From Caulobacteraceae bacterium (GTDB taxonomy: Bacteria > Pseudomonadota > Alphaproteobacteria > Caulobacterales > Caulobacteraceae): 64,000 nt of DNA. The notes under the pieces are model-generated. The model saw nothing but the letters and a program-made list of their open reading frames with translations. It was not told where the DNA came from and made no database searches. Position numbers and translations under genes: made by a program. The stretch spans positions 1 through 64,000 of the forward strand of contig JANXUA010000122.1 in the NCBI GenBank assembly GCA_025352085.1. The letters are read 5' to 3'. Positions 1 to 64,000 of the stretch are shown in pieces (within the stretch, counting starts at the first letter, position 1; the number at the start of each line of letters is the position of its first letter).

Positions 1-1
1 C

Positions 2-778
<777 letters not shown>

Positions 779-796
779 CGCGATAGCCTAAATCGT

Positions 797-939
797 CCCT
801 CCCCTTTATGGGGAGGGACAGACGGCGGAGCCGTCAGGGTGGGGTGCGTAAATTCATCCCGGCTTTTGGTGGCGCTAGACATTTCCCCACCGCGGACGTT
901 CGCTTTGCTCCGTCTCGACCCTCCCCATAAAGAGGAGGG
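797..939. repeat. Palindromic intergenic repeat, copy 1 (aceA-aceB spacer)
   Basis: CCCTCCCCTTTATGGGGAGGG at 797-817 and near-inverted CCCTCCCCATAAAGAGGAGGG at 919-939; shares arms and internal sequence, inverted, with 13307-13430. Confidence 0.8.
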
Positions 940-964
940 AGGATTTTGTTGTATCGGAACATCC

Positions 965-2551
965 ATGACCGCATCTGTGACGCTCACCATTCCGCCCATG
1001 GGCCGAGGCCGGGAAATCCTCACCCCCGACGCGCTGAATTTCCTCGCCGGTCTGCACCGTCGGTTCGACGCGCGGCGCCTTGAGTTGCTGGGTCTGCGCG
1101 CGGTGCGCCAGACTCTGTTCGACGCCGGTGCGAAGCCGGACTTCCTCGCCGCGACGCAAGCGGTCCGCGACGGCGACTGGCGCGTCGCGCCGATCCCCGC
1201 CGATCTCCAGGACCGCCGGGTCGAGATCACCGGGCCGGTGGATCGCAAGATGATCATCAACGCCCTCAACTGCGGGGCCAAGGTGTTCATGGCCGATTTC
1301 GAGGACGCCACCTCGCCGACCTGGGCCAATCTGATCGACGGTCAGGTCAATCTGAAGGATCGCTGGGCCGGCGCACTGACCCTGACCGACGCGGTCAGCG
1401 GCAAATCCTACGCGCTGAAGGACAACCCCGCGGTGTTGGTCGTGCGCCCGCGCGGCTGGCATCTGCCGGAGCGGCACGTGCTGGTCGACGGCCAGATGAT
1501 GTCCGGCTCGCTGTTCGATTTTGGCCTGTACGTCTTTCACAACGCCAGGGCGCAGATCGAGCAGGGCACGGCGCCGTATTTCTACCTGCCCAAGATGGAG
1601 TCACACCTGGAGGCGCGGCTGTGGAACGAGGTGTTCGTCCACGCCCAGCAGGCGCTCGGCATTCCGAACGCGACCTTCAAGGCGACGGTGCTGATCGAGA
1701 CTCTGCCCGGCGCGTTCGAAATGGACGAAATCCTCTACGAACTGCGCGACCACATGGCCGGCCTCAACTGCGGGCGCTGGGACTACATCTTTTCCTACAT
1801 CAAGCGTCTGGGCCGCCAGGCCGACGCGCTGACGCCGGATCGTTCGGCCATGGTGATGGGCGCGGCCTTCCTGCGCGCCTATTCGCTCAAGCTGATCCAG
1901 ACCTGCCATCGGCGCGGCGCCTTCGCCATGGGCGGCATGGCGGCGCAGATTCCGGTCAAGGGCGACGCCCCCGCCAATGAGGCCGCCTTCGCCCGGGTCC
2001 GGGCCGACAAGGAGCGCGAGGCCGGCGACGGCCACGACGGCACCTGGGTCGCCCACCCCGACCTGGTTCCGGTGGCCATGGACGTGTTCAATCGCCTGAT
2101 GCCGACGCCCAACCAGCTTGGAAAAATGCGCGAGGACGTCGCCGTCACCCGCGCCGACATGTTGCAGGTCCATCCCGGCGCGCGCACCGAAAAGGGCCTG
2201 CGCGAAAACATCCGCGTCGGCGTGCAATACATCGAGGCCTGGCTGCGCGGGCGCGGGGCGGTGCCGCTCTATAACCTGATGGAGGACGCCGCCACCGCCG
2301 AGATCAGTCGGGCCCAGATCTGGCAATGGATCCAGCAAAAGGCGACGCTGGACGACGGGCGGGTGGTGACGCCGGACCTGTTCAAAACCGTCCTGGCGCA
2401 AGAGATGGCGGCGTTGAAGACCGCCCTGCCCGACGGCGCCTTCGCCGGCGGCCGATTCGACGAGGCGATCGACTTGTTTTGCGACATGAGCCTGGCGGAT
2501 CGGTTCGAGGAATTTCTCACCCTCCCCGCCTACGACGCGCTCGAGGCCTGA
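965..2551 (+). CDS. aceB: Malate synthase A
   Basis: Product MTASVTLTIPPMGRGREILTPDALNFLAGLH...; malate synthase A motifs (VRPRGWHLPERH, NCGRWDYIFSYIK, MGGMAAQIPVKGD). Start moved inside the longer ORF to ATG 965. Confidence 0.95.
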   Translation: MTASVTLTIPPMGRGREILTPDALNFLAGLHRRFDARRLELLGLRAVRQTLFDAGAKPDFLAATQAVRDGDWRVAPIPADLQDRRVEITGPVDRKMIINALNCGAKVFMADFEDATSPTWANLIDGQVNLKDRWAGALTLTDAVSGKSYALKDNPAVLVVRPRGWHLPERHVLVDGQMMSGSLFDFGLYVFHNARAQIEQGTAPYFYLPKMESHLEARLWNEVFVHAQQALGIPNATFKATVLIETLPGAFEMDEILYELRDHMAGLNCGRWDYIFSYIKRLGRQADALTPDRSAMVMGAAFLRAYSLKLIQTCHRRGAFAMGGMAAQIPVKGDAPANEAAFARVRADKEREAGDGHDGTWVAHPDLVPVAMDVFNRLMPTPNQLGKMREDVAVTRADMLQVHPGARTEKGLRENIRVGVQYIEAWLRGRGAVPLYNLMEDAATAEISRAQIWQWIQQKATLDDGRVVTPDLFKTVLAQEMAALKTALPDGAFAGGRFDEAIDLFCDMSLADRFEEFLTLPAYDALEA

Positions 2552-2555
2552 CACC

Positions 2556-4241
2556 CTATTTCCTGGTTTCGGCCTCGGCAGCCGACGATTCGTCGCCGCG
2601 CACGATATGCGGCGTGACGATGATGTAGAGCACGGTCTTGGAGCTGGACTTGTCGTTGTGTTTGAAGAACTCGCCAAGGACCGGAATGTCGCCCAGGCCG
2701 CCGACGCGGATATGGGTGGTGAGTGAATTTTCCTGCGTCAGCCCGCCGATGATGAAATAGTCGCCGTCCTTGACCGTTGCGGACGTCGACGCCTCGCGCT
2801 GGCTGATCGTCGGATAACCCTGGGAGAAGCCGGTCACGCTGGAGACCTCGGCGAATATATGCGAGGTCACGTAGCCGTCGGCCGCGACGCGCGGCGCGAT
2901 CTGCAGGGTGACGCCGACGTTGACGTACTGCACTTGCTGCGAAACGGCGTTGACGCCCGATAGGGCGATGGACGTCAAAATCGGCAGGGCGTCGCCGGTG
3001 ATGATCTTGGCCGGAGATCCGCTTTGCGCGGAAATACGCGGGCGCGAAATAATCCGGCCCTCGCCCTTCTTGACCTGATCATAGATCGCCGCCTGGAGGC
3101 TGGTGCTGACCGCGCCCCAGCGCTTGGTGGTGTCCGAAACGAACCCGCCGCCCCCGCCGCTGATACCGCCCTGGTTGTACTGGTAGGTGGCGACGCCGAT
3201 CTGCCCGGCGGCGTTATTGAAATCCAGTCCGACATTGGTTGCCCCGGTTTGGGTCAGTTCGACGAACACCGTCTCCAGCAGGACGCTTTCAACCGGGACG
3301 TCGAGCTGGGCGATTTTCTCCTTCAGCCGCGCCACCCGGTCGGGCGGGCCGCGCAGGATGATGGCGTTCAGGCGCCGATCGACGCCGATCGTATCGTCCA
3401 CCAACTGGCCGTAGGTGGTCGACGCGGCGTCCTGGCCGCCCGGATTATAGAGCGGCTGCACAAGATTATTGCCCAGGCCACCGCTGCCGTTGGAAAAGCC
3501 GGACGAGCCAAACGCGGGCTCCTGCGGCGTGAAACTGTCGTTAGGCTTGATCGGCGGGCCGGCGCTGAGCAGGCCGACAACCTCGCTGATGTCGGCGTAT
3601 TTCAGCGGCACGACGGCGAAGGTGTCGTCCGACGGATCGCGATCGACAAATTGCGGCAGATTGCCCGACGGCGCGCCGACGCTGGTCCGGTTCGCCGAGG
3701 TCGCCGCGGTGATCGAAACGACGATCGCGTGGCCCTCGACGGTGGTCGCAGCAAGGTGGATGGGCGAGGCCCCGCGGAAGGAGATGGTGAGGACGCTGTC
3801 GCGCTGGTTGAATTCGACGGCCTTGAGCAGGCCGTGCGCCCCCGGCGCGACTGTCGCGCCGCTGCCGCGCACCGTATTGCCAAACCCGAGCGTGGAAATT
3901 TCGTTGTCGTTGGTGACAATCGAGAACTGCGGCAGAATCTGGTTGAAGGTCAGCAACACCTTCGTCTCGCCCGGCGCTCCATCGACGACCTTGACCGAAG
4001 CCAGACTGGCCGGAGCGGGCGGCCCCTGAGCCAGGGCGGGGCGCGCGAGGAAGATCAGCGCCACGGCCAGCGCGAGGGCGCGCCACCACGCGGCGGGCGC
4101 CCTTTGTCGTCTCGGCCTTGGCGCCAAGGGCGCGGCAACTGTCAAGCGATCGGTCCCCTGGAGCCAAACACCGGCCCCGACCGGCTCATTAGGCCGCGAA
4201 CCACGGAAAAATCCAGCGCTGTTTGCGCCACCGCGCGGCAA
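2556..4241 (-). CDS. Secretin family protein (GspD/PilQ-like, with AMIN-like N-terminal region)
   Basis: Secretin-like core (RLNAIILRGPPDRVARLKEKIAQLDVPVESVLLETVFVELT; SGSPAKIITGDALPIL; FFKHNDKSSSKTVLYIIVTPHIV). True start may be downstream of the ORF start. Confidence 0.85.
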   Translation of the reverse strand: MPRGGANSAGFFRGSRPNEPVGAGVWLQGTDRLTVAAPLAPRPRRQRAPAAWWRALALAVALIFLARPALAQGPPAPASLASVKVVDGAPGETKVLLTFNQILPQFSIVTNDNEISTLGFGNTVRGSGATVAPGAHGLLKAVEFNQRDSVLTISFRGASPIHLAATTVEGHAIVVSITAATSANRTSVGAPSGNLPQFVDRDPSDDTFAVVPLKYADISEVVGLLSAGPPIKPNDSFTPQEPAFGSSGFSNGSGGLGNNLVQPLYNPGGQDAASTTYGQLVDDTIGVDRRLNAIILRGPPDRVARLKEKIAQLDVPVESVLLETVFVELTQTGATNVGLDFNNAAGQIGVATYQYNQGGISGGGGGFVSDTTKRWGAVSTSLQAAIYDQVKKGEGRIISRPRISAQSGSPAKIITGDALPILTSIALSGVNAVSQQVQYVNVGVTLQIAPRVAADGYVTSHIFAEVSSVTGFSQGYPTISQREASTSATVKDGDYFIIGGLTQENSLTTHIRVGGLGDIPVLGEFFKHNDKSSSKTVLYIIVTPHIVRGDESSAAEAETRK

Positions 4242-4277
4242 GGGGCGGCCGATCGACCGCCCCGCCCGACGGATGGG

Positions 4278-5621
4278 TTACCTGCAGATCGTCGGCTGTC
4301 CGCCGCCGGCGAGCAGGCCCTGGAACGATCCGCTGCCGCCGGTGCTGGTCGACGGCGTGCGGTAGAACCAGTCGTGGAAGGGCAGATCCTGGTAGTGGTA
4401 GATGTATCCGTCCAGACCCCGGACCCCGAAGTTCGGGAAATTGCCCGCCTGGTCGGGGGTGAGCGGGTCGCCCGCCTCCAGATTGTTCTGGCAACCAAAC
4501 ACCTGGCCGGTGTGACCCCAGGCCGGCGTCAGGTCACTGCCGGCGCCGCCGGGGACGCCGGGGATCGACTGAACGAAGGGGTCGTCGATCATCTCCGCCA
4601 ATTCGTGCGACCAGATGGTGGTGTCGGCGAAGTGCGGTCCGAACGCATGCGTGGTGTCGAAAAACGCGCCCGTCGCATAGACCTGCGTGCCGCCAGGCAC
4701 GGAATAGGCGTTGTGATAGCCGAGCACACAGCAATTGTTGGTGTTGCCGCCCACGTAAATGGCCACGTCGTCGGCCAGGGTGATCGGAATCTGGCTCGAA
4801 TTGGCGTAGGCCGCCCCGATGGCCTTCAATTCGCTGTCGAACTCATTGATGTTGACGATGGCCACGGGCGTCACGCCGCCGCAGTCATCCCTAAGCGCCG
4901 CCACGAAGTCGAGCGGGTTGGTCGGCGTCCAGTCCACGACGATGGGGGTCAGGCGGGACGGCACCAGAGTGACGCCGTATTGTGTGCCCTGCACCGCCTG
5001 CCAGAAGTTGGCGCGCTGAAAGGCCGAAATGAGCTGGGTGCCGCCAGGAACCTGGCTGACGTTCACGCCGTTGGAGATGAAGGTATTGGGTTTGAACAAA
5101 GGCGAATTGAAGAAGCGTGTCGCCGGCGACTGCACGTCGCAGTTGGACCGTTTTGTCGGATCGAGAACAAAGCCGCCGATATGAATGCGTAAGACGGTCG
5201 GCACATAGGTCACATTGGTGTTTTGCGGGCGGAAGGCATACGGGCTGCTGCCCACCATCGAGACGTTGTAGCTAATGCCGTCCAGCGGTGATGTGATGAC
5301 CGTCGACCAATAGGGCACGGTCAGGCCGGCGCCGGCGACGACGCTATTGGGCCGCGCGAGGCGGCTAAAACGGTGCGTGGCGGTCGGCGGCGCGCCAAAC
5401 ACCATCGGACGCCAGCGCGCTATCGGGGCCATGTGCTGCTGGAGAAACCGGACCTGGGCCGCGTCCTGCAAAGGCGCCACGGCGGGGCCGCCGGCGATGG
5501 CCGTCGTCGCGCCGCCCAAGCCGAGCGCGCCGATCGCGCAGGCCCTGAAAAGCGACGCGCGCGACTTCGTCGCCGGCGTCCCCAAGGAATCGTAGTCGTA
5601 CATGGTGTCGTCCTCCCGCAT
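4278..5621 (-). CDS. Secreted protein with HExxE-type metallopeptidase-like motif, unknown function
   Basis: N-terminal hydrophobic signal (ACAIGALGLGGATTAIAGG); motif TIWSHELAEMIDDPF; cysteine-containing C-terminus. Start may be ATG 5603 (MYDYDSLG). Confidence 0.65.
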   Translation of the reverse strand: MREDDTMYDYDSLGTPATKSRASLFRACAIGALGLGGATTAIAGGPAVAPLQDAAQVRFLQQHMAPIARWRPMVFGAPPTATHRFSRLARPNSVVAGAGLTVPYWSTVITSPLDGISYNVSMVGSSPYAFRPQNTNVTYVPTVLRIHIGGFVLDPTKRSNCDVQSPATRFFNSPLFKPNTFISNGVNVSQVPGGTQLISAFQRANFWQAVQGTQYGVTLVPSRLTPIVVDWTPTNPLDFVAALRDDCGGVTPVAIVNINEFDSELKAIGAAYANSSQIPITLADDVAIYVGGNTNNCCVLGYHNAYSVPGGTQVYATGAFFDTTHAFGPHFADTTIWSHELAEMIDDPFVQSIPGVPGGAGSDLTPAWGHTGQVFGCQNNLEAGDPLTPDQAGNFPNFGVRGLDGYIYHYQDLPFHDWFYRTPSTSTGGSGSFQGLLAGGGQPTICR

Positions 5622-5699
5622 GATTAATGCGGTGGTGGTAAAGCCTTTTCGAGACGTCGAATAGTGGCCAAAACTTGGAGTGATGCAGAATTGCCGCCG

Positions 5700-7343
5700 T
5701 CAGGCGCGACCGGCCGTCGCCGGGTAGCCGAACCGGGCGACCCACGGTTCAAGCGCGTCGAGAATCGGGGCCATGTGTCCCTGATAGCGCCGCCACTGGC
5801 CCACCCCGTCGGCGTTGAGACCCCGGGCCAGTTGAGAATAGCTCGGCGTTCGCATGCGGCCGGCGACGCGATCGGCGAAGTTCCGCACCGCCGGGTCCCA
5901 ATCGGCGCCGATGAAGGCGAGGATCTCGCCCACCTCGCGGTCGAAATCGGCGATGACCGTCTCGTGACGCACCTCGCGCAGATCGAGCGGCAGCCTGGCG
6001 CGAGCGACCGTCGCCAGACTCATCGTCGCGTCATAGAAACGCGCCGCGCCGTCCAGGGTGAGAAACTCGAACATGGCCGCGTTGATCCGGAACCGCCGCC
6101 GAAAACAGCTCAGAACCACGTCGCGCGGATCGCGCAGGGCGAACAGAATCCTGGCCTCGGGGAAGAGTTTGGCGATCAATGGCAGCGCGAGGGTGTGCAA
6201 GGGCATCTTGTCGACGAGGATCTTGTCGGACAAGCCATCGCCGAGGGTCTTTCGAACGCCGCGCCAATAGGTTTGCCGCAATATGTCCGCTTCGGCCGAG
6301 GTCAGATTCGCCAGCCGCGCCAAGGGCGTCTTGGGGTCGAGCAGGAGGCGGCCGGCGGCGTCCAGATGGCCGACCTCTTCGAGGGCCGCCACCGCGGGAT
6401 GGCCGGCGAGCGCTTTTTCCAGAAGCGTGGTCCCCGACCGTGGAAAGCCGAGCAGAAACACATGCCGACGGACGGTCTGCCGGCCCAGCGTGTCCGGGCC
6501 GGCCGACGCGCGCCAGGCGTCGTCCGGCGACTCGGTCACAAAAGCGGTGAGTCGGCGCGCCAGGTCGGAACGGCGCTCATAGGGCTCGGCGCCGATTCGC
6601 GGGGCGGTCAGGCGCAACATGATCGCATTCCGCGCTTCATAGTCGGCGAAGGCTTCGGTCGCGCGGTCCAGCGCGTCCAGGGCGCCGGCGCGCACATCCA
6701 GGGCGCCGGCCCGGTTGTCGTCATCCAGTCCCGGCCGCGCGAGGAGGCGGGTCAGGCGCGCCTCGGCGAGGGCGGGCGCGCCCTCCAGCAGATCGGCCCG
6801 CGCGATGGCCATCTCGGCGCCCAGAATGCCCGGCTCAAGCGCCGCCGCGCGCTCGGCAAGTTCGCGCGCGACCAGCGCCTTGCCCTCTTGCGCCGCCATC
6901 ACCGCCAGTACGGCGACCGGCGCCGCGGCGCCCGGATCGACTTCGGACGCGCGACGGTAGTGGCGCTCGGCGGCGGGCAGGTCGTTGAGCAGCATCCTCA
7001 TCTCCGCCTCCCCCATCAAGGCCGGAAAAGAATTCGGATCGATAGCCAGCGCCGCGTCGAAGGCTTCCGCCGCCGCCTCGAATTTCTGCCGTTTCGCCAG
7101 CAGCGTGGCCAGACGCATCCAGGCGACGCGATGCTTGGGCGCCGCGCGCGTCGCCGCCTTCAGAAGATCGAGCGCCTGCGCGGCCTGACCCTTCTCCTCC
7201 AGACCCTCCGCCGCTAGAAGCAGGACGAGGGGATGCCGGTGGCCGCGCCCCAGCGCCCGGGTCGCCAGATCTATGGCCAAAGGGCGCTGCTGGCGCCGCA
7301 CGGCCTCGGCGATGGCGGCGAATTCGGGATCGACGGCGGTCAT
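5700..7343 (-). CDS. TPR-repeat sulfotransferase family protein
   Basis: N-terminal TPR-like repeats; P-loop-like PAPS motif FLLGFPRSGTTLLEKALAGHP; later ILFALRDPRDVVLSCFRRRF. Confidence 0.88.
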   Translation of the reverse strand: MTAVDPEFAAIAEAVRRQQRPLAIDLATRALGRGHRHPLVLLLAAEGLEEKGQAAQALDLLKAATRAAPKHRVAWMRLATLLAKRQKFEAAAEAFDAALAIDPNSFPALMGEAEMRMLLNDLPAAERHYRRASEVDPGAAAPVAVLAVMAAQEGKALVARELAERAAALEPGILGAEMAIARADLLEGAPALAEARLTRLLARPGLDDDNRAGALDVRAGALDALDRATEAFADYEARNAIMLRLTAPRIGAEPYERRSDLARRLTAFVTESPDDAWRASAGPDTLGRQTVRRHVFLLGFPRSGTTLLEKALAGHPAVAALEEVGHLDAAGRLLLDPKTPLARLANLTSAEADILRQTYWRGVRKTLGDGLSDKILVDKMPLHTLALPLIAKLFPEARILFALRDPRDVVLSCFRRRFRINAAMFEFLTLDGAARFYDATMSLATVARARLPLDLREVRHETVIADFDREVGEILAFIGADWDPAVRNFADRVAGRMRTPSYSQLARGLNADGVGQWRRYQGHMAPILDALEPWVARFGYPATAGRA

Positions 7344-7476
7344 GATCGGCGATCTCTCCTGACCGACCGGCGCCTCGGCGACCGTCTCGGATTCGACCTA
7401 TACTGGTCCATTGGACGCCGCCGCCGCAAGGTTCGGACCGGTTTTGCCTTGACGGCAAGGCGGCGAGCGGGGTTTA

Positions 7477-7490
7477 CAAACGCGCGTTTG
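7477..7490. promoter_or_regulatory. Perfect 14-bp palindrome CAAACGCGCGTTTG, candidate fatty-acid-degradation operator
   Basis: Sequence is its own reverse complement; fits the published PsrA-type pattern (G/C)AAAC-N2-4-GTTT(G/C); lies 46 bp upstream of the fadB-like ATG. Confidence 0.45.
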
Positions 7491-7535
7491 AATACGCCGG
7501 CCAAGGCGTATCGCCTTGCCTTTAGGGAACCCGCC

Positions 7536-9614
7536 ATGACCGCCATCAACGACGTGACCGATTATGCCCTGGACGGCGATGTCGGTGTGATCACCCTCAA
7601 TTCGCCGCCGGTGAACGCCTTGTCGTGGCGCGTGCGCGACGGCATTGCCCTGGGCGTCGCGCACGCCCTGGCCGACGCGGCCGCCAAGTCGATCGTGCTG
7701 ATCTGCGACGGTCGCACCTTTATCGCCGGCGCCGATATTTCCGAGCTCGGCGGGCCGCAAAAGGGCGCCAATCTGCTGGAGGTGATGAATGGCATGGAAG
7801 AGGCGACCAAGCCGGTCGTGGCGGCGATCCACGGCACGGCGCTGGGCGGCGGCTTGGAGGTCGCTCTGACCTGTCACTATCGCGTCGCCGTTCCCTCGGC
7901 CAAATGCGGCCTCCCGGAAGTCGCGCTCGGCCTCCTGCCCGGCGCCGGCGGCACCCAGCGTTTGCCGCGCATCGTCGGGGCGGAACGCGCGCTGGAGCTC
8001 CTGACTTCGGGCCGACATGTGCCCGCCAAAGACTGTTTCGCCATGGGCCTGATCGACGAACTGGTCGAGGAGGGCAAATTGCGCGACGGCGCCGTCGCCT
8101 TCGCGCGGAAGATCATCGCCGAGGGTCGGCCGCTCAAGCGCGTTCGCGATCTCTCGGAAAAGATGGAGGCCGCGCGCGGTCATCCGGAAATCTTCGCCGA
8201 CTTCCGCAAAGCCAACGTCCGAAAGTTTCGCGGATTTCTCGCTCCCGAATACAATATCCGCTGCGTCGAGGCGGCGGTGAACCTGCCGTTCGACGAGGGG
8301 ATCGCCACCGAACGCAAGCTCTTTATGGAGCTGATCACCGGCCCGCAAAGCGCCGCCCAGCGCTACGCCTTCTTCGCCGAGCGCCAGGCCAACAAGATCC
8401 CGGACGTGCCCGACGACACCCCGCTGATCGATGTCAGATCCGTCGGCGTGATCGGCGCCGGCACCATGGGCGGCGGCATAGCCATGAACTTCGTCAATGT
8501 CGGCATTCCGGTCACGCTGATCGAGGTCAAGCAGGAGGCGCTGGACCGCGGTCTGGGCGTCATCCGCAAGAACTATCAGCGCACCGCCGCGCGCGGCGGC
8601 ATCACCGCAGCCGATGTTGAAACGCGGATGGGCCTGATCACCAGCTCGCTGGACATCAACGCGCTGGGCGCCGTCGACATGGTCATCGAAGCGGTGTTCG
8701 AGCGCATGGACATCAAGAAGGACATTTTCGGCAAGCTCGACGCCATCTGCAAACCGGGCGCCATTCTGGCCAGCAACACCTCATATCTGAATGTCGACGA
8801 AATCGCCGCGTCGACGATGCGGCCCGAGGCGGTAATCGGCACACACTTCTTCTCGCCGGCCAATGTGATGAAGCTGTTGGAGATCGTGCGCGGCGCCAAG
8901 ACCTCGAAAACGGTCATCGCCACCTGCATGAAACTGGCCAAGAAGATCAACAAGGTCGCCGCCCTGGTCGGCGTGTGCCCCGGCTTTGTCGGCAACCGCA
9001 TGCTCTCACAGCGGCAGCGCGAGGCGAACGCGTTGGTCATGGAAGGCGCCCTGCCCTGGGACGTTGACCGCGTGCTGTATGATTTCGGCTTTCCCATGGG
9101 CCCCTTCGCCATGAGCGATCTGGCCGGTCTCGATGTGGGCTGGTCGAAGGAGACCTCGACCAGTTCGACCCTGCGCGAGGTTCTGTGCGAAATGGATCGG
9201 CGCGGCCAGAAGACCGGTGGCGGCTTCTACGACTATGACGACAACCGCGTCGCCCGGCCCTCGCCGGTCGCCGAGAAGATCATCCAGGACTTCCGCATCC
9301 AGGCCGGCGTCACGCCGCGCGCAATTTCCGACGAGGAAATCCTCGAGCGCTGCCTTTATCCCATGGTCAACGAGGGCGCGAAAATCCTCGATGAAGGCAT
9401 GGCCATCCGCGCCTCCGATGTCGATGTGATATGGGAGAACGGCTACGGCTGGCCGGTCTATCGCGGCGGCCCGATGTTCTGGGGTGATCAGGTGGGACTG
9501 GGCAGGATTCTTGACAAGATGAAGGCGTGGGAAGGGGCGATGGGCGAGGTCTACAAACCTGCCGCCCGCCTCGAACGCCTGGTCGCCGAAGGTAAGCCGC
9601 TGGTGGGCAGCTAG
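7536..9614 (+). CDS. fadB: Bifunctional enoyl-CoA hydratase / 3-hydroxyacyl-CoA dehydrogenase (FadB/FadJ-like)
   Basis: Crotonase domain ([13 protein letters not shown]) followed by NAD-binding [20 protein letters not shown] and [17 protein letters not shown]. Confidence 0.92.
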
Positions 9615-9689
9615 ATCTCCCGACTTCTTCGGCGTTGACGCGGACATCAGTAGGGATAAAGTCGACGCCAAATAGGGGAGCGATCAGCC

Positions 9690-10643
9690 ATGAGTAGAAT
9701 TCTCGCCACTCTTTTGAGCGTCGGCGTAGCGGCCTCGTGCCTCGTCTCGCCCGCCTTCGCCCAGTACGGCATGGACAGGAACGGGCCGAAGAACACCCTG
9801 ACGCCCGACCTGCCCCGTTGCGACCGACCGCTGGGCCGGGCCGCGATCCAGGAGCCGGAAAATCGGTGGTGGGAAGGCCTCGGCCTGTCCAATCCCGAGG
9901 CTCTGATCAAGCTGTTCGCCCTCAAGTCTGGCTGCCTGCGCATCGTCGATCGCAACGGCGGCCTGGCCATGCGCAACCTCGAGTCCGGACTGAATTCTTC
10001 GGGCGACCTGCAGCGCGGTTCGAACATCGGACGTGGTCAAGTGGCGGCCGCCGACTACTTCATCGTTCCGGACATCGCCAACTCCAATCGCGATTCGGGC
10101 GGCAACAATATCGGCGGTCTGATCGGGGGGTTCGTACCGGGCGGCTTTGGCGCCCTGGCCGGCGGGCTCAATGTGAAAAGATCCGAAGCCCACACCCTGC
10201 TGACCCTGGTCGACGCACGCACGACCGAGCAACTTTATATAGCCGAGGGCGCCGCCAAGAAAAGCGACGTAAGCTTTAGCGGCGGCGGGGGCGGTTTCGG
10301 TGGTTGGGGCGGTTTTGGCGCCCTGGGCGGCGGCGGTTACAGCAACACCGATATCGGCAAGGTGATCAGCGCGGCCTATTTCAACGCGTTCGTCGATCTG
10401 GTCCACTACATGCAGGGTCAGGCGCCTGGCCAAGCCTCGGCCAGCGCGCCGGCCGCGTCGCAGAGAACCACGGCCGCCGTTCGCCTGCGCTCGGGCCCGT
10501 CGGCGACGGCGCGCATCGTCTATACCCTCCAGCCGGGCGCCTCGGTCTATCCGACCGGCCAGCGTAACGGCGTGTGGATGGAGGTGGACGACGAAAACGG
10601 CAACCGCGGCTGGATGTCCTCGACCCTGATCACGGGGCGATAG
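9690..10643 (+). CDS. Secreted protein with C-terminal SH3-like domain
   Basis: Signal peptide MSRILATLLSVGVAASCLVSPAFA; C-terminal AVRLRSGPSATARIVYTLQPGASVYPTGQRNGVWMEVDDENGNRGWM resembles bacterial SH3. Confidence 0.75.
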   Translation: MSRILATLLSVGVAASCLVSPAFAQYGMDRNGPKNTLTPDLPRCDRPLGRAAIQEPENRWWEGLGLSNPEALIKLFALKSGCLRIVDRNGGLAMRNLESGLNSSGDLQRGSNIGRGQVAAADYFIVPDIANSNRDSGGNNIGGLIGGFVPGGFGALAGGLNVKRSEAHTLLTLVDARTTEQLYIAEGAAKKSDVSFSGGGGGFGGWGGFGALGGGGYSNTDIGKVISAAYFNAFVDLVHYMQGQAPGQASASAPAASQRTTAAVRLRSGPSATARIVYTLQPGASVYPTGQRNGVWMEVDDENGNRGWMSSTLITGR

Positions 10644-10652
10644 GCCTTCCGT

Positions 10653-11960
10653 CTACAGAATAAACCGCGACAGGTCGGCGTTTTTCGCCAGATCGCCGAC
10701 GCGGCGCTGCACATAGTCGGCGTCGATGGAGACCTCCTCGCCGGAGCGATCGCCGGCGGTGAAGCTGATCTCCTCGACCACGGTTTCCAGCACCGTCTGC
10801 AGGCGCCGCGCGCCGATGTTTTCCACCGCGCTGTTGACCGTCTGGGCGGCGTCGGCGAGGGCGTCGAGGGCCCCGTCGGTGAAGGTCAGGGTCACCCCCT
10901 CGGTGGCCAACAGGGCCTGGTGCTGGCGGATCAAATTGGCTTCCGGCTCGGTGAGGATGCGGCGAAGATCGTCGCGGGTCAGCGCCTTCAACTCCACGCG
11001 GATCGGCAGGCGGCCCTGCAGTTCGGGCAGCAGGTCCGACGGCTTGGCGACGTGGAAGGCGCCCGAGGCGATGAACAGGATGTGGTCGGTCTTCACCGGC
11101 CCGTGCTTGGTCGAAACGGTCGTGCCCTCGATCAGCGGCAGGAGATCGCGCTGGACGCCCTCGCGCGAGACGTCCGCCCCGGCCCGATCGGCGCGCGAAG
11201 CGACCTTGTCGATCTCGTCGATGAACACGATGCCGGCGTTTTCGGTCAGGTTGATGGCTTCGGCGGTGACCGCGTCCTGGTCGAGCAGCTTGTCGCCCTC
11301 CTCGGCGATCAGCGGCGCCCAGGCGGCCGTGACCGTGGTTTTGTGCGTCTTGCGCTTGTTCCCGAACGCTTTCCCCATGATGTCGGTCAGATTGATCATG
11401 CTCATCGACGCGCCGGGCTGGCCGGGAATGTCGAAGCCCTGCAGGGTCGAAGCGGTGTCGGCGAGATCCAGTTCGACCTCCTTGTCGTCCAGTTCGCCGG
11501 CGCGGAGTTTCTTGCGGAATGACTCGCGGGTGGCCACCTGGGCGCCGGCGCCGACCAGAGCGTCGAGCAGCCGGTCCTCGGCGGCGGATTCGGCGCGCGC
11601 CTTGACCCCGGCGGCGCGCTTGTCGCGCACCATGGCGATAGCGCCTTCCAAGAGGTCGCGGATGATCTGATCGACGTCGCGGCCGACATAGCCGACCTCG
11701 GTGAATTTGGTCGCCTCGACTTTCAAAAACGGCGATTGCGCCAGCTTGGCCAGGCGCCTGGCGATCTCGGTCTTGCCGACGCCGGTGGGGCCGATCATCA
11801 GGATATTCTTGGGCGTGACCTCGTCGATGAGGTCGTCAGCCAACCGGCGGCGGCGCCAGCGGTTGCGCAAAGCCACGGCCACGGCGCGCTTGGCCTCGGC
11901 GTGACCGACGACATAGCGATCCAGCTCCGAAACAATCTCGCGGGGGGAAAACTCGGTCAT
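10653..11960 (-). CDS. hslU: ATP-dependent protease ATPase subunit HslU
   Basis: [56 protein letters not shown]; ends NADLSRFIL. Confidence 0.97.
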
Positions 11961-12511
11961 GTTCCGACCGTCTCCACGGTGAGCTCGCGGTTGGTGTAGA
12001 CGCAGATGTCGGCGGCAATGCCCATCGCCCTTGTGGCGATTTCTTCGGCGGTCAGGTCAAAGTCCATCAGGGCACGGGCGGCGGCCAGAGCGAAGGCCCC
12101 GCCCGATCCGATGGCCGCGACGCCATGCTCGGGCTCCAGCACGTCGCCGACCCCCGAAAGGGTGAAGATGCCGGTCGCGTCGGCGGCGATCAGCATGGCT
12201 TCCAGGCGGCGCAGATAACGGTCGGTGCGCCAGTCCTTGGCCAGATCGACGCAAGCCCGGGCGAGCTGCCCCGGATATTGCTCCAGCTTGGCCTCCAGCC
12301 GTTCGATCAGGGTGAAGGCGTCCGCCGTGGCCCCGGCGAAGCCGGCGATCACCTTGCCGCCGGCCAGAGCGCGCACCTTGCGGGCGTTGCCCTTGACGAT
12401 GGTCTGGCCCATGGAAACCTGGCCGTCGCCGGCGATCACCGTCGATCCGCCCTTGCGCACGGCCAGGATCGTCGTTCCATGCCAATCAGGAAATGTGCTT
12501 GTCTGTTGCAT
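11957..12511 (-). CDS. hslV: ATP-dependent protease peptidase subunit HslV
   Basis: [26 protein letters not shown] with catalytic Thr context; 4-nt overlap with hslU. Start assigned to [14 protein letters not shown]. Confidence 0.96.
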
Positions 12512-12552
12512 GCTGGCGCATGTGGCGGCGCGGGGGTCCGGGGTCAAGGTCG

Positions 12553-13296
12553 ATGAGCTTTTCCGACGACGAGGTTGAGCGCTACGCCCGCCATCTGGTC
12601 CTGCGCGAGATCGGCGGGCAGGGGCAGCAGGCGCTGAAAGGCGCCCGGGTGCTGATCGTAGGCGCCGGAGGGCTGGGCGCGCCGGCTGCGCTCTATCTGG
12701 CGGCCGCCGGCGTCGGCCATTTGGGCTTGATCGATCCGGATATCGTCAGCCTTTCCAATCTGCAGCGCCAGGTTCTGTACGGCGGGGCGGACATCGATCA
12801 GGTCAAGGTCGCCGTCGCCGGGCGGCGGCTCGCCGAGATCAACCCGCACGTTTCCATCGAACCCCTGCCCCTGACCCTCGCCGCCGACAACGCCGCCGAA
12901 ATTGTCGCCAAGTATGACCTGGTGCTCGACGGTTGCGACAATTTCGAGACCCGTTTCGCCGTCAACGCCGCCTGCGTCGCCCACGGCAAGACCCTGGTCA
13001 GCGGGGCCATCGGCCGCTGGACCGGTCAGGTCGGCGTGTTCGCCGGCCGACCTTGCTATCGCTGCCTGGTGCCGGAAACCCCGCCGGACGCCGAAACCTG
13101 CTCCGCCGTTGGCGTGGTCGGCGCCCTGGCCGGGGTGATCGGTTCGATGATGGCGCTGGAAGCGGTCAAGGTGATCACCGACGCCGGCGAAGCCTTGACC
13201 GGGCGACTGTTGATCTACGACGGTCTGGCGGGCGAGGCGCGGACCGTGCGGATTGGGGCCGATCCGACGTGCGCGGTATGCGGGTCGGGCGCTTAG
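12553..13296 (+). CDS. moeB: ThiF/MoeB/HesA family adenylyltransferase (MoeB-like)
   Basis: [55 protein letters not shown]; CxxC pairs (CYRC, CAVCG). Confidence 0.88.
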
Positions 13297-13306
13297 CGTC
13301 ATCTTT

Positions 13307-13430
13307 CCCTCCCCTTTATGGGGAGGGTCGAGACGAAGCGAAGCGTAGTCCGGGATGGGGCTCTACGGCGCCCGGGCAAGAGCCCCACCCCGGTCGCTGA
13401 CGCGACTCGCCCTCCCCATAGAGGGGAGGG
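13307..13430. repeat. Palindromic intergenic repeat, copy 2 (after moeB-like gene)
   Basis: CCCTCCCCTTTATGGGGAGGG at 13307-13327 and CCCTCCCCATAGAGGGGAGGG at 13410-13430; adjacent TCGAGACGAAGCGAAGCG matches the reverse complement of copy 1. Confidence 0.8.
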
Positions 13431-13443
13431 AAAAAGCCTACCC

Positions 13444-14430
13444 CTACAGCATCGACGGGATCACCCGGTCGGGCGGTTTGTGGCCGTCCATCCAGGTGCG
13501 GATGTTGATGATGACTTTTTCGCCCATATCGATGCGCCCTTCGATGGTGGCGCTGCTCATGTGCGGCAGCAGGACGACATTGGGCAGTTTGAGCAGTTTG
13601 GGATTCACCGCCGGCTCGTGCTCGTAGACGTCGAGGCCCGCGCCGGCCAGTTCGCCACGCTGAAGCATGCCGGCCAGGGCCGCCTCGTCGATGATCTCAC
13701 CCCGGGCGGTGTTCACCACCAGGGCGTGCGGCTGCAGCAGTTTCAGACGCCTGGCCGACAACAGATGATAGGTCGCCGGCGTGTGCGGACAGTTGACCGA
13801 CACCACGTCCATCCGCGCCAGCATCTGATCGAGGCTTTCCCAATAGGTCGCCTCCAGCTCGTCGGCGATGCGCGGACTGACCGGTGAGCGGTTGTGATAG
13901 TGGATCGCCAAGCCGAAGGCGCGGGCGCGCTTGGCCAGGGCCTGGCCGATCCGGCCCATGCCGACAATGCCCAGCCGCTTGCCCCACAATCGCCGTCCGA
14001 GCATCCAGGTCGGCGACCAGCCGTGGAATTCGCCGGCCTGGACGATGTTGGCGCCTTCGACGACCCGGCGGGCCGAGGCCAGGATCAGGCCCATGGTCAG
14101 ATCGGCGGTGTCTTCGGTGAGAACGCCGGGGGTGTTGGTGACGATGATCCCGCGCGCGTGCGCCGCCGCCACATCGATGTGATCCACGCCGACGCCGAAA
14201 TTGGCGATCATTTTCAACGACTCGCCGGCGCGTTCGATCACCGAGGCGTCCAGCCGATCGGTGATGGTGCAGGCCAGGACGTCGGCCCGGGACATGGCCG
14301 CGGCCAGGCCGTCGGCGGTCATCGGCGTATCGTCGACATTGAGCTCGGTGTCGAACAACTCACGCATTCGCGTCTCCACCGCATCGGGGAGCTTGCGCGT
14401 GACGACAACTTTCGGCTTACGATGGGCCAT
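13444..14430 (-). CDS. 2-hydroxyacid dehydrogenase (D-glycerate/glyoxylate reductase-like)
   Basis: MAHRKPKVVVTRKLPDAVETRMRELFD; GKRLGIVGMGRIGQALAKRARAFG; VNTARGEIIDEAAL. Confidence 0.9.
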   Translation of the reverse strand: MAHRKPKVVVTRKLPDAVETRMRELFDTELNVDDTPMTADGLAAAMSRADVLACTITDRLDASVIERAGESLKMIANFGVGVDHIDVAAAHARGIIVTNTPGVLTEDTADLTMGLILASARRVVEGANIVQAGEFHGWSPTWMLGRRLWGKRLGIVGMGRIGQALAKRARAFGLAIHYHNRSPVSPRIADELEATYWESLDQMLARMDVVSVNCPHTPATYHLLSARRLKLLQPHALVVNTARGEIIDEAALAGMLQRGELAGAGLDVYEHEPAVNPKLLKLPNVVLLPHMSSATIEGRIDMGEKVIINIRTWMDGHKPPDRVIPSML

Positions 14431-15055
14431 GCTTGGGTCTGACGAAAAAAAGAGACGGCGCGACGAAGGTGTCGCGTTCCTTACCAAAACGCGTTCGCGC
14501 CTCCAAGCAAGCGCGAAGTCGTGGGCGGCGCCGATATCCGCCGTCGCCGCGGCCGGCGTCTGCGTGGTTCTGGCCGGCTGCGGCGATCATGTCGCCGAGG
14601 GCAAGGACTGCCCGGAGGCGCAGCGAGCCCACACCCTCTCGGGCTTTTGCGTGCCGCGTTACGTCAGCCTCAAGCGCGGCGAGGTCTATGGCCGCAAGGG
14701 GCCGGGCAAGGATTACCCGGCGCTGTGGATCTATCACGTCAAGGGCCTGCCGGTGCAGGTCGTCGCCGAGACCACCGACTGGCGGCGGATCTGCGATCCC
14801 GACGGCGGCGCCATCTGGGTGCACCGCTCCATGGTCGACGGCAAGCGCACGGTGATGGCCGCCGCGCCGGCGCCGGTCCCGCTTCTGAAGCAGAGCAAGG
14901 TCGGCGCGGCGGTCGGCGGCTATCTCAAACCGCGCGCCCTGGCCGACCTCAATGACTGCCAGGGCGCCTGGTGCAAAGTCACCGTCGGCGGGGTGTCCGG
15001 CTGGCTGCAGCCCAGCCAGGTGTGGGGTCTGGCCAAGGCGGCCCAGTGTCATTGA
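14429..15055 (+). CDS. SH3-domain protein, probably exported
   Basis: Hydrophobic N-terminal segment ending VAAAGVCVVLAGCGD (lipobox-like); RYVSLKRGEVYGRKGPGKDYPALWIYHVKGLPVQVVAETTDWRRICDPDGGAIWVH (DUF1058/SH3-like). Confidence 0.75.
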   Translation: MLGSDEKKRRRDEGVAFLTKTRSRLQASAKSWAAPISAVAAAGVCVVLAGCGDHVAEGKDCPEAQRAHTLSGFCVPRYVSLKRGEVYGRKGPGKDYPALWIYHVKGLPVQVVAETTDWRRICDPDGGAIWVHRSMVDGKRTVMAAAPAPVPLLKQSKVGAAVGGYLKPRALADLNDCQGAWCKVTVGGVSGWLQPSQVWGLAKAAQCH

Positions 15056-15119
15056 CGATGGGGCCATTGACGGCGCGCAAGGTTGAGCGGCGCGGCGCGC
15101 GCGTGCTAACGCCTTGCGG

Positions 15120-15641
15120 ATGACCACGCCGCGCCCGACTCAATTCGACTATGACGCCCTTCTGGCCTGCGGCAGGGGCGACATGTTCGGCCCCGGCAAC
15201 GCCCAATTGCCGGCCCCGCCGATGCTGATGTTCGACCGCATCACTCACATCGCCGCCGACGGCGGCGCCAACGGCAAGGGTCAGATCGTCGCCGAGCTCG
15301 ATGTGCGCCGAGATCTGTGGTTTTTCGACTGCCATTTCATCGGCGATCCGGTCATGCCCGGCTGTCTGGGCCTGGACGCCATGTGGCAACTCGTCGGTTT
15401 CTTCCTGGGCTGGTCGGGCGCGCCGGGGCGCGGCCGGGCTCTGGGCGTCGGGGCGGTGAAATTCGCCGGCCAGGTGACCCCGAAAATCTCACAGGTGACC
15501 TACCGTATTGATTTCAAGCGGGTGATCCTGCGAAAATTGGTGATGGGCATCGCCGATGGGGTTCTCGAAGCCGACGGAAACGTTATCTATGAGGCGAAGG
15601 ACTTGAAGGTCGGCCTGTTCAACGCCGCCGATTTGGTTTGA
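15120..15641 (+). CDS. fabA: 3-hydroxydecanoyl-ACP dehydratase/isomerase FabA (copy 1)
   Basis: [45 protein letters not shown]; followed by fabB. Confidence 0.96.
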
Positions 15642-15662
15642 CGGTTTAGGAGGAGGCCTCTC

Positions 15663-16874
15663 ATGCGGCGCGTGGCTGTCACCGGCATGGGTATCGTATC
15701 CTCGATCGGCGCGACGGTGGACGACGTGCGCGCGTCTCTGCGCGAGGGTCGTTCGGGGATCGTCGCGGCGCCGGTCTACGCCGAGATGGGCTTTCGCTGT
15801 CAGGTGCACGCGCCGCCGCCGATCAACTGGCAGGCCCTGGTCGATCGCCGCGCCGCGCGCTTCCTCGCCGAGGGCACGGCGTTTGGCCATATCGCCATGG
15901 AGCAGGCCATCGCCGACTCGGGTCTTAGCCCTGAGGAGGTGTCGCACGAACGGACGGGCCTGATCGTCGGCTCCGGCGGGGCTTCGACACACGCGATCGT
16001 GGAAGCGGCCGACACGGCGCGGAGCAAAGGCGTCAAGCGCATCGGACCCTTCGCCGTCCCCAAGGCGATGAGTTCGGGGCCGTCGGCGACCCTTTCCACA
16101 TGGTTCAAGATCCGCGGCATCAACTATTCGATCTCGTCGGCCTGCGCGACTTCGACCCATTGCATCGGCGCCGCCTATGAGCAGATCCAACTGGGCAAGC
16201 AGGACGTGATGTTCGCCGGCGGCTGCGAGGAGCTCGACTGGACCTTGTCGGCCCTGTTCGACGCCATGGGCGCGATGTCGTCGGGCTTCAACGACACGCC
16301 CGCCCGCGCCAGCCGGCCGTACGACGTCGATCGCGATGGCTTCGTGATCGCCGGCGGCGGCGGCATGATGGTGCTGGAGGACCTCGACCGGGCCAAGGCG
16401 CGCGGCGCGACCATTCACGGCGAAATCCTCGGCTATGGCGCCAATTCCGACGGCTTCGACATGGTCGCTCCGTCCGGCGAAGGCGCCGCGCGCTGCATGA
16501 AACTGGCCATGCGCGGGGCTTCAAATCGCAGAATAGACTATCTCAACACCCACGGCACCGGCACGCCGGTCGGCGATTCCAAGGAAATGGGCGCGGTGCG
16601 CGAGGTGTTCGGCGACGACGCGCCGGTGATCTCGTCGACCAAATCGTTGACGGGTCATAGTCTCGGCGCCGCCGGCGTGCAGGAGGCGATCTACAGTGTG
16701 CTGATGATGCAGGGTGGTTTCGTCTCGGCCAGCGCCAATATCGACACCCTCGATCCGGAATTCGAAGGCCTGCCGATCGCACGGACCCGGATGGATCGAT
16801 CCCTGGACACGGTCATGTCCAACAGCTTCGGGTTCGGCGGCACCAACGGCTGTCTGGTGATCGGCAAGGTCTAA
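15663..16874 (+). CDS. fabB: 3-oxoacyl-ACP synthase I FabB
   Basis: [30 protein letters not shown] active-site Cys; [26 protein letters not shown]. Confidence 0.96.
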
Positions 16875-16904
16875 ATCCCGGAGCGCCGGCGTCCCGCCGA
16901 CATT

Positions 16905-17507
16905 CTACCCTCGGGCCTCGCCAGGATCGGTGCGCAAGCTTGCCGCCGAGACGCCGACGCTCCGGAGTGTTGAGACGAGCAACCGCTCTACTTCAACGGG
17001 CCGCCGCAATCTGTGGACCCGCAAGTGCGCATGTTCCGCGCCCGCGAACAGCGCCGCGTATCGCGCGCGATTGGCGGCGTGGGTATCCCAGGCCCAGCGG
17101 ATCGGGTGCTCCTGGCCCAGCCATTGACGCCAGGATTCGCGATTGCCCGTTCCCGGCCAAAGCTCGGCGCCCGACGCGGCGCGTTCGATCGAGCGGACGA
17201 GGACCCGGCGCATGATCACCCACCGGGAGTAGTCCAGCCAGATGACATCCGTGGCGTGCGCGAGAATGATCGGCTGGACCAGACGGTAATTGCCGTCCGC
17301 GACCCAACGGTCGCCCGCCACGGCGTCTTCCACCCGCTCGATGAATTCGCCCGACGCACTGCGCGAGCGATTGCGCCAGTCCGGACCCCAGTTGAGGGCG
17401 TCCAACTCGACCGTCGGCGCGCCCAGCGCCATGCTCAGGCGGCGCGCCAAGGTGGTCTTGCCCGAGCCGGACGTTCCGACGATGGCGATGCGGATCGGGC
17501 GGCTCAT
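16905..17507 (-). CDS. P-loop NTPase, adenylate-kinase/topology-modulation-like
   Basis: IAIVGTSGSGKTTLARRLSMALGAPTVELDALNWGPDW; VADGNYR. Confidence 0.8.
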   Translation of the reverse strand: MSRPIRIAIVGTSGSGKTTLARRLSMALGAPTVELDALNWGPDWRNRSRSASGEFIERVEDAVAGDRWVADGNYRLVQPIILAHATDVIWLDYSRWVIMRRVLVRSIERAASGAELWPGTGNRESWRQWLGQEHPIRWAWDTHAANRARYAALFAGAEHAHLRVHRLRRPVEVERLLVSTLRSVGVSAASLRTDPGEARG

Positions 17508-17585
17508 CGGCGCCGTATTAAACGCCTAAGCGACGCGCGTCATGATCCCATGGACGCCCATCGACGGGCGCGCTAAACGCCGCGC

Positions 17586-18440
17586 ATGGCCATTGGGGTT
17601 TTCGATTCCGGCGTGGGCGGCTTGAGCGTTCACCATGCTCTGGTGCGCCGCCTGCCGACCGCCGATTTCGTCTATCTCGCCGATCAGGCCAACACGCCCT
17701 ACGGCGGGCGCGCCGGCGAGGACATCGTGGACCTCACGCGCGCCGGCTGCGAGCGATTGTTCGAGTCCGGCTGCGACCTGATCGTCCTGGCCTGCAATAC
17801 CGCCGCGGCGGTGGCGCTGCGGCGCCTGCAACAGACCTGGCTCCCCGGCTATCGCCACGCCCGCCGACCCCGCCCGCTGAATATTCTGGGTATTATCGTC
17901 CCAACCATCGAGGCAGCGACGGGCCTGCCGTGGACTCATGAGCCGCAACAGCCGGTCGACAAGGTCGAGCATGTCGATGTTCTCGGCATCTTCTCGACCC
18001 CCGCCACAGCCGGCAGCCGCGTCTATGAGATCGAGATCGACAAACGCAGCGGGGACGTCGCGGTATTTTCCGAGCCGTGCGCGACCCTGGCGCGGCAGAT
18101 CGAAGCCGGCGTCGGCGCGGACGAATTGCGCGCCGTGGTCGAGGGCCATGTCGTCGCCCTGACCCGCCGCATCGGCCGATCCCCGGACCGGGCCATCCTC
18201 GGCTGCACCCACTATGAGATCATCGCCGATCTGTTCCGCGCCGCCCTGCCGGCCGGCACCCCCTTGATCCACCAGCCGGACGCCACCGCCGACGCCATAG
18301 CCCTCTATCTGCAGCGTCACCCCGAATATGATCCGGGGTCAGGCGGCGGACGGCGCTTCCTGACCACCGGAACGCCGGGTGTTCAGAACGGTCTGGTCGA
18401 ACAGTTCTGGGGCGAACCGCTGACCTTCGACGCCGCCTAG
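17586..18440 (+). CDS. murI: Glutamate racemase
   Basis: MAIGVFDSGVGGLSVHHALVRRLP; ADQANTPYGGR; VLACNTAAAVAL; LGCTHYEII. Confidence 0.95.
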   Translation: MAIGVFDSGVGGLSVHHALVRRLPTADFVYLADQANTPYGGRAGEDIVDLTRAGCERLFESGCDLIVLACNTAAAVALRRLQQTWLPGYRHARRPRPLNILGIIVPTIEAATGLPWTHEPQQPVDKVEHVDVLGIFSTPATAGSRVYEIEIDKRSGDVAVFSEPCATLARQIEAGVGADELRAVVEGHVVALTRRIGRSPDRAILGCTHYEIIADLFRAALPAGTPLIHQPDATADAIALYLQRHPEYDPGSGGGRRFLTTGTPGVQNGLVEQFWGEPLTFDAA

Positions 18441-18488
18441 TCAATCAATTTGGATGCGCGTTTCGATTGATTTCACCTATATGGAGTG

Positions 18489-19382
18489 ATGCTTCCCACC
18501 CTGCGCCAACTGCAATACCTCAAGCTCCTCGCCAAGACCGGGTCGTTCAGCCGCGCGGCTGAAGCGGCCCACGTCACCCAGCCGACCCTTTCGGCCGGGG
18601 TGCAGGAATTGGAGAAAATCCTCGGGACCGCCATGGTCGATCGCAATCGTTCGGGCGTGATCCTGACCGCCGCCGGCGCCGAGGCCGTGGCGCGCGCCGA
18701 GGTGATTCTGGCCCAGACCGAGGACCTGGTGCAGGAGGCGCGCGGCGCCGGCCAGCCGCTGTGCGGACGGTTTCGCCTGGGCGTCATTCCAACCGTGGCG
18801 CCCTTCATTTTGCCGACCGCGCTGCCGGTTCTGCGGGAGCGCTATCCCAAGCTGAGGCTGTTTCTCCGCGAAGACCTCACCCATCGTCTGATCACGGAGC
18901 TGAAATCGGGCGCCCTCGACGCGGCGCTGATCGCGCTTCCCTATGACATGACCGGATTGGACTGGGCGCACGTCGGCGATGACGAACTCATGGCCGCCTT
19001 TCCCGCCGACCACCCTTTGAGTGCGACCCCAAGCATCGCGCCCGTTTGTCTTGAGGGCGAGGAATTGATCCTGCTGGAGGACGGCCATTGTCTGCGCGAT
19101 CATGCCCTGACCGCCTGCGGCTTCGGCGGCGGCCGACGCGCCCGGGACGAGGGCTTTTCGGCGACGTCTCTGGCCACGCTGGTGCAGATGGTCGGCTCGG
19201 GCCTGGGCGTCTCCTTTCTTCCGGCCATGGCGGTCGACGCCGGTCTCGCCGAGGCGGCGCATGTCACCGTCAGGACGCTGGACGCCGATCACGCCAGCCG
19301 CGAGATCGTGGTCGCCTGGCGCGCCGGCTCGACGCGATCGGCCGAAGGACGCCTGCTGGCCGAGGTGTTCGGCAATGTTTAG
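18489..19382 (+). CDS. oxyR: LysR-family transcriptional regulator OxyR
   Basis: LysR HTH MLPTLRQLQYLKLLAKTGSFSRAAEAAHVTQPTLSAGVQELE; LLEDGHCLRDHALTAC with the two redox cysteines at OxyR spacing (9). Confidence 0.88.
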   Translation: MLPTLRQLQYLKLLAKTGSFSRAAEAAHVTQPTLSAGVQELEKILGTAMVDRNRSGVILTAAGAEAVARAEVILAQTEDLVQEARGAGQPLCGRFRLGVIPTVAPFILPTALPVLRERYPKLRLFLREDLTHRLITELKSGALDAALIALPYDMTGLDWAHVGDDELMAAFPADHPLSATPSIAPVCLEGEELILLEDGHCLRDHALTACGFGGGRRARDEGFSATSLATLVQMVGSGLGVSFLPAMAVDAGLAEAAHVTVRTLDADHASREIVVAWRAGSTRSAEGRLLAEVFGNV

Positions 19383-19419
19383 AGTGCGGCGTCGGCGCCG
19401 TTCGCCTACAGAGGGGACA

Positions 19420-20286
19420 ATGACCCACGCGTTCGTGAAGATGAACGGGCTCGGCAACGACTTTGTTGTCGTGACGCCGGAGGGGACGTCGTTCGCACCG
19501 TCAGCGGCGGAGGTGCGCGCCATCGCCGACCGCGCGCGCGGAATCGGCTGCGACCAGCTCATCGGCCTCGGCCCGTCTCATGGCGCCGATGCCGCGATCC
19601 GCATCTGGAACGCGGACGGCGGCGAGGTCGAGCGCTGCGGCAACGCCGAAAGGTGCGTCGCTTGGCTGTTGATGCAGGCGTCGGGCCGTGACCGGGTCAG
19701 CATTGAGGCCGGCGGCCGAATTCTCAGCGCCCGCCGCGCCGGCGACGGCGCGGTGAGCGTCGACATGGGCGCGCCGGGCCTGAATTGGCGCGACATTCCC
19801 TTGGCTTGGGAAATGGACACGCGGGAAATCGATCTTCACGATGGCCCCGATCTGAGGGACGCCGGCTGCGTCTCAATGGGCAATCCGCATGTGGTTTTCT
19901 TTGTTCCGAACCTGCTTGCCGTGCCGGTGGCCGAAGTGGGACCCGCGGTGGAGCATCACTGGCTGTTTCCCGAGCGGGTCAATGTCGGTTTTGCGCAGAT
20001 CGTCGCGCGCGACCGCATTCGCTTGCGGGTGTGGGAGCGCGGCGCCGGTCTCACCAAGGCGTGCGGCACGGGCGCCTGCGCGGCGCTGGTCGCCGCTCAC
20101 CGTAAGGGCCTGACCGACCGCGCCGCGACGCTCGAACTCGACGGCGGCGAACTGAAGATCGAATGGCGAAAGAGCGACGATCACGTCCTGATGACCGGAC
20201 CGACAGCCGTCGAATTCACCGGGCGTTTGCCGGCGTTTGAACCGGGCGGCCGATCCGAGGGCGGACGTCGCGTCCGCCCCGCGTGA
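19420..20286 (+). CDS. dapF: Diaminopimelate epimerase
   Basis: MTHAFVKMNGLGNDFVVV; NADGGEVERCGNAERC; KACGTGACAALVAA. Confidence 0.96.
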   Translation: MTHAFVKMNGLGNDFVVVTPEGTSFAPSAAEVRAIADRARGIGCDQLIGLGPSHGADAAIRIWNADGGEVERCGNAERCVAWLLMQASGRDRVSIEAGGRILSARRAGDGAVSVDMGAPGLNWRDIPLAWEMDTREIDLHDGPDLRDAGCVSMGNPHVVFFVPNLLAVPVAEVGPAVEHHWLFPERVNVGFAQIVARDRIRLRVWERGAGLTKACGTGACAALVAAHRKGLTDRAATLELDGGELKIEWRKSDDHVLMTGPTAVEFTGRLPAFEPGGRSEGGRRVRPA

Positions 20287-20325
20287 TATTCGAAGAGGTC
20301 GAAGGGCGGACGGGACGTCCGCCCT
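20259..20325. repeat. Twin hairpin repeat at dapF 3' end
   Basis: GGGCGGACG-tcg-CGTCCGCCC (20259-20279) and AGGGCGGACG-gga-CGTCCGCCCT (20303-20325); the two share the same stem sequence and the first lies in dapF coding sequence. Confidence 0.8.
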
Positions 20326-20332
20326 CCACCAG

Positions 20333-21544
20333 CTAAGCTTCCAGGGCCACCGCGCGCCGTCCAGCCGCGGCCTGTTCGAGGAAGAGATCGGTGTAGGCTT
20401 CGACCGCCCGGGCGATATCGAAATTAGCGGCGCGCGCCGGACCGTGGTCGCGGAAGCGTTCGGTCAAGGCCGGAGTTTCCAGCAGCATGTCCATGGCGCC
20501 GCCAAAGGCGCTGGCGTTCTCCGGCGGCGTGACCCAGCCGCTCATGCCGTCCTCGATCACTTCGCGCGGGCCAAAATCGCAGGCGGTGACCAGGGCCGGC
20601 GCCGCGCAGGCCAGGGCCTCGGCGACGACGCTGGGAAAGCCTTCCCAACGCGACGGCAGGACAAACAGATCGGCCTTGGAAAACCACGCCCAGGGGTTGG
20701 CGGAAAAACCGTGGAACTTCACCCGGTCGGCCACACCCAAAGCGGCGGCCTGACGTTTCAGATCGGCCTCAAGACTGCCCGATCCCAAGATCACCAGATC
20801 TCGCTGTCGCGCGACCTTGCTGTCGGCGTAGGCCTTGAGCAGGAGGTCGTGCCCCTTCTGGTATTCCAGGCGTCCGGCGGTGACGATGAAGGGACGCTCC
20901 TGCGCCACCGGCAGGGCCTCGCGCGCCAGGCGCTGAACCTTGGCCACATCGATCGGATTGTGGATCACCCGAACCTTGGCCCAGTCCAGGTCCAGGGTGT
21001 CATGCAGACCGCGCGCCATCTCGTGCGAATTGGCCAAGAAGCAGTCGGCCGCGCGGTACACCCGACGGGTGAGGGACTTGATGATATTGCGCGAGGCGAC
21101 GCCGGTCAGCTCGTCGTCGATGACCGCGTCGGTGTTATTGCCCTCGCGGGCGATCCACCGCGGTCGGTTCTGCCCCATGCCCTTGACCACGAAATAGGTC
21201 AGCACGCTCATGCCCTTGAGAAAACTCATCACCACGTGCGGCCGGTGCGCCTTGATCATGCTGGCGATATTGGCGGGGGCGAGCACCGCTCCGGCAAGCA
21301 ATCTGTCTGGGCGATAGAAGTTGGAGTTGTGGCCTTCGAAGGTCAGCCAGTCCTGCCCGATCCGCGACACATCGATGCGGCTCTTGTCGGCGTCGCCCAA
21401 AAACGGTCCGGCCTTGCGCAACAGACCCATGCGCACATCGATCAATTTCGGATCACAACGGTTCAGCAGATGAACCGCCACCCGCTCGGCCCCCCCGCCG
21501 TGCAAGGATGAGAGCAGCAACATGACGCGAATGCGCTCGTTCAA
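20333..21544 (-). CDS. Glycosyltransferase family 1/4-like
   Basis: MLLLSSLHGGGAERVAVHLLNR; FIVTAGRLEYQKGHDLLLKAYA; FVLPSRWEGFPSVVAEALACAAPALV. Confidence 0.92.
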   Translation of the reverse strand: MNERIRVMLLLSSLHGGGAERVAVHLLNRCDPKLIDVRMGLLRKAGPFLGDADKSRIDVSRIGQDWLTFEGHNSNFYRPDRLLAGAVLAPANIASMIKAHRPHVVMSFLKGMSVLTYFVVKGMGQNRPRWIAREGNNTDAVIDDELTGVASRNIIKSLTRRVYRAADCFLANSHEMARGLHDTLDLDWAKVRVIHNPIDVAKVQRLAREALPVAQERPFIVTAGRLEYQKGHDLLLKAYADSKVARQRDLVILGSGSLEADLKRQAAALGVADRVKFHGFSANPWAWFSKADLFVLPSRWEGFPSVVAEALACAAPALVTACDFGPREVIEDGMSGWVTPPENASAFGGAMDMLLETPALTERFRDHGPARAANFDIARAVEAYTDLFLEQAAAGRRAVALEA

Positions 21545-21649
21545 TGATATGCCCCCGGGGCCGCGTTGGTGCGTCCAAGTTCGCTTCTAGCCGCGTGGAG
21601 TGACCGGGGGCAACGCCGTTTTGTGTGAAAAGAGGTTGGGGCCGGCATT

Positions 21650-22762
21650 GTGACGACGTTTGAACTGATCGTGGGCGCGCGGGATTTCTGGAACCGGGCC
21701 CGCGGCGACATGGCCGCCGCCCGCCGGCGCGTCCTGGTGCAGGCGATGAGTTTCGAAGGTGATTCGGCCGGCCTGGCCGTCGCCCATGCCCTGATCGAGT
21801 GTCAGGCGGGCGACCGACGCGTGCTGGTGGATGACTATACGCGCCTGAACGTCAACGACCGGTCGGTGCGATCGTGGACCGGGCGGCGCGACGGCGCGGT
21901 GCGCGAAGAGGTCGCCGAGACCGCGAACATGTTTCAACGCCTCGTCACGGCCGGGGTTCCGGTGCGCGTCACCAACACGGTCGGTTGGCTGGGGGCAGGC
22001 TTTCCGGCGCGCAATCACAAGAAGCTCCTTGTCATCGACGACGTCGCCTATCTGGGCGGCATCAATTTCTGCGAGCATAACTTCGCCTGGCATGACTTCA
22101 TGCTGCGTCTCGAGGGGGTGCAAGCGGCCGATTTCCTGGCGAAGGATTTCGACGCCACGTTCGAGAGCCACGTTCGGCCGGCCCGCCTGGACTTGGGCGT
22201 CGTCACCCTTCTCAGCCTCGACGGCCGGACCAATCGAGCGGCGTTCGCGCCCCTTTACCACGCCCTGGCCGAGGCGAAGCGCGAGATCACCGTCCTCAGC
22301 CCCTATCTGACCTTCCCGTTCACCGACCATTTGGCGGCGGCGCGGCGGCGCGGCGTCGCGGTGCGCCTGATCACGCCGTGGGCGAGCAACAAGACCCTGG
22401 TCCGCAACGCCCTGCTGCGCGCCGCCGAACGCGGGGGGTTCGAAACCCGTCTCCTGCCGAACATGAGCCACCTCAAAGCCCTGCTGATCGACGATGAGAC
22501 CCTGGTCGTCGGCTCGTCCAACTTCGATTTCGTCAGCCTGGCCGCGGAGGAGGAATTGATCGCGGTCATCTCCGCCCCGTCCCTGATCGCCGATTTCAAG
22601 CGCCGAATCGTCGATCCGGCCCTGGCCGAGGCTCTCCCTGCGGGCGCGCGCCGCGTCTCGACCCTCGCCGGCGCCGGGGCTGAACTGGTCCTCAAGATCG
22701 CCGACCAGGTCGCGCGCGCGCATCGAGGATGGCCAAGATCGGCCCGCGACTGGCGTGATTAG
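21650..22762 (+). CDS. Phospholipase D-like / cardiolipin synthase-like protein
   Basis: Two HKD motifs: NHKKLLVIDDVAYLGGINF and HLKALLIDDETLVVGSSNFDF. GTG start. Confidence 0.88.
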   Translation: MTTFELIVGARDFWNRARGDMAAARRRVLVQAMSFEGDSAGLAVAHALIECQAGDRRVLVDDYTRLNVNDRSVRSWTGRRDGAVREEVAETANMFQRLVTAGVPVRVTNTVGWLGAGFPARNHKKLLVIDDVAYLGGINFCEHNFAWHDFMLRLEGVQAADFLAKDFDATFESHVRPARLDLGVVTLLSLDGRTNRAAFAPLYHALAEAKREITVLSPYLTFPFTDHLAAARRRGVAVRLITPWASNKTLVRNALLRAAERGGFETRLLPNMSHLKALLIDDETLVVGSSNFDFVSLAAEEELIAVISAPSLIADFKRRIVDPALAEALPAGARRVSTLAGAGAELVLKIADQVARAHRGWPRSARDWRD

Positions 22763-23646
22763 CGCCCGTTGGTCAGAAACGCCCGGATGGCCGCGTTGAC
22801 CACGCCGTGGGCTTCCTGCGGCGTGCCGTGACTGGCGCCGGGGATGATCATTTCGCGCGCCCCGGAAATGGCGCGGGCGAGCGCGTCGGTGTGATCGCGG
22901 CGGATCACGTCATGTTCCCCGGCGATCACCAGAACCGGGCTGCGAATTCGGCGAAGATCGGCCGGCGAATAGTGAGGTTCGGTCGCCCACATCGTATCGA
23001 CCTTGGCGGAAAACACCGCTTCGGGCGACGCAATCGCCGAAGGCCGATGGTCGACGTCGGCTTGACCGGTGGCCGGCGGGCCGCCCGGCGCGGGGGGCGG
23101 GACGGGGTCGGCAAGGCCGGCGACATCAAAATTGGCGCCCATGGTGACCACGCGGCCAATGCGGCCCGGATAACGCATGGCCAGGTCAAGGGCGATGATA
23201 CCGCCATCGCTCCAACCCACGACATCGGCCTTGGCGATGTGCAGTTGGTCCATCACGCCGATCATGTCGTCGGCCATGTCGGCGTAGTGGAGCGGCCCCG
23301 GTCCATCCGTGGACCGGCCGTGCCCACGACTGTCGGGCGCGATCACCAGATGATCGGCCGCCAGCGCGGCGATCTGATAGCGCATGGACTCCAGCACGCC
23401 CTTGCCGCCATGCAGAACCAGGACCGGCTGCCCCTTGCCAAAGGTCTCATAGTAGATGCTCACGCCGTCGACATTCGCACGGCGGCCGCCATGTCCTTGG
23501 CCCGACAGGGTTTTCCAAACGTAGAAGCTTGGCGCGCCCTCGTTCGCCCGGTCAAAGCCGCTCCAGGCGACCATTAGTGCGATGATCGCCGCGCCGCCCG
23601 CGGCGATCCACATCCACCTCATCTTCGCCAACGCCCCCCGCCGCAA
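22759..23646 (-). CDS. Alpha/beta hydrolase
   Basis: PVLVLHGGKGVLESMRYQIAALAADHLVIAPDSRGHGRST; VVGWSDGGIIALDLA nucleophile elbow; N-terminal membrane anchor. Confidence 0.9.
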   Translation of the reverse strand: MRRGALAKMRWMWIAAGGAAIIALMVAWSGFDRANEGAPSFYVWKTLSGQGHGGRRANVDGVSIYYETFGKGQPVLVLHGGKGVLESMRYQIAALAADHLVIAPDSRGHGRSTDGPGPLHYADMADDMIGVMDQLHIAKADVVGWSDGGIIALDLAMRYPGRIGRVVTMGANFDVAGLADPVPPPAPGGPPATGQADVDHRPSAIASPEAVFSAKVDTMWATEPHYSPADLRRIRSPVLVIAGEHDVIRRDHTDALARAISGAREMIIPGASHGTPQEAHGVVNAAIRAFLTNGR

Positions 23647-23661
23647 ACCTTTTGTTGGCGT

Positions 23662-24204
23662 TCACCGACCCGCCGGCTCGCCGGTCGCCAGATTGGCGTC
23701 GCTCAGGGTCTCGCGCCGCGCCCGGTCGTCGGCGCGCCGCAGGGGGTGGCCCCAAAATCGCCAAATCGACCAGAACGCCCCGACCGCGCAGCTGATGTTA
23801 ATGATCACCTCCATCCGCAGGCCGCCGTCCTTAAACAGAAAGACCGGCGAATAGAGGCCGTGGGTGAGGTTAAAGGAGATGTCGATCAGGGCCAGGAAAC
23901 CCAGCGCGCCGCTGCCGACCAGGCCGAACAGCACCGCCTTGGCGTCGCGCCCGATCAGATAGAAGGCCGCCAGAGCGGACGTGACGGCGACGAACAGATC
24001 CGCCAGCGGGAAGGCCGACTGAAAACCCAGATAGACGGTGGTGAACTGGATCAGATCCGGATTAGTCAGATTATGCACAAAGTTGGGCATGGTCAGATCG
24101 CTGTGGAAGAACGCGACCCAATAGGCGCACACCAAGCCCGCTACGCCGATCGAGAGGACCCCGGCGTGGATTTTATCCGCCAATGTGAGTTTTGCCGGGG
24201 CCAT
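23662..24204 (-). CDS. Integral membrane protein, unknown function
   Basis: MAPAKLTLADKIHAGVLSIGVAGLVCAYWVAFFHSDLT with several hydrophobic segments; ATGA overlap with the upstream membrane-protein gene. Confidence 0.7.
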   Translation of the reverse strand: MAPAKLTLADKIHAGVLSIGVAGLVCAYWVAFFHSDLTMPNFVHNLTNPDLIQFTTVYLGFQSAFPLADLFVAVTSALAAFYLIGRDAKAVLFGLVGSGALGFLALIDISFNLTHGLYSPVFLFKDGGLRMEVIINISCAVGAFWSIWRFWGHPLRRADDRARRETLSDANLATGEPAGR

Positions 24205-24644
24205 CAGGCCGCCCATCCGCTGGATATGACCAGCCGGGAAATGGCGACGGTGAAGACCGGGACAAAGCCCCAGGCCACGCCGACGAAGGCGGCTTTGTCG
24301 ATCGACCGCTCTATGCCCAGCAACGGCCGGTCCGGCCAGATCGAGCCGCGCCACCAGTATTCGTTCAAACCTTCGACGAGGATGCCCACCACGGCGCCGA
24401 CCATGAACAGGACCGGCGCGATGCTGAGGAACATCTGGCGTCCGCCAATCACCCAGCCGACCCCCAATCCCTCCACGATCCCGAAGGTCACCAGGATATT
24501 GAGCAGCAGGAACGTCCGCGACCGGTAGGTCCACAGTCCGAATATCATTGCCGCGCCCTCGGCGCAGGCGCCGATGGCCAGGGCGGTCAGGAAGCACAAC
24601 AGGGGCAGGTTTGTCAGCAAGCCGCACCAAATGTGAGATGACAT
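24204..24644 (-). CDS. Integral membrane protein, unknown function
   Basis: MSSHIWCGLLTNLPLLCFLTALAIGACAEGAAMIFGLW with multiple hydrophobic segments; coupled to 23662-24204. Confidence 0.7.
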   Translation of the reverse strand: MSSHIWCGLLTNLPLLCFLTALAIGACAEGAAMIFGLWTYRSRTFLLLNILVTFGIVEGLGVGWVIGGRQMFLSIAPVLFMVGAVVGILVEGLNEYWWRGSIWPDRPLLGIERSIDKAAFVGVAWGFVPVFTVAISRLVISSGWAA

Positions 24645-24871
24645 GGCCCAACGCGCGGCGGTCGATTGTCCGCCGGTTCGGGCCCCAAGGACGTTTCACA
24701 GAGCGTTACTCCCCCCAATTAACGCCCGCAAGGATCAATGTTTCCCAGGCTTCGTGAAGAAATCGTAACGCTCGACGCGCCGGACTTGGGTATTTCGTGG
24801 CGGTTCAATCATGCGTTGACCCGCACTTTCAACATTGACGCCGCCAAAGGCCATCCGCCACATCATTGGTC

Positions 24872-25933
24872 ATGACCGACCCCACCGGACTGGTTCGCGG
24901 CATCGAAATTCAGGCCGCCGGCTGCACGGCGCTGGGATCGCCGTTTTCAGGCGTCTTGCTGACCGCCATGGCAGGGGACGTGACGGCGCGAGGGCCGTCG
25001 TCGCGGCTGTTCGAGCCTTGGCTGGGCGCATCGACCCGCGCCGTGCTGGAGGCCGCGGCGCCGTTGCGTCTGCTGGGCGCCCTGCACGACCTGGTCCTGA
25101 GCGGCGCGGCCCCGGCGCTGGCGGCGACCTACCCCAGGTCCGGCGCGCCGGGCGATGCGGATGCGGCCTGGCCTCAGGTGCTTGCGGCGATGGATACCGA
25201 ACGGCCACGCCTCGAGGCCTTCATGACCCACGAGCCACAGACCAACGAAGTGGGCCGCGCGGGCGTCCTGCTGGCCGGCTTTCTGACCCTCGCGCAAGAG
25301 ACCGGCCTGCCCCTGCGCTGCTTCGAACTGGGGGCGAGCGCGGGGCTCAACCAGCAATGGGATCACTTCCGCTATGAGCTGGCGGGCGCCGGGGCGTGGG
25401 GCGATCCGGCGGCGCCGGTGGTGATCGACGTCGACTGGCGCGGCGCGGCGCCGCCGGTCGGCGCCAAGGTGTCGGTGCTCAGCCGCGCAGCGTGCGACCG
25501 CAAGCCGGTGGATCTGACCGTCGCGGCGGCCCGCCGGCGCCTGCGCGCCTATGTCTGGGCCGACCAGCCCGACCGCCTGGCCCGGCTGGACGGCGCCATC
25601 GACGCCGCCCTGGCGGCCGGGACGAAGGTGGAGGCCGAGGACGCGGTCGCCTGGACCCGCCGCCGGCCCGCGCCGGCCGTCGGCGCGGCGACGGTGCTCT
25701 ATCATTCGGTCGTCTGGCAATACATGCCGGCGGACAGCCAGGCTGCCCTGACCGAGGCGATTGACGCCCACGGCGCGGCGGCGCGCCCGTCCGCACCATT
25801 CGCCTGGCTGCGGATGGAACCCGACCAAACCAATCTGGCCGCGATGGAGCTGCGGTTGACCCTGTGGCCGGGCGGCGACGAGCGGCGGCTGGCGTTTGTC
25901 CACCCGCATGGCGCCTGGGTGGAGTGGCTCTAA
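24872..25933 (+). CDS. DUF2332 family protein
   Basis: LRCFELGASAGLNQQWDHFRYEL; VLYHSVVWQYMPADSQAALTEAI; PFAWLRMEPD. Confidence 0.8.
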   Translation: MTDPTGLVRGIEIQAAGCTALGSPFSGVLLTAMAGDVTARGPSSRLFEPWLGASTRAVLEAAAPLRLLGALHDLVLSGAAPALAATYPRSGAPGDADAAWPQVLAAMDTERPRLEAFMTHEPQTNEVGRAGVLLAGFLTLAQETGLPLRCFELGASAGLNQQWDHFRYELAGAGAWGDPAAPVVIDVDWRGAAPPVGAKVSVLSRAACDRKPVDLTVAAARRRLRAYVWADQPDRLARLDGAIDAALAAGTKVEAEDAVAWTRRRPAPAVGAATVLYHSVVWQYMPADSQAALTEAIDAHGAAARPSAPFAWLRMEPDQTNLAAMELRLTLWPGGDERRLAFVHPHGAWVEWL

Positions 25934-26011
25934 ATTGGCCGACCCTGTCGACGCTTCGCGTCCGGCGCGGGAGCGTAGCCAAGGCCGCCGAACCGCGTTA
26001 CCAATTTGACC

Positions 26012-27067
26012 ATGACCACCGAAGCCGTCCCCCGCCCCATCAACCGCCTCGGCGTGTTGACGGCCAGCGTCGCCGTGATCGCCGTGATCCTGACCGCCTT
26101 CGCGGTGTGGGCGTTGCGGCACGTGCTGACGCCGTTCATCCTGGCGATCTTTCTATTGTTGCTGATCGGCGGTCTGGAGGCGGCGTTGAAGCGCCGAACG
26201 CCTTTGCCGGCGCGCGCCGCCCTGCCGGTCGCGATCATCGCGGTGGTGGCGTTCTTCGGGCTGGCGCTGTGGATCATTGTCGACAATGTCGCGGCGATCG
26301 TCGGCGAAGCGAGCCTGTACGCCACGCGGGTGGACGTCTTGTTGCAAATGGGCGCGGAGAAATTGGGGGTCGAGACCGCGCCGACGTTCGCCGGGCTGAT
26401 CCACCAGGCCAATCCCGCCAAATATGTCGGCCTCGTCGCCGGAACGGCCGGGCAGCTGGTCGAAGGCGCCGTCTTTGTCCTGATCTATCTGGGTTTCATG
26501 CTCGCCTCCCGCAAAGGCTTTCATGACAAGGTCGACGTACTCTTCGGCGACGGCAATTCAGAAGCCCTGTCGATCATCGGCCGGGTCCAGAACGGGGTCG
26601 AGAGCTATGTCGGCGTTCAGACCCTTGTCGGCCTGATGCTGGCCTCGGCCTCGGCCCTGGTGATGGCCTTCGCGCACTTGCCGCATGTGCTGTTCTGGGC
26701 GTTCGTGATTTTTCTGGCCAATTATATTCCCGCCATCGGCGCGGCGATCGGGGTGATGCTGCCGCCCCTGTTCGGCCTGCTGGAACTCGACGCGGCGTGG
26801 GTGTCGATCGCCATGCTGGCCGGCCTGGAGGCGGTGCATTTCTCCGTCAGTCAGGTCGTGGCGCCGCGCATGCAGGGTCACAGCCTGAACATCGATCCGA
26901 TCGTGGTGCTGCTGTCGTTGGCGTTCTGGGCGATCATCTTCGGCGTGGCCGGCGCCTTTCTGTCGACGCCGCTGACGGTGGTGGTCATGGCCATCTGCGC
27001 CCAGTTTCCCGGCAGTCGCGGCATAGCGGTCCTGCTGTCGGCGGACGGCAAACCCTACGCGCGATAA
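26012..27067 (+). CDS. AI-2E family transporter (PerM-like)
   Basis: Multiple TM segments; VQTLVGLMLASASALVMAFAHLPHVLFWAFVIFLANYIPAIGAAIGVMLP. Confidence 0.87.
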   Translation: MTTEAVPRPINRLGVLTASVAVIAVILTAFAVWALRHVLTPFILAIFLLLLIGGLEAALKRRTPLPARAALPVAIIAVVAFFGLALWIIVDNVAAIVGEASLYATRVDVLLQMGAEKLGVETAPTFAGLIHQANPAKYVGLVAGTAGQLVEGAVFVLIYLGFMLASRKGFHDKVDVLFGDGNSEALSIIGRVQNGVESYVGVQTLVGLMLASASALVMAFAHLPHVLFWAFVIFLANYIPAIGAAIGVMLPPLFGLLELDAAWVSIAMLAGLEAVHFSVSQVVAPRMQGHSLNIDPIVVLLSLAFWAIIFGVAGAFLSTPLTVVVMAICAQFPGSRGIAVLLSADGKPYAR

Positions 27068-27140
27068 GCGGCGGCTTTGCGCGCGCGTTTCGCCCCTGTT
27101 AGGTAGGCGCGCGCTTCATTTTTGCGGACACGAGTGATCC

Positions 27141-27953
27141 ATGGACGAAGACTTTCAAATGCCCGTCGGCCAGCTGATGGCCGGCAAGCGCGGCCTGGTG
27201 ATGGGCGTCGCCAATCGCAACTCCATCGCCTGGGGCATCAGCGCTCAGTTGGCCGCTCAGGGCGCGCAGATCGGTCTGGCCTATATCGAGGCCAACGAAA
27301 AACGGGTTCGGCCGCTGGGCGAAAGCATCGGCGCCGGTCTCTACACGACCTTTGACGCCGGCAGCGACGAGTCGATGGCCGCGGCCTTCAAGGTGGTCGA
27401 GGATACCTGGGGGACGATCGATTTTCTGGTCCACGCCATCGCCTTCGCCGACCGCGACCATATGAAGGGCTCGTTTGTCGAGAACACCACGCGCGCCGGT
27501 TTCGCCCGGGCCTTGGACGTGTCCGCCTACAGCTTCGTCGACGCCGCCCGCCACGGCGCACGGCTGATGCCGAACGGCGGCTCGATGATCACCCTGACCT
27601 ACCTCGGTTCCGAGCGCGCCATCCCCAACTACAACGTTATGGGCGTGGCCAAGGCGGCACTGGAGGCGGCCACCCGCTACATCGCCCGCGATCTGGGTCC
27701 GCAAGGCATCCGCGTCAACGCCATTTCTGCCGGCGCCATGCGCACCCTGTCGCTGGCCGGCATCTCCGGCGGGCGTGGCATGCTGGCCCAGGGCCGCGCG
27801 CTCAGCGCGTTGAAGGAAGACACGTCGATGGAAGGCGTCGCCGGCGCGGCGCTGTGGCTGCTCTCCGATCTGGGCCGTTCGACCACCGGCGAAATCGTCC
27901 ACGTCGACGCTGGCTTCCACATGATGGGCCTTGCCAGCGAAGAGGACGCTTAA
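27141..27953 (+). CDS. fabI: Enoyl-ACP reductase FabI
   Basis: MAGKRGLVMGVANRNSIAWGISAQLAAQGAQIG; LTYLGSERAIPNYNVMGVAKAALEA. Confidence 0.95.
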   Translation: MDEDFQMPVGQLMAGKRGLVMGVANRNSIAWGISAQLAAQGAQIGLAYIEANEKRVRPLGESIGAGLYTTFDAGSDESMAAAFKVVEDTWGTIDFLVHAIAFADRDHMKGSFVENTTRAGFARALDVSAYSFVDAARHGARLMPNGGSMITLTYLGSERAIPNYNVMGVAKAALEAATRYIARDLGPQGIRVNAISAGAMRTLSLAGISGGRGMLAQGRALSALKEDTSMEGVAGAALWLLSDLGRSTTGEIVHVDAGFHMMGLASEEDA

Positions 27954-27960
27954 CTCCGCG

Positions 27961-29214
27961 ATGGCCGGCACCCCCGACGCGGATGTGATCATCGCCGGCG
28001 CGGGCATCGCGGGAGCAACCTTGGCGTTGGCCCTCAATGGCGCCGGCCTCAAGATCATCCTCATCGACCCGCAGCCGTTCAGCGTCCAGCTGGAACACAC
28101 GTTTGACGGTCGGGCGAGCGCCATATCGTTCTCCGCTTTTCGCCAATGGCGGGCGCTCGGCGTGGCGCCGCTGCTGGAGCCGCACGCCCAGCGCATCGAG
28201 CAGATCCTCGTCACCGACGGCCGGGCGCCGGGCGCGTCGTCGGGCTCGCCCAGCGCCGTCTGGCTGCGCTTCGACGCCGCAGAGATCGCCGATCGCTGCG
28301 ACGGCGAACCGCTCGGCTATATGCTGGAAAACCGCCAGATCCGCGCCGGCCTGTCGCGGGCGCTTGAAGACGCCGGCATAGAAGTGCTGACGCCGGCGCA
28401 GGTCGACACCGTGGATGCGTCCGGCGGTTGCGCGATCGTCCGGCTCGCGGACGGGAGTGTCCTGCGCGCCGCCCTCGTTGTCGGCGCCGACGGTCGCGGC
28501 TCGCGCGTGCGCCGCGAAGCCGCCATCGGCGTGACCGGCTGGGATTATCCGCAGTCCGGCGTGGTCGCCACGGTTAGCCTTGAGCGCGACCACCATGGCG
28601 TCGCCTATGAACACTTCCTGCCGTCCGGGCCGTTCGCCATTTTGCCGCTCACCGACAAACGCGCCAGCCTAGTGTGGACAGAGAGCCCCGCGCGCGGCGC
28701 GGCGCTGAAGTCCGCCCGCCTGGAAGTGTTCGAGGCGCATCTGCGCCGGCGCTTTGGCGATTTCCTGGGCGATATCGGCGTCGTCGGACCGCGGTTCGTC
28801 TATCCCCTGTCGCTGCAGTTGGCCGACCGGCTGACCGCGCCGCGCACCGCCCTGATCGGCGACGCCGCCCACGCCATCCATCCCATCGCCGGCCAGGGCC
28901 TGAACATGGGCCTCAAAGACGCCGCCGCCCTGGCGCAGGTGTTGATCGAGGCGCTGCGGCTGGGCGAGGATATCGGCGCGGAAACGGTTTTGGAGCGCTA
29001 CGCGCGCTGGCGCGGCGTCGACAACATCGGCGTGGCGCTCGCCACCGACGTGTTCACCCGCCTGTTCTCCACCAACAACCCCCTCGTCCGCGCCGCGCGT
29101 GACATCGGCGTCGCCGCCGTCAACCGCATCGCCCCCGCCCGCCGCTTCTTCATGACCGAAGCAGGCGGCGCGGTGGGGGATCTGCCGAGGTTGTTGCGGG
29201 GCGAGGCGCTTTAG
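27961..29214 (+). CDS. UbiH/UbiF/COQ6-family FAD-dependent hydroxylase
   Basis: DADVIIAGAGIAGATLALALNGAG; RTALIGDAAHAIHPIAGQGLNMGLKDAAAL. Confidence 0.9.
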   Translation: MAGTPDADVIIAGAGIAGATLALALNGAGLKIILIDPQPFSVQLEHTFDGRASAISFSAFRQWRALGVAPLLEPHAQRIEQILVTDGRAPGASSGSPSAVWLRFDAAEIADRCDGEPLGYMLENRQIRAGLSRALEDAGIEVLTPAQVDTVDASGGCAIVRLADGSVLRAALVVGADGRGSRVRREAAIGVTGWDYPQSGVVATVSLERDHHGVAYEHFLPSGPFAILPLTDKRASLVWTESPARGAALKSARLEVFEAHLRRRFGDFLGDIGVVGPRFVYPLSLQLADRLTAPRTALIGDAAHAIHPIAGQGLNMGLKDAAALAQVLIEALRLGEDIGAETVLERYARWRGVDNIGVALATDVFTRLFSTNNPLVRAARDIGVAAVNRIAPARRFFMTEAGGAVGDLPRLLRGEAL

Positions 29215-29215
29215 G

Positions 29216-29563
29216 GTGCGCGATCTCATCCGCCGCCATGAACACGGCGGCCCGACTACCGCCTTGAATGAGCGTCCGGGGATATACACTCCTATCCATA
29301 TATTCCGGACCATATTCAAAATTGATGGAAAATTAGAGATGGAAATAATATCAGTAGACAAAGGTAATTCTACAGTAAAAATTGGCTTCAAGTTGAAAGA
29401 AATAAATTATCTATTTTCGTGCGTCAACGAAACGTGCAACGGCGTACATATCGGAGATTGGGAGTTTGAAACAAGAATTGGATATCCACGCGCCGGCGGC
29501 GAGCCCCTCATGGACGGACTTGCCGAAGCCCGCCAGGGTCTGACTGCGGAGCCGCAGAAATAA
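29216..29563 (+). CDS. Low-GC hypothetical ORF
   Basis: Open frame through an A/T-rich patch at about 29300-29470; no recognised family. May start at ATG 29339. Confidence 0.3.
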   Translation: MRDLIRRHEHGGPTTALNERPGIYTPIHIFRTIFKIDGKLEMEIISVDKGNSTVKIGFKLKEINYLFSCVNETCNGVHIGDWEFETRIGYPRAGGEPLMDGLAEARQGLTAEPQK

Positions 29564-29608
29564 AATAAGTGGAGTTCGGGACCGGAGTAACTCAAACGCG
29601 AACGCCCC

Positions 29609-29806
29609 CTACTCCCCCTCCTCCAACGCCCTCGCCTCTTCCGGCAGCATGATCGGCACGCCGTCGCGGATCGGATAGGCGAGGCGGGCGGATTTGCTGA
29701 TCAGTTCGGCCGCTTCGCGGTCATAGACCAAGGTCCCGTGGGTGACGGGACAGACGAGAATTTCCAGCAGGCGCGGATCCAAGGCGAGGGGGGCGGTGTC
29801 GGTCAT
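29609..29806 (-). CDS. Trm112 family protein
   Basis: [51 protein letters not shown]. Confidence 0.93.
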
Positions 29807-29815
29807 TGGGGCGGC

Positions 29816-30490
29816 CTACTGCATGAACGGCTTGGCGTCATCATCATCGTCGTCGTCGAAGTCGGCGGCGGCGATCTCCATCAGGGCGGCCAGGGCGACG
29901 CGGCGTTCCTCCAGATCGGGCGCCTCAAGCAGGGCCTGTTTCTCCACCGGCGCGAACGGCAGCGCCATGCACAGGCTGTTGATCAGGGCCGGCGCCGGCG
30001 CGGCGGTGACCACGTCCCACTCCACGCCAAGGCCCCGGCGATCGAGGTAGCGGCGCAGGAGGGTGAGGAACGGCCCGCGTTCAAACTCCACCCCGTCGTC
30101 ATCCGCCGCCAGATCAGCGTCGTAGCGGCCGAAATAGGCGCGCACCTGGCGATAGGGCTTGGCCTCGTCCACTTCCTCGCCGACCTGAAAGCGGCACAGG
30201 CCGGTCAGGGTGATCAGGTATTTGCCGTCGCCGGTCTCTGAATAGCTGGTGACCCGGCCGGCGCAGCCGACCTGGGCCAGGGTCGGCGCGCGGCGATCCC
30301 CATGGCCGCGGGTTTGCACCATGCCGATCAGCCGGTCGCCGGCCATGACGTCGTCGACCATGTTCAGATAACGCGGCTCGAAGATCTGCAACGGCAGGAC
30401 GCCGTGCGGCAGCAGCAGGGCGCCGTCCAGGGGAAACACCGGGATCACCATCGGCAGATCGGCCGTCTTGCGGTAAGGGCCGCCGGGCAT
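29816..30490 (-). CDS. LON peptidase substrate-binding-domain protein
   Basis: IPVFPLDGALLLPHGVLPLQIFEPRYLNMVDDVMAGDRLIGMVQ. Confidence 0.92.
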   Translation of the reverse strand: MPGGPYRKTADLPMVIPVFPLDGALLLPHGVLPLQIFEPRYLNMVDDVMAGDRLIGMVQTRGHGDRRAPTLAQVGCAGRVTSYSETGDGKYLITLTGLCRFQVGEEVDEAKPYRQVRAYFGRYDADLAADDDGVEFERGPFLTLLRRYLDRRGLGVEWDVVTAAPAPALINSLCMALPFAPVEKQALLEAPDLEERRVALAALMEIAAADFDDDDDDDAKPFMQ

Positions 30491-30511
30491 GCGGGCGTCT
30501 CCTTCGGCTTC

Positions 30512-31411
30512 TTAGGAAAACAAGATCGACGACAGGCGGCGGCGGCCTTGTTTGGCGACCTCGGACATTGGGCCGGCCGCCTCGAACACGGTCAAGAGTT
30601 GCGCGCGCGCCGCGCCGTCGTTCCAGTCGCGATCGCGTTCGATCAGGTCCAGCAGATGATCGGCCGCCGCGTCGAACTTGCCCTTGGCGGCGAGGGCCTT
30701 GGCGAGTTCAAGACGAGCCTCATGGTCGTCGGGATCGGCTTTCAAGCGGGCCTCCGCTTTGGCGGTGTCCGAGGGCGCGGCGGCGGCGAGGGTCAGGGCG
30801 GCGCGGACGCTTTCCAGATCGGCGTTCTTGGCTCCCGGCGGGGCCATGGCGGCGACCTCGGCGGCGCGCTCAAGATCGTCGCCAACCAGATAACAGCGCG
30901 CCAGGCCGCCGATGGCGGTCAGATTGTCGGGATCCAGTTGCAGCGCCTGGGCGAAACCTTGCGCGGCCCCGCCGACGTCGCCGAGGTCCAGCGATTCCTT
31001 GGCCATGCCGAGGAACTCATCCACCTCCGAGGCAGGCGCCGAGGCCGACAGCTTGTCCACGAAGGTCTTGACCTGGCTTTCGGGCAGAGCGCCCTGGAAA
31101 GCGTCGACCGGCTTACCGTCCACAAAGGCGTAAACCGTCGGGATGGACTGGACGCGCAGCTGGCCGGCGAAGCTGGGGTTCTTGTCGATGTCGATCTTGA
31201 CCAGCTTCACCTTGCCCTTGGCGGCGGCGACGGCCTTTTCCAGGGCCGGCGTGAGCTGCCGGCACGGCCCGCACCAGGTCGCCCAGAAATCGACGATGAC
31301 CGGTTGGGTTTTCGACGCCTCGATGACATCGGCGACGAAGGTGGCGTCCGAGCCCTCCATGATCAGGTCGGCGGGCGCGGCGGCGGGACTGGTTTCACCG
31401 ATCAGGGACAT
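30512..31411 (-). CDS. Thioredoxin-TPR co-chaperone, CnoX/YbbN-like
   Basis: Thioredoxin fold VIVDFWATWCGPCRQLTPALEKAV plus C-terminal TPR-like region. Confidence 0.9.
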   Translation of the reverse strand: MSLIGETSPAAAPADLIMEGSDATFVADVIEASKTQPVIVDFWATWCGPCRQLTPALEKAVAAAKGKVKLVKIDIDKNPSFAGQLRVQSIPTVYAFVDGKPVDAFQGALPESQVKTFVDKLSASAPASEVDEFLGMAKESLDLGDVGGAAQGFAQALQLDPDNLTAIGGLARCYLVGDDLERAAEVAAMAPPGAKNADLESVRAALTLAAAAPSDTAKAEARLKADPDDHEARLELAKALAAKGKFDAAADHLLDLIERDRDWNDGAARAQLLTVFEAAGPMSEVAKQGRRRLSSILFS

Positions 31412-31513
31412 GAATGGACGGCTCGACTGCGCAAGAGGACGTAACGCCCCCTACATGGTCGACCGCATGGCCCGTGGCAACGCCGGAGGAGCCGCGCGGT
31501 GGGATTTTTGATT

Positions 31514-32059
31514 TCAAGCGCCTACGTCCCGGGGCTTTTTGACCTTGGTTTTCTTCTTTTTGGCCGGCTTGGCCGCCTTGGCCGGTTTGGCCTCGGTCGG
31601 CGCGTCGGCGGCGCCGGCGAGGATGGCGAGGGTTTTGAGCAGGGCTTCGCGTTTCTTGGGCGCCAGAAGCGCGAGCAGGCGCTCGTCGGCGCGGGCGGCG
31701 GCGGCGGCGCCGACGTCCAGGGCGGCGCGTCCCGACGGCGACAGGCGCACATTGTTGGCGCGCGCGTCGGTGGCGGAACGTTCGCGCTCCAGCAGGCCCT
31801 TGGCGATCATCCGTGCCACCAGATCGGCCAGGGTCGAGCGGTCTATGCCCGTCGCCCGGACCAGATCGTTCTGGGTGGTGCCGTCAACAGCGCCGGCGGC
31901 GGCCAGGACGGTGAATTGCCGCTGGGTGATGGCCGCTGGTCCCGCCGCCTCGGCGTGGAAATCCAGCGCCAATTGCAGGGCGCGGTGCAGCAGATGGGTC
32001 GCCGATGCGTTCAGACCGTCCCGCGCCGTCTTGTTTTTGTTCTTGGACATGACATTCAC
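31514..32059 (-). CDS. MarR-family transcriptional regulator with lysine-rich C-terminal tail
   Basis: AITQRQFTVLAAAGAVDGTTQNDLVRATGIDRSTLADLVARMIAKGLLERERSATDARANNVRLSPSG; tail AKPAKAAKPAKKKKTKVKKPRD. Confidence 0.88.
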   Translation of the reverse strand: MNVMSKNKNKTARDGLNASATHLLHRALQLALDFHAEAAGPAAITQRQFTVLAAAGAVDGTTQNDLVRATGIDRSTLADLVARMIAKGLLERERSATDARANNVRLSPSGRAALDVGAAAAARADERLLALLAPKKREALLKTLAILAGAADAPTEAKPAKAAKPAKKKKTKVKKPRDVGA

Positions 32060-32164
32060 CTATCGCCTACGATCCGTCCCGATCGTCCATAGGCGCGATT
32101 AACGACGATTTCACGACAGACCATCCGTGAACGGTTGCAGTCAAGGGTGGTTCCGACGTTGTGG

Positions 32165-32752
32165 TCAGGCACTCGGTTCGGTGTGATCCTCGGCGCCATG
32201 CGGACGGTTGTGCTTGAGCAGGTACGGTGTCTGCGCCAAGGCGAACACCAGGGCGGCGGCCATGACCGCGCCGCGGAAAATTCCCCAGTCGTGCGCCGTC
32301 TGCGTTCGGCGAACGATCTCATTGCCGATCGCGCAGGCCCACCAGAACAGGCCGTAGCGGATCGTCAGCACCCGCCAGGCGTGGTCGGGCAGATCAAACG
32401 CGCCGCCCAGAAGCGCCTTCAGCGGATTCTTCTTCAGGGCGAGACCGATGAACAGGGCCGCGCCCAGCAGGCCGTCGACGATGGTCATCTTCATCTGCAG
32501 GATGTCGTTGCGATGGAAGAACAGACTTGCGCCGCCGAACAGGATGGCGAGGCTCCCGCCGACCGCCGGAATCGGCGCGATGCGTCGCTCCACGATCAGA
32601 CCGGCGGCCAGGGCCAGCGCCGATCCGGCGACCAGGAACCAGGTCGCGAACGGAAAATCGCGGGTAATCAAAAGCACGGCCAGCCAGACAAGGCCCGGCC
32701 CGCCGTCGATGACGTGGCGCACCCATGGCGGCGCAGGCGCCCGATCAGCCAT
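32165..32752 (-). CDS. yciB: Inner-membrane septation protein YciB/IspZ
   Basis: GPGLVWLAVLLITRDFPFATWF; LALKKNPLKALLGGAFDLPDHAWRVLTIRYGLFWWACAIGNEIVRRT. Confidence 0.85.
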   Translation of the reverse strand: MADRAPAPPWVRHVIDGGPGLVWLAVLLITRDFPFATWFLVAGSALALAAGLIVERRIAPIPAVGGSLAILFGGASLFFHRNDILQMKMTIVDGLLGAALFIGLALKKNPLKALLGGAFDLPDHAWRVLTIRYGLFWWACAIGNEIVRRTQTAHDWGIFRGAVMAAALVFALAQTPYLLKHNRPHGAEDHTEPSA

Positions 32753-33689
32753 AGGCCGGCTCCTCCAGGCCCACCAGCGAGCGGGAAAAGGCGCGGGCGT
32801 CGAAGGGCTGAAGGTCATCGATCCCTTCGCCCACCCCGATCAGCTTGATCGGCGAATCCGACGCCTGAGCCACCGGCACCAGCACCCCGCCGCGCGCCGT
32901 ACCGTCCAATTTGGTCATGACGATGCCGGTGACGCCTATGGCGTTGCCAAACACGTTTTCCTGGGCGAGGGCGTTGCGCCCCACCGTCGCGTCCAGAACC
33001 AGCAGCACCTCATGCGGCGCATCCGGATCGATCTTGTGCAGAACGCGGATCATCTTGGTCAGTTCGTCCATCAGGCCCTGTTTGTTCTGCAACCGCCCGG
33101 CGGTGTCGATGAGGAGAACGTCGTAGCGTTCGGCCCGCGCCTTCTCCAGCGCGTCGAAGGCGAGGCCCGCGGCGTCGGCGCCCGTCGGTCTAGAAATGAA
33201 GTCCGCGCCAGATCGTTCCGCCCATACGCCCAATTGCTCCACCGCCGCGGCGCGAAAGGTGTCGCCCGCCGCGATCAGCACCTTGGCGCCGCGCTCGGTC
33301 AGGTCGGCGGCGATCTTGCCCAGGGTGGTGGTCTTACCCGAGCCGTTGACGCCGATGAACAACACGACGTTGGGACGCGGACCGCCAAGCGGATCAAACC
33401 GGCCTTCGCGCGGAATCAGCTCTTCGGCGATAGCCTGCGCCAGGGCTTCCTTGACCTGGATTTCGGTCGACGATTTGCCGAAGCGCTGGACGCCGAAGGC
33501 CTGGGCGATCCGCGCCGCCGCCTGCGGTCCGAGATCCGCCTCGATCAGCATTTCTTCCAGGGCGCCGAGCTGGGTCTGGTCGAGCGGGCGGGCGACCAGG
33601 ACCTGGGCGACCTGGTCGGTCATCTGTTTGGAGGTGCGCGACAGGCCTTCGCTGAGGCGCGACAACCAGCCGCGTTTGGGTTCGGTCAT
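32745..33689 (-). CDS. ftsY: Signal recognition particle receptor FtsY
   Basis: VVLFIGVNGSGKTTTLGKIAADL; AAGDTFRAAAVEQL; DVLLIDTAGRLQNK; TKLDGTARGG. Confidence 0.97.
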   Translation of the reverse strand: MTEPKRGWLSRLSEGLSRTSKQMTDQVAQVLVARPLDQTQLGALEEMLIEADLGPQAAARIAQAFGVQRFGKSSTEIQVKEALAQAIAEELIPREGRFDPLGGPRPNVVLFIGVNGSGKTTTLGKIAADLTERGAKVLIAAGDTFRAAAVEQLGVWAERSGADFISRPTGADAAGLAFDALEKARAERYDVLLIDTAGRLQNKQGLMDELTKMIRVLHKIDPDAPHEVLLVLDATVGRNALAQENVFGNAIGVTGIVMTKLDGTARGGVLVPVAQASDSPIKLIGVGEGIDDLQPFDARAFSRSLVGLEEPAYG

Positions 33690-34975
33690 GCAACAAGGCT
33701 CCAGGCGCCAAGCCGCGCGCGGCGGCCGTCATGCCCTGTCGCGGCGCCGGTGATCAAGGTCCCGGGCGCGACGTCGTCGTCGAAGGCGATCTCGGTGAAG
33801 TCTTCGGCGCGGGCCTGACCGGGGCGCTCAGCCAGGGCGACAATCCGCTGACCGATCTGGCGATCAAGATGGCGGCAGAGCGCGGCGTCGCCGGCGGCGC
33901 GCAGGCGTGCGGCGCGGTCCTTGACCAACCCGCGCGCGATCTGCGGCATGCGCGCGGCGGGCGTTCCTGGCCGGGGGCTGTAGGGAAAAACGTGCAGGAA
34001 GGCGAGATCGGCCTCGTCGATCAGGGCTAGGGTGTTCTCAAAGGCCTCGTCGCTCTCGGTGGGAAATCCGGCGATCAGATCGGCGCCGAAAGCGGTCTCG
34101 GGGCGGACGCGCCGCACCGCCTCGATCAAGTCCAGCGATTGCTCACGCGAATGGCGCCGCTTCATGCGCTTGAGGATCAGATCATCGCCGGCCTGCAGCG
34201 AGAGATGCAGGTAGGGCATCAGGCGCGGCTCGTCGGCCAAACACGCCATCAGGTCGGCGTCGATCTCGGCGGCGTCGATAGAGGAGAGGCGCAGGCGCGG
34301 CAGGCGCGGCACGCCCTTCAAAATCCGCCGCACCAGCAGCCCCAGCGGCGGCGCGCCCGGCAGGTCGGCGCCCCAGCTGGTCAGGTCGACGCCGGTCAAC
34401 ACCACTTCATTGTAGCCGGCGTCGCTCAGGCGGCGCACCTGATCGACCACGCCGCCGGCTGGAACCGAACGCGAATTGCCGCGCCCAAAGGGGATGATAC
34501 AAAACGTGCAGCGGTGATCGCAGCCGGTCTGGATCTCGACATAGGCCCGCGCCCGCTCGGCGAAGCCGGCCACCAGATGCGGCGCCGTCTCGCGCACCGC
34601 CATGATGTCGCTGACCCGCACCCTCAGGGCCTGTTCGGTGAGGGCGCCGGGCGCGGACTTTTCGGCGTTGCCGAGCACCAGATCGACCTCTTCCATGGCC
34701 GCGAAGGCGCCCGGATCGATCTGCGCCGCGCAGCCGGTGACGATCAGCCGCGCGCCCGGCCGTTCGCGCCTGGCCTTGCGGATCGCCTGGCGCGCCTGGC
34801 GCACCGCCTCGCCGGTCACCGCGCAGGTGTTGAACACCACCGCGTCGCTTAACCCGTCGGCCGCCGCCCGCTCGCGGATCGCCTGTGACTCCAGCGCGTT
34901 CAACCGACACCCGAAGGTGACGACGTCGACGCCGGTCGTCTGCCCAGTTGGCTTAATGTGTGATCCGTCGGGCAT
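33686..34975 (-). CDS. mtaB: tRNA N6-threonylcarbamoyladenosine methylthiotransferase MtaB
   Basis: VVTFGCRLNALESQAIRE; EIQTGCDHRCTFCIIPFGRGNSRS radical-SAM CxxxCxxC. Confidence 0.95.
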   Translation of the reverse strand: MPDGSHIKPTGQTTGVDVVTFGCRLNALESQAIRERAAADGLSDAVVFNTCAVTGEAVRQARQAIRKARRERPGARLIVTGCAAQIDPGAFAAMEEVDLVLGNAEKSAPGALTEQALRVRVSDIMAVRETAPHLVAGFAERARAYVEIQTGCDHRCTFCIIPFGRGNSRSVPAGGVVDQVRRLSDAGYNEVVLTGVDLTSWGADLPGAPPLGLLVRRILKGVPRLPRLRLSSIDAAEIDADLMACLADEPRLMPYLHLSLQAGDDLILKRMKRRHSREQSLDLIEAVRRVRPETAFGADLIAGFPTESDEAFENTLALIDEADLAFLHVFPYSPRPGTPAARMPQIARGLVKDRAARLRAAGDAALCRHLDRQIGQRIVALAERPGQARAEDFTEIAFDDDVAPGTLITGAATGHDGRRARLGAWSLVA

Positions 34976-35070
34976 GGGTCCAGGGAGTTTTATCGCGCGC
35001 GACTTGGCCGCCGCGGGCGTCCTATCAGAAACCCGCGCCGACCGCGACCTTAAGGGTCGGAGCGCCGGGG

Positions 35071-35937
35071 TTATCCCTTCCCGGCCACAAAGGCCCCGAA
35101 GGCGTCCCGGTAGTCGCGATGCCAGCGCGACAGGGGTGGGCGGTTGTCGATGATGTCGTGGGCGGCCCAGGCCATGCGCGCGTCATCGAGCGCGCGCGGC
35201 GTGTCGTTGTCGGGGCAGAGGATGTAGAAATCGCCGGCGCTCACGCGCTCCAGCATGAAATCCACCACCTGCGGCGCCGTCCAGGCGCCCGGCGGCTTTT
35301 CGGCGATGCGACGGCGGATCATGCCGGTGTAGGTGAAACCCGGGATCAGCAGATGGGCGCTGACCCGGCAGCCCGGCGTCTCGCGCAGGGTGTGCTGCAG
35401 GCCCTCGGTCAGGACCTTGATGGCCGCCTTGCTGACGTTATAGGCGGTGTCGCCCGGCGGGGTCGTGATGCCCTGTTTGGAGCCGGTGTTGATGATCACC
35501 GCTGGGCGGTCCTGATCGATCATCGCCTGCGTGAAGACCTGCACGCCGTTGATCACGCCGCCGAGGTTGACGGCGAGGAGTTTGGCCCAGCGGTCGGGCT
35601 GCTCGAAGGCGTGACCGCCGCCGCCAATGCCGGCGTTGTTCATCAGAACGGCGACATCGCCGAACCGCGCGAACGCCCGTTCGCGCAGACGGATCAGCTG
35701 AGCGGGGTCGGCGACATCGGTCTGGATGGCCTCGACGCCGGCGCCGTCGCGGGCCTTTTCGCGCACCGCGCCCGCCGCCCGCCACAACTGGTCGCCGCCA
35801 AGGTCCGCCATGACCACATTGAGGCCCAGGCTCGCGAAGGTCTGGGCCGCAGTCAACCCGATGCCATCGGCGGCGCCGGTGATCACCGCGGTGCGGCCAG
35901 CGTCGAAGACTTCGTGAAAACGCGATTCGCCGGCCAT
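35071..35937 (-). CDS. SDR-family oxidoreductase
   Basis: AVITGAADGIGLTAAQTFASLG; LMNNAGIGG; YNVSKAAIKVL. Confidence 0.93.
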   Translation of the reverse strand: MAGESRFHEVFDAGRTAVITGAADGIGLTAAQTFASLGLNVVMADLGGDQLWRAAGAVREKARDGAGVEAIQTDVADPAQLIRLRERAFARFGDVAVLMNNAGIGGGGHAFEQPDRWAKLLAVNLGGVINGVQVFTQAMIDQDRPAVIINTGSKQGITTPPGDTAYNVSKAAIKVLTEGLQHTLRETPGCRVSAHLLIPGFTYTGMIRRRIAEKPPGAWTAPQVVDFMLERVSAGDFYILCPDNDTPRALDDARMAWAAHDIIDNRPPLSRWHRDYRDAFGAFVAGKG

Positions 35938-35940
35938 GGC

Positions 35941-36666
35941 CTAGGCGCGCAGCCGCTCCGCGTGGCCGTGGGCGATCGGGTCGTCGACGTCGAGCCAGAA
36001 GCGCTCGCCGATGTCGTGGGTGCGGGCGAGACCCAGCGGCGCCAGGCGCAACATGCCGGCCGATATCGAACCGGGACCGCCGGCGGCGTGGTCGTCCGCG
36101 ATCGCGCGCACCAAGCCCCTGGTCGCGCAGAACAGGCCGGTGTCGAAGGCGTTGTAGGCGCCAATCAGCTTGCCGATATCCAGGATCCGGCTGTCATCGT
36201 CGGTCAGCACGCGGGTCACGTCCTCGAGATCGACCAGGGGATTATCCATCCGGCGATCCACCGCCAGCACCACGCCGCCGGGCAGTTTGGGCGCCGCCAG
36301 CAGGTCGCGCAGCAGGCCCGGCTCGAACAGATGATCGGACATCATCAACACGAACTCTTCGCGCAGCACCGGCTCGGCGGCCGTGACCGACAGGCCGTTG
36401 GAGAGGGTCCATTCATCGTTGCGGACGGTCTTGATCGACACGTGCTTGCGCTTGGCCAGCTTGGCCAAAAACGCTTCCAGGCGGTCGCCCTCATAACCGG
36501 TGACGACCACGAATTCGGTGACGCCGGCCTGGCCCGCGCTGTCGATGGCGCTTTCGATCAGCGGGACGCCGGCAACCTTGGCCAGCGGCTTGGAGACCGC
36601 GATCCCCCGCAGCCGCGTTCCCATGCCGGCGGCGACGATCAGGGCCTGGACCGGGGCGCGTTTCAC
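35941..36666 (-). CDS. Sugar/inositol-phosphate nucleotidyltransferase (IPCT-like)
   Basis: Nucleotidyltransferase signature ALIVAAGMGTRLRGIAVSKPLAKVAGVPLIE; RNDEWTLSNGLSVTAA...FVLMMSDHLFEPGLL; overlaps inositol-phosphate synthase by 4 nt. Confidence 0.82.
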   Translation of the reverse strand: MKRAPVQALIVAAGMGTRLRGIAVSKPLAKVAGVPLIESAIDSAGQAGVTEFVVVTGYEGDRLEAFLAKLAKRKHVSIKTVRNDEWTLSNGLSVTAAEPVLREEFVLMMSDHLFEPGLLRDLLAAPKLPGGVVLAVDRRMDNPLVDLEDVTRVLTDDDSRILDIGKLIGAYNAFDTGLFCATRGLVRAIADDHAAGGPGSISAGMLRLAPLGLARTHDIGERFWLDVDDPIAHGHAERLRA

Positions 36667-37766
36667 TGGGCGGCGACGCGGCTCTGCGTCTCGATGAAGA
36701 CTTCGGTCATCCGGCTCGCCTCGTCATCGGTGAATTGCAGGGGCGGATGCTTGCAGAAAAAGGCCGACGGGCCGATCAGCGCGCCGCTGAGGCCACGATC
36801 CAAAGCCAGTTTGCAGCAGCGGATGGCGTCGATCACCACGCCGGCCGAATTGGGCGAATCCTCCACCGACAGGCGCACTTCGATGTTCATCGGCACATTG
36901 CCGAACAGGGCGCCTTCCAGCCTAAGGAAACACAGCTTGTTGTCGTTGAGCCACGGCACATAGTCGCTGGGACCGACGTGGATGTTTTCGTCCGCCAGAC
37001 GGGCGGCCATGACCGATTGCACCGCCTCGGTCTTGGAGATCTTCTTCGACATCAGCCGGCCGCGGTCCATCATGTTCATGAAGTCGGTGTTGCCGCCGGT
37101 ATTGAGCTGATAGGTCCGGTCCATGCGCACGCCGCGCTGGCGCATCAGATTGGTCAGGGCTCGGTGGACGATGGTGGCGCCAAACTGCGCTTTCACGTCA
37201 TCGCCGATGATCGGCAGGCCGCGCGCCTTGAACTTCGCCTCCCACTCGGGGTCGCTGGCGATGAACACCGGCATGCAGTTGACGACGCCGACCCCCGCCT
37301 CGAGCGCACACTCGATATAGAACCGCGTCGCGTCTTCAGAGCCGACCGGCAGGAAGTTCACAAGCACCTCGGTGCGGGTCGCCTTGAGCGCGGCGACGAC
37401 GTCGGTCCTACTGGGCTCGGCGGCCTTTGAACGCACGAAACTGCGATCGGGCGGCATGTGCTCCATGTGGTCGGCCATGCCGTCGAGCACCTTGCCCATG
37501 CTCACCTTCACGCCCGCCGGGGGCACTTCGGCGAACACGGCGGTGCAATTGGGCTTGGCGAAAATGGCCTGGGCTAGGTCGGTCCCGACCTTGCGTTCGT
37601 CAATGTCGTAGGCGAGGACAAATTCCATGTCCGTGGGGGAATAACCCCCAAGGTCCCAGTGCATCAGGCCGGCGCTGTCGTTGGCGACTTTATAGTAGGC
37701 GACGCCCTGCACTATCGAACTCGCGCAATTGCCTACTCCAACAATCGCCGCGCGAATCTTATTCAT
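36663..37766 (-). CDS. ino1: myo-Inositol-1-phosphate synthase
   Basis: MNKIRAAIVGVGNCASSIVQGVAYYK; MHWDLGGYSPTDMEFVLAYDIDERKVGTDL; GVVNCMPVFIASDPEWEAKF; LNTGGNTDFMNM; SKKISKTEAV. Confidence 0.93.
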   Translation of the reverse strand: MNKIRAAIVGVGNCASSIVQGVAYYKVANDSAGLMHWDLGGYSPTDMEFVLAYDIDERKVGTDLAQAIFAKPNCTAVFAEVPPAGVKVSMGKVLDGMADHMEHMPPDRSFVRSKAAEPSRTDVVAALKATRTEVLVNFLPVGSEDATRFYIECALEAGVGVVNCMPVFIASDPEWEAKFKARGLPIIGDDVKAQFGATIVHRALTNLMRQRGVRMDRTYQLNTGGNTDFMNMMDRGRLMSKKISKTEAVQSVMAARLADENIHVGPSDYVPWLNDNKLCFLRLEGALFGNVPMNIEVRLSVEDSPNSAGVVIDAIRCCKLALDRGLSGALIGPSAFFCKHPPLQFTDDEASRMTEVFIETQSRVAAQ

Positions 37767-37929
37767 CAGTTTTTCCTTCGGGGAGAATTCTTGGTGTGTG
37801 GCGCCGCGCGCGCCCCGACGCGCGCGACGTATCGATTGATAAGTCCAAAAGGACGGTGAATAGGCTAACCCCGGACGTCCGCCGTCACAAGACTGCCATA
37901 CAAGATACCCTTAGGAGCCAAAGCTCGTC

Positions 37930-38817
37930 GTGAAATCAAGTCCCCCTCTCATAATTGCTCCGCTTTCGGCGGCGCCGGGACGGCCTTTGGAGGTCGAGGA
38001 AGCGACCAACCGCTATCTGGTGCATCCGGTTTCGCGCGCAGTCGTTGATCGCCTGGTCAATACACGCGTGACTCCCAACCAGGTTTCCGTGGCCAGCGTG
38101 TTCGCCGCCGGCGCGGGGGCGCTTTGCTATTTGGTGATTCCCGGGCCGCTGGGGGCGCTCACCGGCGTCGCCTTTCAGTTTCTGTGGCACGTCCTCGACG
38201 GCGCGGACGGCGATCTGGCCCGCCGGACGGGGCGGGCCTCGCCGATCGGCGAACTGGTCGACGGGGTGTGCGACCACGTCAGCCAAGCCCTCGTCTATCT
38301 CGCCTTTGTCGCCCTTCTGCTGCCCACCCTGCACGGATGGGCCTGGCTCGTCGCCTCGGTGGCCGGGGCGTCGCACTTCATCCAGGCCAACGCTTATGAG
38401 ACAGGGCGCAAGACCTATCGCCGGTGGGTCTACGGCGCCGCCTGGATGCGCCAGACGGCGGGCGCGGCAACCGGCGTCCAGGGTGCGCTGGCGGGCCTCT
38501 ACATCGGCCTGTCGCGCCTGGTCAGTCCCGGGGAAACCGGGGTCGAGGCGGCGATGGAGACGTCCCTGGCGGCGGACGGCCCAGCCGCCGATCGGGCGCG
38601 CCTCATTTACGGCGAGCGCCTCGCGCCCCTGGTCAAGCGCAGCGCCGTTCTGAGCGGGAACAGCCGGACCATCGCCGCCTTCCTGAGCATGCTGGTCGGC
38701 AGTCCGTTGTGGTTTTTCCTGTTCGAGATCGTCGTGCTCAACCTCGCCGCAGTGATCATCGTCGTGGCGCGGGGCCGATGCAACCGCGCCGTGGCGGCGG
38801 CGCTGAAAGGGGATTAG
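37930..38817 (+). CDS. CDP-alcohol phosphatidyltransferase family protein
   Basis: Complete CDP-OH motif DGADGDLARRTGRASPIGELVDGVCD, with VTPNQVSVASV and several TM segments. Confidence 0.9.
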   Translation: MKSSPPLIIAPLSAAPGRPLEVEEATNRYLVHPVSRAVVDRLVNTRVTPNQVSVASVFAAGAGALCYLVIPGPLGALTGVAFQFLWHVLDGADGDLARRTGRASPIGELVDGVCDHVSQALVYLAFVALLLPTLHGWAWLVASVAGASHFIQANAYETGRKTYRRWVYGAAWMRQTAGAATGVQGALAGLYIGLSRLVSPGETGVEAAMETSLAADGPAADRARLIYGERLAPLVKRSAVLSGNSRTIAAFLSMLVGSPLWFFLFEIVVLNLAAVIIVVARGRCNRAVAAALKGD

Positions 38818-39098
38818 GTTCTGTATTTATAATCTCCGCCAAGATCCGCATTTGGGCGATAGGCCAGTGACCGCGATCGACCCAAAGCGGCCCCAAGCAC
38901 GAGCCGGGCGGCCTCTTGCGGACAGCAGAACTGCGCCCTAAAAAAGCCTGAGTAGTGTATGCGCGCGCCGGTGGGACGCGCTTGCTGGGAAAATCACGAC
39001 CCCTAGATGGACATCACGGGTATGTCTGGCAAACTGCCGCTCCAGACGGTCGGATGGGCTGGCCATTTGGGGAATTACGATCATAAGGGACAAACGAG

Positions 39099-39596
39099 AT
39101 GATCGCTATATCTTGCGCAAACTACCCGTCTGCTTACGCTTATGCCGCACCAACAGATAATGGGAAAACAAGGGCGGACGGAAAGGAGTTGTACAAGCTA
39201 GCGACGAAGTCACGACCAACAAAGAAGCTCGTCATCATTGGAGGGCTTCACGGTATGAATACAACCGGAGTCCCATGCGGGATGCAAGAGTTAGAAAAGC
39301 ACGATCTCATAGCCCCTAATGGACTTGAATGGGCGAATCTTAACATCGTTAATGTTGGAGGGCAGAAGATATCATCTTTTGCCACCAAATATACTGCGAT
39401 TAAAGGTATGCACGGTGAAGGAATTAATTTCATTTATAAGAACATAGCAAAATATTCCACTGACGGTTCAGCTTTGACGGATGAAAAACAGGCGGAAATA
39501 TTTAAAATAATTAAGGATTACTGTAACAGCAATACATACATCGTCCTGTTAGCATGGTGCTTCTCCGGCGCTTGGGCGACAACAATCGGGCTCTGA
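39099..39596 (+). CDS. Orphan low-GC ORF, unknown function (possible horizontally acquired fragment)
   Basis: 165-codon ORF in clearly A/T-rich DNA; GGLHG and VLLAWCFSG segments; upstream AAGGGA possible SD; no recognised family. Confidence 0.5.
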   Translation: MIAISCANYPSAYAYAAPTDNGKTRADGKELYKLATKSRPTKKLVIIGGLHGMNTTGVPCGMQELEKHDLIAPNGLEWANLNIVNVGGQKISSFATKYTAIKGMHGEGINFIYKNIAKYSTDGSALTDEKQAEIFKIIKDYCNSNTYIVLLAWCFSGAWATTIGL

Positions 39597-40048
39597 CCTG
39601 AGACGTTCGATTTGACAAGCATTGGATCGGTCGCAGGGGATGGTCGGGTGGCTATAGCTGGTGGTCTAAATCTGACACTTGGGGCCCGCCTTGCACTGTC
39701 GTACGGCCTGTGAAATCTCGCCGTGCGCCGTCGATGCAGCGAGAGCCGCCAGGAAGCCAAGGCTCGCCATGTTCCGCATCGAAAACTCCCTGAGGTCAAA
39801 GCAAGGCGTACCGGCTTTGAGCAATAAAGTCATTTTCGATCTTCCCGGTTAAGTCAGAAGCCAACGGCGAGATATTGGGGCCCACCCAATGTCCGGAGTC
39901 GGCGCAAAGCGGCCCAACGACTCGGGGTCGCCCAATGCTCGCTCGCCACCCTTCTCGGACGGTCCCAGAGTCCGCTTATCGGGTGATTGCCACACCCTTG
40001 CTCCGCATGCGGGGTCTAACCGGGCCCCGGCGTTTGTGAGTACGCGAC

Positions 40049-41902
40049 CTACGCCGCTTCGGCCCCGAACTGAAGCCGCGCCAAGCGCGCATAAAGGCCG
40101 CCCTTGATGAGGAGTTCGGCGTGGCGGCCCTCCTCGACCACCCGTCCGGCGTCCATGACGACAATGCGGTCGGCCTCGAGCACCGTGGCCAGGCGGTGGG
40201 CGATGACCAGGGTGGTGCGTCCCGCCATCGCCTCATGCAGGGCGTGCTGAACCAGGCGTTCGTTCTCCGCGTCCAGGGCGCTGGTAGCCTCGTCGAGGAG
40301 CAGGATCGGCGAGCGGCGGATCAGGGCGCGGGCGATCGCCAGGCGCTGCCGTTGACCGCCCGACAGGGTCTTGGCGTGCTCGCCGATCAGGGTGTCGAAG
40401 CCGTGCGGCAGGGCGTTGATGAAGCCCTCGGCCTGGGCGGCCACGGCCGCGTGGCGCACATCTTCGAGAGTCGCCCCCTGACGTCCGAACATGATGTTGT
40501 CGGTCGCCGATCCCGAAAACAGCGGCGCCTCCTGGGCGACCAGGGCCATGCGCGAGCGCACCTCGCGCGGATCGGCGGCGGCCAGATCCACCCCGTCGAT
40601 GCGTACGACGCCGGCGTCGGGGTCGTAGAAGCGCAGCAGGAGACGCAGGACCGTGCTCTTGCCCGCGCCCGACGGACCGACCAGAGCCACGCGCTCGCCG
40701 GGCCGCGCGCGCAGGGAAAAGCCGTTCAACGCCGGCGGTCCGTCGCGTCCGGGATAGGCGAAGGACACGCCCTCGAACGACACCTCGCCGCGCGCGGGTA
40801 CCGGCAGGGGCGTGGGATGAACCGGCGCGGAGATCGCCGGGCGGGCGTCCATCATTTCGGCCACGCGCTCGGCGGCGCCCGAGGCCTTCTGGATCTGCCC
40901 CCACACCTCCGAAAGATCCTTGACCGCGTTGGCGGCGAAAAAGGCCAGGGCCAGCAACTGGAACAGGGCGCCGGCGGAAAGGCTATGCTCGACGATCACC
41001 GCTATGGCCGACTGATACAGCAGCCACAACATACCGAGGAATATCAGAGCGATCATCACCCCCGACAGGGCGCCGCGGGCCCGGATTTGGGCCAAAGAGG
41101 CGTCGAAGGCGCTCTCGACCGAAGCGTTGAAACGCCCGGCGACCGCGTCCTCCTGGCCGAACGCCTGCACGGTGTCGAGCGCGCCCAGACCCTCTCCGGC
41201 GTAGCCGATGGCTTCGGCGAAGCAGTCCTGCGCATGGACGCTCAACCGCTGCATGCTGCGACTGAGCAAAAAGACCGGGGTCAACAGCAGGGGCACCAGA
41301 AACAGAACCAGCCAGGCAAAGCTAGGGCTCACCACCACCATCCACACCAGCGCGCCGGCCAGAGTCACCATATTGCGCAGGGCGACCGGGATGACATTGC
41401 CGACGATGCCCTCGATCATGGTCATGTCGGTGGTCATGCGCGACAGCACCTCGCCGGTGCGCAGATTGAGAAAATGCGTCAGGTCGAGGCCAAGCACGTG
41501 GCGAAACACCTGCTGGCGCAGGTCGGCGACCACCCGCTCGCCAAGCTTGTAGAGGAAGTAGAGCCGCAGCCCCGTCGTCACCGCCAGGACCCCCGCGAGG
41601 CCGCCAGCCCACGAAAAGGTCCGAATCAATGAAGCCTTGTCCTGCCCGGCGAAGCCGCCGTCGATAACCAGGCGCGCGCCTCCGGTTAGGGCGAGCAGGG
41701 CGGCGGCGGAAACCAACAGGAACAACAGGCCAAGGCCGGCGTCCAATGGGTGCGCCCGCACAAACGGAACCAGACGCATCAACGGCCGAAGGTCGCGGTT
41801 CTTGTCGCGGCGCCAAGCATCGGCCAGGAATTCGTCCTTCATGACGGCGCCCAGACTGGGGCGTCCCGTCTTGGCCGACACAGGGGTGGGCTTGGCCGTC
41901 AT
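40049..41902 (-). CDS. MsbA-like ABC exporter (fused permease/ATPase)
   Basis: N-terminal TM domain plus Walker A GPSGAGKSTVLRLLLRFYDPDAG, signature LSGGQRQRLAIARALIRRSPILLLDEATSALD. Confidence 0.93.
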   Translation of the reverse strand: MTAKPTPVSAKTGRPSLGAVMKDEFLADAWRRDKNRDLRPLMRLVPFVRAHPLDAGLGLLFLLVSAAALLALTGGARLVIDGGFAGQDKASLIRTFSWAGGLAGVLAVTTGLRLYFLYKLGERVVADLRQQVFRHVLGLDLTHFLNLRTGEVLSRMTTDMTMIEGIVGNVIPVALRNMVTLAGALVWMVVVSPSFAWLVLFLVPLLLTPVFLLSRSMQRLSVHAQDCFAEAIGYAGEGLGALDTVQAFGQEDAVAGRFNASVESAFDASLAQIRARGALSGVMIALIFLGMLWLLYQSAIAVIVEHSLSAGALFQLLALAFFAANAVKDLSEVWGQIQKASGAAERVAEMMDARPAISAPVHPTPLPVPARGEVSFEGVSFAYPGRDGPPALNGFSLRARPGERVALVGPSGAGKSTVLRLLLRFYDPDAGVVRIDGVDLAAADPREVRSRMALVAQEAPLFSGSATDNIMFGRQGATLEDVRHAAVAAQAEGFINALPHGFDTLIGEHAKTLSGGQRQRLAIARALIRRSPILLLDEATSALDAENERLVQHALHEAMAGRTTLVIAHRLATVLEADRIVVMDAGRVVEEGRHAELLIKGGLYARLARLQFGAEAA

Positions 41903-42086
41903 TCAGATCCTTTGGGGCGGCGTACGCCCCCTCATAACCGATCAAAAGCGTCGCTACGCTCGACGCGCGGCGTCGTTATCGACTATCAGGTCCGCGCACT
42001 TTGTCGATGATGCGCCAAAACCCATACCGTGCCAGTATGGCGCATTATTCGACATTCTTTCGAATCTTTCGAGCGGACCCCTGATT

Positions 42087-43811
42087 TTGACCCCGACGCC
42101 CACCGCGCCTGATCGAACCATCCGACAGGGTGACTTCGCCACCATTTCCGCCGCGCTCGACTTCGCGGCCGAGCAAAAGACCGGCGTCAACATCCATTCG
42201 CTGCGCGGCGAACTGACCGAAGTGCTCTCTTACGCGGACCTCGCGGCGCAGGCCAGAGACCTGGCGGTTCGTCTCCTGGCGCTTGGCCTCGCGAGCGGCG
42301 ATCGGGTAGCCCTCGCCGCCGAGAGCGACGGGGATTTCCTGCGCGCCTTCTTCGCCTGCCAGTACGCCGGCCTGGTGCCCGCGCCGGTCCCCCTACCCGC
42401 GCCGTTCGGCGGCAAGGACGCTTATGTCGCCCACGTCCGCCGCATGCTGATCTCCGCCGACGCCCGCGCCGCCTTGGCACCGGAGGCCTTGAGCGCATGG
42501 TTTAAGGAAGCGGGCGAAGGTCTGGGGCTGGCCTTGACCGGCACACTGGCGGACCTGCCCACCGCGCGCGGCGGAGCCCTGCCCACGCCGGACCCCGACG
42601 GCCTTTGCTATCTGCAGTTTTCCTCGGGAAGCACGCGCTTCCCCCTGGGTGTCGCGGTGACCCAAAAGGCTCTGATGGCGAACCTCGTCGCCATCGGGCG
42701 GGACGGCCTTGATGTGCGGGCGGCCGATCGCACAGTGACCTGGCTGCCACTCTACCATGACATGGGCCTGGTCGGCATGCTGCTGGCGAGCCTGGCCTTC
42801 CAGGTCTCGATCGATCTGTTGCCCACCGGCGCCTTTGTGCGCCGTCCGAGCCTGTGGCTCGACCTGATTTCCAAGCGCGGCGGCAGCATCTCCTATGCGC
42901 CGACGTTCGGTTACGACCTGGCCGCGCGGCGCGCCCAGACGTCCGCGACGACCGATCTCGATCTTTCAACCTGGCGGATCGCCGGTCTGGGCGGCGACAT
43001 GATCCGACCCGAGCCGCTGCGCGCCTTCGCCGACGCCTATGCGGCGTCCGGCTTCGATCCACGCGCCTATGTCGCCAGCTATGGCATGGCCGAAGCGACC
43101 CTGGCCCTGACCCTATCGCCCGTGGGCGTGGGACTGCGCACGGACATCGCCGACGTTAATCGGCTGGAGCGCAACGCCATCGCCGGGCCCGCCGCGACGC
43201 CGAACGCCCGCACGCGCGAGTTCGCGCTTTGCGGCCCGGTCCTGCCCGGTCATCGGCTGGAAGTGCGCGACGAGGCCGGCGCGGTGCTGCCTGATCGTCG
43301 CGTCGGGCGGCTGTTCGCATCGGGTCCGAGCCTGATGAAAAGCTATTTCGGCGAACCGCAGGAAACCGCCAAGAGCCTCTCGCCGGACGGTTGGCTCGAC
43401 ACCGGCGATCTGGGATACGTGGTGAACGGCGAGATCGTCATCACCGGACGCGCCAAGGATCTGATTATCGTCAACGGCCGCAATGTTTGGCCCCAGGATC
43501 TGGAATGGACCGCCGAACAGGGCGTCGAAAGCCTGCGCAGCGGCGATGTCGCCGTCTTTTCCGTGGACGGCGGCGAAGAGCGGGTGGTCGCCTTGGTGCA
43601 ATGCCGCACCCGTGACGAAGAAGCGCGCGCGCGGCTGAGCAAGGACGTCGCCAACCTATTGCGCGTCCGACACGGCCTGGACGTTCTGGTCACCCCGACC
43701 CCGCCGCACAGCCTACCGCAGACCTCATCGGGCAAGCTCAGCCGAACCAAGGCGAAGGCGCTGTACCTTGCCGGCGCTTTTGACGCGATGCCGGTCAAGG
43801 CGACAGCCTAG
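42087..43811 (+). CDS. Fatty-acyl-AMP ligase / acyl-ACP synthetase-like (ceramide locus)
   Basis: Adenylation-domain FAAL-like sequence: CYLQFSSGSTRFPLGVAVTQKALMANL, WLPLYHDMGLVGMLL, GDLGYVVNGEIVITGRAKDLIIVNGRNVWPQDLE. TTG start inferred. Confidence 0.87.
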   Translation: MTPTPTAPDRTIRQGDFATISAALDFAAEQKTGVNIHSLRGELTEVLSYADLAAQARDLAVRLLALGLASGDRVALAAESDGDFLRAFFACQYAGLVPAPVPLPAPFGGKDAYVAHVRRMLISADARAALAPEALSAWFKEAGEGLGLALTGTLADLPTARGGALPTPDPDGLCYLQFSSGSTRFPLGVAVTQKALMANLVAIGRDGLDVRAADRTVTWLPLYHDMGLVGMLLASLAFQVSIDLLPTGAFVRRPSLWLDLISKRGGSISYAPTFGYDLAARRAQTSATTDLDLSTWRIAGLGGDMIRPEPLRAFADAYAASGFDPRAYVASYGMAEATLALTLSPVGVGLRTDIADVNRLERNAIAGPAATPNARTREFALCGPVLPGHRLEVRDEAGAVLPDRRVGRLFASGPSLMKSYFGEPQETAKSLSPDGWLDTGDLGYVVNGEIVITGRAKDLIIVNGRNVWPQDLEWTAEQGVESLRSGDVAVFSVDGGEERVVALVQCRTRDEEARARLSKDVANLLRVRHGLDVLVTPTPPHSLPQTSSGKLSRTKAKALYLAGAFDAMPVKATA

Positions 43812-43914
43812 CACTCTTTATTTTTCGGCCGAGCACGGCTATCGAAGCGCTCTTGTCCCCCGAACGCGGCGGCGAATCACTGGCCGTTTGGCGTTTGGGC
43901 TGGAGTGCGTGGCT

Positions 43915-43964
43915 AGAGCCTTTCCGTCTCGAACGGACCCATTCGAGACGGATAAAAAGGCTCT
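43915..43964. terminator. Long inverted repeat between FAAL and ACP genes (terminator or repeat element)
   Basis: AGAGCCTTTCCGTCTCGAA / TTCGAGACGGATAAAAAGGCTCT arms: inner TCCGTCTCGAA/TTCGAGACGGA and outer AGAGCCTTT/AAAGGCTCT. Confidence 0.55.
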
Positions 43965-44101
43965 AAATCGAATATTTGGAGCGTGACGGGCGGCGGAACC
44001 AGTATCCACTTCCGCCTGTCACGCTCTGGCGAAGGTTGAAGCTTGTGTCCTAAACCTGTTACTGTGCGGAAGGGGGGACGGCCTTTAGTCCCCGACAAGC
44101 C

Positions 44102-44416
44102 ATGGGACTTTCAGGCCGAATGCAGTCAAATCACCGATTGGCGTTAGTGGAAAATAAAGACGCCGACCCACAAGCTCAGATGCGGGAGGATATCGCCTCC
44201 GTGTTCGAGCAGGTGTTGGGACATCCGGTCCAAATCACCGATCAGACCGACATTGTCGAAGACCTGGGAATGGATTCCCTGGGGGTGATGAATTTCGTCA
44301 TGGCGATTGAAGATTTTTATGATATTTCGATCCCGCTCGATCGGATCGCCCAGATACAAACCGTGGCAGACCTGATTCACGCAGTTCAAGATCTGCGGAG
44401 CGGGACCCCGACATGA
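44102..44416 (+). CDS. Acyl carrier protein (ceramide locus)
   Basis: DIVEDLGMDSLGVMNFVMAIEDFYDISIP with DSL phosphopantetheine site; ATGA overlap with the Spt gene. Confidence 0.9.
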   Translation: MGLSGRMQSNHRLALVENKDADPQAQMREDIASVFEQVLGHPVQITDQTDIVEDLGMDSLGVMNFVMAIEDFYDISIPLDRIAQIQTVADLIHAVQDLRSGTPT

Positions 44417-45636
44417 CCATCCTCGCCAAACACGCCGCTTCGAAGCTCGTCTATGATTCCTTGAAGGAACATGGCGTCGATCCGGTCAACGTGCGCTTCG
44501 ACAGCGTCCTGTCGCCCACCGAAGGCATGTTGCATGGTCGCCGCACCATCCTTTTGGGCACCAACAACTATCTGGGCCTCACCTTCGACCCCGATTGTAT
44601 CGAACGGTCCGTAGAGGCGACGCGCAGCCAGGGCACCGGCACGACCGGCTCGCGCATCGCCAACGGCAGTTATGACGGGCACCTCAGGCTTGAAGAAGCC
44701 CTGGCCAATTTCTACGGTTGCCAGCACGCCATGGTGTTCAGCACCGGCTATCAGGCCAACCTCGGCATTTTGTCCACTCTGGTGGGGCGTGGCGATCACC
44801 TGATGCTCGACGCCGACAGCCACGCCAGCATTTATGACGGCTCGCGCCTGGGCCACGCCGAGGTCATCCGCTTTCGTCACAACAGCCCCGACGACCTCTA
44901 CAAGCGCCTGCGCCGCCTCGAAGGCGTGCCCGGCGACCGGCTGATTGTCGTCGAAGGCATCTATTCCATGCTCGGCGACACCGCGCCGCTGAAGGAATTC
45001 GCGGCGGTGAAGCGCGAGACCGGCGCCTATCTGCTGGTCGACGAAGCCCATTCGATGGGGGTTCTGGGCGCCACGGGTCGCGGTTTGGCCGAAGCGGCCG
45101 GCGTCGAGGATGACGTCGATTTCATCGTCGGCACCTTCTCAAAGAGTTTGGGCAGCGTCGGCGGCTTCTGCGTCTCCAACAATCCTGATTTCGATATCCT
45201 GCGCGTGGTCTGCCGGCCGTACATGTTCACCGCTTCGCTGCCGCCCGGCGTCATCGGATCGACCTTGGCCGCCCTGGAAAAAGTGCGCAGCGAGCCGCAA
45301 CTGCGGGTCAATTTGATGCGCAACGCCCACCGGTTGCATGATGGTTTGACGGCCCTGGGCTTCCAGACCGGTCCGGAAGCCAATCCCGTGGTCGCCGTGG
45401 CCATGCCCAATACCGAGACGGCCGTCCTGTTCTGGAAACTCCTGCTCGACAAGGGACTGTATCTGAACATCGCCATCCCGCCGGCGACACCGACCAATGT
45501 CTCCCTGCTCCGCTCCAGCGTCAGCGCGGCGCACACCACCCAGCAAATCGACACCGCGCTGGAGCTTTTCGCCGATGTCGGACGGCAACTGGGCTTCCTC
45601 ACCGCTGATCGCCGTCGCGCCGGCGGGGTCGTCTAG
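44413..45636 (+). CDS. spt: Serine palmitoyltransferase (alpha-oxoamine synthase family)
   Basis: LLGTNNYLGLTFDP; GTGTTGSRIANGSYDGHLRLEEALANFYG; LLVDEAHSMGVLG; GTFSKSLGSVGGF PLP lysine; preceded by ACP. Confidence 0.88.
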   Translation: MTILAKHAASKLVYDSLKEHGVDPVNVRFDSVLSPTEGMLHGRRTILLGTNNYLGLTFDPDCIERSVEATRSQGTGTTGSRIANGSYDGHLRLEEALANFYGCQHAMVFSTGYQANLGILSTLVGRGDHLMLDADSHASIYDGSRLGHAEVIRFRHNSPDDLYKRLRRLEGVPGDRLIVVEGIYSMLGDTAPLKEFAAVKRETGAYLLVDEAHSMGVLGATGRGLAEAAGVEDDVDFIVGTFSKSLGSVGGFCVSNNPDFDILRVVCRPYMFTASLPPGVIGSTLAALEKVRSEPQLRVNLMRNAHRLHDGLTALGFQTGPEANPVVAVAMPNTETAVLFWKLLLDKGLYLNIAIPPATPTNVSLLRSSVSAAHTTQQIDTALELFADVGRQLGFLTADRRRAGGVV

Positions 45637-45642
45637 ACCCTG

Positions 45643-47934
45643 ATGGCTTCGATGGCGCTCAGCGCGCCGACGAAATATAAAATGGCGTGGCGGCCCTCGA
45701 TCCTCGACGGCTACATGCTGCGTATGCTGGCCATGCCGGCGCTAGGCGTATTGGGCGTGACCCTGGTCGCGTTTCTCCTCGAACAGACCCTGCGACTGAT
45801 CAATGAGATGGCGTCGAACGGCGCGCGCCTGGGATACCTGTTCGGCCTGATCAGCAATCTGGTGCCCTATCAGCTGGGCCTGGCCCTGCCCGCTTCGTTT
45901 TTCGTCGCCATGTTCATCGTCATCGCGCGCCTGGACGAGGAGAGCGAGATCGACGCCATCCTCGCCGGCGGGATTTCGTTTGAGCGCATCGTTGCGCCCC
46001 TGGTCTTCGCCGGCGTCGTCTTGGGGCTGCTGAGCCTGCTGTTGGTCGGCTATGCGCAGCCGTACGCCCGGTTCGGCTATCGCGCCGTCCTCAACGCTGC
46101 CACCGACGCCGGCTGGACGGCGCGGCTCGACCCGCAGGTATTCATTCACGCCGGCCCCGATTTCGTGATCACGGCCGACGACGTCGACGCGAGCGGACGC
46201 AGCCTCAAGGGCGTCTTCATTCGCCGCAAGTCGGCGACCGGCGAGACGGTGGTTACGGCCACCAGCGGCCGCCTGGGTCTGCGCGCGGACAGCAAGACCA
46301 CCGATCTGAGCCTAAACGGCGGCTTGATCCTCTCCGACGCCCCAGGCGGCGAACGATTGCTGCGCTTTGGCGATTTCGCCGATCACGAAGTGCTGAACAG
46401 TCGCGAGGTGCTGAGGCCCCGCGGCGGCGACGAGCAGGAGATGACCCTGCCGGAGCTGGTGAGCGAGAGCCAACGACCGGACGCCCTGATCCCCCAACGG
46501 GTTCTGCTCGCCGAGCTGTATTCGAGGCTGGCGAGGTCCCTGGCCATGCCCCTGCTGCCGCTCCTGGCGCTGCCCCTGGCGCTGGCCGCCAAGCGCGGGC
46601 GGCGCGCGCCGGGGATGATCGTCGGGGCGGTGCTCCTGGTCGCCTTCCACCACGGCGTCACTCTTTGCAAGAGCTTCGCCCAGAAGGGCGCCGTCGATCC
46701 GCTGCTGGCGATCGGCGGGATATTTGCGGTGATGTTGACGCTCGGGTTTTGGTTGTTCCTGTCCAGCCGCAAGCGACCCGGCGATACGCCGATCTCGGGC
46801 TTCCTCGCCCGCATTGACGGCTTGTTCCAGCGGCGCGGCGCCACCACGCCGGCGGCGATGCAGGCCAAGGGGTCCTTCAGCCTGTCGGCCTATCTGACGC
46901 GGATGATGGCGGTGCGTACGGCGGCGGCGGCGGCGGCCCTGATGGGCCTGTTGCAGTTGATCGATCTTCTGGAGCGCACCAGTGATATCCTCACGCGCGG
47001 CGGGCCGCTGGGGATCTTGCGCTATATGGCGCTGCGGCTGCCGTATATGTTCGGCGAGGTGGCGCCGTTCGCGGTGCTGGCCGGAGCGATTTTTACTTTC
47101 AGCCAGCTTGCCCGCAACAGTGAGCTGGTGGTGATGCGGATCACCGGCATGTCGCTATTCGAAATTTTTCGCCGGACCCTGCCGGTGGCCTTGTCCGTGG
47201 CGGCCTTGGACCTGGTCGTCGCCGATCAGGTGACCCCGCGCGCCCAACAGGCCCTGGCCAGCTGGTGGTCGGCCAGCGCCCCGGGACCGGTTGTCAAGGC
47301 GTCGGCGGCGCGCTGGTTCCATATTGACAACAATGTGGTCATGGTCCGCGCGGCGACGAGGGATGGGAATACCTTGCGCGGCGTTTCGATCTACGAGCGC
47401 GACGCGCAAAAGGCGCTGACGCGGCGGATCAACGCCGAGAGCGCGACAACGGAGGTCGGCGGCTGGCGACTGCACAACGCCGCCGTCACCGATCTAGGCG
47501 CCGCGCACGCCTCGCAGATGACGCTGGCGTCCATGGACTGGCGTAGCACCCTTAGCGCCGGCGACACCCGCCGCCTGTTCGCCGACTCCTATGAGATCAC
47601 CTCGGGCACGGCCTATCGGTCCCTATTCGGCAAGGGTCCGGTGGACAAGAGCCCAAGCCAGTTCGAAACGCGGCTGTTTCGAACCCTGGCAGCGGGCGTG
47701 GCGCCGATCATCATGCTTCTGCTGGCGCTGCCCACGGCGCTGGGATACGCCCGCAGCAACCGCACCGGGCCGGTGATTTTTGGACTGGGCTGCGGCCTGC
47801 TCTATCTGGTGGCCGACGGATTGCTCACGGCCATGGGCCAAACCGGGGTTCTGCCGCCCCTCGTCGCGGCATGGGGCGCACCGGTCGGCTTCGCCGCCGG
47901 GGCGATCAGCATATTGCTTTACGCGGAAGGGTGA
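45643..47934 (+). CDS. Fused LptF/LptG (YjgP/YjgQ) permease
   Basis: 763 aa with two successive YjgP/YjgQ-like modules (N: LDGYMLRMLAMPALGV...EESEIDAILAGGISFERIV; C: LSAYLTRMMAV...NSELVVMRITGMSLFEIFRRTLPVAL). Confidence 0.87.
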   Translation: MASMALSAPTKYKMAWRPSILDGYMLRMLAMPALGVLGVTLVAFLLEQTLRLINEMASNGARLGYLFGLISNLVPYQLGLALPASFFVAMFIVIARLDEESEIDAILAGGISFERIVAPLVFAGVVLGLLSLLLVGYAQPYARFGYRAVLNAATDAGWTARLDPQVFIHAGPDFVITADDVDASGRSLKGVFIRRKSATGETVVTATSGRLGLRADSKTTDLSLNGGLILSDAPGGERLLRFGDFADHEVLNSREVLRPRGGDEQEMTLPELVSESQRPDALIPQRVLLAELYSRLARSLAMPLLPLLALPLALAAKRGRRAPGMIVGAVLLVAFHHGVTLCKSFAQKGAVDPLLAIGGIFAVMLTLGFWLFLSSRKRPGDTPISGFLARIDGLFQRRGATTPAAMQAKGSFSLSAYLTRMMAVRTAAAAAALMGLLQLIDLLERTSDILTRGGPLGILRYMALRLPYMFGEVAPFAVLAGAIFTFSQLARNSELVVMRITGMSLFEIFRRTLPVALSVAALDLVVADQVTPRAQQALASWWSASAPGPVVKASAARWFHIDNNVVMVRAATRDGNTLRGVSIYERDAQKALTRRINAESATTEVGGWRLHNAAVTDLGAAHASQMTLASMDWRSTLSAGDTRRLFADSYEITSGTAYRSLFGKGPVDKSPSQFETRLFRTLAAGVAPIIMLLLALPTALGYARSNRTGPVIFGLGCGLLYLVADGLLTAMGQTGVLPPLVAAWGAPVGFAAGAISILLYAEG

Positions 47935-47942
47935 GGCCGCTC

Positions 47943-49139
47943 TTGACTACCGAGATCGAAATCATTGCGGTGGACGGCAAGGCCCTGCTGGAGCGGTTCA
48001 TCCGCGTTCCAATGCGTCTCATGGCGGGCGATCCGCGCTATATCGCGCCCTTGATGTTTGAGCGTCGCGAAGCGCTTTCGGCCAAGCACAATCCGTTTTT
48101 CGAACACGCCGACGTGCAGTTCTGGCTGGCGCGCAAGGACGGCCGCGATGTCGGACGGATCAGCGCCCAGATCGACCATCTGGCGCGCACCGATCCGGCC
48201 GCGCCCGCCGGATACTTCGGCATGATCGCCGCCGAAGACGATGCGGACGTCTTCGCGGCCCTGTTCAAGACCGCCGAAGACTGGCTGCGCGCGCGCGGTC
48301 GCGCGCAGGTCCTTGGGCCGTTCAACCTTTCGATCAACGAGGAAGTCGGCCTGTTGATCGACGGCTTCGACAGCGCGCCGATGGTCATGATGGGGCATGA
48401 TCCGGTCTATACCGCCGCGCGGATCGAGGCGCTCGGCTACGCCAAGGCTAAGGACGTGTTCGCCTACATCTCCGATATACCGGTGTTCACGCCGGGCGTG
48501 CAGGCGCGCCTGGAGCGGCCCCTGGCGCCCGGCGTCGTCCTGCGCCCGGTGCGCATGGACAAGTTCAACGAGGATGTGAACACTCTGGTGGAAATCCTCA
48601 ACGACGCGTGGGCGGACAACTGGGGCGCGGCGCCGGTGACGGAGGCCGAAACCAAGCATCTGGCCGAGTCGATCCGGCTGATCCTTCACCCGCGCCTGGT
48701 CTGGTTCATTGAAATCGACGGCGAGGCGGCGGGATTCATCGTTCTTCTGCCCAACCTCAATGACGCGATCCATGATCTGAAGGGCAAGCTCCTCCCGTTC
48801 GGCTGGGCCAAGCTGCTGTGGCGCCTCAAGGTCAAGGGCGTGAAACGCGGCCGGGTGCCGCTGATGGGCGTCAAGCGCAAGTTCGCGCGCGACCCGCGCG
48901 GACGCTTCGCGCCCTTCGCCCTCGTCGACGCCATCCGCCGCGAAGGGGTCAAGGTGGGTATTACAAGTGCGGAATATTCTTGGATCCTCGAAGACAACGA
49001 ACCCATGCGGCACATTCTCGAAAGCTTCACCGCGCGGGCCTACAAGACTTACCGCATCTACCGCAAAGACCTTGGCGCGGGCCTTCAAGCCACAAGCCAA
49101 TATTCCAGCCGGGACGAGAACGATCATGAGAACATTTAA
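47943..49139 (+). CDS. GNAT-fold acyltransferase, bacterial ceramide synthase (bCerS)-like
   Basis: FIRVPMRLMAGDPRYIAPLMFERREALSAKHNPFFEHADVQFWLARKDGRDVGRISAQID; GPFNLSINEEVGLLIDGFDSAPMVMMGHD. TTG start inferred; position in the spt operon. Confidence 0.8.
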   Translation: MTTEIEIIAVDGKALLERFIRVPMRLMAGDPRYIAPLMFERREALSAKHNPFFEHADVQFWLARKDGRDVGRISAQIDHLARTDPAAPAGYFGMIAAEDDADVFAALFKTAEDWLRARGRAQVLGPFNLSINEEVGLLIDGFDSAPMVMMGHDPVYTAARIEALGYAKAKDVFAYISDIPVFTPGVQARLERPLAPGVVLRPVRMDKFNEDVNTLVEILNDAWADNWGAAPVTEAETKHLAESIRLILHPRLVWFIEIDGEAAGFIVLLPNLNDAIHDLKGKLLPFGWAKLLWRLKVKGVKRGRVPLMGVKRKFARDPRGRFAPFALVDAIRREGVKVGITSAEYSWILEDNEPMRHILESFTARAYKTYRIYRKDLGAGLQATSQYSSRDENDHENI

Positions 49140-50682
49140 GTTGCGGGCGTTATCCCGCGCCCTCGGACTCTTGGCGCTGACGTTGGCCACGGGAACGGCC
49201 GCCGCGACGCCGATAAAAGTCAGGATCGCATCGGGCGTGCTCGTCGGCGAAACGACGGACGGCGTCACAACCTTCAAAGGCGTACCCTATGCCGCCGCGC
49301 CGGTCGGCGCCCTGCGTTGGGCCCCGCCGCAGGCCGCCGCGCCATGGAACGGCCCCCGCGCGGCGACGAAATTCGGCGCCTTTTGTCCGCAAAGGATCAA
49401 CGCCGACGGGAAGCCCAACGAAGGCGGCGCCTTCGGCGCGACAAGCGAAGACTGCCTATTTCTGAACGTCGGGGCAGCCAAGGGCGCGGCCAAGGCGCCG
49501 GTCATGGTCTGGCTGCACGGCGGCGGAAACACCACGGGCGGGGGATCGCTGGGCGCCTATGACGGATCGGCTTTCGTGCGCGACGGCGTGATTCTGGTGA
49601 CCATAAACTATCGCCTGGGCGCGCTCGGCTTCTTCGCTCACCCGGCCCTGACCAAGGCCGCCAAGGCCGATGAGCCCCTGGTCAGCTACGGGATCATGGA
49701 CCAGATCGCCGCTCTCAAATGGGTCAGGCGTAATATCGCCGCCTTCGGCGGCGACCCGGACAACGTCACCGTGTTCGGCGAATCGGCCGGCGGCGCCGGC
49801 ACCCTGGACTTGATCACGGCTCGCGCGGCCAGGGGCCTGTTCGCCAAGGCCATCATCGAATCGGGGTTGGGCTGGGCCGCGCCGATCCCCCTGGCAAAGG
49901 CCGAAACCCAGGGCGCGGCCCTGTCGGCCAAGGCCGGCGCGCCGGCGGACGCGACCGTTGAGCAATTGCGCGCCCTGCCCGTCGCCGCCCTGGCCGGCCT
50001 GTCGATGCCGGGCGGCGGCATGGTCACCGACGGCCGTTTGCTAACCGAATCGCCTAGCCAGGCCTTCGCCAACGGGCATGAAGCCCACGTGCCACTGATC
50101 ATCGGCACCAACGACTATGAAGCCTCGCTGATGCGGACCTTCAAAATCCCGGCGGCGGCGGTGCTGACTGTGGCGCCGGCCTCGCTCAAGGCCGTCTACG
50201 CCGACGCCCCGACCGACGAGGCGAAGGCCGCGCAGCTGTTCACCGATTCGTTGATGGGCGCCCCAGCGCGTTGGGTGGCGGCCAAGAGCGCCGATCATCC
50301 CGCGTGGCTCTATCATTTCGCCTATGTGCCACAGATGGTGCGCGCCATGCGCCCGGGCGCCGGACACGCCTCGGAAATCCCCTTCGTGTTCGCCAGCTGG
50401 GATACGCTCGGCGTCGTCGGCGAGGGGATCAAGCCGACGCCGGAGGATCTCATGGTCACCCGACGAATGCACGCCTGCTGGGTCGCCTTCGCCAAGACCG
50501 GCGTTCCAAGCTGCGCCGGCGCGCCCACCTGGCCGGCCTACACCGCCGCTAACGACACCTTGCTCGACTTTGACGCCGATGGCGTGGCCAAACTCAGGAC
50601 GGGATTTCGCAAGGCCCAGTACGACGCCCAGGCGACGGTGATCCTGCCAACTCTGAAATTGACCGAGTCGGCCGGCAAATAA
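49126..50682 (+). CDS. Type-B carboxylesterase/lipase, exported
   Basis: Signal-like MRTFKLRALSRALGLLALTLATGTAAA; SEDCLFLNV; VTVFGESAGGAGTLDL nucleophile motif. Confidence 0.93.
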   Translation: MRTFKLRALSRALGLLALTLATGTAAATPIKVRIASGVLVGETTDGVTTFKGVPYAAAPVGALRWAPPQAAAPWNGPRAATKFGAFCPQRINADGKPNEGGAFGATSEDCLFLNVGAAKGAAKAPVMVWLHGGGNTTGGGSLGAYDGSAFVRDGVILVTINYRLGALGFFAHPALTKAAKADEPLVSYGIMDQIAALKWVRRNIAAFGGDPDNVTVFGESAGGAGTLDLITARAARGLFAKAIIESGLGWAAPIPLAKAETQGAALSAKAGAPADATVEQLRALPVAALAGLSMPGGGMVTDGRLLTESPSQAFANGHEAHVPLIIGTNDYEASLMRTFKIPAAAVLTVAPASLKAVYADAPTDEAKAAQLFTDSLMGAPARWVAAKSADHPAWLYHFAYVPQMVRAMRPGAGHASEIPFVFASWDTLGVVGEGIKPTPEDLMVTRRMHACWVAFAKTGVPSCAGAPTWPAYTAANDTLLDFDADGVAKLRTGFRKAQYDAQATVILPTLKLTESAGK

Positions 50683-50685
50683 AGG

Positions 50686-53600
50686 TCAGGCCGAGGCCTT
50701 TTCCCAGCGCGCCCACAGCTTGGCCTCGGTCGCCGCCGCAGTTTTGACGGCGGCCTCCTTGATGTGGCCGTAGCCGCGAATCTGATCCGGCAGCGAGGCG
50801 ATTTGCACCGCCAGAGGCAGGCGCTCGGCGTTCAGCTCGGCGGCCATCTTTTCCAGTCCGGCTTCATAGTCGGCGATCAGGCGACGCTCCATCCGCCGTT
50901 CTTCAGAGGCTCCGAACAGGTCGAGCGGGCCGCCACGCAGGCCCTTCAGCTTGGCGAGAACCGGAAACCCCAGCTTGAGCATCCAACCGCCGAAGGCGAT
51001 CTTGCGCGGTCGACCCAGCCGGTCCTTGGGGGCCAAGACCGGCGGCGCGAGCCAGACCTTGACCTTGCCGCCTTTGAAGGTGGCGCCCAATTCCTTGGCG
51101 AAGGCGCCGTCCGTATACAGGCGCGCCACCTCGTACTCATCCTTGTAAACCATCAGCTTGTACAGATTGGCGGCCACAGCGCGCGTCAGGGGCTCGTGGC
51201 CGGCGGCCCGCACGGCGTCGACGCGGCCGCGATAGCGCAGGGCGTAAGCGGCGTTCTGATACGCCGTCAGGTCGGTGAGGCGCGCGAGGATAAGGGAGTC
51301 GAGCGATGAAGCTTCGAGGCCAGCCAAACCGGGCTCTTTTTGGCCCCGCGAATCGGGGTCGTGGGCGAAGACGCGACCAGCCTCGAAGGCCTGAAGATTG
51401 GCCTCGGCGGCCACGCCGTTGAGGTGGATGGCGCGGTAGAGGGCGCGGGCGGACACCGGCACGAGGCCCTTTTGCCAGGCAAAGCCCAGCATCACCATGT
51501 TGGCGAACACCGAGTCGCCCAGATCATCCTCGGCGATCTTCGTCGCCGGACAGGGCTGGTAACTCTTGCACGCGCCGCGCAAACGCCGGCCCATGGCGCC
51601 GGCGTCAAAAGTGATGGCGCGATCAGTGACGAAGTCGGCCGTGGGCTGGATGACGTCATTGCCCAGGGCGACGGTCCGGCTCTTGGCGTAGAGCGCCAGG
51701 GCTTCGGGACCGGCGGCGACCAGCAGGTCGCAGGCGATCAGCACGTCGGCGCTGGCGGCGGGCACGCGGCCGCCGATCGGCGTGTCGGCCGTCTCGCCGA
51801 TGCGCACATGGCTGAAAACCGAGCCGCCCTTTTGGGCCAGGCCGGTCATGTCCACGACCGAGGCCGACCGACCGTCGATATGCGCGGCCATGGCCAGAAC
51901 CGAGGAGGTCGTCGTCACGCCGGTGCCGCCGATACCGGTGAAGACGATGTTGCGCACGCCCGCGAACGCCTCCTGGTCGGGCATGGGCGTCGAATCCGCC
52001 GTCAGGGCCAGCATGGCCTGGGCGTGGACATTCTGCGCCCCCTCAAGCGTCACGAACGACGGGCAGAAACCGTCGACGCAGGAATAGTCCTGATTGCAGG
52101 TCGACTGGTTAATCTTGCGCTTGCGGCCATAGGCGGTCTCCAGCGGTTCGACCGACACGCAATTGGAGACGCGCGAGCAATCGCCGCAGCCCTCGCACAC
52201 CCGCGAATTGATGAAGACCCGCTTGGGCGCCGCGGCCAACTTGCCGCGTTTGCGACGGCGGCGCTTTTCGTTGGCGCACACCTGATCGTAGATCAGCACG
52301 CTGACGCCGGGGGTCTCGCGCAGGGCCTCCTGCACCGTCATCAGCTCGCCGCGTGGGTGTACCGTCACGCCGGGGGCCAGGTCGCGGACGGTGTCATAGC
52401 GGCTCGCGTCATCGGCGACGATGACGATTTTTTCGATGCCTTCGGCGGCCAGCTGGCGGGTGATCTGCGGCACAGTGAAGCCGCTTTCGGCAGCCTGACC
52501 GCCGGTCATGGCCACAGCGTCGTTGAACAGAAGCTTGTAGGTAATGGTCGAACCCATGGCCAGGGAGGCGCGGATAGCCAGAGAGCCGGAGTGGTTGTAG
52601 GTGCCGTCGCCCAGATTGACGAAGACGTGCTTTTCAGTGGTGAACGGCGCCGCGCCGGCCCAGGTCAGGCCCTCCCCGCCCATCTGGCTGGTCAGATCGG
52701 TCTGCGGGTCGGAGAAGCTGGCCATATAGTGGCAGCCGATGCCAGCCAGGGCGCGCGATCCCTCCGGTAGCCGCGTCGAGGTGTTGTGCGGGCAGCCTGA
52801 ACAGAAGAACGGCTTGCGCAACTGATCGGCGCCGAGCGTCACTGCCGCCATGCTGGAGGCCGACACCCGGTCGAGATAGGCGTGGACCCGCTTCATGTGC
52901 GGGCCCGGCGGCAGGCGATCGGCGATGGCCAGGGCGACCTCGGCCACCGACAAGGCGCCCAGTTGCGAGAGCAGCGGGTGGCCGTGCTCGTCGGTCTTGC
53001 CTATCACCTTGGGTTGGGCGTGGGCCGGAAGGTCATAGAGGGCCGCGCGGGCCTGACCCTCCAGAAGCGGGCGCTTGTGCTCGACGATCATCAGAGTCTC
53101 GAGCCCGCGGGAGAAGGCGCGCAGGCCGGTGGGCTCCAGCGGCCAGGGCATGCCGACCTTGTAGATCGACACGCCCAGATCGGCGGCTTCGGCGAAGCTC
53201 AGGCCCATGGCGTTGAACGCCTCGACCACGTCGTTATAGGCTTGACCGTGCGCGGCTATGCCGAGGCGCGGGCGACGGGAGGTCAGGACGGCGTGGTCGA
53301 TCCGGTTGGCCTTGGCGAAGGCCAGGGCGGCGGGCAGCTTGTAGAGCCGCAGGCGCCGCTCCTTGTCCATCGGCTGATCCTTGAGCCGCAGACCGAGGCC
53401 GCCGGGGGGGAGGCTGAATCCCTCCGGCGTGATGAATTTGTGGCGATCCAGGCCGACATCGATCGTCGCCCCAGAATCCATGGTGTCGGCCAGGGCGATT
53501 AGCCCGATCCACAGGCCGGAAAACCGCGACAGGGCGTAGCCCAAAAGGCCGTAATCCAGCACTTCCTGCACGTCGGCAGGGGCCAGAACCGGCATTTCGG

Positions 53601-54096
53601 CGTCCTGAAAGGCGTAGTCCGACTGCGACGGCAGGGTCGAGGACTTGCAGGCGTAGTCGTCGCCGGCCACCGCCAGCACCCCGCCCTTGGCCCAGGTTCC
53701 GGCGAAGTTGGCGTGCTTGAAGACATCGCCGGTGCGGTCCACGCCCGGCGCCTTGCCGTACCACATGCCGAACACGCCGTCGTAGCGCGCGCCGGGAAAC
53801 AAGTTGGCCTGTTGGCTGCCCCACACCGCGGTGGCGCCGAGGTCCTCGTTCAGGCCCTCCTTGAAGATGATATTGCGGGCGGCCAGGTGGGCGCCCGCGC
53901 GGTGAGCCTGCTGATCCAGTCCGCCCAAAGGCGAGCCGCGATAACCCGAGACAAAGCCGGCGGTGTTCAGGCCCGCGCGCGCGTCCAGTCGGCTTTGATC
54001 GAGCAGCACCCGCAGCAGCGTCTGCACGCCGGTGATGAACACACGACCGTCCTCGGACAAATATTTATCGTCGAGCGTGACGGTGTTATGCTGCAA
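50686..54096 (-). CDS. Indolepyruvate ferredoxin oxidoreductase, fused alpha/beta
   Basis: 1136 aa: TPP-binding EGLTWAGAAPFTTEKHVFVNLGDGTYNHSG; Fe-S CEGCGDCSRVSNC; C-terminal gamma-like domain NIVFTGIGGTGVTTTSSVLAMAAH. Confidence 0.93.
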   Translation of the reverse strand: MQHNTVTLDDKYLSEDGRVFITGVQTLLRVLLDQSRLDARAGLNTAGFVSGYRGSPLGGLDQQAHRAGAHLAARNIIFKEGLNEDLGATAVWGSQQANLFPGARYDGVFGMWYGKAPGVDRTGDVFKHANFAGTWAKGGVLAVAGDDYACKSSTLPSQSDYAFQDAEMPVLAPADVQEVLDYGLLGYALSRFSGLWIGLIALADTMDSGATIDVGLDRHKFITPEGFSLPPGGLGLRLKDQPMDKERRLRLYKLPAALAFAKANRIDHAVLTSRRPRLGIAAHGQAYNDVVEAFNAMGLSFAEAADLGVSIYKVGMPWPLEPTGLRAFSRGLETLMIVEHKRPLLEGQARAALYDLPAHAQPKVIGKTDEHGHPLLSQLGALSVAEVALAIADRLPPGPHMKRVHAYLDRVSASSMAAVTLGADQLRKPFFCSGCPHNTSTRLPEGSRALAGIGCHYMASFSDPQTDLTSQMGGEGLTWAGAAPFTTEKHVFVNLGDGTYNHSGSLAIRASLAMGSTITYKLLFNDAVAMTGGQAAESGFTVPQITRQLAAEGIEKIVIVADDASRYDTVRDLAPGVTVHPRGELMTVQEALRETPGVSVLIYDQVCANEKRRRRKRGKLAAAPKRVFINSRVCEGCGDCSRVSNCVSVEPLETAYGRKRKINQSTCNQDYSCVDGFCPSFVTLEGAQNVHAQAMLALTADSTPMPDQEAFAGVRNIVFTGIGGTGVTTTSSVLAMAAHIDGRSASVVDMTGLAQKGGSVFSHVRIGETADTPIGGRVPAASADVLIACDLLVAAGPEALALYAKSRTVALGNDVIQPTADFVTDRAITFDAGAMGRRLRGACKSYQPCPATKIAEDDLGDSVFANMVMLGFAWQKGLVPVSARALYRAIHLNGVAAEANLQAFEAGRVFAHDPDSRGQKEPGLAGLEASSLDSLILARLTDLTAYQNAAYALRYRGRVDAVRAAGHEPLTRAVAANLYKLMVYKDEYEVARLYTDGAFAKELGATFKGGKVKVWLAPPVLAPKDRLGRPRKIAFGGWMLKLGFPVLAKLKGLRGGPLDLFGASEERRMERRLIADYEAGLEKMAAELNAERLPLAVQIASLPDQIRGYGHIKEAAVKTAAATEAKLWARWEKASA

Positions 54097-54234
54097 GATA
54101 AACTCCTCCCTCGGCGGGGGATCGCCGAAACGGCAAGATTATCCGAAAAAATTGGATATGCTTGTCAAATTGTTGCACATATCGCCTGTGTTCGGGGAAC
54201 ACTTTATCCAAATATGGTGCATTGGAGTTAGAAA

Positions 54235-54741
54235 TTGCCGGAACTTCTTGACGCTATCGACGCCCGCATACTCGATTTGATTCAGCACGACGCGAGCCTT
54301 TCGGTAGCCGAGATCGCCGAACGCGTGGGCCTTTCCTCGAGTCCGTGCTGGCGGCGGATCAAACGCCTTGAGGACGACGGCACAATTCAGAAGCGGGTGA
54401 CCATCCTTGATCGCGATAAGCTCGGCCTCACCTTCGAGGTCTATTGCACGGTCAAACTGTCCCTGCCGACCAAGGAAAATCTGGAGACCTTCGAGACGGC
54501 TGTCAAGCGGTGGGCCGAGGTGGTGCAATGCGCGACGGTGACCGGCGCCGCCGATTATGAAATGCGCATCGTCACCCGCGACATGCACGCCTTTGACAAT
54601 TTCCTCAGGGACAAGATTTTGTCTCTGGGACTGGTGTCGAATATCGAAAGCCGGATTGTCGTTCGCGCCGTGAAGAACGCGACGACGATCCCCCTGGGAC
54701 TGGTCAGCCCGTACGTGGGCGCGAGGCTTTCGGACGAATAA
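54235..54741 (+). CDS. Lrp/AsnC-family transcriptional regulator
   Basis: LDAIDARILDLIQHDASLSVAEIAERVGLSSSPCWRRIKRLEDDGTI; divergent from the IOR gene; TTG start. Confidence 0.92.
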   Translation: MPELLDAIDARILDLIQHDASLSVAEIAERVGLSSSPCWRRIKRLEDDGTIQKRVTILDRDKLGLTFEVYCTVKLSLPTKENLETFETAVKRWAEVVQCATVTGAADYEMRIVTRDMHAFDNFLRDKILSLGLVSNIESRIVVRAVKNATTIPLGLVSPYVGARLSDE

Positions 54742-54753
54742 AGGAGACGCGCG

Positions 54754-55614
54754 ATGATTGAAGTCGTCCTTGAATCGTATCGCCACGACCTCGGTGGCTT
54801 TACTGTCGGCCGCGCGCTTCCCGCCATCGCCAGACGCAGCGTCGGACCCTTCGTGTTTTTCGACCATTTTGGTCCGGTGGATATGCCAGCCGGTTTTCCG
54901 GCCGACGTCGATGTCCGCCCGCACCCACATATCGGCCTTTCCACCTTGAGCTATCTCCTCGACGGCGAGATCACCCACCGCGACAGCGTCGGCTCCAATG
55001 TCGCCATCCGCCCGGGCGAGGTGAACTGGATGACCGCCGGGCGCGGCATCACCCACTCGGAACGGTTCGAGACCCTGCGGCGGGACGGCGGCGCCTTGCA
55101 CGGGCTACAGGCATGGATCGCCCTGCCGGACGACGCCGAAGAAGCGGAGCCGTCGTTTTCTCACCATGGACCCGACGACCTGCCGACCTATGAATTCCCG
55201 GGGCTGTGGGCGCGCCTGCTGGCGGGCAAGGCCTTCGGCGCCGAAGCGGCGGTGAAGACCCATTCGCCGATGTTCTATGTGCACTGGCGCCTTGGCGCCG
55301 GCGCGCAGGCGCAGATTCCGGCGGAGTATTCCGAACGCGCCGCCTTCATCGCCAAGGGCTCGGTTGAGATTGAGGGGCAGACCTTCACCCCCGGCCAGAT
55401 GGTCGTGTTCGCGCCCGGCGAGCCGATCCTGGTCACCGGCGTCGCCGACGCCGACGTCATGCTGCTCGGGGGCGAACCGGTCGGGCCGCGGTTCCTGGAC
55501 TGGAACTTCGTCTCGTCATCCAAGGCGCGACTCGAACAGGCCAAGGCCGATTGGCGGGCCGGGCGGTTCAAGCTCCCCGACACCGACCACGACGAATTCA
55601 TTCCAGGACCTTGA
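54754..55614 (+). CDS. Pirin-family protein
   Basis: GPFVFFDHFGPVDMPAGFPADVDVRPHPHIGLSTLSYLLDGEITHRDSVGSNVAIRPGEVNWMTAGRGITHSE. Confidence 0.95.
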   Translation: MIEVVLESYRHDLGGFTVGRALPAIARRSVGPFVFFDHFGPVDMPAGFPADVDVRPHPHIGLSTLSYLLDGEITHRDSVGSNVAIRPGEVNWMTAGRGITHSERFETLRRDGGALHGLQAWIALPDDAEEAEPSFSHHGPDDLPTYEFPGLWARLLAGKAFGAEAAVKTHSPMFYVHWRLGAGAQAQIPAEYSERAAFIAKGSVEIEGQTFTPGQMVVFAPGEPILVTGVADADVMLLGGEPVGPRFLDWNFVSSSKARLEQAKADWRAGRFKLPDTDHDEFIPGP

Positions 55615-55680
55615 TCGGAGCGCGGAGGCTATCGCCCGCACTTCAACTGGAAAACCGCCAGGCATGCGAGATCCCGCGCC

Positions 55681-56301
55681 CTAATCCCCACCCAGGGCGT
55701 GCCGCGCCTGCATCCAGTATTGCGCGCCGGTGATCAGGGTGATCAGGGCCGCCAGCCACAGCAGGGCGTGCGCGGCCGTGGTGGCTGGACCCAGTACGGC
55801 CGGATCACTGGGCAGGGCGAACGCCCCCCAGCACGCCACCAGCAATTCGGCGCCCAGGGCGACGAGCTGCAGGGTGGTCTTCCACTTGGCCAGCAGGGTC
55901 ACCGGCAGGCTGACCCCTTTGCCCGCCGCCACTTCGCGCAGGGCGCTGACGGTGAATTCGCGAAACAGGATCAGGGCCGCCGGGATGGCCACCGCCGCGT
56001 TGGGGCTGAGCGATAACAGGCCCAGAATGGCCCCGCACACCAGAACCTTATCGGCGATCGGGTCGAGAATCGCGCCCCACACCGTCATCGCGTCCAGCTT
56101 TCGGGCCAGCCATCCGTCGAAAAAGTCAGTGATCGCCGCCACGACAAAGGCCGCGAACGCCCATCGCTCCAGCGCGAACTGGTCGGCCGGGGTCAGCGTG
56201 TCGCTGAGCAGGGCCGCCGTGGCCAGGCCGAAGAAGGTGAACAGGGCGAGGACCAGGCGCAGGCCGGTCAGGAGGTTGGGGAGTTTGGTCATGGGCGCCA
56301 T
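55681..56301 (-). CDS. pgsA: CDP-diacylglycerol-glycerol-3-phosphate 3-phosphatidyltransferase
   Basis: LPNLLTGLRLVLALFTFFGL; CDP-OH motif TDFFDGWLARKLDAMTVWGAILDPIADKVL. Confidence 0.92.
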   Translation of the reverse strand: MAPMTKLPNLLTGLRLVLALFTFFGLATAALLSDTLTPADQFALERWAFAAFVVAAITDFFDGWLARKLDAMTVWGAILDPIADKVLVCGAILGLLSLSPNAAVAIPAALILFREFTVSALREVAAGKGVSLPVTLLAKWKTTLQLVALGAELLVACWGAFALPSDPAVLGPATTAAHALLWLAALITLITGAQYWMQARHALGGD

Positions 56302-56327
56302 CCTAACGCGTAATCGCGCCGATAGTT

Positions 56328-58193
56328 CTACGCGCCCTTGCGAAAATGATCGTGGATACGTTGCGCCAGTGCGGCGTTGACGCCCTCGACCTTGATCAGA
56401 TCGTCGACGGAAGCTCTGGCGACGCCGCGCGCCGAGCCGTAGGCGTGCAACAGGGCGCGTTTGCGCGCCGGTCCAACGCCCTCGATCTCGTCGAGCGGGT
56501 TCTTGAGCATCTGCGCGGCGCGTTTTGCGCGGTGCGTGCCGATGGCGAAACGGTGGGCCTCGTCGCGCAAGCGCTGGAGGTAGTAAAGCACCGGACTTTT
56601 CGGCTCGAGCATGAAGGGCGCCTTGCCGGGCATGAAAAACCGTTCCAGCCCAGCGTCGCGGTCGGGGCCCTTGGCCACGCCGACAACCGCGACATCGTCG
56701 ACGCCCAGATCGGCCATCACATCCATCGCCGCCTGCAATTGCCCGGCGCCGCCGTCGACCAGAACCAGATCGGGGCGCGGCGTATTCTCGCCGGCCTCCT
56801 CGTCCTTGGCCAGGCGCGCGAACCGGCGGGCGAGCACCTCGCGCATCATGCCGTAGTCATCGCCGGGGGTCAGGTCCGTGCTCTTGATGTTGAACTTGCG
56901 GTATTGGTTCTTTTGAAAACCGTCCGGTCCGGCGACGATCATGCCGCCAACGGCGTTCGTGCCGGATATGTGCGAGTTGTCATAGACTTCGATACGCTCG
57001 GGGGGCGCCTCCAGGGCGAAGGCCTCGCCCACCTGGGTGAGCAGCTTTGATTGGGCCGAACCCTCCGCCATCCGGCGGCCGAAGGCTTCGCGCGCATTGG
57101 TGACGGCGTGATCAACCAGGTCCCGCTTCTCGCCCCGCCGCGGCACGGCGATCTCCACCTTTCGCCCGGCCTTCAGGCCAAAAGCTTCGCTCAGCAGGTC
57201 ACGCTCGGCCGGCTCGACATTGACGAGCATGAGCCGGGGGATCGGCTTGTCATCATAAAATTGGCCAAGGAACGCCGCCATGATCTCGGCGTCGTCGTCG
57301 GTGCGATCGACGCGCGGAAAATAGGCGCGGTTGCCCCAGTTCTGGCCGGCTCGGAAGAAGAACACCTGAACACAGGCCTGCCCGCCCTCGGCGTGCAAGG
57401 CGAACACGTCCGCCTCGTCGATGGTTTCGGGATTGACCTGGGTTTCCTGGGCGACGGACGAAAGGGCGCGGATCCGGTCGCGCAGGCGGGCGGCCTGCTC
57501 GAATTCGAGCGCATCGGACGCCGCCTGCATTTCGGCGCTCATCCGCGCCATCACCGAGCGGCTCTTGCCGCGCAGAAAGGCCTCAGCCTCCGACACCAGG
57601 GCTTGATAATCCTCCAGGGCGATCAGCCCGACGCACGGCGCCGCGCAGCGGCGGATCTGGTGCAGCATGCACGGCCGCGTGCGGCTTTCATAGACGCTGT
57701 CCGAACACGAGCGGAGCAAGAAGGCCTTTTGCAGGGTGTTGAGGGTGCGGTTGACCGCCCAGGCGCTGGCGAAGGGGCCAAAATAATCGCCCTTGATCGC
57801 ATGGGCGCCGCGATGCTTGCGCAATTGCGCCGCCGGATGTTCCCGGCGAATGACGATTTCGGGAAAGCTCTTGTCGTCGCGCAGCAGCACGTTGAACCGC
57901 GGCTTGAGCTGTTTGATCAGATTGATCTCCAGCAGCAGGGCGTCTGTCTCGGTCTTGGTGGTGGTGAACTCCATCGCCCGGGTCAGATCGACCATCAGGG
58001 CAATGCGTTGAGTGTGAAACCGTCCCTGCGCGTACTGGATGACCCGCTTTTTCAGCGACCGCGCCTTGCCGACATAGAGCGCCTCGCCGCCCTCGCCGAA
58101 CATGCGGTAGACGCCCGGACTATCGGGCAGTCGCCGCACATGATCCATGATCATAGCGGCGCCGATCAGGGGCGAAGGCGCGTCGTCGGGCAT
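56328..58193 (-). CDS. uvrC: Excinuclease ABC subunit C
   Basis: [35 protein letters not shown] (GIY-YIG); [20 protein letters not shown]-like region; C-terminal HhH. Start placed at MPDDAPSP. Confidence 0.95.
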
Positions 58194-58257
58194 GAGACTA
58201 GATATAGGCGAATCGCGCCGCGCGCCCATCTCGCGTCGTTTTTCCCGCTCTTTTCGT

Positions 58258-59220
58258 TCAACTCCAACCAGAACGGGGCAGGCGAAAGCGCACTTCGTCC
58301 CGCGAAAAATCAAGACAGACGGTCTCGAAACGGCTGAGGACGTCGACACCGAGCAGGATCGCCGGTCGATTGATGAGGTCCCACAGCTTGAAGGTGTACA
58401 GGTCGGCGAACGCTACCGGCCAGTTGGGAAGTTTCAATCCACCCACGCGAAGATTGGGCAGATCGGCGATTTCGGCATCGATGGTCTGGCCGGTGGCGCT
58501 GAAGATCACCGTCCCGGTCCGGGACGTGTCAGGACGGCGTTTCAGCGCCAGATCGCGCAGGGCGATGTTGCCGATGGTGTTCTGGGCCCCGGAATCGAGG
58601 AAGGCGGTGATCCGAATCCCCGCCAGATCGGCATCCACCAAGGTCAGTTGACCATCACGGCGCGTGGCCTTCATGTCGATCTCGTTCGGGTCGCGCCACA
58701 GTCGCCCCGGCGGCTCGACCCGCAAGGTCTGCCCCCGAAAATCGAGGGTCACGACCTGATGCTCGACGGTGTCGAGACCGAGCATGCCCAGTCCGCCGAT
58801 ATCCGCCTGTGGCAGAACCGCGAAGGCGACCTTCACGGTCGATCGCGCGCCGAGCTTCAGCGTCGTCTGGGCGGATGGCGCCGCGCGGACGCCCGCGGCG
58901 CCGTTGATCTCCACGTCGGGACCCAAGGCGAGGCCCAGTTTGGCCGCGAGTTCGCGGGCGATCACCGAATGATTGGCGCCGGTGTCGACCACGAAGGCGA
59001 ACGGGCCGCTGTCGGCGATTCGCACCGGCGCGGTCATCCGGCTGTACATGTCGGCCACCGTCGAAAGGCTGGTCGGCGGCACATAGGGTTGATTGGCCAG
59101 GGGCGTCAGGCGCGAGGCGGGCGCATTCTCGATTAACGCAGCGCTGGCGGCGGGCGCGCACGCCACTCCAGCCCCGGCCAAGAGGCCGAAGGTCCGGCGA
59201 TCGATGAGCCGCTGCGCCAT
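58258..59220 (-). CDS. Retropepsin-like aspartyl protease family protein, exported
   Basis: Two aspartyl motifs ([28 protein letters not shown]); twin-arginine-like start [27 protein letters not shown]. Confidence 0.87.
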
Positions 59221-59474
59221 GGCCGCCCGCTTCCTCCGACGCAGAGGATACACCCGCGGGGTCGGGGCCCCAAGGAATTCGTTTCGGCCAATCGAAACGC
59301 ACGCCGAACCGCGGGCGCCGACCGGCAAAAAGCGGCGGCGCTAGGTTCACGCCATGAGCTGCATTTGACAGAGCGCTGGGACGCCGCCATGGTCCGGCTG
59401 CCTGTGATCAGGGGGCGATCAAAATGCTACGTGCCCAGAAGACTGCGGCGCCATCGGCTCCCGGATGACGTGAG

Positions 59475-60848
59475 GTGACCTCAACGGCCGCGCACGTTCC
59501 GCCCGCTTTCGTCGCGTCCGCGCCGCCGCAACTGCTGCGCGTGCTGGGGCTGGCGTTCGGTCTGGCGGTGGTGGTGGGCAGCGTGATCGGCGCGGGAATC
59601 ATGCGCGCGCCCGGCGTGGTGGCGCGGGGGATCGCCAACGAGCCGATGTTTCTCTTCGCCTGGGGCGTCGGTGGCGCGGTGTGCATGCTTTCCGCCATGC
59701 CGCTGGTGGAGGCCGGCGCATCGGCGCCTCGGGCCGGCGGCGCCTTTCCAATCGCCGAACGCGCCTTCGGGACGACCGTGGGTTTTCTCGCGGGATGGAT
59801 TACCTGGCTAGGCAATGTGTCGGCCATCGCCTACGTCGCCGTGGTTTTCGGCGAATATGTCCATCGCCTGGGGCTGGCCGCGCCGATTCCGACGAGCGCG
59901 CTCGCCTGCTGCCTGAGCCTCGCCGCCGCGGCCATGAACCTGGTGGGAACGCGAGCGACCGGCGCTTCACAGGCGGTGGCCAGCGCGGTCAAGGGCGCGG
60001 GATTTCTGATCCTGGCGGCGGTGCTGCTTGCCTCACCGCACGTCACGCCCGCGCTTTCCGCGTCGCCCGCCGTCGCGGCGGGGGCGGCGACCGTCGGAAT
60101 CGGTGGGGTGATCATGGCGATCCGGGTCATCTATGCGACTTATAACGGCTGGGCCGGCGCCATCTTTTTCTCCGAAGAGGTGCGGCGGCCCGAACGAGCC
60201 CTGGCGCGGGCGACCTTCACCGGCATCGTCGTGGTGACCACGCTTTATGTGTTGATTAACATCGCGGTTCTGCACGTCTTGACGCCCGCCGCCATCGCTG
60301 GATCCGACCTGGCGGTGGGAGATGCGGCCAAAGCCGCCCTGGGAGCGATGGGTGATACGGCGATCACCGCATTTGGCCTCTTCTCCCTGGCCGCGCTCGC
60401 CAACTTGAATGTCATGAAAGGTTCCCGGATCACCTTCTGCATGGCCAGGGACGGCGTCCTGCGGAAGGGTCTGGCCGCCGTTTCGACCGGCGGTACGCCG
60501 GTGTGGAGCGTCGCGATGCTGGTCTTCTTCTCCGCCCTCCTGGCCGCCACCGGGGGGTATGAGACCCTGGTGCGTATCTCGGCGCCGTGGAACATCTGCG
60601 CCGTGCTCATCATCACCTTCAGCGCGATCCGCCTGCGGATCGTCGAACCGGCGCTGGCGCGGCCCTGGAAGATGCCGCTCTTTCCTATCCCGGCCATTGT
60701 CGCGGCGGTGATTCAGGCCAGCCTTCTCGTTCTTCTGGTCTGGGACGACCCTCTGGATGGGCTCTGGTCGGCGGTGACCGTCGTGGCGCCGCTGCCGATT
60801 TGGCTGATCTTCGCGCGGCGTTGGCGGCGGGAGGCGGCGGGCGACTGA
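59475..60848 (+). CDS. APC-superfamily amino acid permease
   Basis: GLAVVVGSVIGAGIMRAPGVVARGIANEPMFLFAWGVGGAV, many TM segments. GTG start. Confidence 0.9.
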   Translation: MTSTAAHVPPAFVASAPPQLLRVLGLAFGLAVVVGSVIGAGIMRAPGVVARGIANEPMFLFAWGVGGAVCMLSAMPLVEAGASAPRAGGAFPIAERAFGTTVGFLAGWITWLGNVSAIAYVAVVFGEYVHRLGLAAPIPTSALACCLSLAAAAMNLVGTRATGASQAVASAVKGAGFLILAAVLLASPHVTPALSASPAVAAGAATVGIGGVIMAIRVIYATYNGWAGAIFFSEEVRRPERALARATFTGIVVVTTLYVLINIAVLHVLTPAAIAGSDLAVGDAAKAALGAMGDTAITAFGLFSLAALANLNVMKGSRITFCMARDGVLRKGLAAVSTGGTPVWSVAMLVFFSALLAATGGYETLVRISAPWNICAVLIITFSAIRLRIVEPALARPWKMPLFPIPAIVAAVIQASLLVLLVWDDPLDGLWSAVTVVAPLPIWLIFARRWRREAAGD

Positions 60849-60862
60849 CTAGCTGATATGTC

Positions 60863-61393
60863 TCACTCGCCGGGCGCTATCAGGCCAACCTTCAGATCAT
60901 TGGCGACGTAGACACAAGCGCCGTCCGCAAACAGTCGACCGTTCGCCACGCCCAGAACCAGCTTGCCGCGCCGGACCTGACGCAGGTCCACTTCATAGCG
61001 CACCAGTCGGACGGCGGGGGTGATGTCCCCTCGAAATTTCACCTCGCCCACGCCGGTGGCGCGACCCTTGCCAGGTGAGCCGGACCACCCGAGCCAATAG
61101 CCGACGATCTGCCACATGGCGTCCAGCCCAAGACACCCCGGCATCACCGGGTCGTCGCGAAAATGACAGTCGAAGAACCAAAGGTTCGGCGTGATATCCA
61201 GCTCGGCCACAACGTGACCCTTGCCAAATTCGCCGCCGTCCAGGCTGATCTCGGTGATCCGGTCCATCATGAGCATGGGCGGCGCGGGAAGCTGGGCGTT
61301 GCCGGGACCGAAATAGCCTCCCCTGCCGGATTCGAGCAGATCTTCCTTCGTGTAGGAGGGCTTCGGCGTATGGAAGTCGCGGGGGTCGGCCAT
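60863..61393 (-). CDS. 3-hydroxydecanoyl-ACP dehydratase-like FabA (copy 2, no adjacent fabB)
   Basis: [55 protein letters not shown]; catalytic His and Asp contexts intact. Confidence 0.93.
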
Positions 61394-61493
61394 GGCGATT
61401 CAACCTATTTTGAATATCGCGCGGTCATCGTTCCACGCGACGGCGCCCTGGTCTATCGCAATGCGAGTTCGGCAGCGATGGGCGGCGCCCCGA

Positions 61494-63341
<1,848 letters not shown>

Positions 63342-63404
63342 CTAAGCCGTGGGTGGAGGGCCCGCCGATGCGATGGGTGGATGGGCGAACCGGGAATCGC
63401 GGTC

Positions 63405-63562
63405 CGCATTCCCTCCCTTCGCCGGCATGACCCGGATCAGGTTCGGCGGGTCGCCGCGCCGGTGGATCGTGGCAAACGGAAGGTTCACATCCGTTTGTGG
63501 TCCGATCCACCTATGCCGAAGCACTTGCGGCCTCTCAGTCCCTTGCGCGGGACACCCCGGAG
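63405..63562 (-). ncRNA. TPP riboswitch (THI element) upstream of thiC
   Basis: Minus strand reads GGGGTGTCC...GGGACTGAGAGG...GAACCTGATCCGGGTCATGCCGGCGAAGGGAGG, the conserved THI-box blocks, directly 5' of thiC. Confidence 0.95.
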
Positions 63563-63608
63563 AATGACGGCGACCCTAGACCCTGACGGACGGGGGTCAA
63601 GAGGTTTG

Positions 63609-64000
63609 CTATTGCCGTGACACCGTAAAACGCAGCAGTTCCTGTTGCGGCAGGGCCCAGCCGGGCTTCAACGCCAGGGCTTTCTGGTAGTCGAAATAGG
63701 CGGCCTTTTCATCATCGAGGCCCTCATAGGCCAGGGCGCGGTTAAAATAAGCCTTCTCCGGCTCCTTCACGCCCAGCGCGAGGCCCCGGTTGATGTCGCC
63801 CAACCCTTCGGAATAGCGTTTCACGCCGATCAGCGCGCCGCCGCGATTGGTCCACCCCTCGCCCGCTTCGGGGGCCAGCTGCACGCCGGTGTTAAGGTCG
63901 ACCATGGCGCCGGCGAAATCCCGCCGGCGCATCTTCATCACGCCGCGGTTGATGAAGGTGGCGCCGCGGTTGTGACGAGACAGCACTTCGCTCGCCAGAG
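63609..64000 (-). CDS. TPR-repeat protein (5' end outside window)
   Basis: AMVDLNTGVQLAPEAGEGWTNRGGALIGVKRYSEGLGDINRGLALGVKEPEKAYFNRALAYEGL; open to the window edge. Confidence 0.8.
   Translation of the reverse strand, partial: LASEVLSRHNRGATFINRGVMKMRRRDFAGAMVDLNTGVQLAPEAGEGWTNRGGALIGVKRYSEGLGDINRGLALGVKEPEKAYFNRALAYEGLDDEKAAYFDYQKALALKPGWALPQQELLRFTVSRQ

Follow-up and report, generated by a model that had tools for sequence, protein, structure and literature searches.

A single-chain LptF2-LptG2 permease in the sphingolipid operon of an uncultured Caulobacteraceae genus

One open reading frame in the sphingolipid operon of a Caulobacteraceae bacterium encodes both halves of an Lpt-type permease, LptF2 and LptG2, as a single protein, here called LptFG2. 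It lies in the window, the 64,000-nucleotide stretch of DNA that was analysed (features in Table 1). The fused protein is a real single-chain variant of a known, uncharacterised sphingolipid Lpt permease. What is new is the LptF2-LptG2 fusion; the specialised permease predates it and has already been proposed for Caulobacter. There, CC_1168, CC_1156 and CC_1155 were put forward as LptC2, LptF2 and LptG2 for phosphosphingolipid transport, and mutants in CC_1156 show cofitness with those in CC_1159, the CPG2 gene (PMC11324152). Caulobacter sphingolipids end up in the outer membrane, and according to a 2024 study no flippase or transporter had been identified there (PMC11087976). The literature we searched contained no experiment on sphingolipid transport by LptF2/LptG2. 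Judged from homology and gene context, LptFG2 is likely to form the membrane component of an ABC transporter of the Lpt type whose dedicated cargo is sphingolipid.

Table 1. Features of the window around the fused gene (positions are those of the window).
Feature	Positions	Strand	Basis
Short-chain dehydrogenase, after the inositol genes	35071..35937
IPCT-like cytidylyltransferase	35941..36666	-	best NCBIfam match NF041135, below cut-off
myo-inositol-1-phosphate synthase-like gene	36663..37766	-	PF01658 over cut-off
CDP-alcohol phosphotransferase, near the sphingolipid cluster	37930..38817	+
ABC exporter related to MsbA, divergent neighbour of aasR and candidate flippase	40049..41902	-	best match TIGR02204 MsbA_rel, 729.7 bits (cut-off 780.4, not reached)
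aasR, acyl-AMP ligase serving the acyl carrier protein of sphingolipid synthesis (approximate start)	42000..43811	+	NF006624 fatty acyl-AMP ligase above cut-off; position as Caulobacter CC_1165
acpR, acyl carrier protein	44102..44416	+	PF00550
spt, serine palmitoyltransferase	44413..45636	+	NF047599, 674 bits, cut-off 500
Fused LptF2-LptG2 permease, 763 aa, ATG start	45643..47934	+	open reading frame; PF03739 twice; TIGR04407 and TIGR04408 above cut-off; model and fold search
LptF-like module, aa 20-385	45700..46797	+	TIGR04407; in the tree with LptF2 of Caulobacter and Phenylobacterium, apart from housekeeping LptF
Codon of Glu102, which aligns with E. coli LptF Glu84	45946..45948	+	alignments
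Linker, aa 386-412, LptF C-terminus to LptG N-terminus	46798..46878	+	model; relaxed selection
LptG-like module, aa 413-763	46879..47934	+	TIGR04408; in the tree with LptG2
Codon of Glu494, which aligns with E. coli LptG Glu88	47122..47124	+	alignments
cerS, bacterial ceramide synthase-like acyltransferase, GTG start	47931..49139	+	lptF2-lptG2-cerS order as in Caulobacter CC_1156-1154 and relatives

The reading frame was confirmed exactly, and with it the claim of an earlier note, made from the window alone, that LptF and LptG are fused within 763 residues. Pfam PF03739 matches the protein in two stretches (418.5 bits summed, cut-off 27.9; in the whole-genome search the halves score 213 and 217.7 bits), NCBIfam TIGR04407 LptF covers residues 20-373 (270.6 bits, cut-off 230) and TIGR04408 LptG covers residues 414-759 (282.6 bits, cut-off 240). 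Each half matches solved LptF or LptG chains in sequence. An AlphaFold2 model was built from a shallow alignment of 18 rows (alignments A4 and A5, which placed LptG rows on LptF columns, were left out of the input) and reached a mean pLDDT of 75 and a pTM of 0.63. At this medium confidence the predicted structure consists of two modules, each of three helices, a beta domain and three further helices. The top Foldseek matches in the PDB are LptG (6mit_G, TM 0.83 by target) and LptF (8frl_F, 0.83). Model and PDB matches thus both give, in either half, six helices of which the third and fourth are separated by a periplasmic beta-jellyroll, the two YjgP/Q folds on which the earlier reading depended. 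The separate LptF and LptG polypeptides of LptB2FG are replaced by a single frame. LptF ends and LptG begins on the cytoplasmic side of the membrane, so a fusion of the two is topologically simple. The linker is modelled as a short helix followed by a low-confidence stretch, and it differs among members in sequence and length.

Could the fusion be an artefact of assembly? The frame is intact in 14 of the 16 genomes of the genus; the remaining two lack the protein, so that every carrier is fused. Selection on the gene is purifying (dN/dS 0.08-0.22 overall) and is relaxed only in the 27-residue linker (0.86-0.89 in two comparisons). The open frame in 14 members, together with purifying selection, rules out an artefact. 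The closest named records are metagenome-assembled Caulobacteraceae. Among named loci, lptF2 and lptG2 are split in 65 of 80, and 62 of these 65 show a 4-nt overlap of the two genes, lptF2 ending in ATGA or GTGA. This overlap in relatives argues that the fusion is a derived change that arose in one uncultured, Caulobacter-like genus from an overlapping gene pair.

Nor is fusion widespread: a sample of 385 genomes from across the class contained no other clean LptF-LptG fusion, all other one-frame matches having stop codons between the two genes. A search of viral contigs returned no match. In another family of the order, genome G057 carries an LptF-LptG fusion of 792 aa (L058:3979-6357) with acpR, spt and cerS downstream; it groups in the tree with a split pair and is therefore probably independent of the fusion in the genus. 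The apparent fusion of Phenylobacterium sp. J367 (L191) was treated as a frameshift artefact because its cerS was matched in two pieces. G023, possibly a mixed bin, has a fused contig, 6% contamination and two spt genes. In G009 there is a second fused LptFG (L061:9408-11978), 39% identical, which branches beside the fused clade and has no sphingolipid genes that we could find beside it. Our search of openly available papers found no description of a natural LptF-LptG fusion.

Is the fused protein simply the LPS permease of this bacterium? A genome-wide search for other lptF and lptG genes, a check proposed in the earlier note, located a housekeeping lptF-lptG-lptD-surA cluster on contig C110, separate from the fused gene, and lptC-lptA-lptB together on contig C14. 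The fused protein is therefore not the housekeeping LPS permease, an identity also ruled out by its place outside the housekeeping clades. In an unrooted tree of 62 half-proteins, built by a quick method, LptF-type rows are set apart from LptG-type rows, and each type contains a single housekeeping group (support 99 and 97). The fused halves nest with split pairs of Caulobacteraceae in the LptF2 and LptG2 clades (100 and 99). By clade membership, and by adjoining cerS and spt, the fused protein belongs to the proposed LptF2/LptG2 class. Descent of LptFG2 from an LPS permease may be the correct history and is one possible rooting of this tree. We also compared positions that we take to be LPS contacts or cavity residues in E. 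coli. At the alignment position of E. coli Arg33, LptF2 rows carry Arg (two have His) and housekeeping rows Ser, Thr, Ala or Gln; at 292, LptF2 rows again carry Arg and housekeeping LptF rows Phe, Tyr or His. Gln34 and Trp136 are common to most LptG2 rows. Such clade-specific differences in the cavity region are no more than suggestive.

The gene starts 6 nt past spt, and its stop overlaps cerS by 4 nt, which places the permease inside the sphingolipid operon, as had been claimed. The arrangement recurs in relatives: of 73 loci with sufficient sequence, 66 have cerS directly 3' of lptG2 and the other seven have it about 1 kb away, and spt is found no more than 7 kb upstream of the LptFG2 genes in 55 of 62 loci. 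A Pfam search of the cerS-like gene gave no match. Counting extra LptFG matches per genome against spt matches in the 60 nearest genomes, we found both in 26, neither in 31 and a discordance in three: G039 has an LptFG2-like pair without spt, and G007 (71% complete) and G038 have spt without the pair. Fisher p values, uncorrected for relatedness, are about 1e-13 overall and 8e-9 outside the genus.

What powers the permease? No LptB-type ATPase adjoins the gene, in agreement with the earlier note; the nearest ABC gene is the MsbA-related exporter, which has its own transmembrane domain and adjoins aasR in all genus members with a contig long enough to show it. Each half of the fused protein retains its coupling glutamate, Glu102 and Glu494 corresponding to E. 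coli LptF Glu84 and LptG Glu88, which lie in the LptB coupling helices. Only one LptB of the window genome, that on C14, exceeds the cut-off of 240 bits, the next ATPase scoring 149.7. Because the coupling glutamates are kept and the genome has a single LptB, the fused permease probably borrows the housekeeping ATPase, which is in keeping with the earlier suggestion of an ATPase supplied from elsewhere. The Caulobacter and Phenylobacterium LptG2 rows L136, L158 and L196 have Ala at the coupling Glu, and coupling may differ there. In or beside the sphingolipid cluster of Phenylobacterium deserti are an LptB (L166:11967-12725, minus strand) and an LptC (L166:12761-13423, minus strand), adjoined by a CpgD-like gene; a second LptC/LptB locus lies elsewhere in that genome. 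By analogy, this cluster supports a sphingolipid Lpt system that would run on LptB. An orphan second LptB occurs in G003 and G015, both of the fused genus; it is away from the sphingolipid genes and does not group with the P. deserti LptB. As for the periplasmic bridge, each of seven fused-genus genomes searched has one LptC and no detectable second, and Caulobacter relatives have two LptC genes. We rejected loss of LptC2 as a consequence of fusion, since the split-pair genomes G021, Stella and Solimonas also have one LptC.

The genes near the sphingolipid cluster bear on the possible cargo. Together, the cytidylyltransferase, the myo-inositol-1-phosphate synthase-like gene and the CDP-alcohol phosphotransferase could make CDP-inositol and inositol phosphoceramide, replacing the phosphoglycerate head group of Caulobacter. 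The Caulobacter enzyme CpgD, of the same broad class as the cytidylyltransferase, makes CDP-glycerate (PMC12275187). The reductase gene cerR, usually found between aasR and acpR, is absent from that place (43812-44101) in the window and likewise in G003 and G013. These three are the genomes of the genus in which the inositol gene set is complete, and none was found to hold a close CerR elsewhere (best 32-36% identity); G015 and G009 keep cerR. The short-chain dehydrogenase that follows the inositol genes is an uncertain candidate for a CerR replacement, since no such gene was found next to the inositol genes of G003 and G013. The missing reductase and the inositol genes may change which lipid LptFG2 carries. 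The earlier description of a dedicated ceramide-lipid exporter is supported by operon position and by co-occurrence with spt, with the qualification that what is carried may be ceramide in phosphorylated form and not ceramide as such.

We propose the following route. Spt and CerS would make ceramide, to which a head group would then be added. To get to the outer leaflet of the inner membrane, the ceramide lipid might use the MsbA-related exporter encoded divergently; the sphingolipid would then enter the LptFG2 cavity. An LptB dimer would sit on both coupling helices, and ATP hydrolysis would drive the lipid into the two periplasmic beta-jellyroll domains. From there it would pass to the outer membrane, probably with the housekeeping LptB and with the housekeeping LptC/LptA or none. 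The fusion probably fixes the pairing of F2 with G2 and keeps housekeeping LptF and LptG from mixing in, which would insulate the pathway. A fuller version, in which a naturally single-chain LptFG separates sphingolipid from LPS while sharing LptB and carries phosphoinositol-ceramide made by the nearby inositol genes, in a genus that does without LptC2 and, in some members, CerR, is possible but on balance doubtful.

Might LptFG2 instead be a second, redundant or conditional LPS permease that sits in the sphingolipid operon by chance or through co-regulation? Its fold is the same, the family models that match it are named for LPS export, and in the window genome the ATPase is necessarily shared with LPS export. 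We nonetheless regard this as improbable in view of the deep split from housekeeping LptF and LptG, the way its presence tracks spt, and the other conserved residues at the cavity-aligned positions. The permease could also serve sphingolipid movement in another direction or at another step, such as retrieval from the outer membrane or delivery of ceramide to a periplasmic CerR. To our knowledge, all characterised LptB2FG transporters extract lipid outwards from the inner membrane, which speaks against this, as do the three genus members that keep LptFG2 yet have no close CerR. In Caulobacter, however, CerR is periplasmic and no flippase or transporter had been identified (PMC11087976); we give this alternative little credence all the same.

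A further reading accepts the operon and disputes the single chain: an internal start in the linker would yield two proteins from the fused frame, and the working form would still be an LptF2/LptG2 heterodimer. Most members do have an in-frame ATG ahead of the LptG module, but the codon is ATC in L121, GTC in L128 and GTG in L131, no ribosome-binding site is evident upstream when judged by eye, and the fused product would remain anyway. We consider internal initiation very unlikely and retain the single-chain, sphingolipid-dedicated permease as our reading.

The fused protein bears on the route of sphingolipids to the outer membrane, a step for which LptFG2 is probably a dedicated pump, and on the question of how two Lpt paralogues can use one ATPase without crossing substrates. 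With a single chain, mixed subunits are no longer a concern, and substrate and ATPase use could be examined directly on one purified protein together with LptB. The cluster of P. deserti, which brings along an LptB and an LptC, would be a self-contained alternative for this purpose.

How does LptFG2 compare with known systems? It shares with LptF2/LptG2 of Caulobacter crescentus (CC_1156/CC_1155) the two modules, their order before cerS, the sphingolipid cluster and the clades. Unlike its Caulobacter counterpart, it is one protein rather than two, and the window genome lacks the second LptC found there. With the LPS transporter LptB2FG(C) (6mit, 8frl, 6s8h) it has in common the fold of the halves, the topology and the coupling-helix glutamates; the two differ in that LptFG2 is one chain instead of two, at about 20% identity, has no LptB in its operon and carries other conserved residues in the cavity region. 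The MsbA-type lipid A flippase (TIGR02203/TIGR02204) is the kind of ABC exporter encoded by the operon's divergent neighbour. Its fold is different from that of the fused permease, and its nucleotide-binding domain is part of its own chain, so that it is no substitute for LptB.
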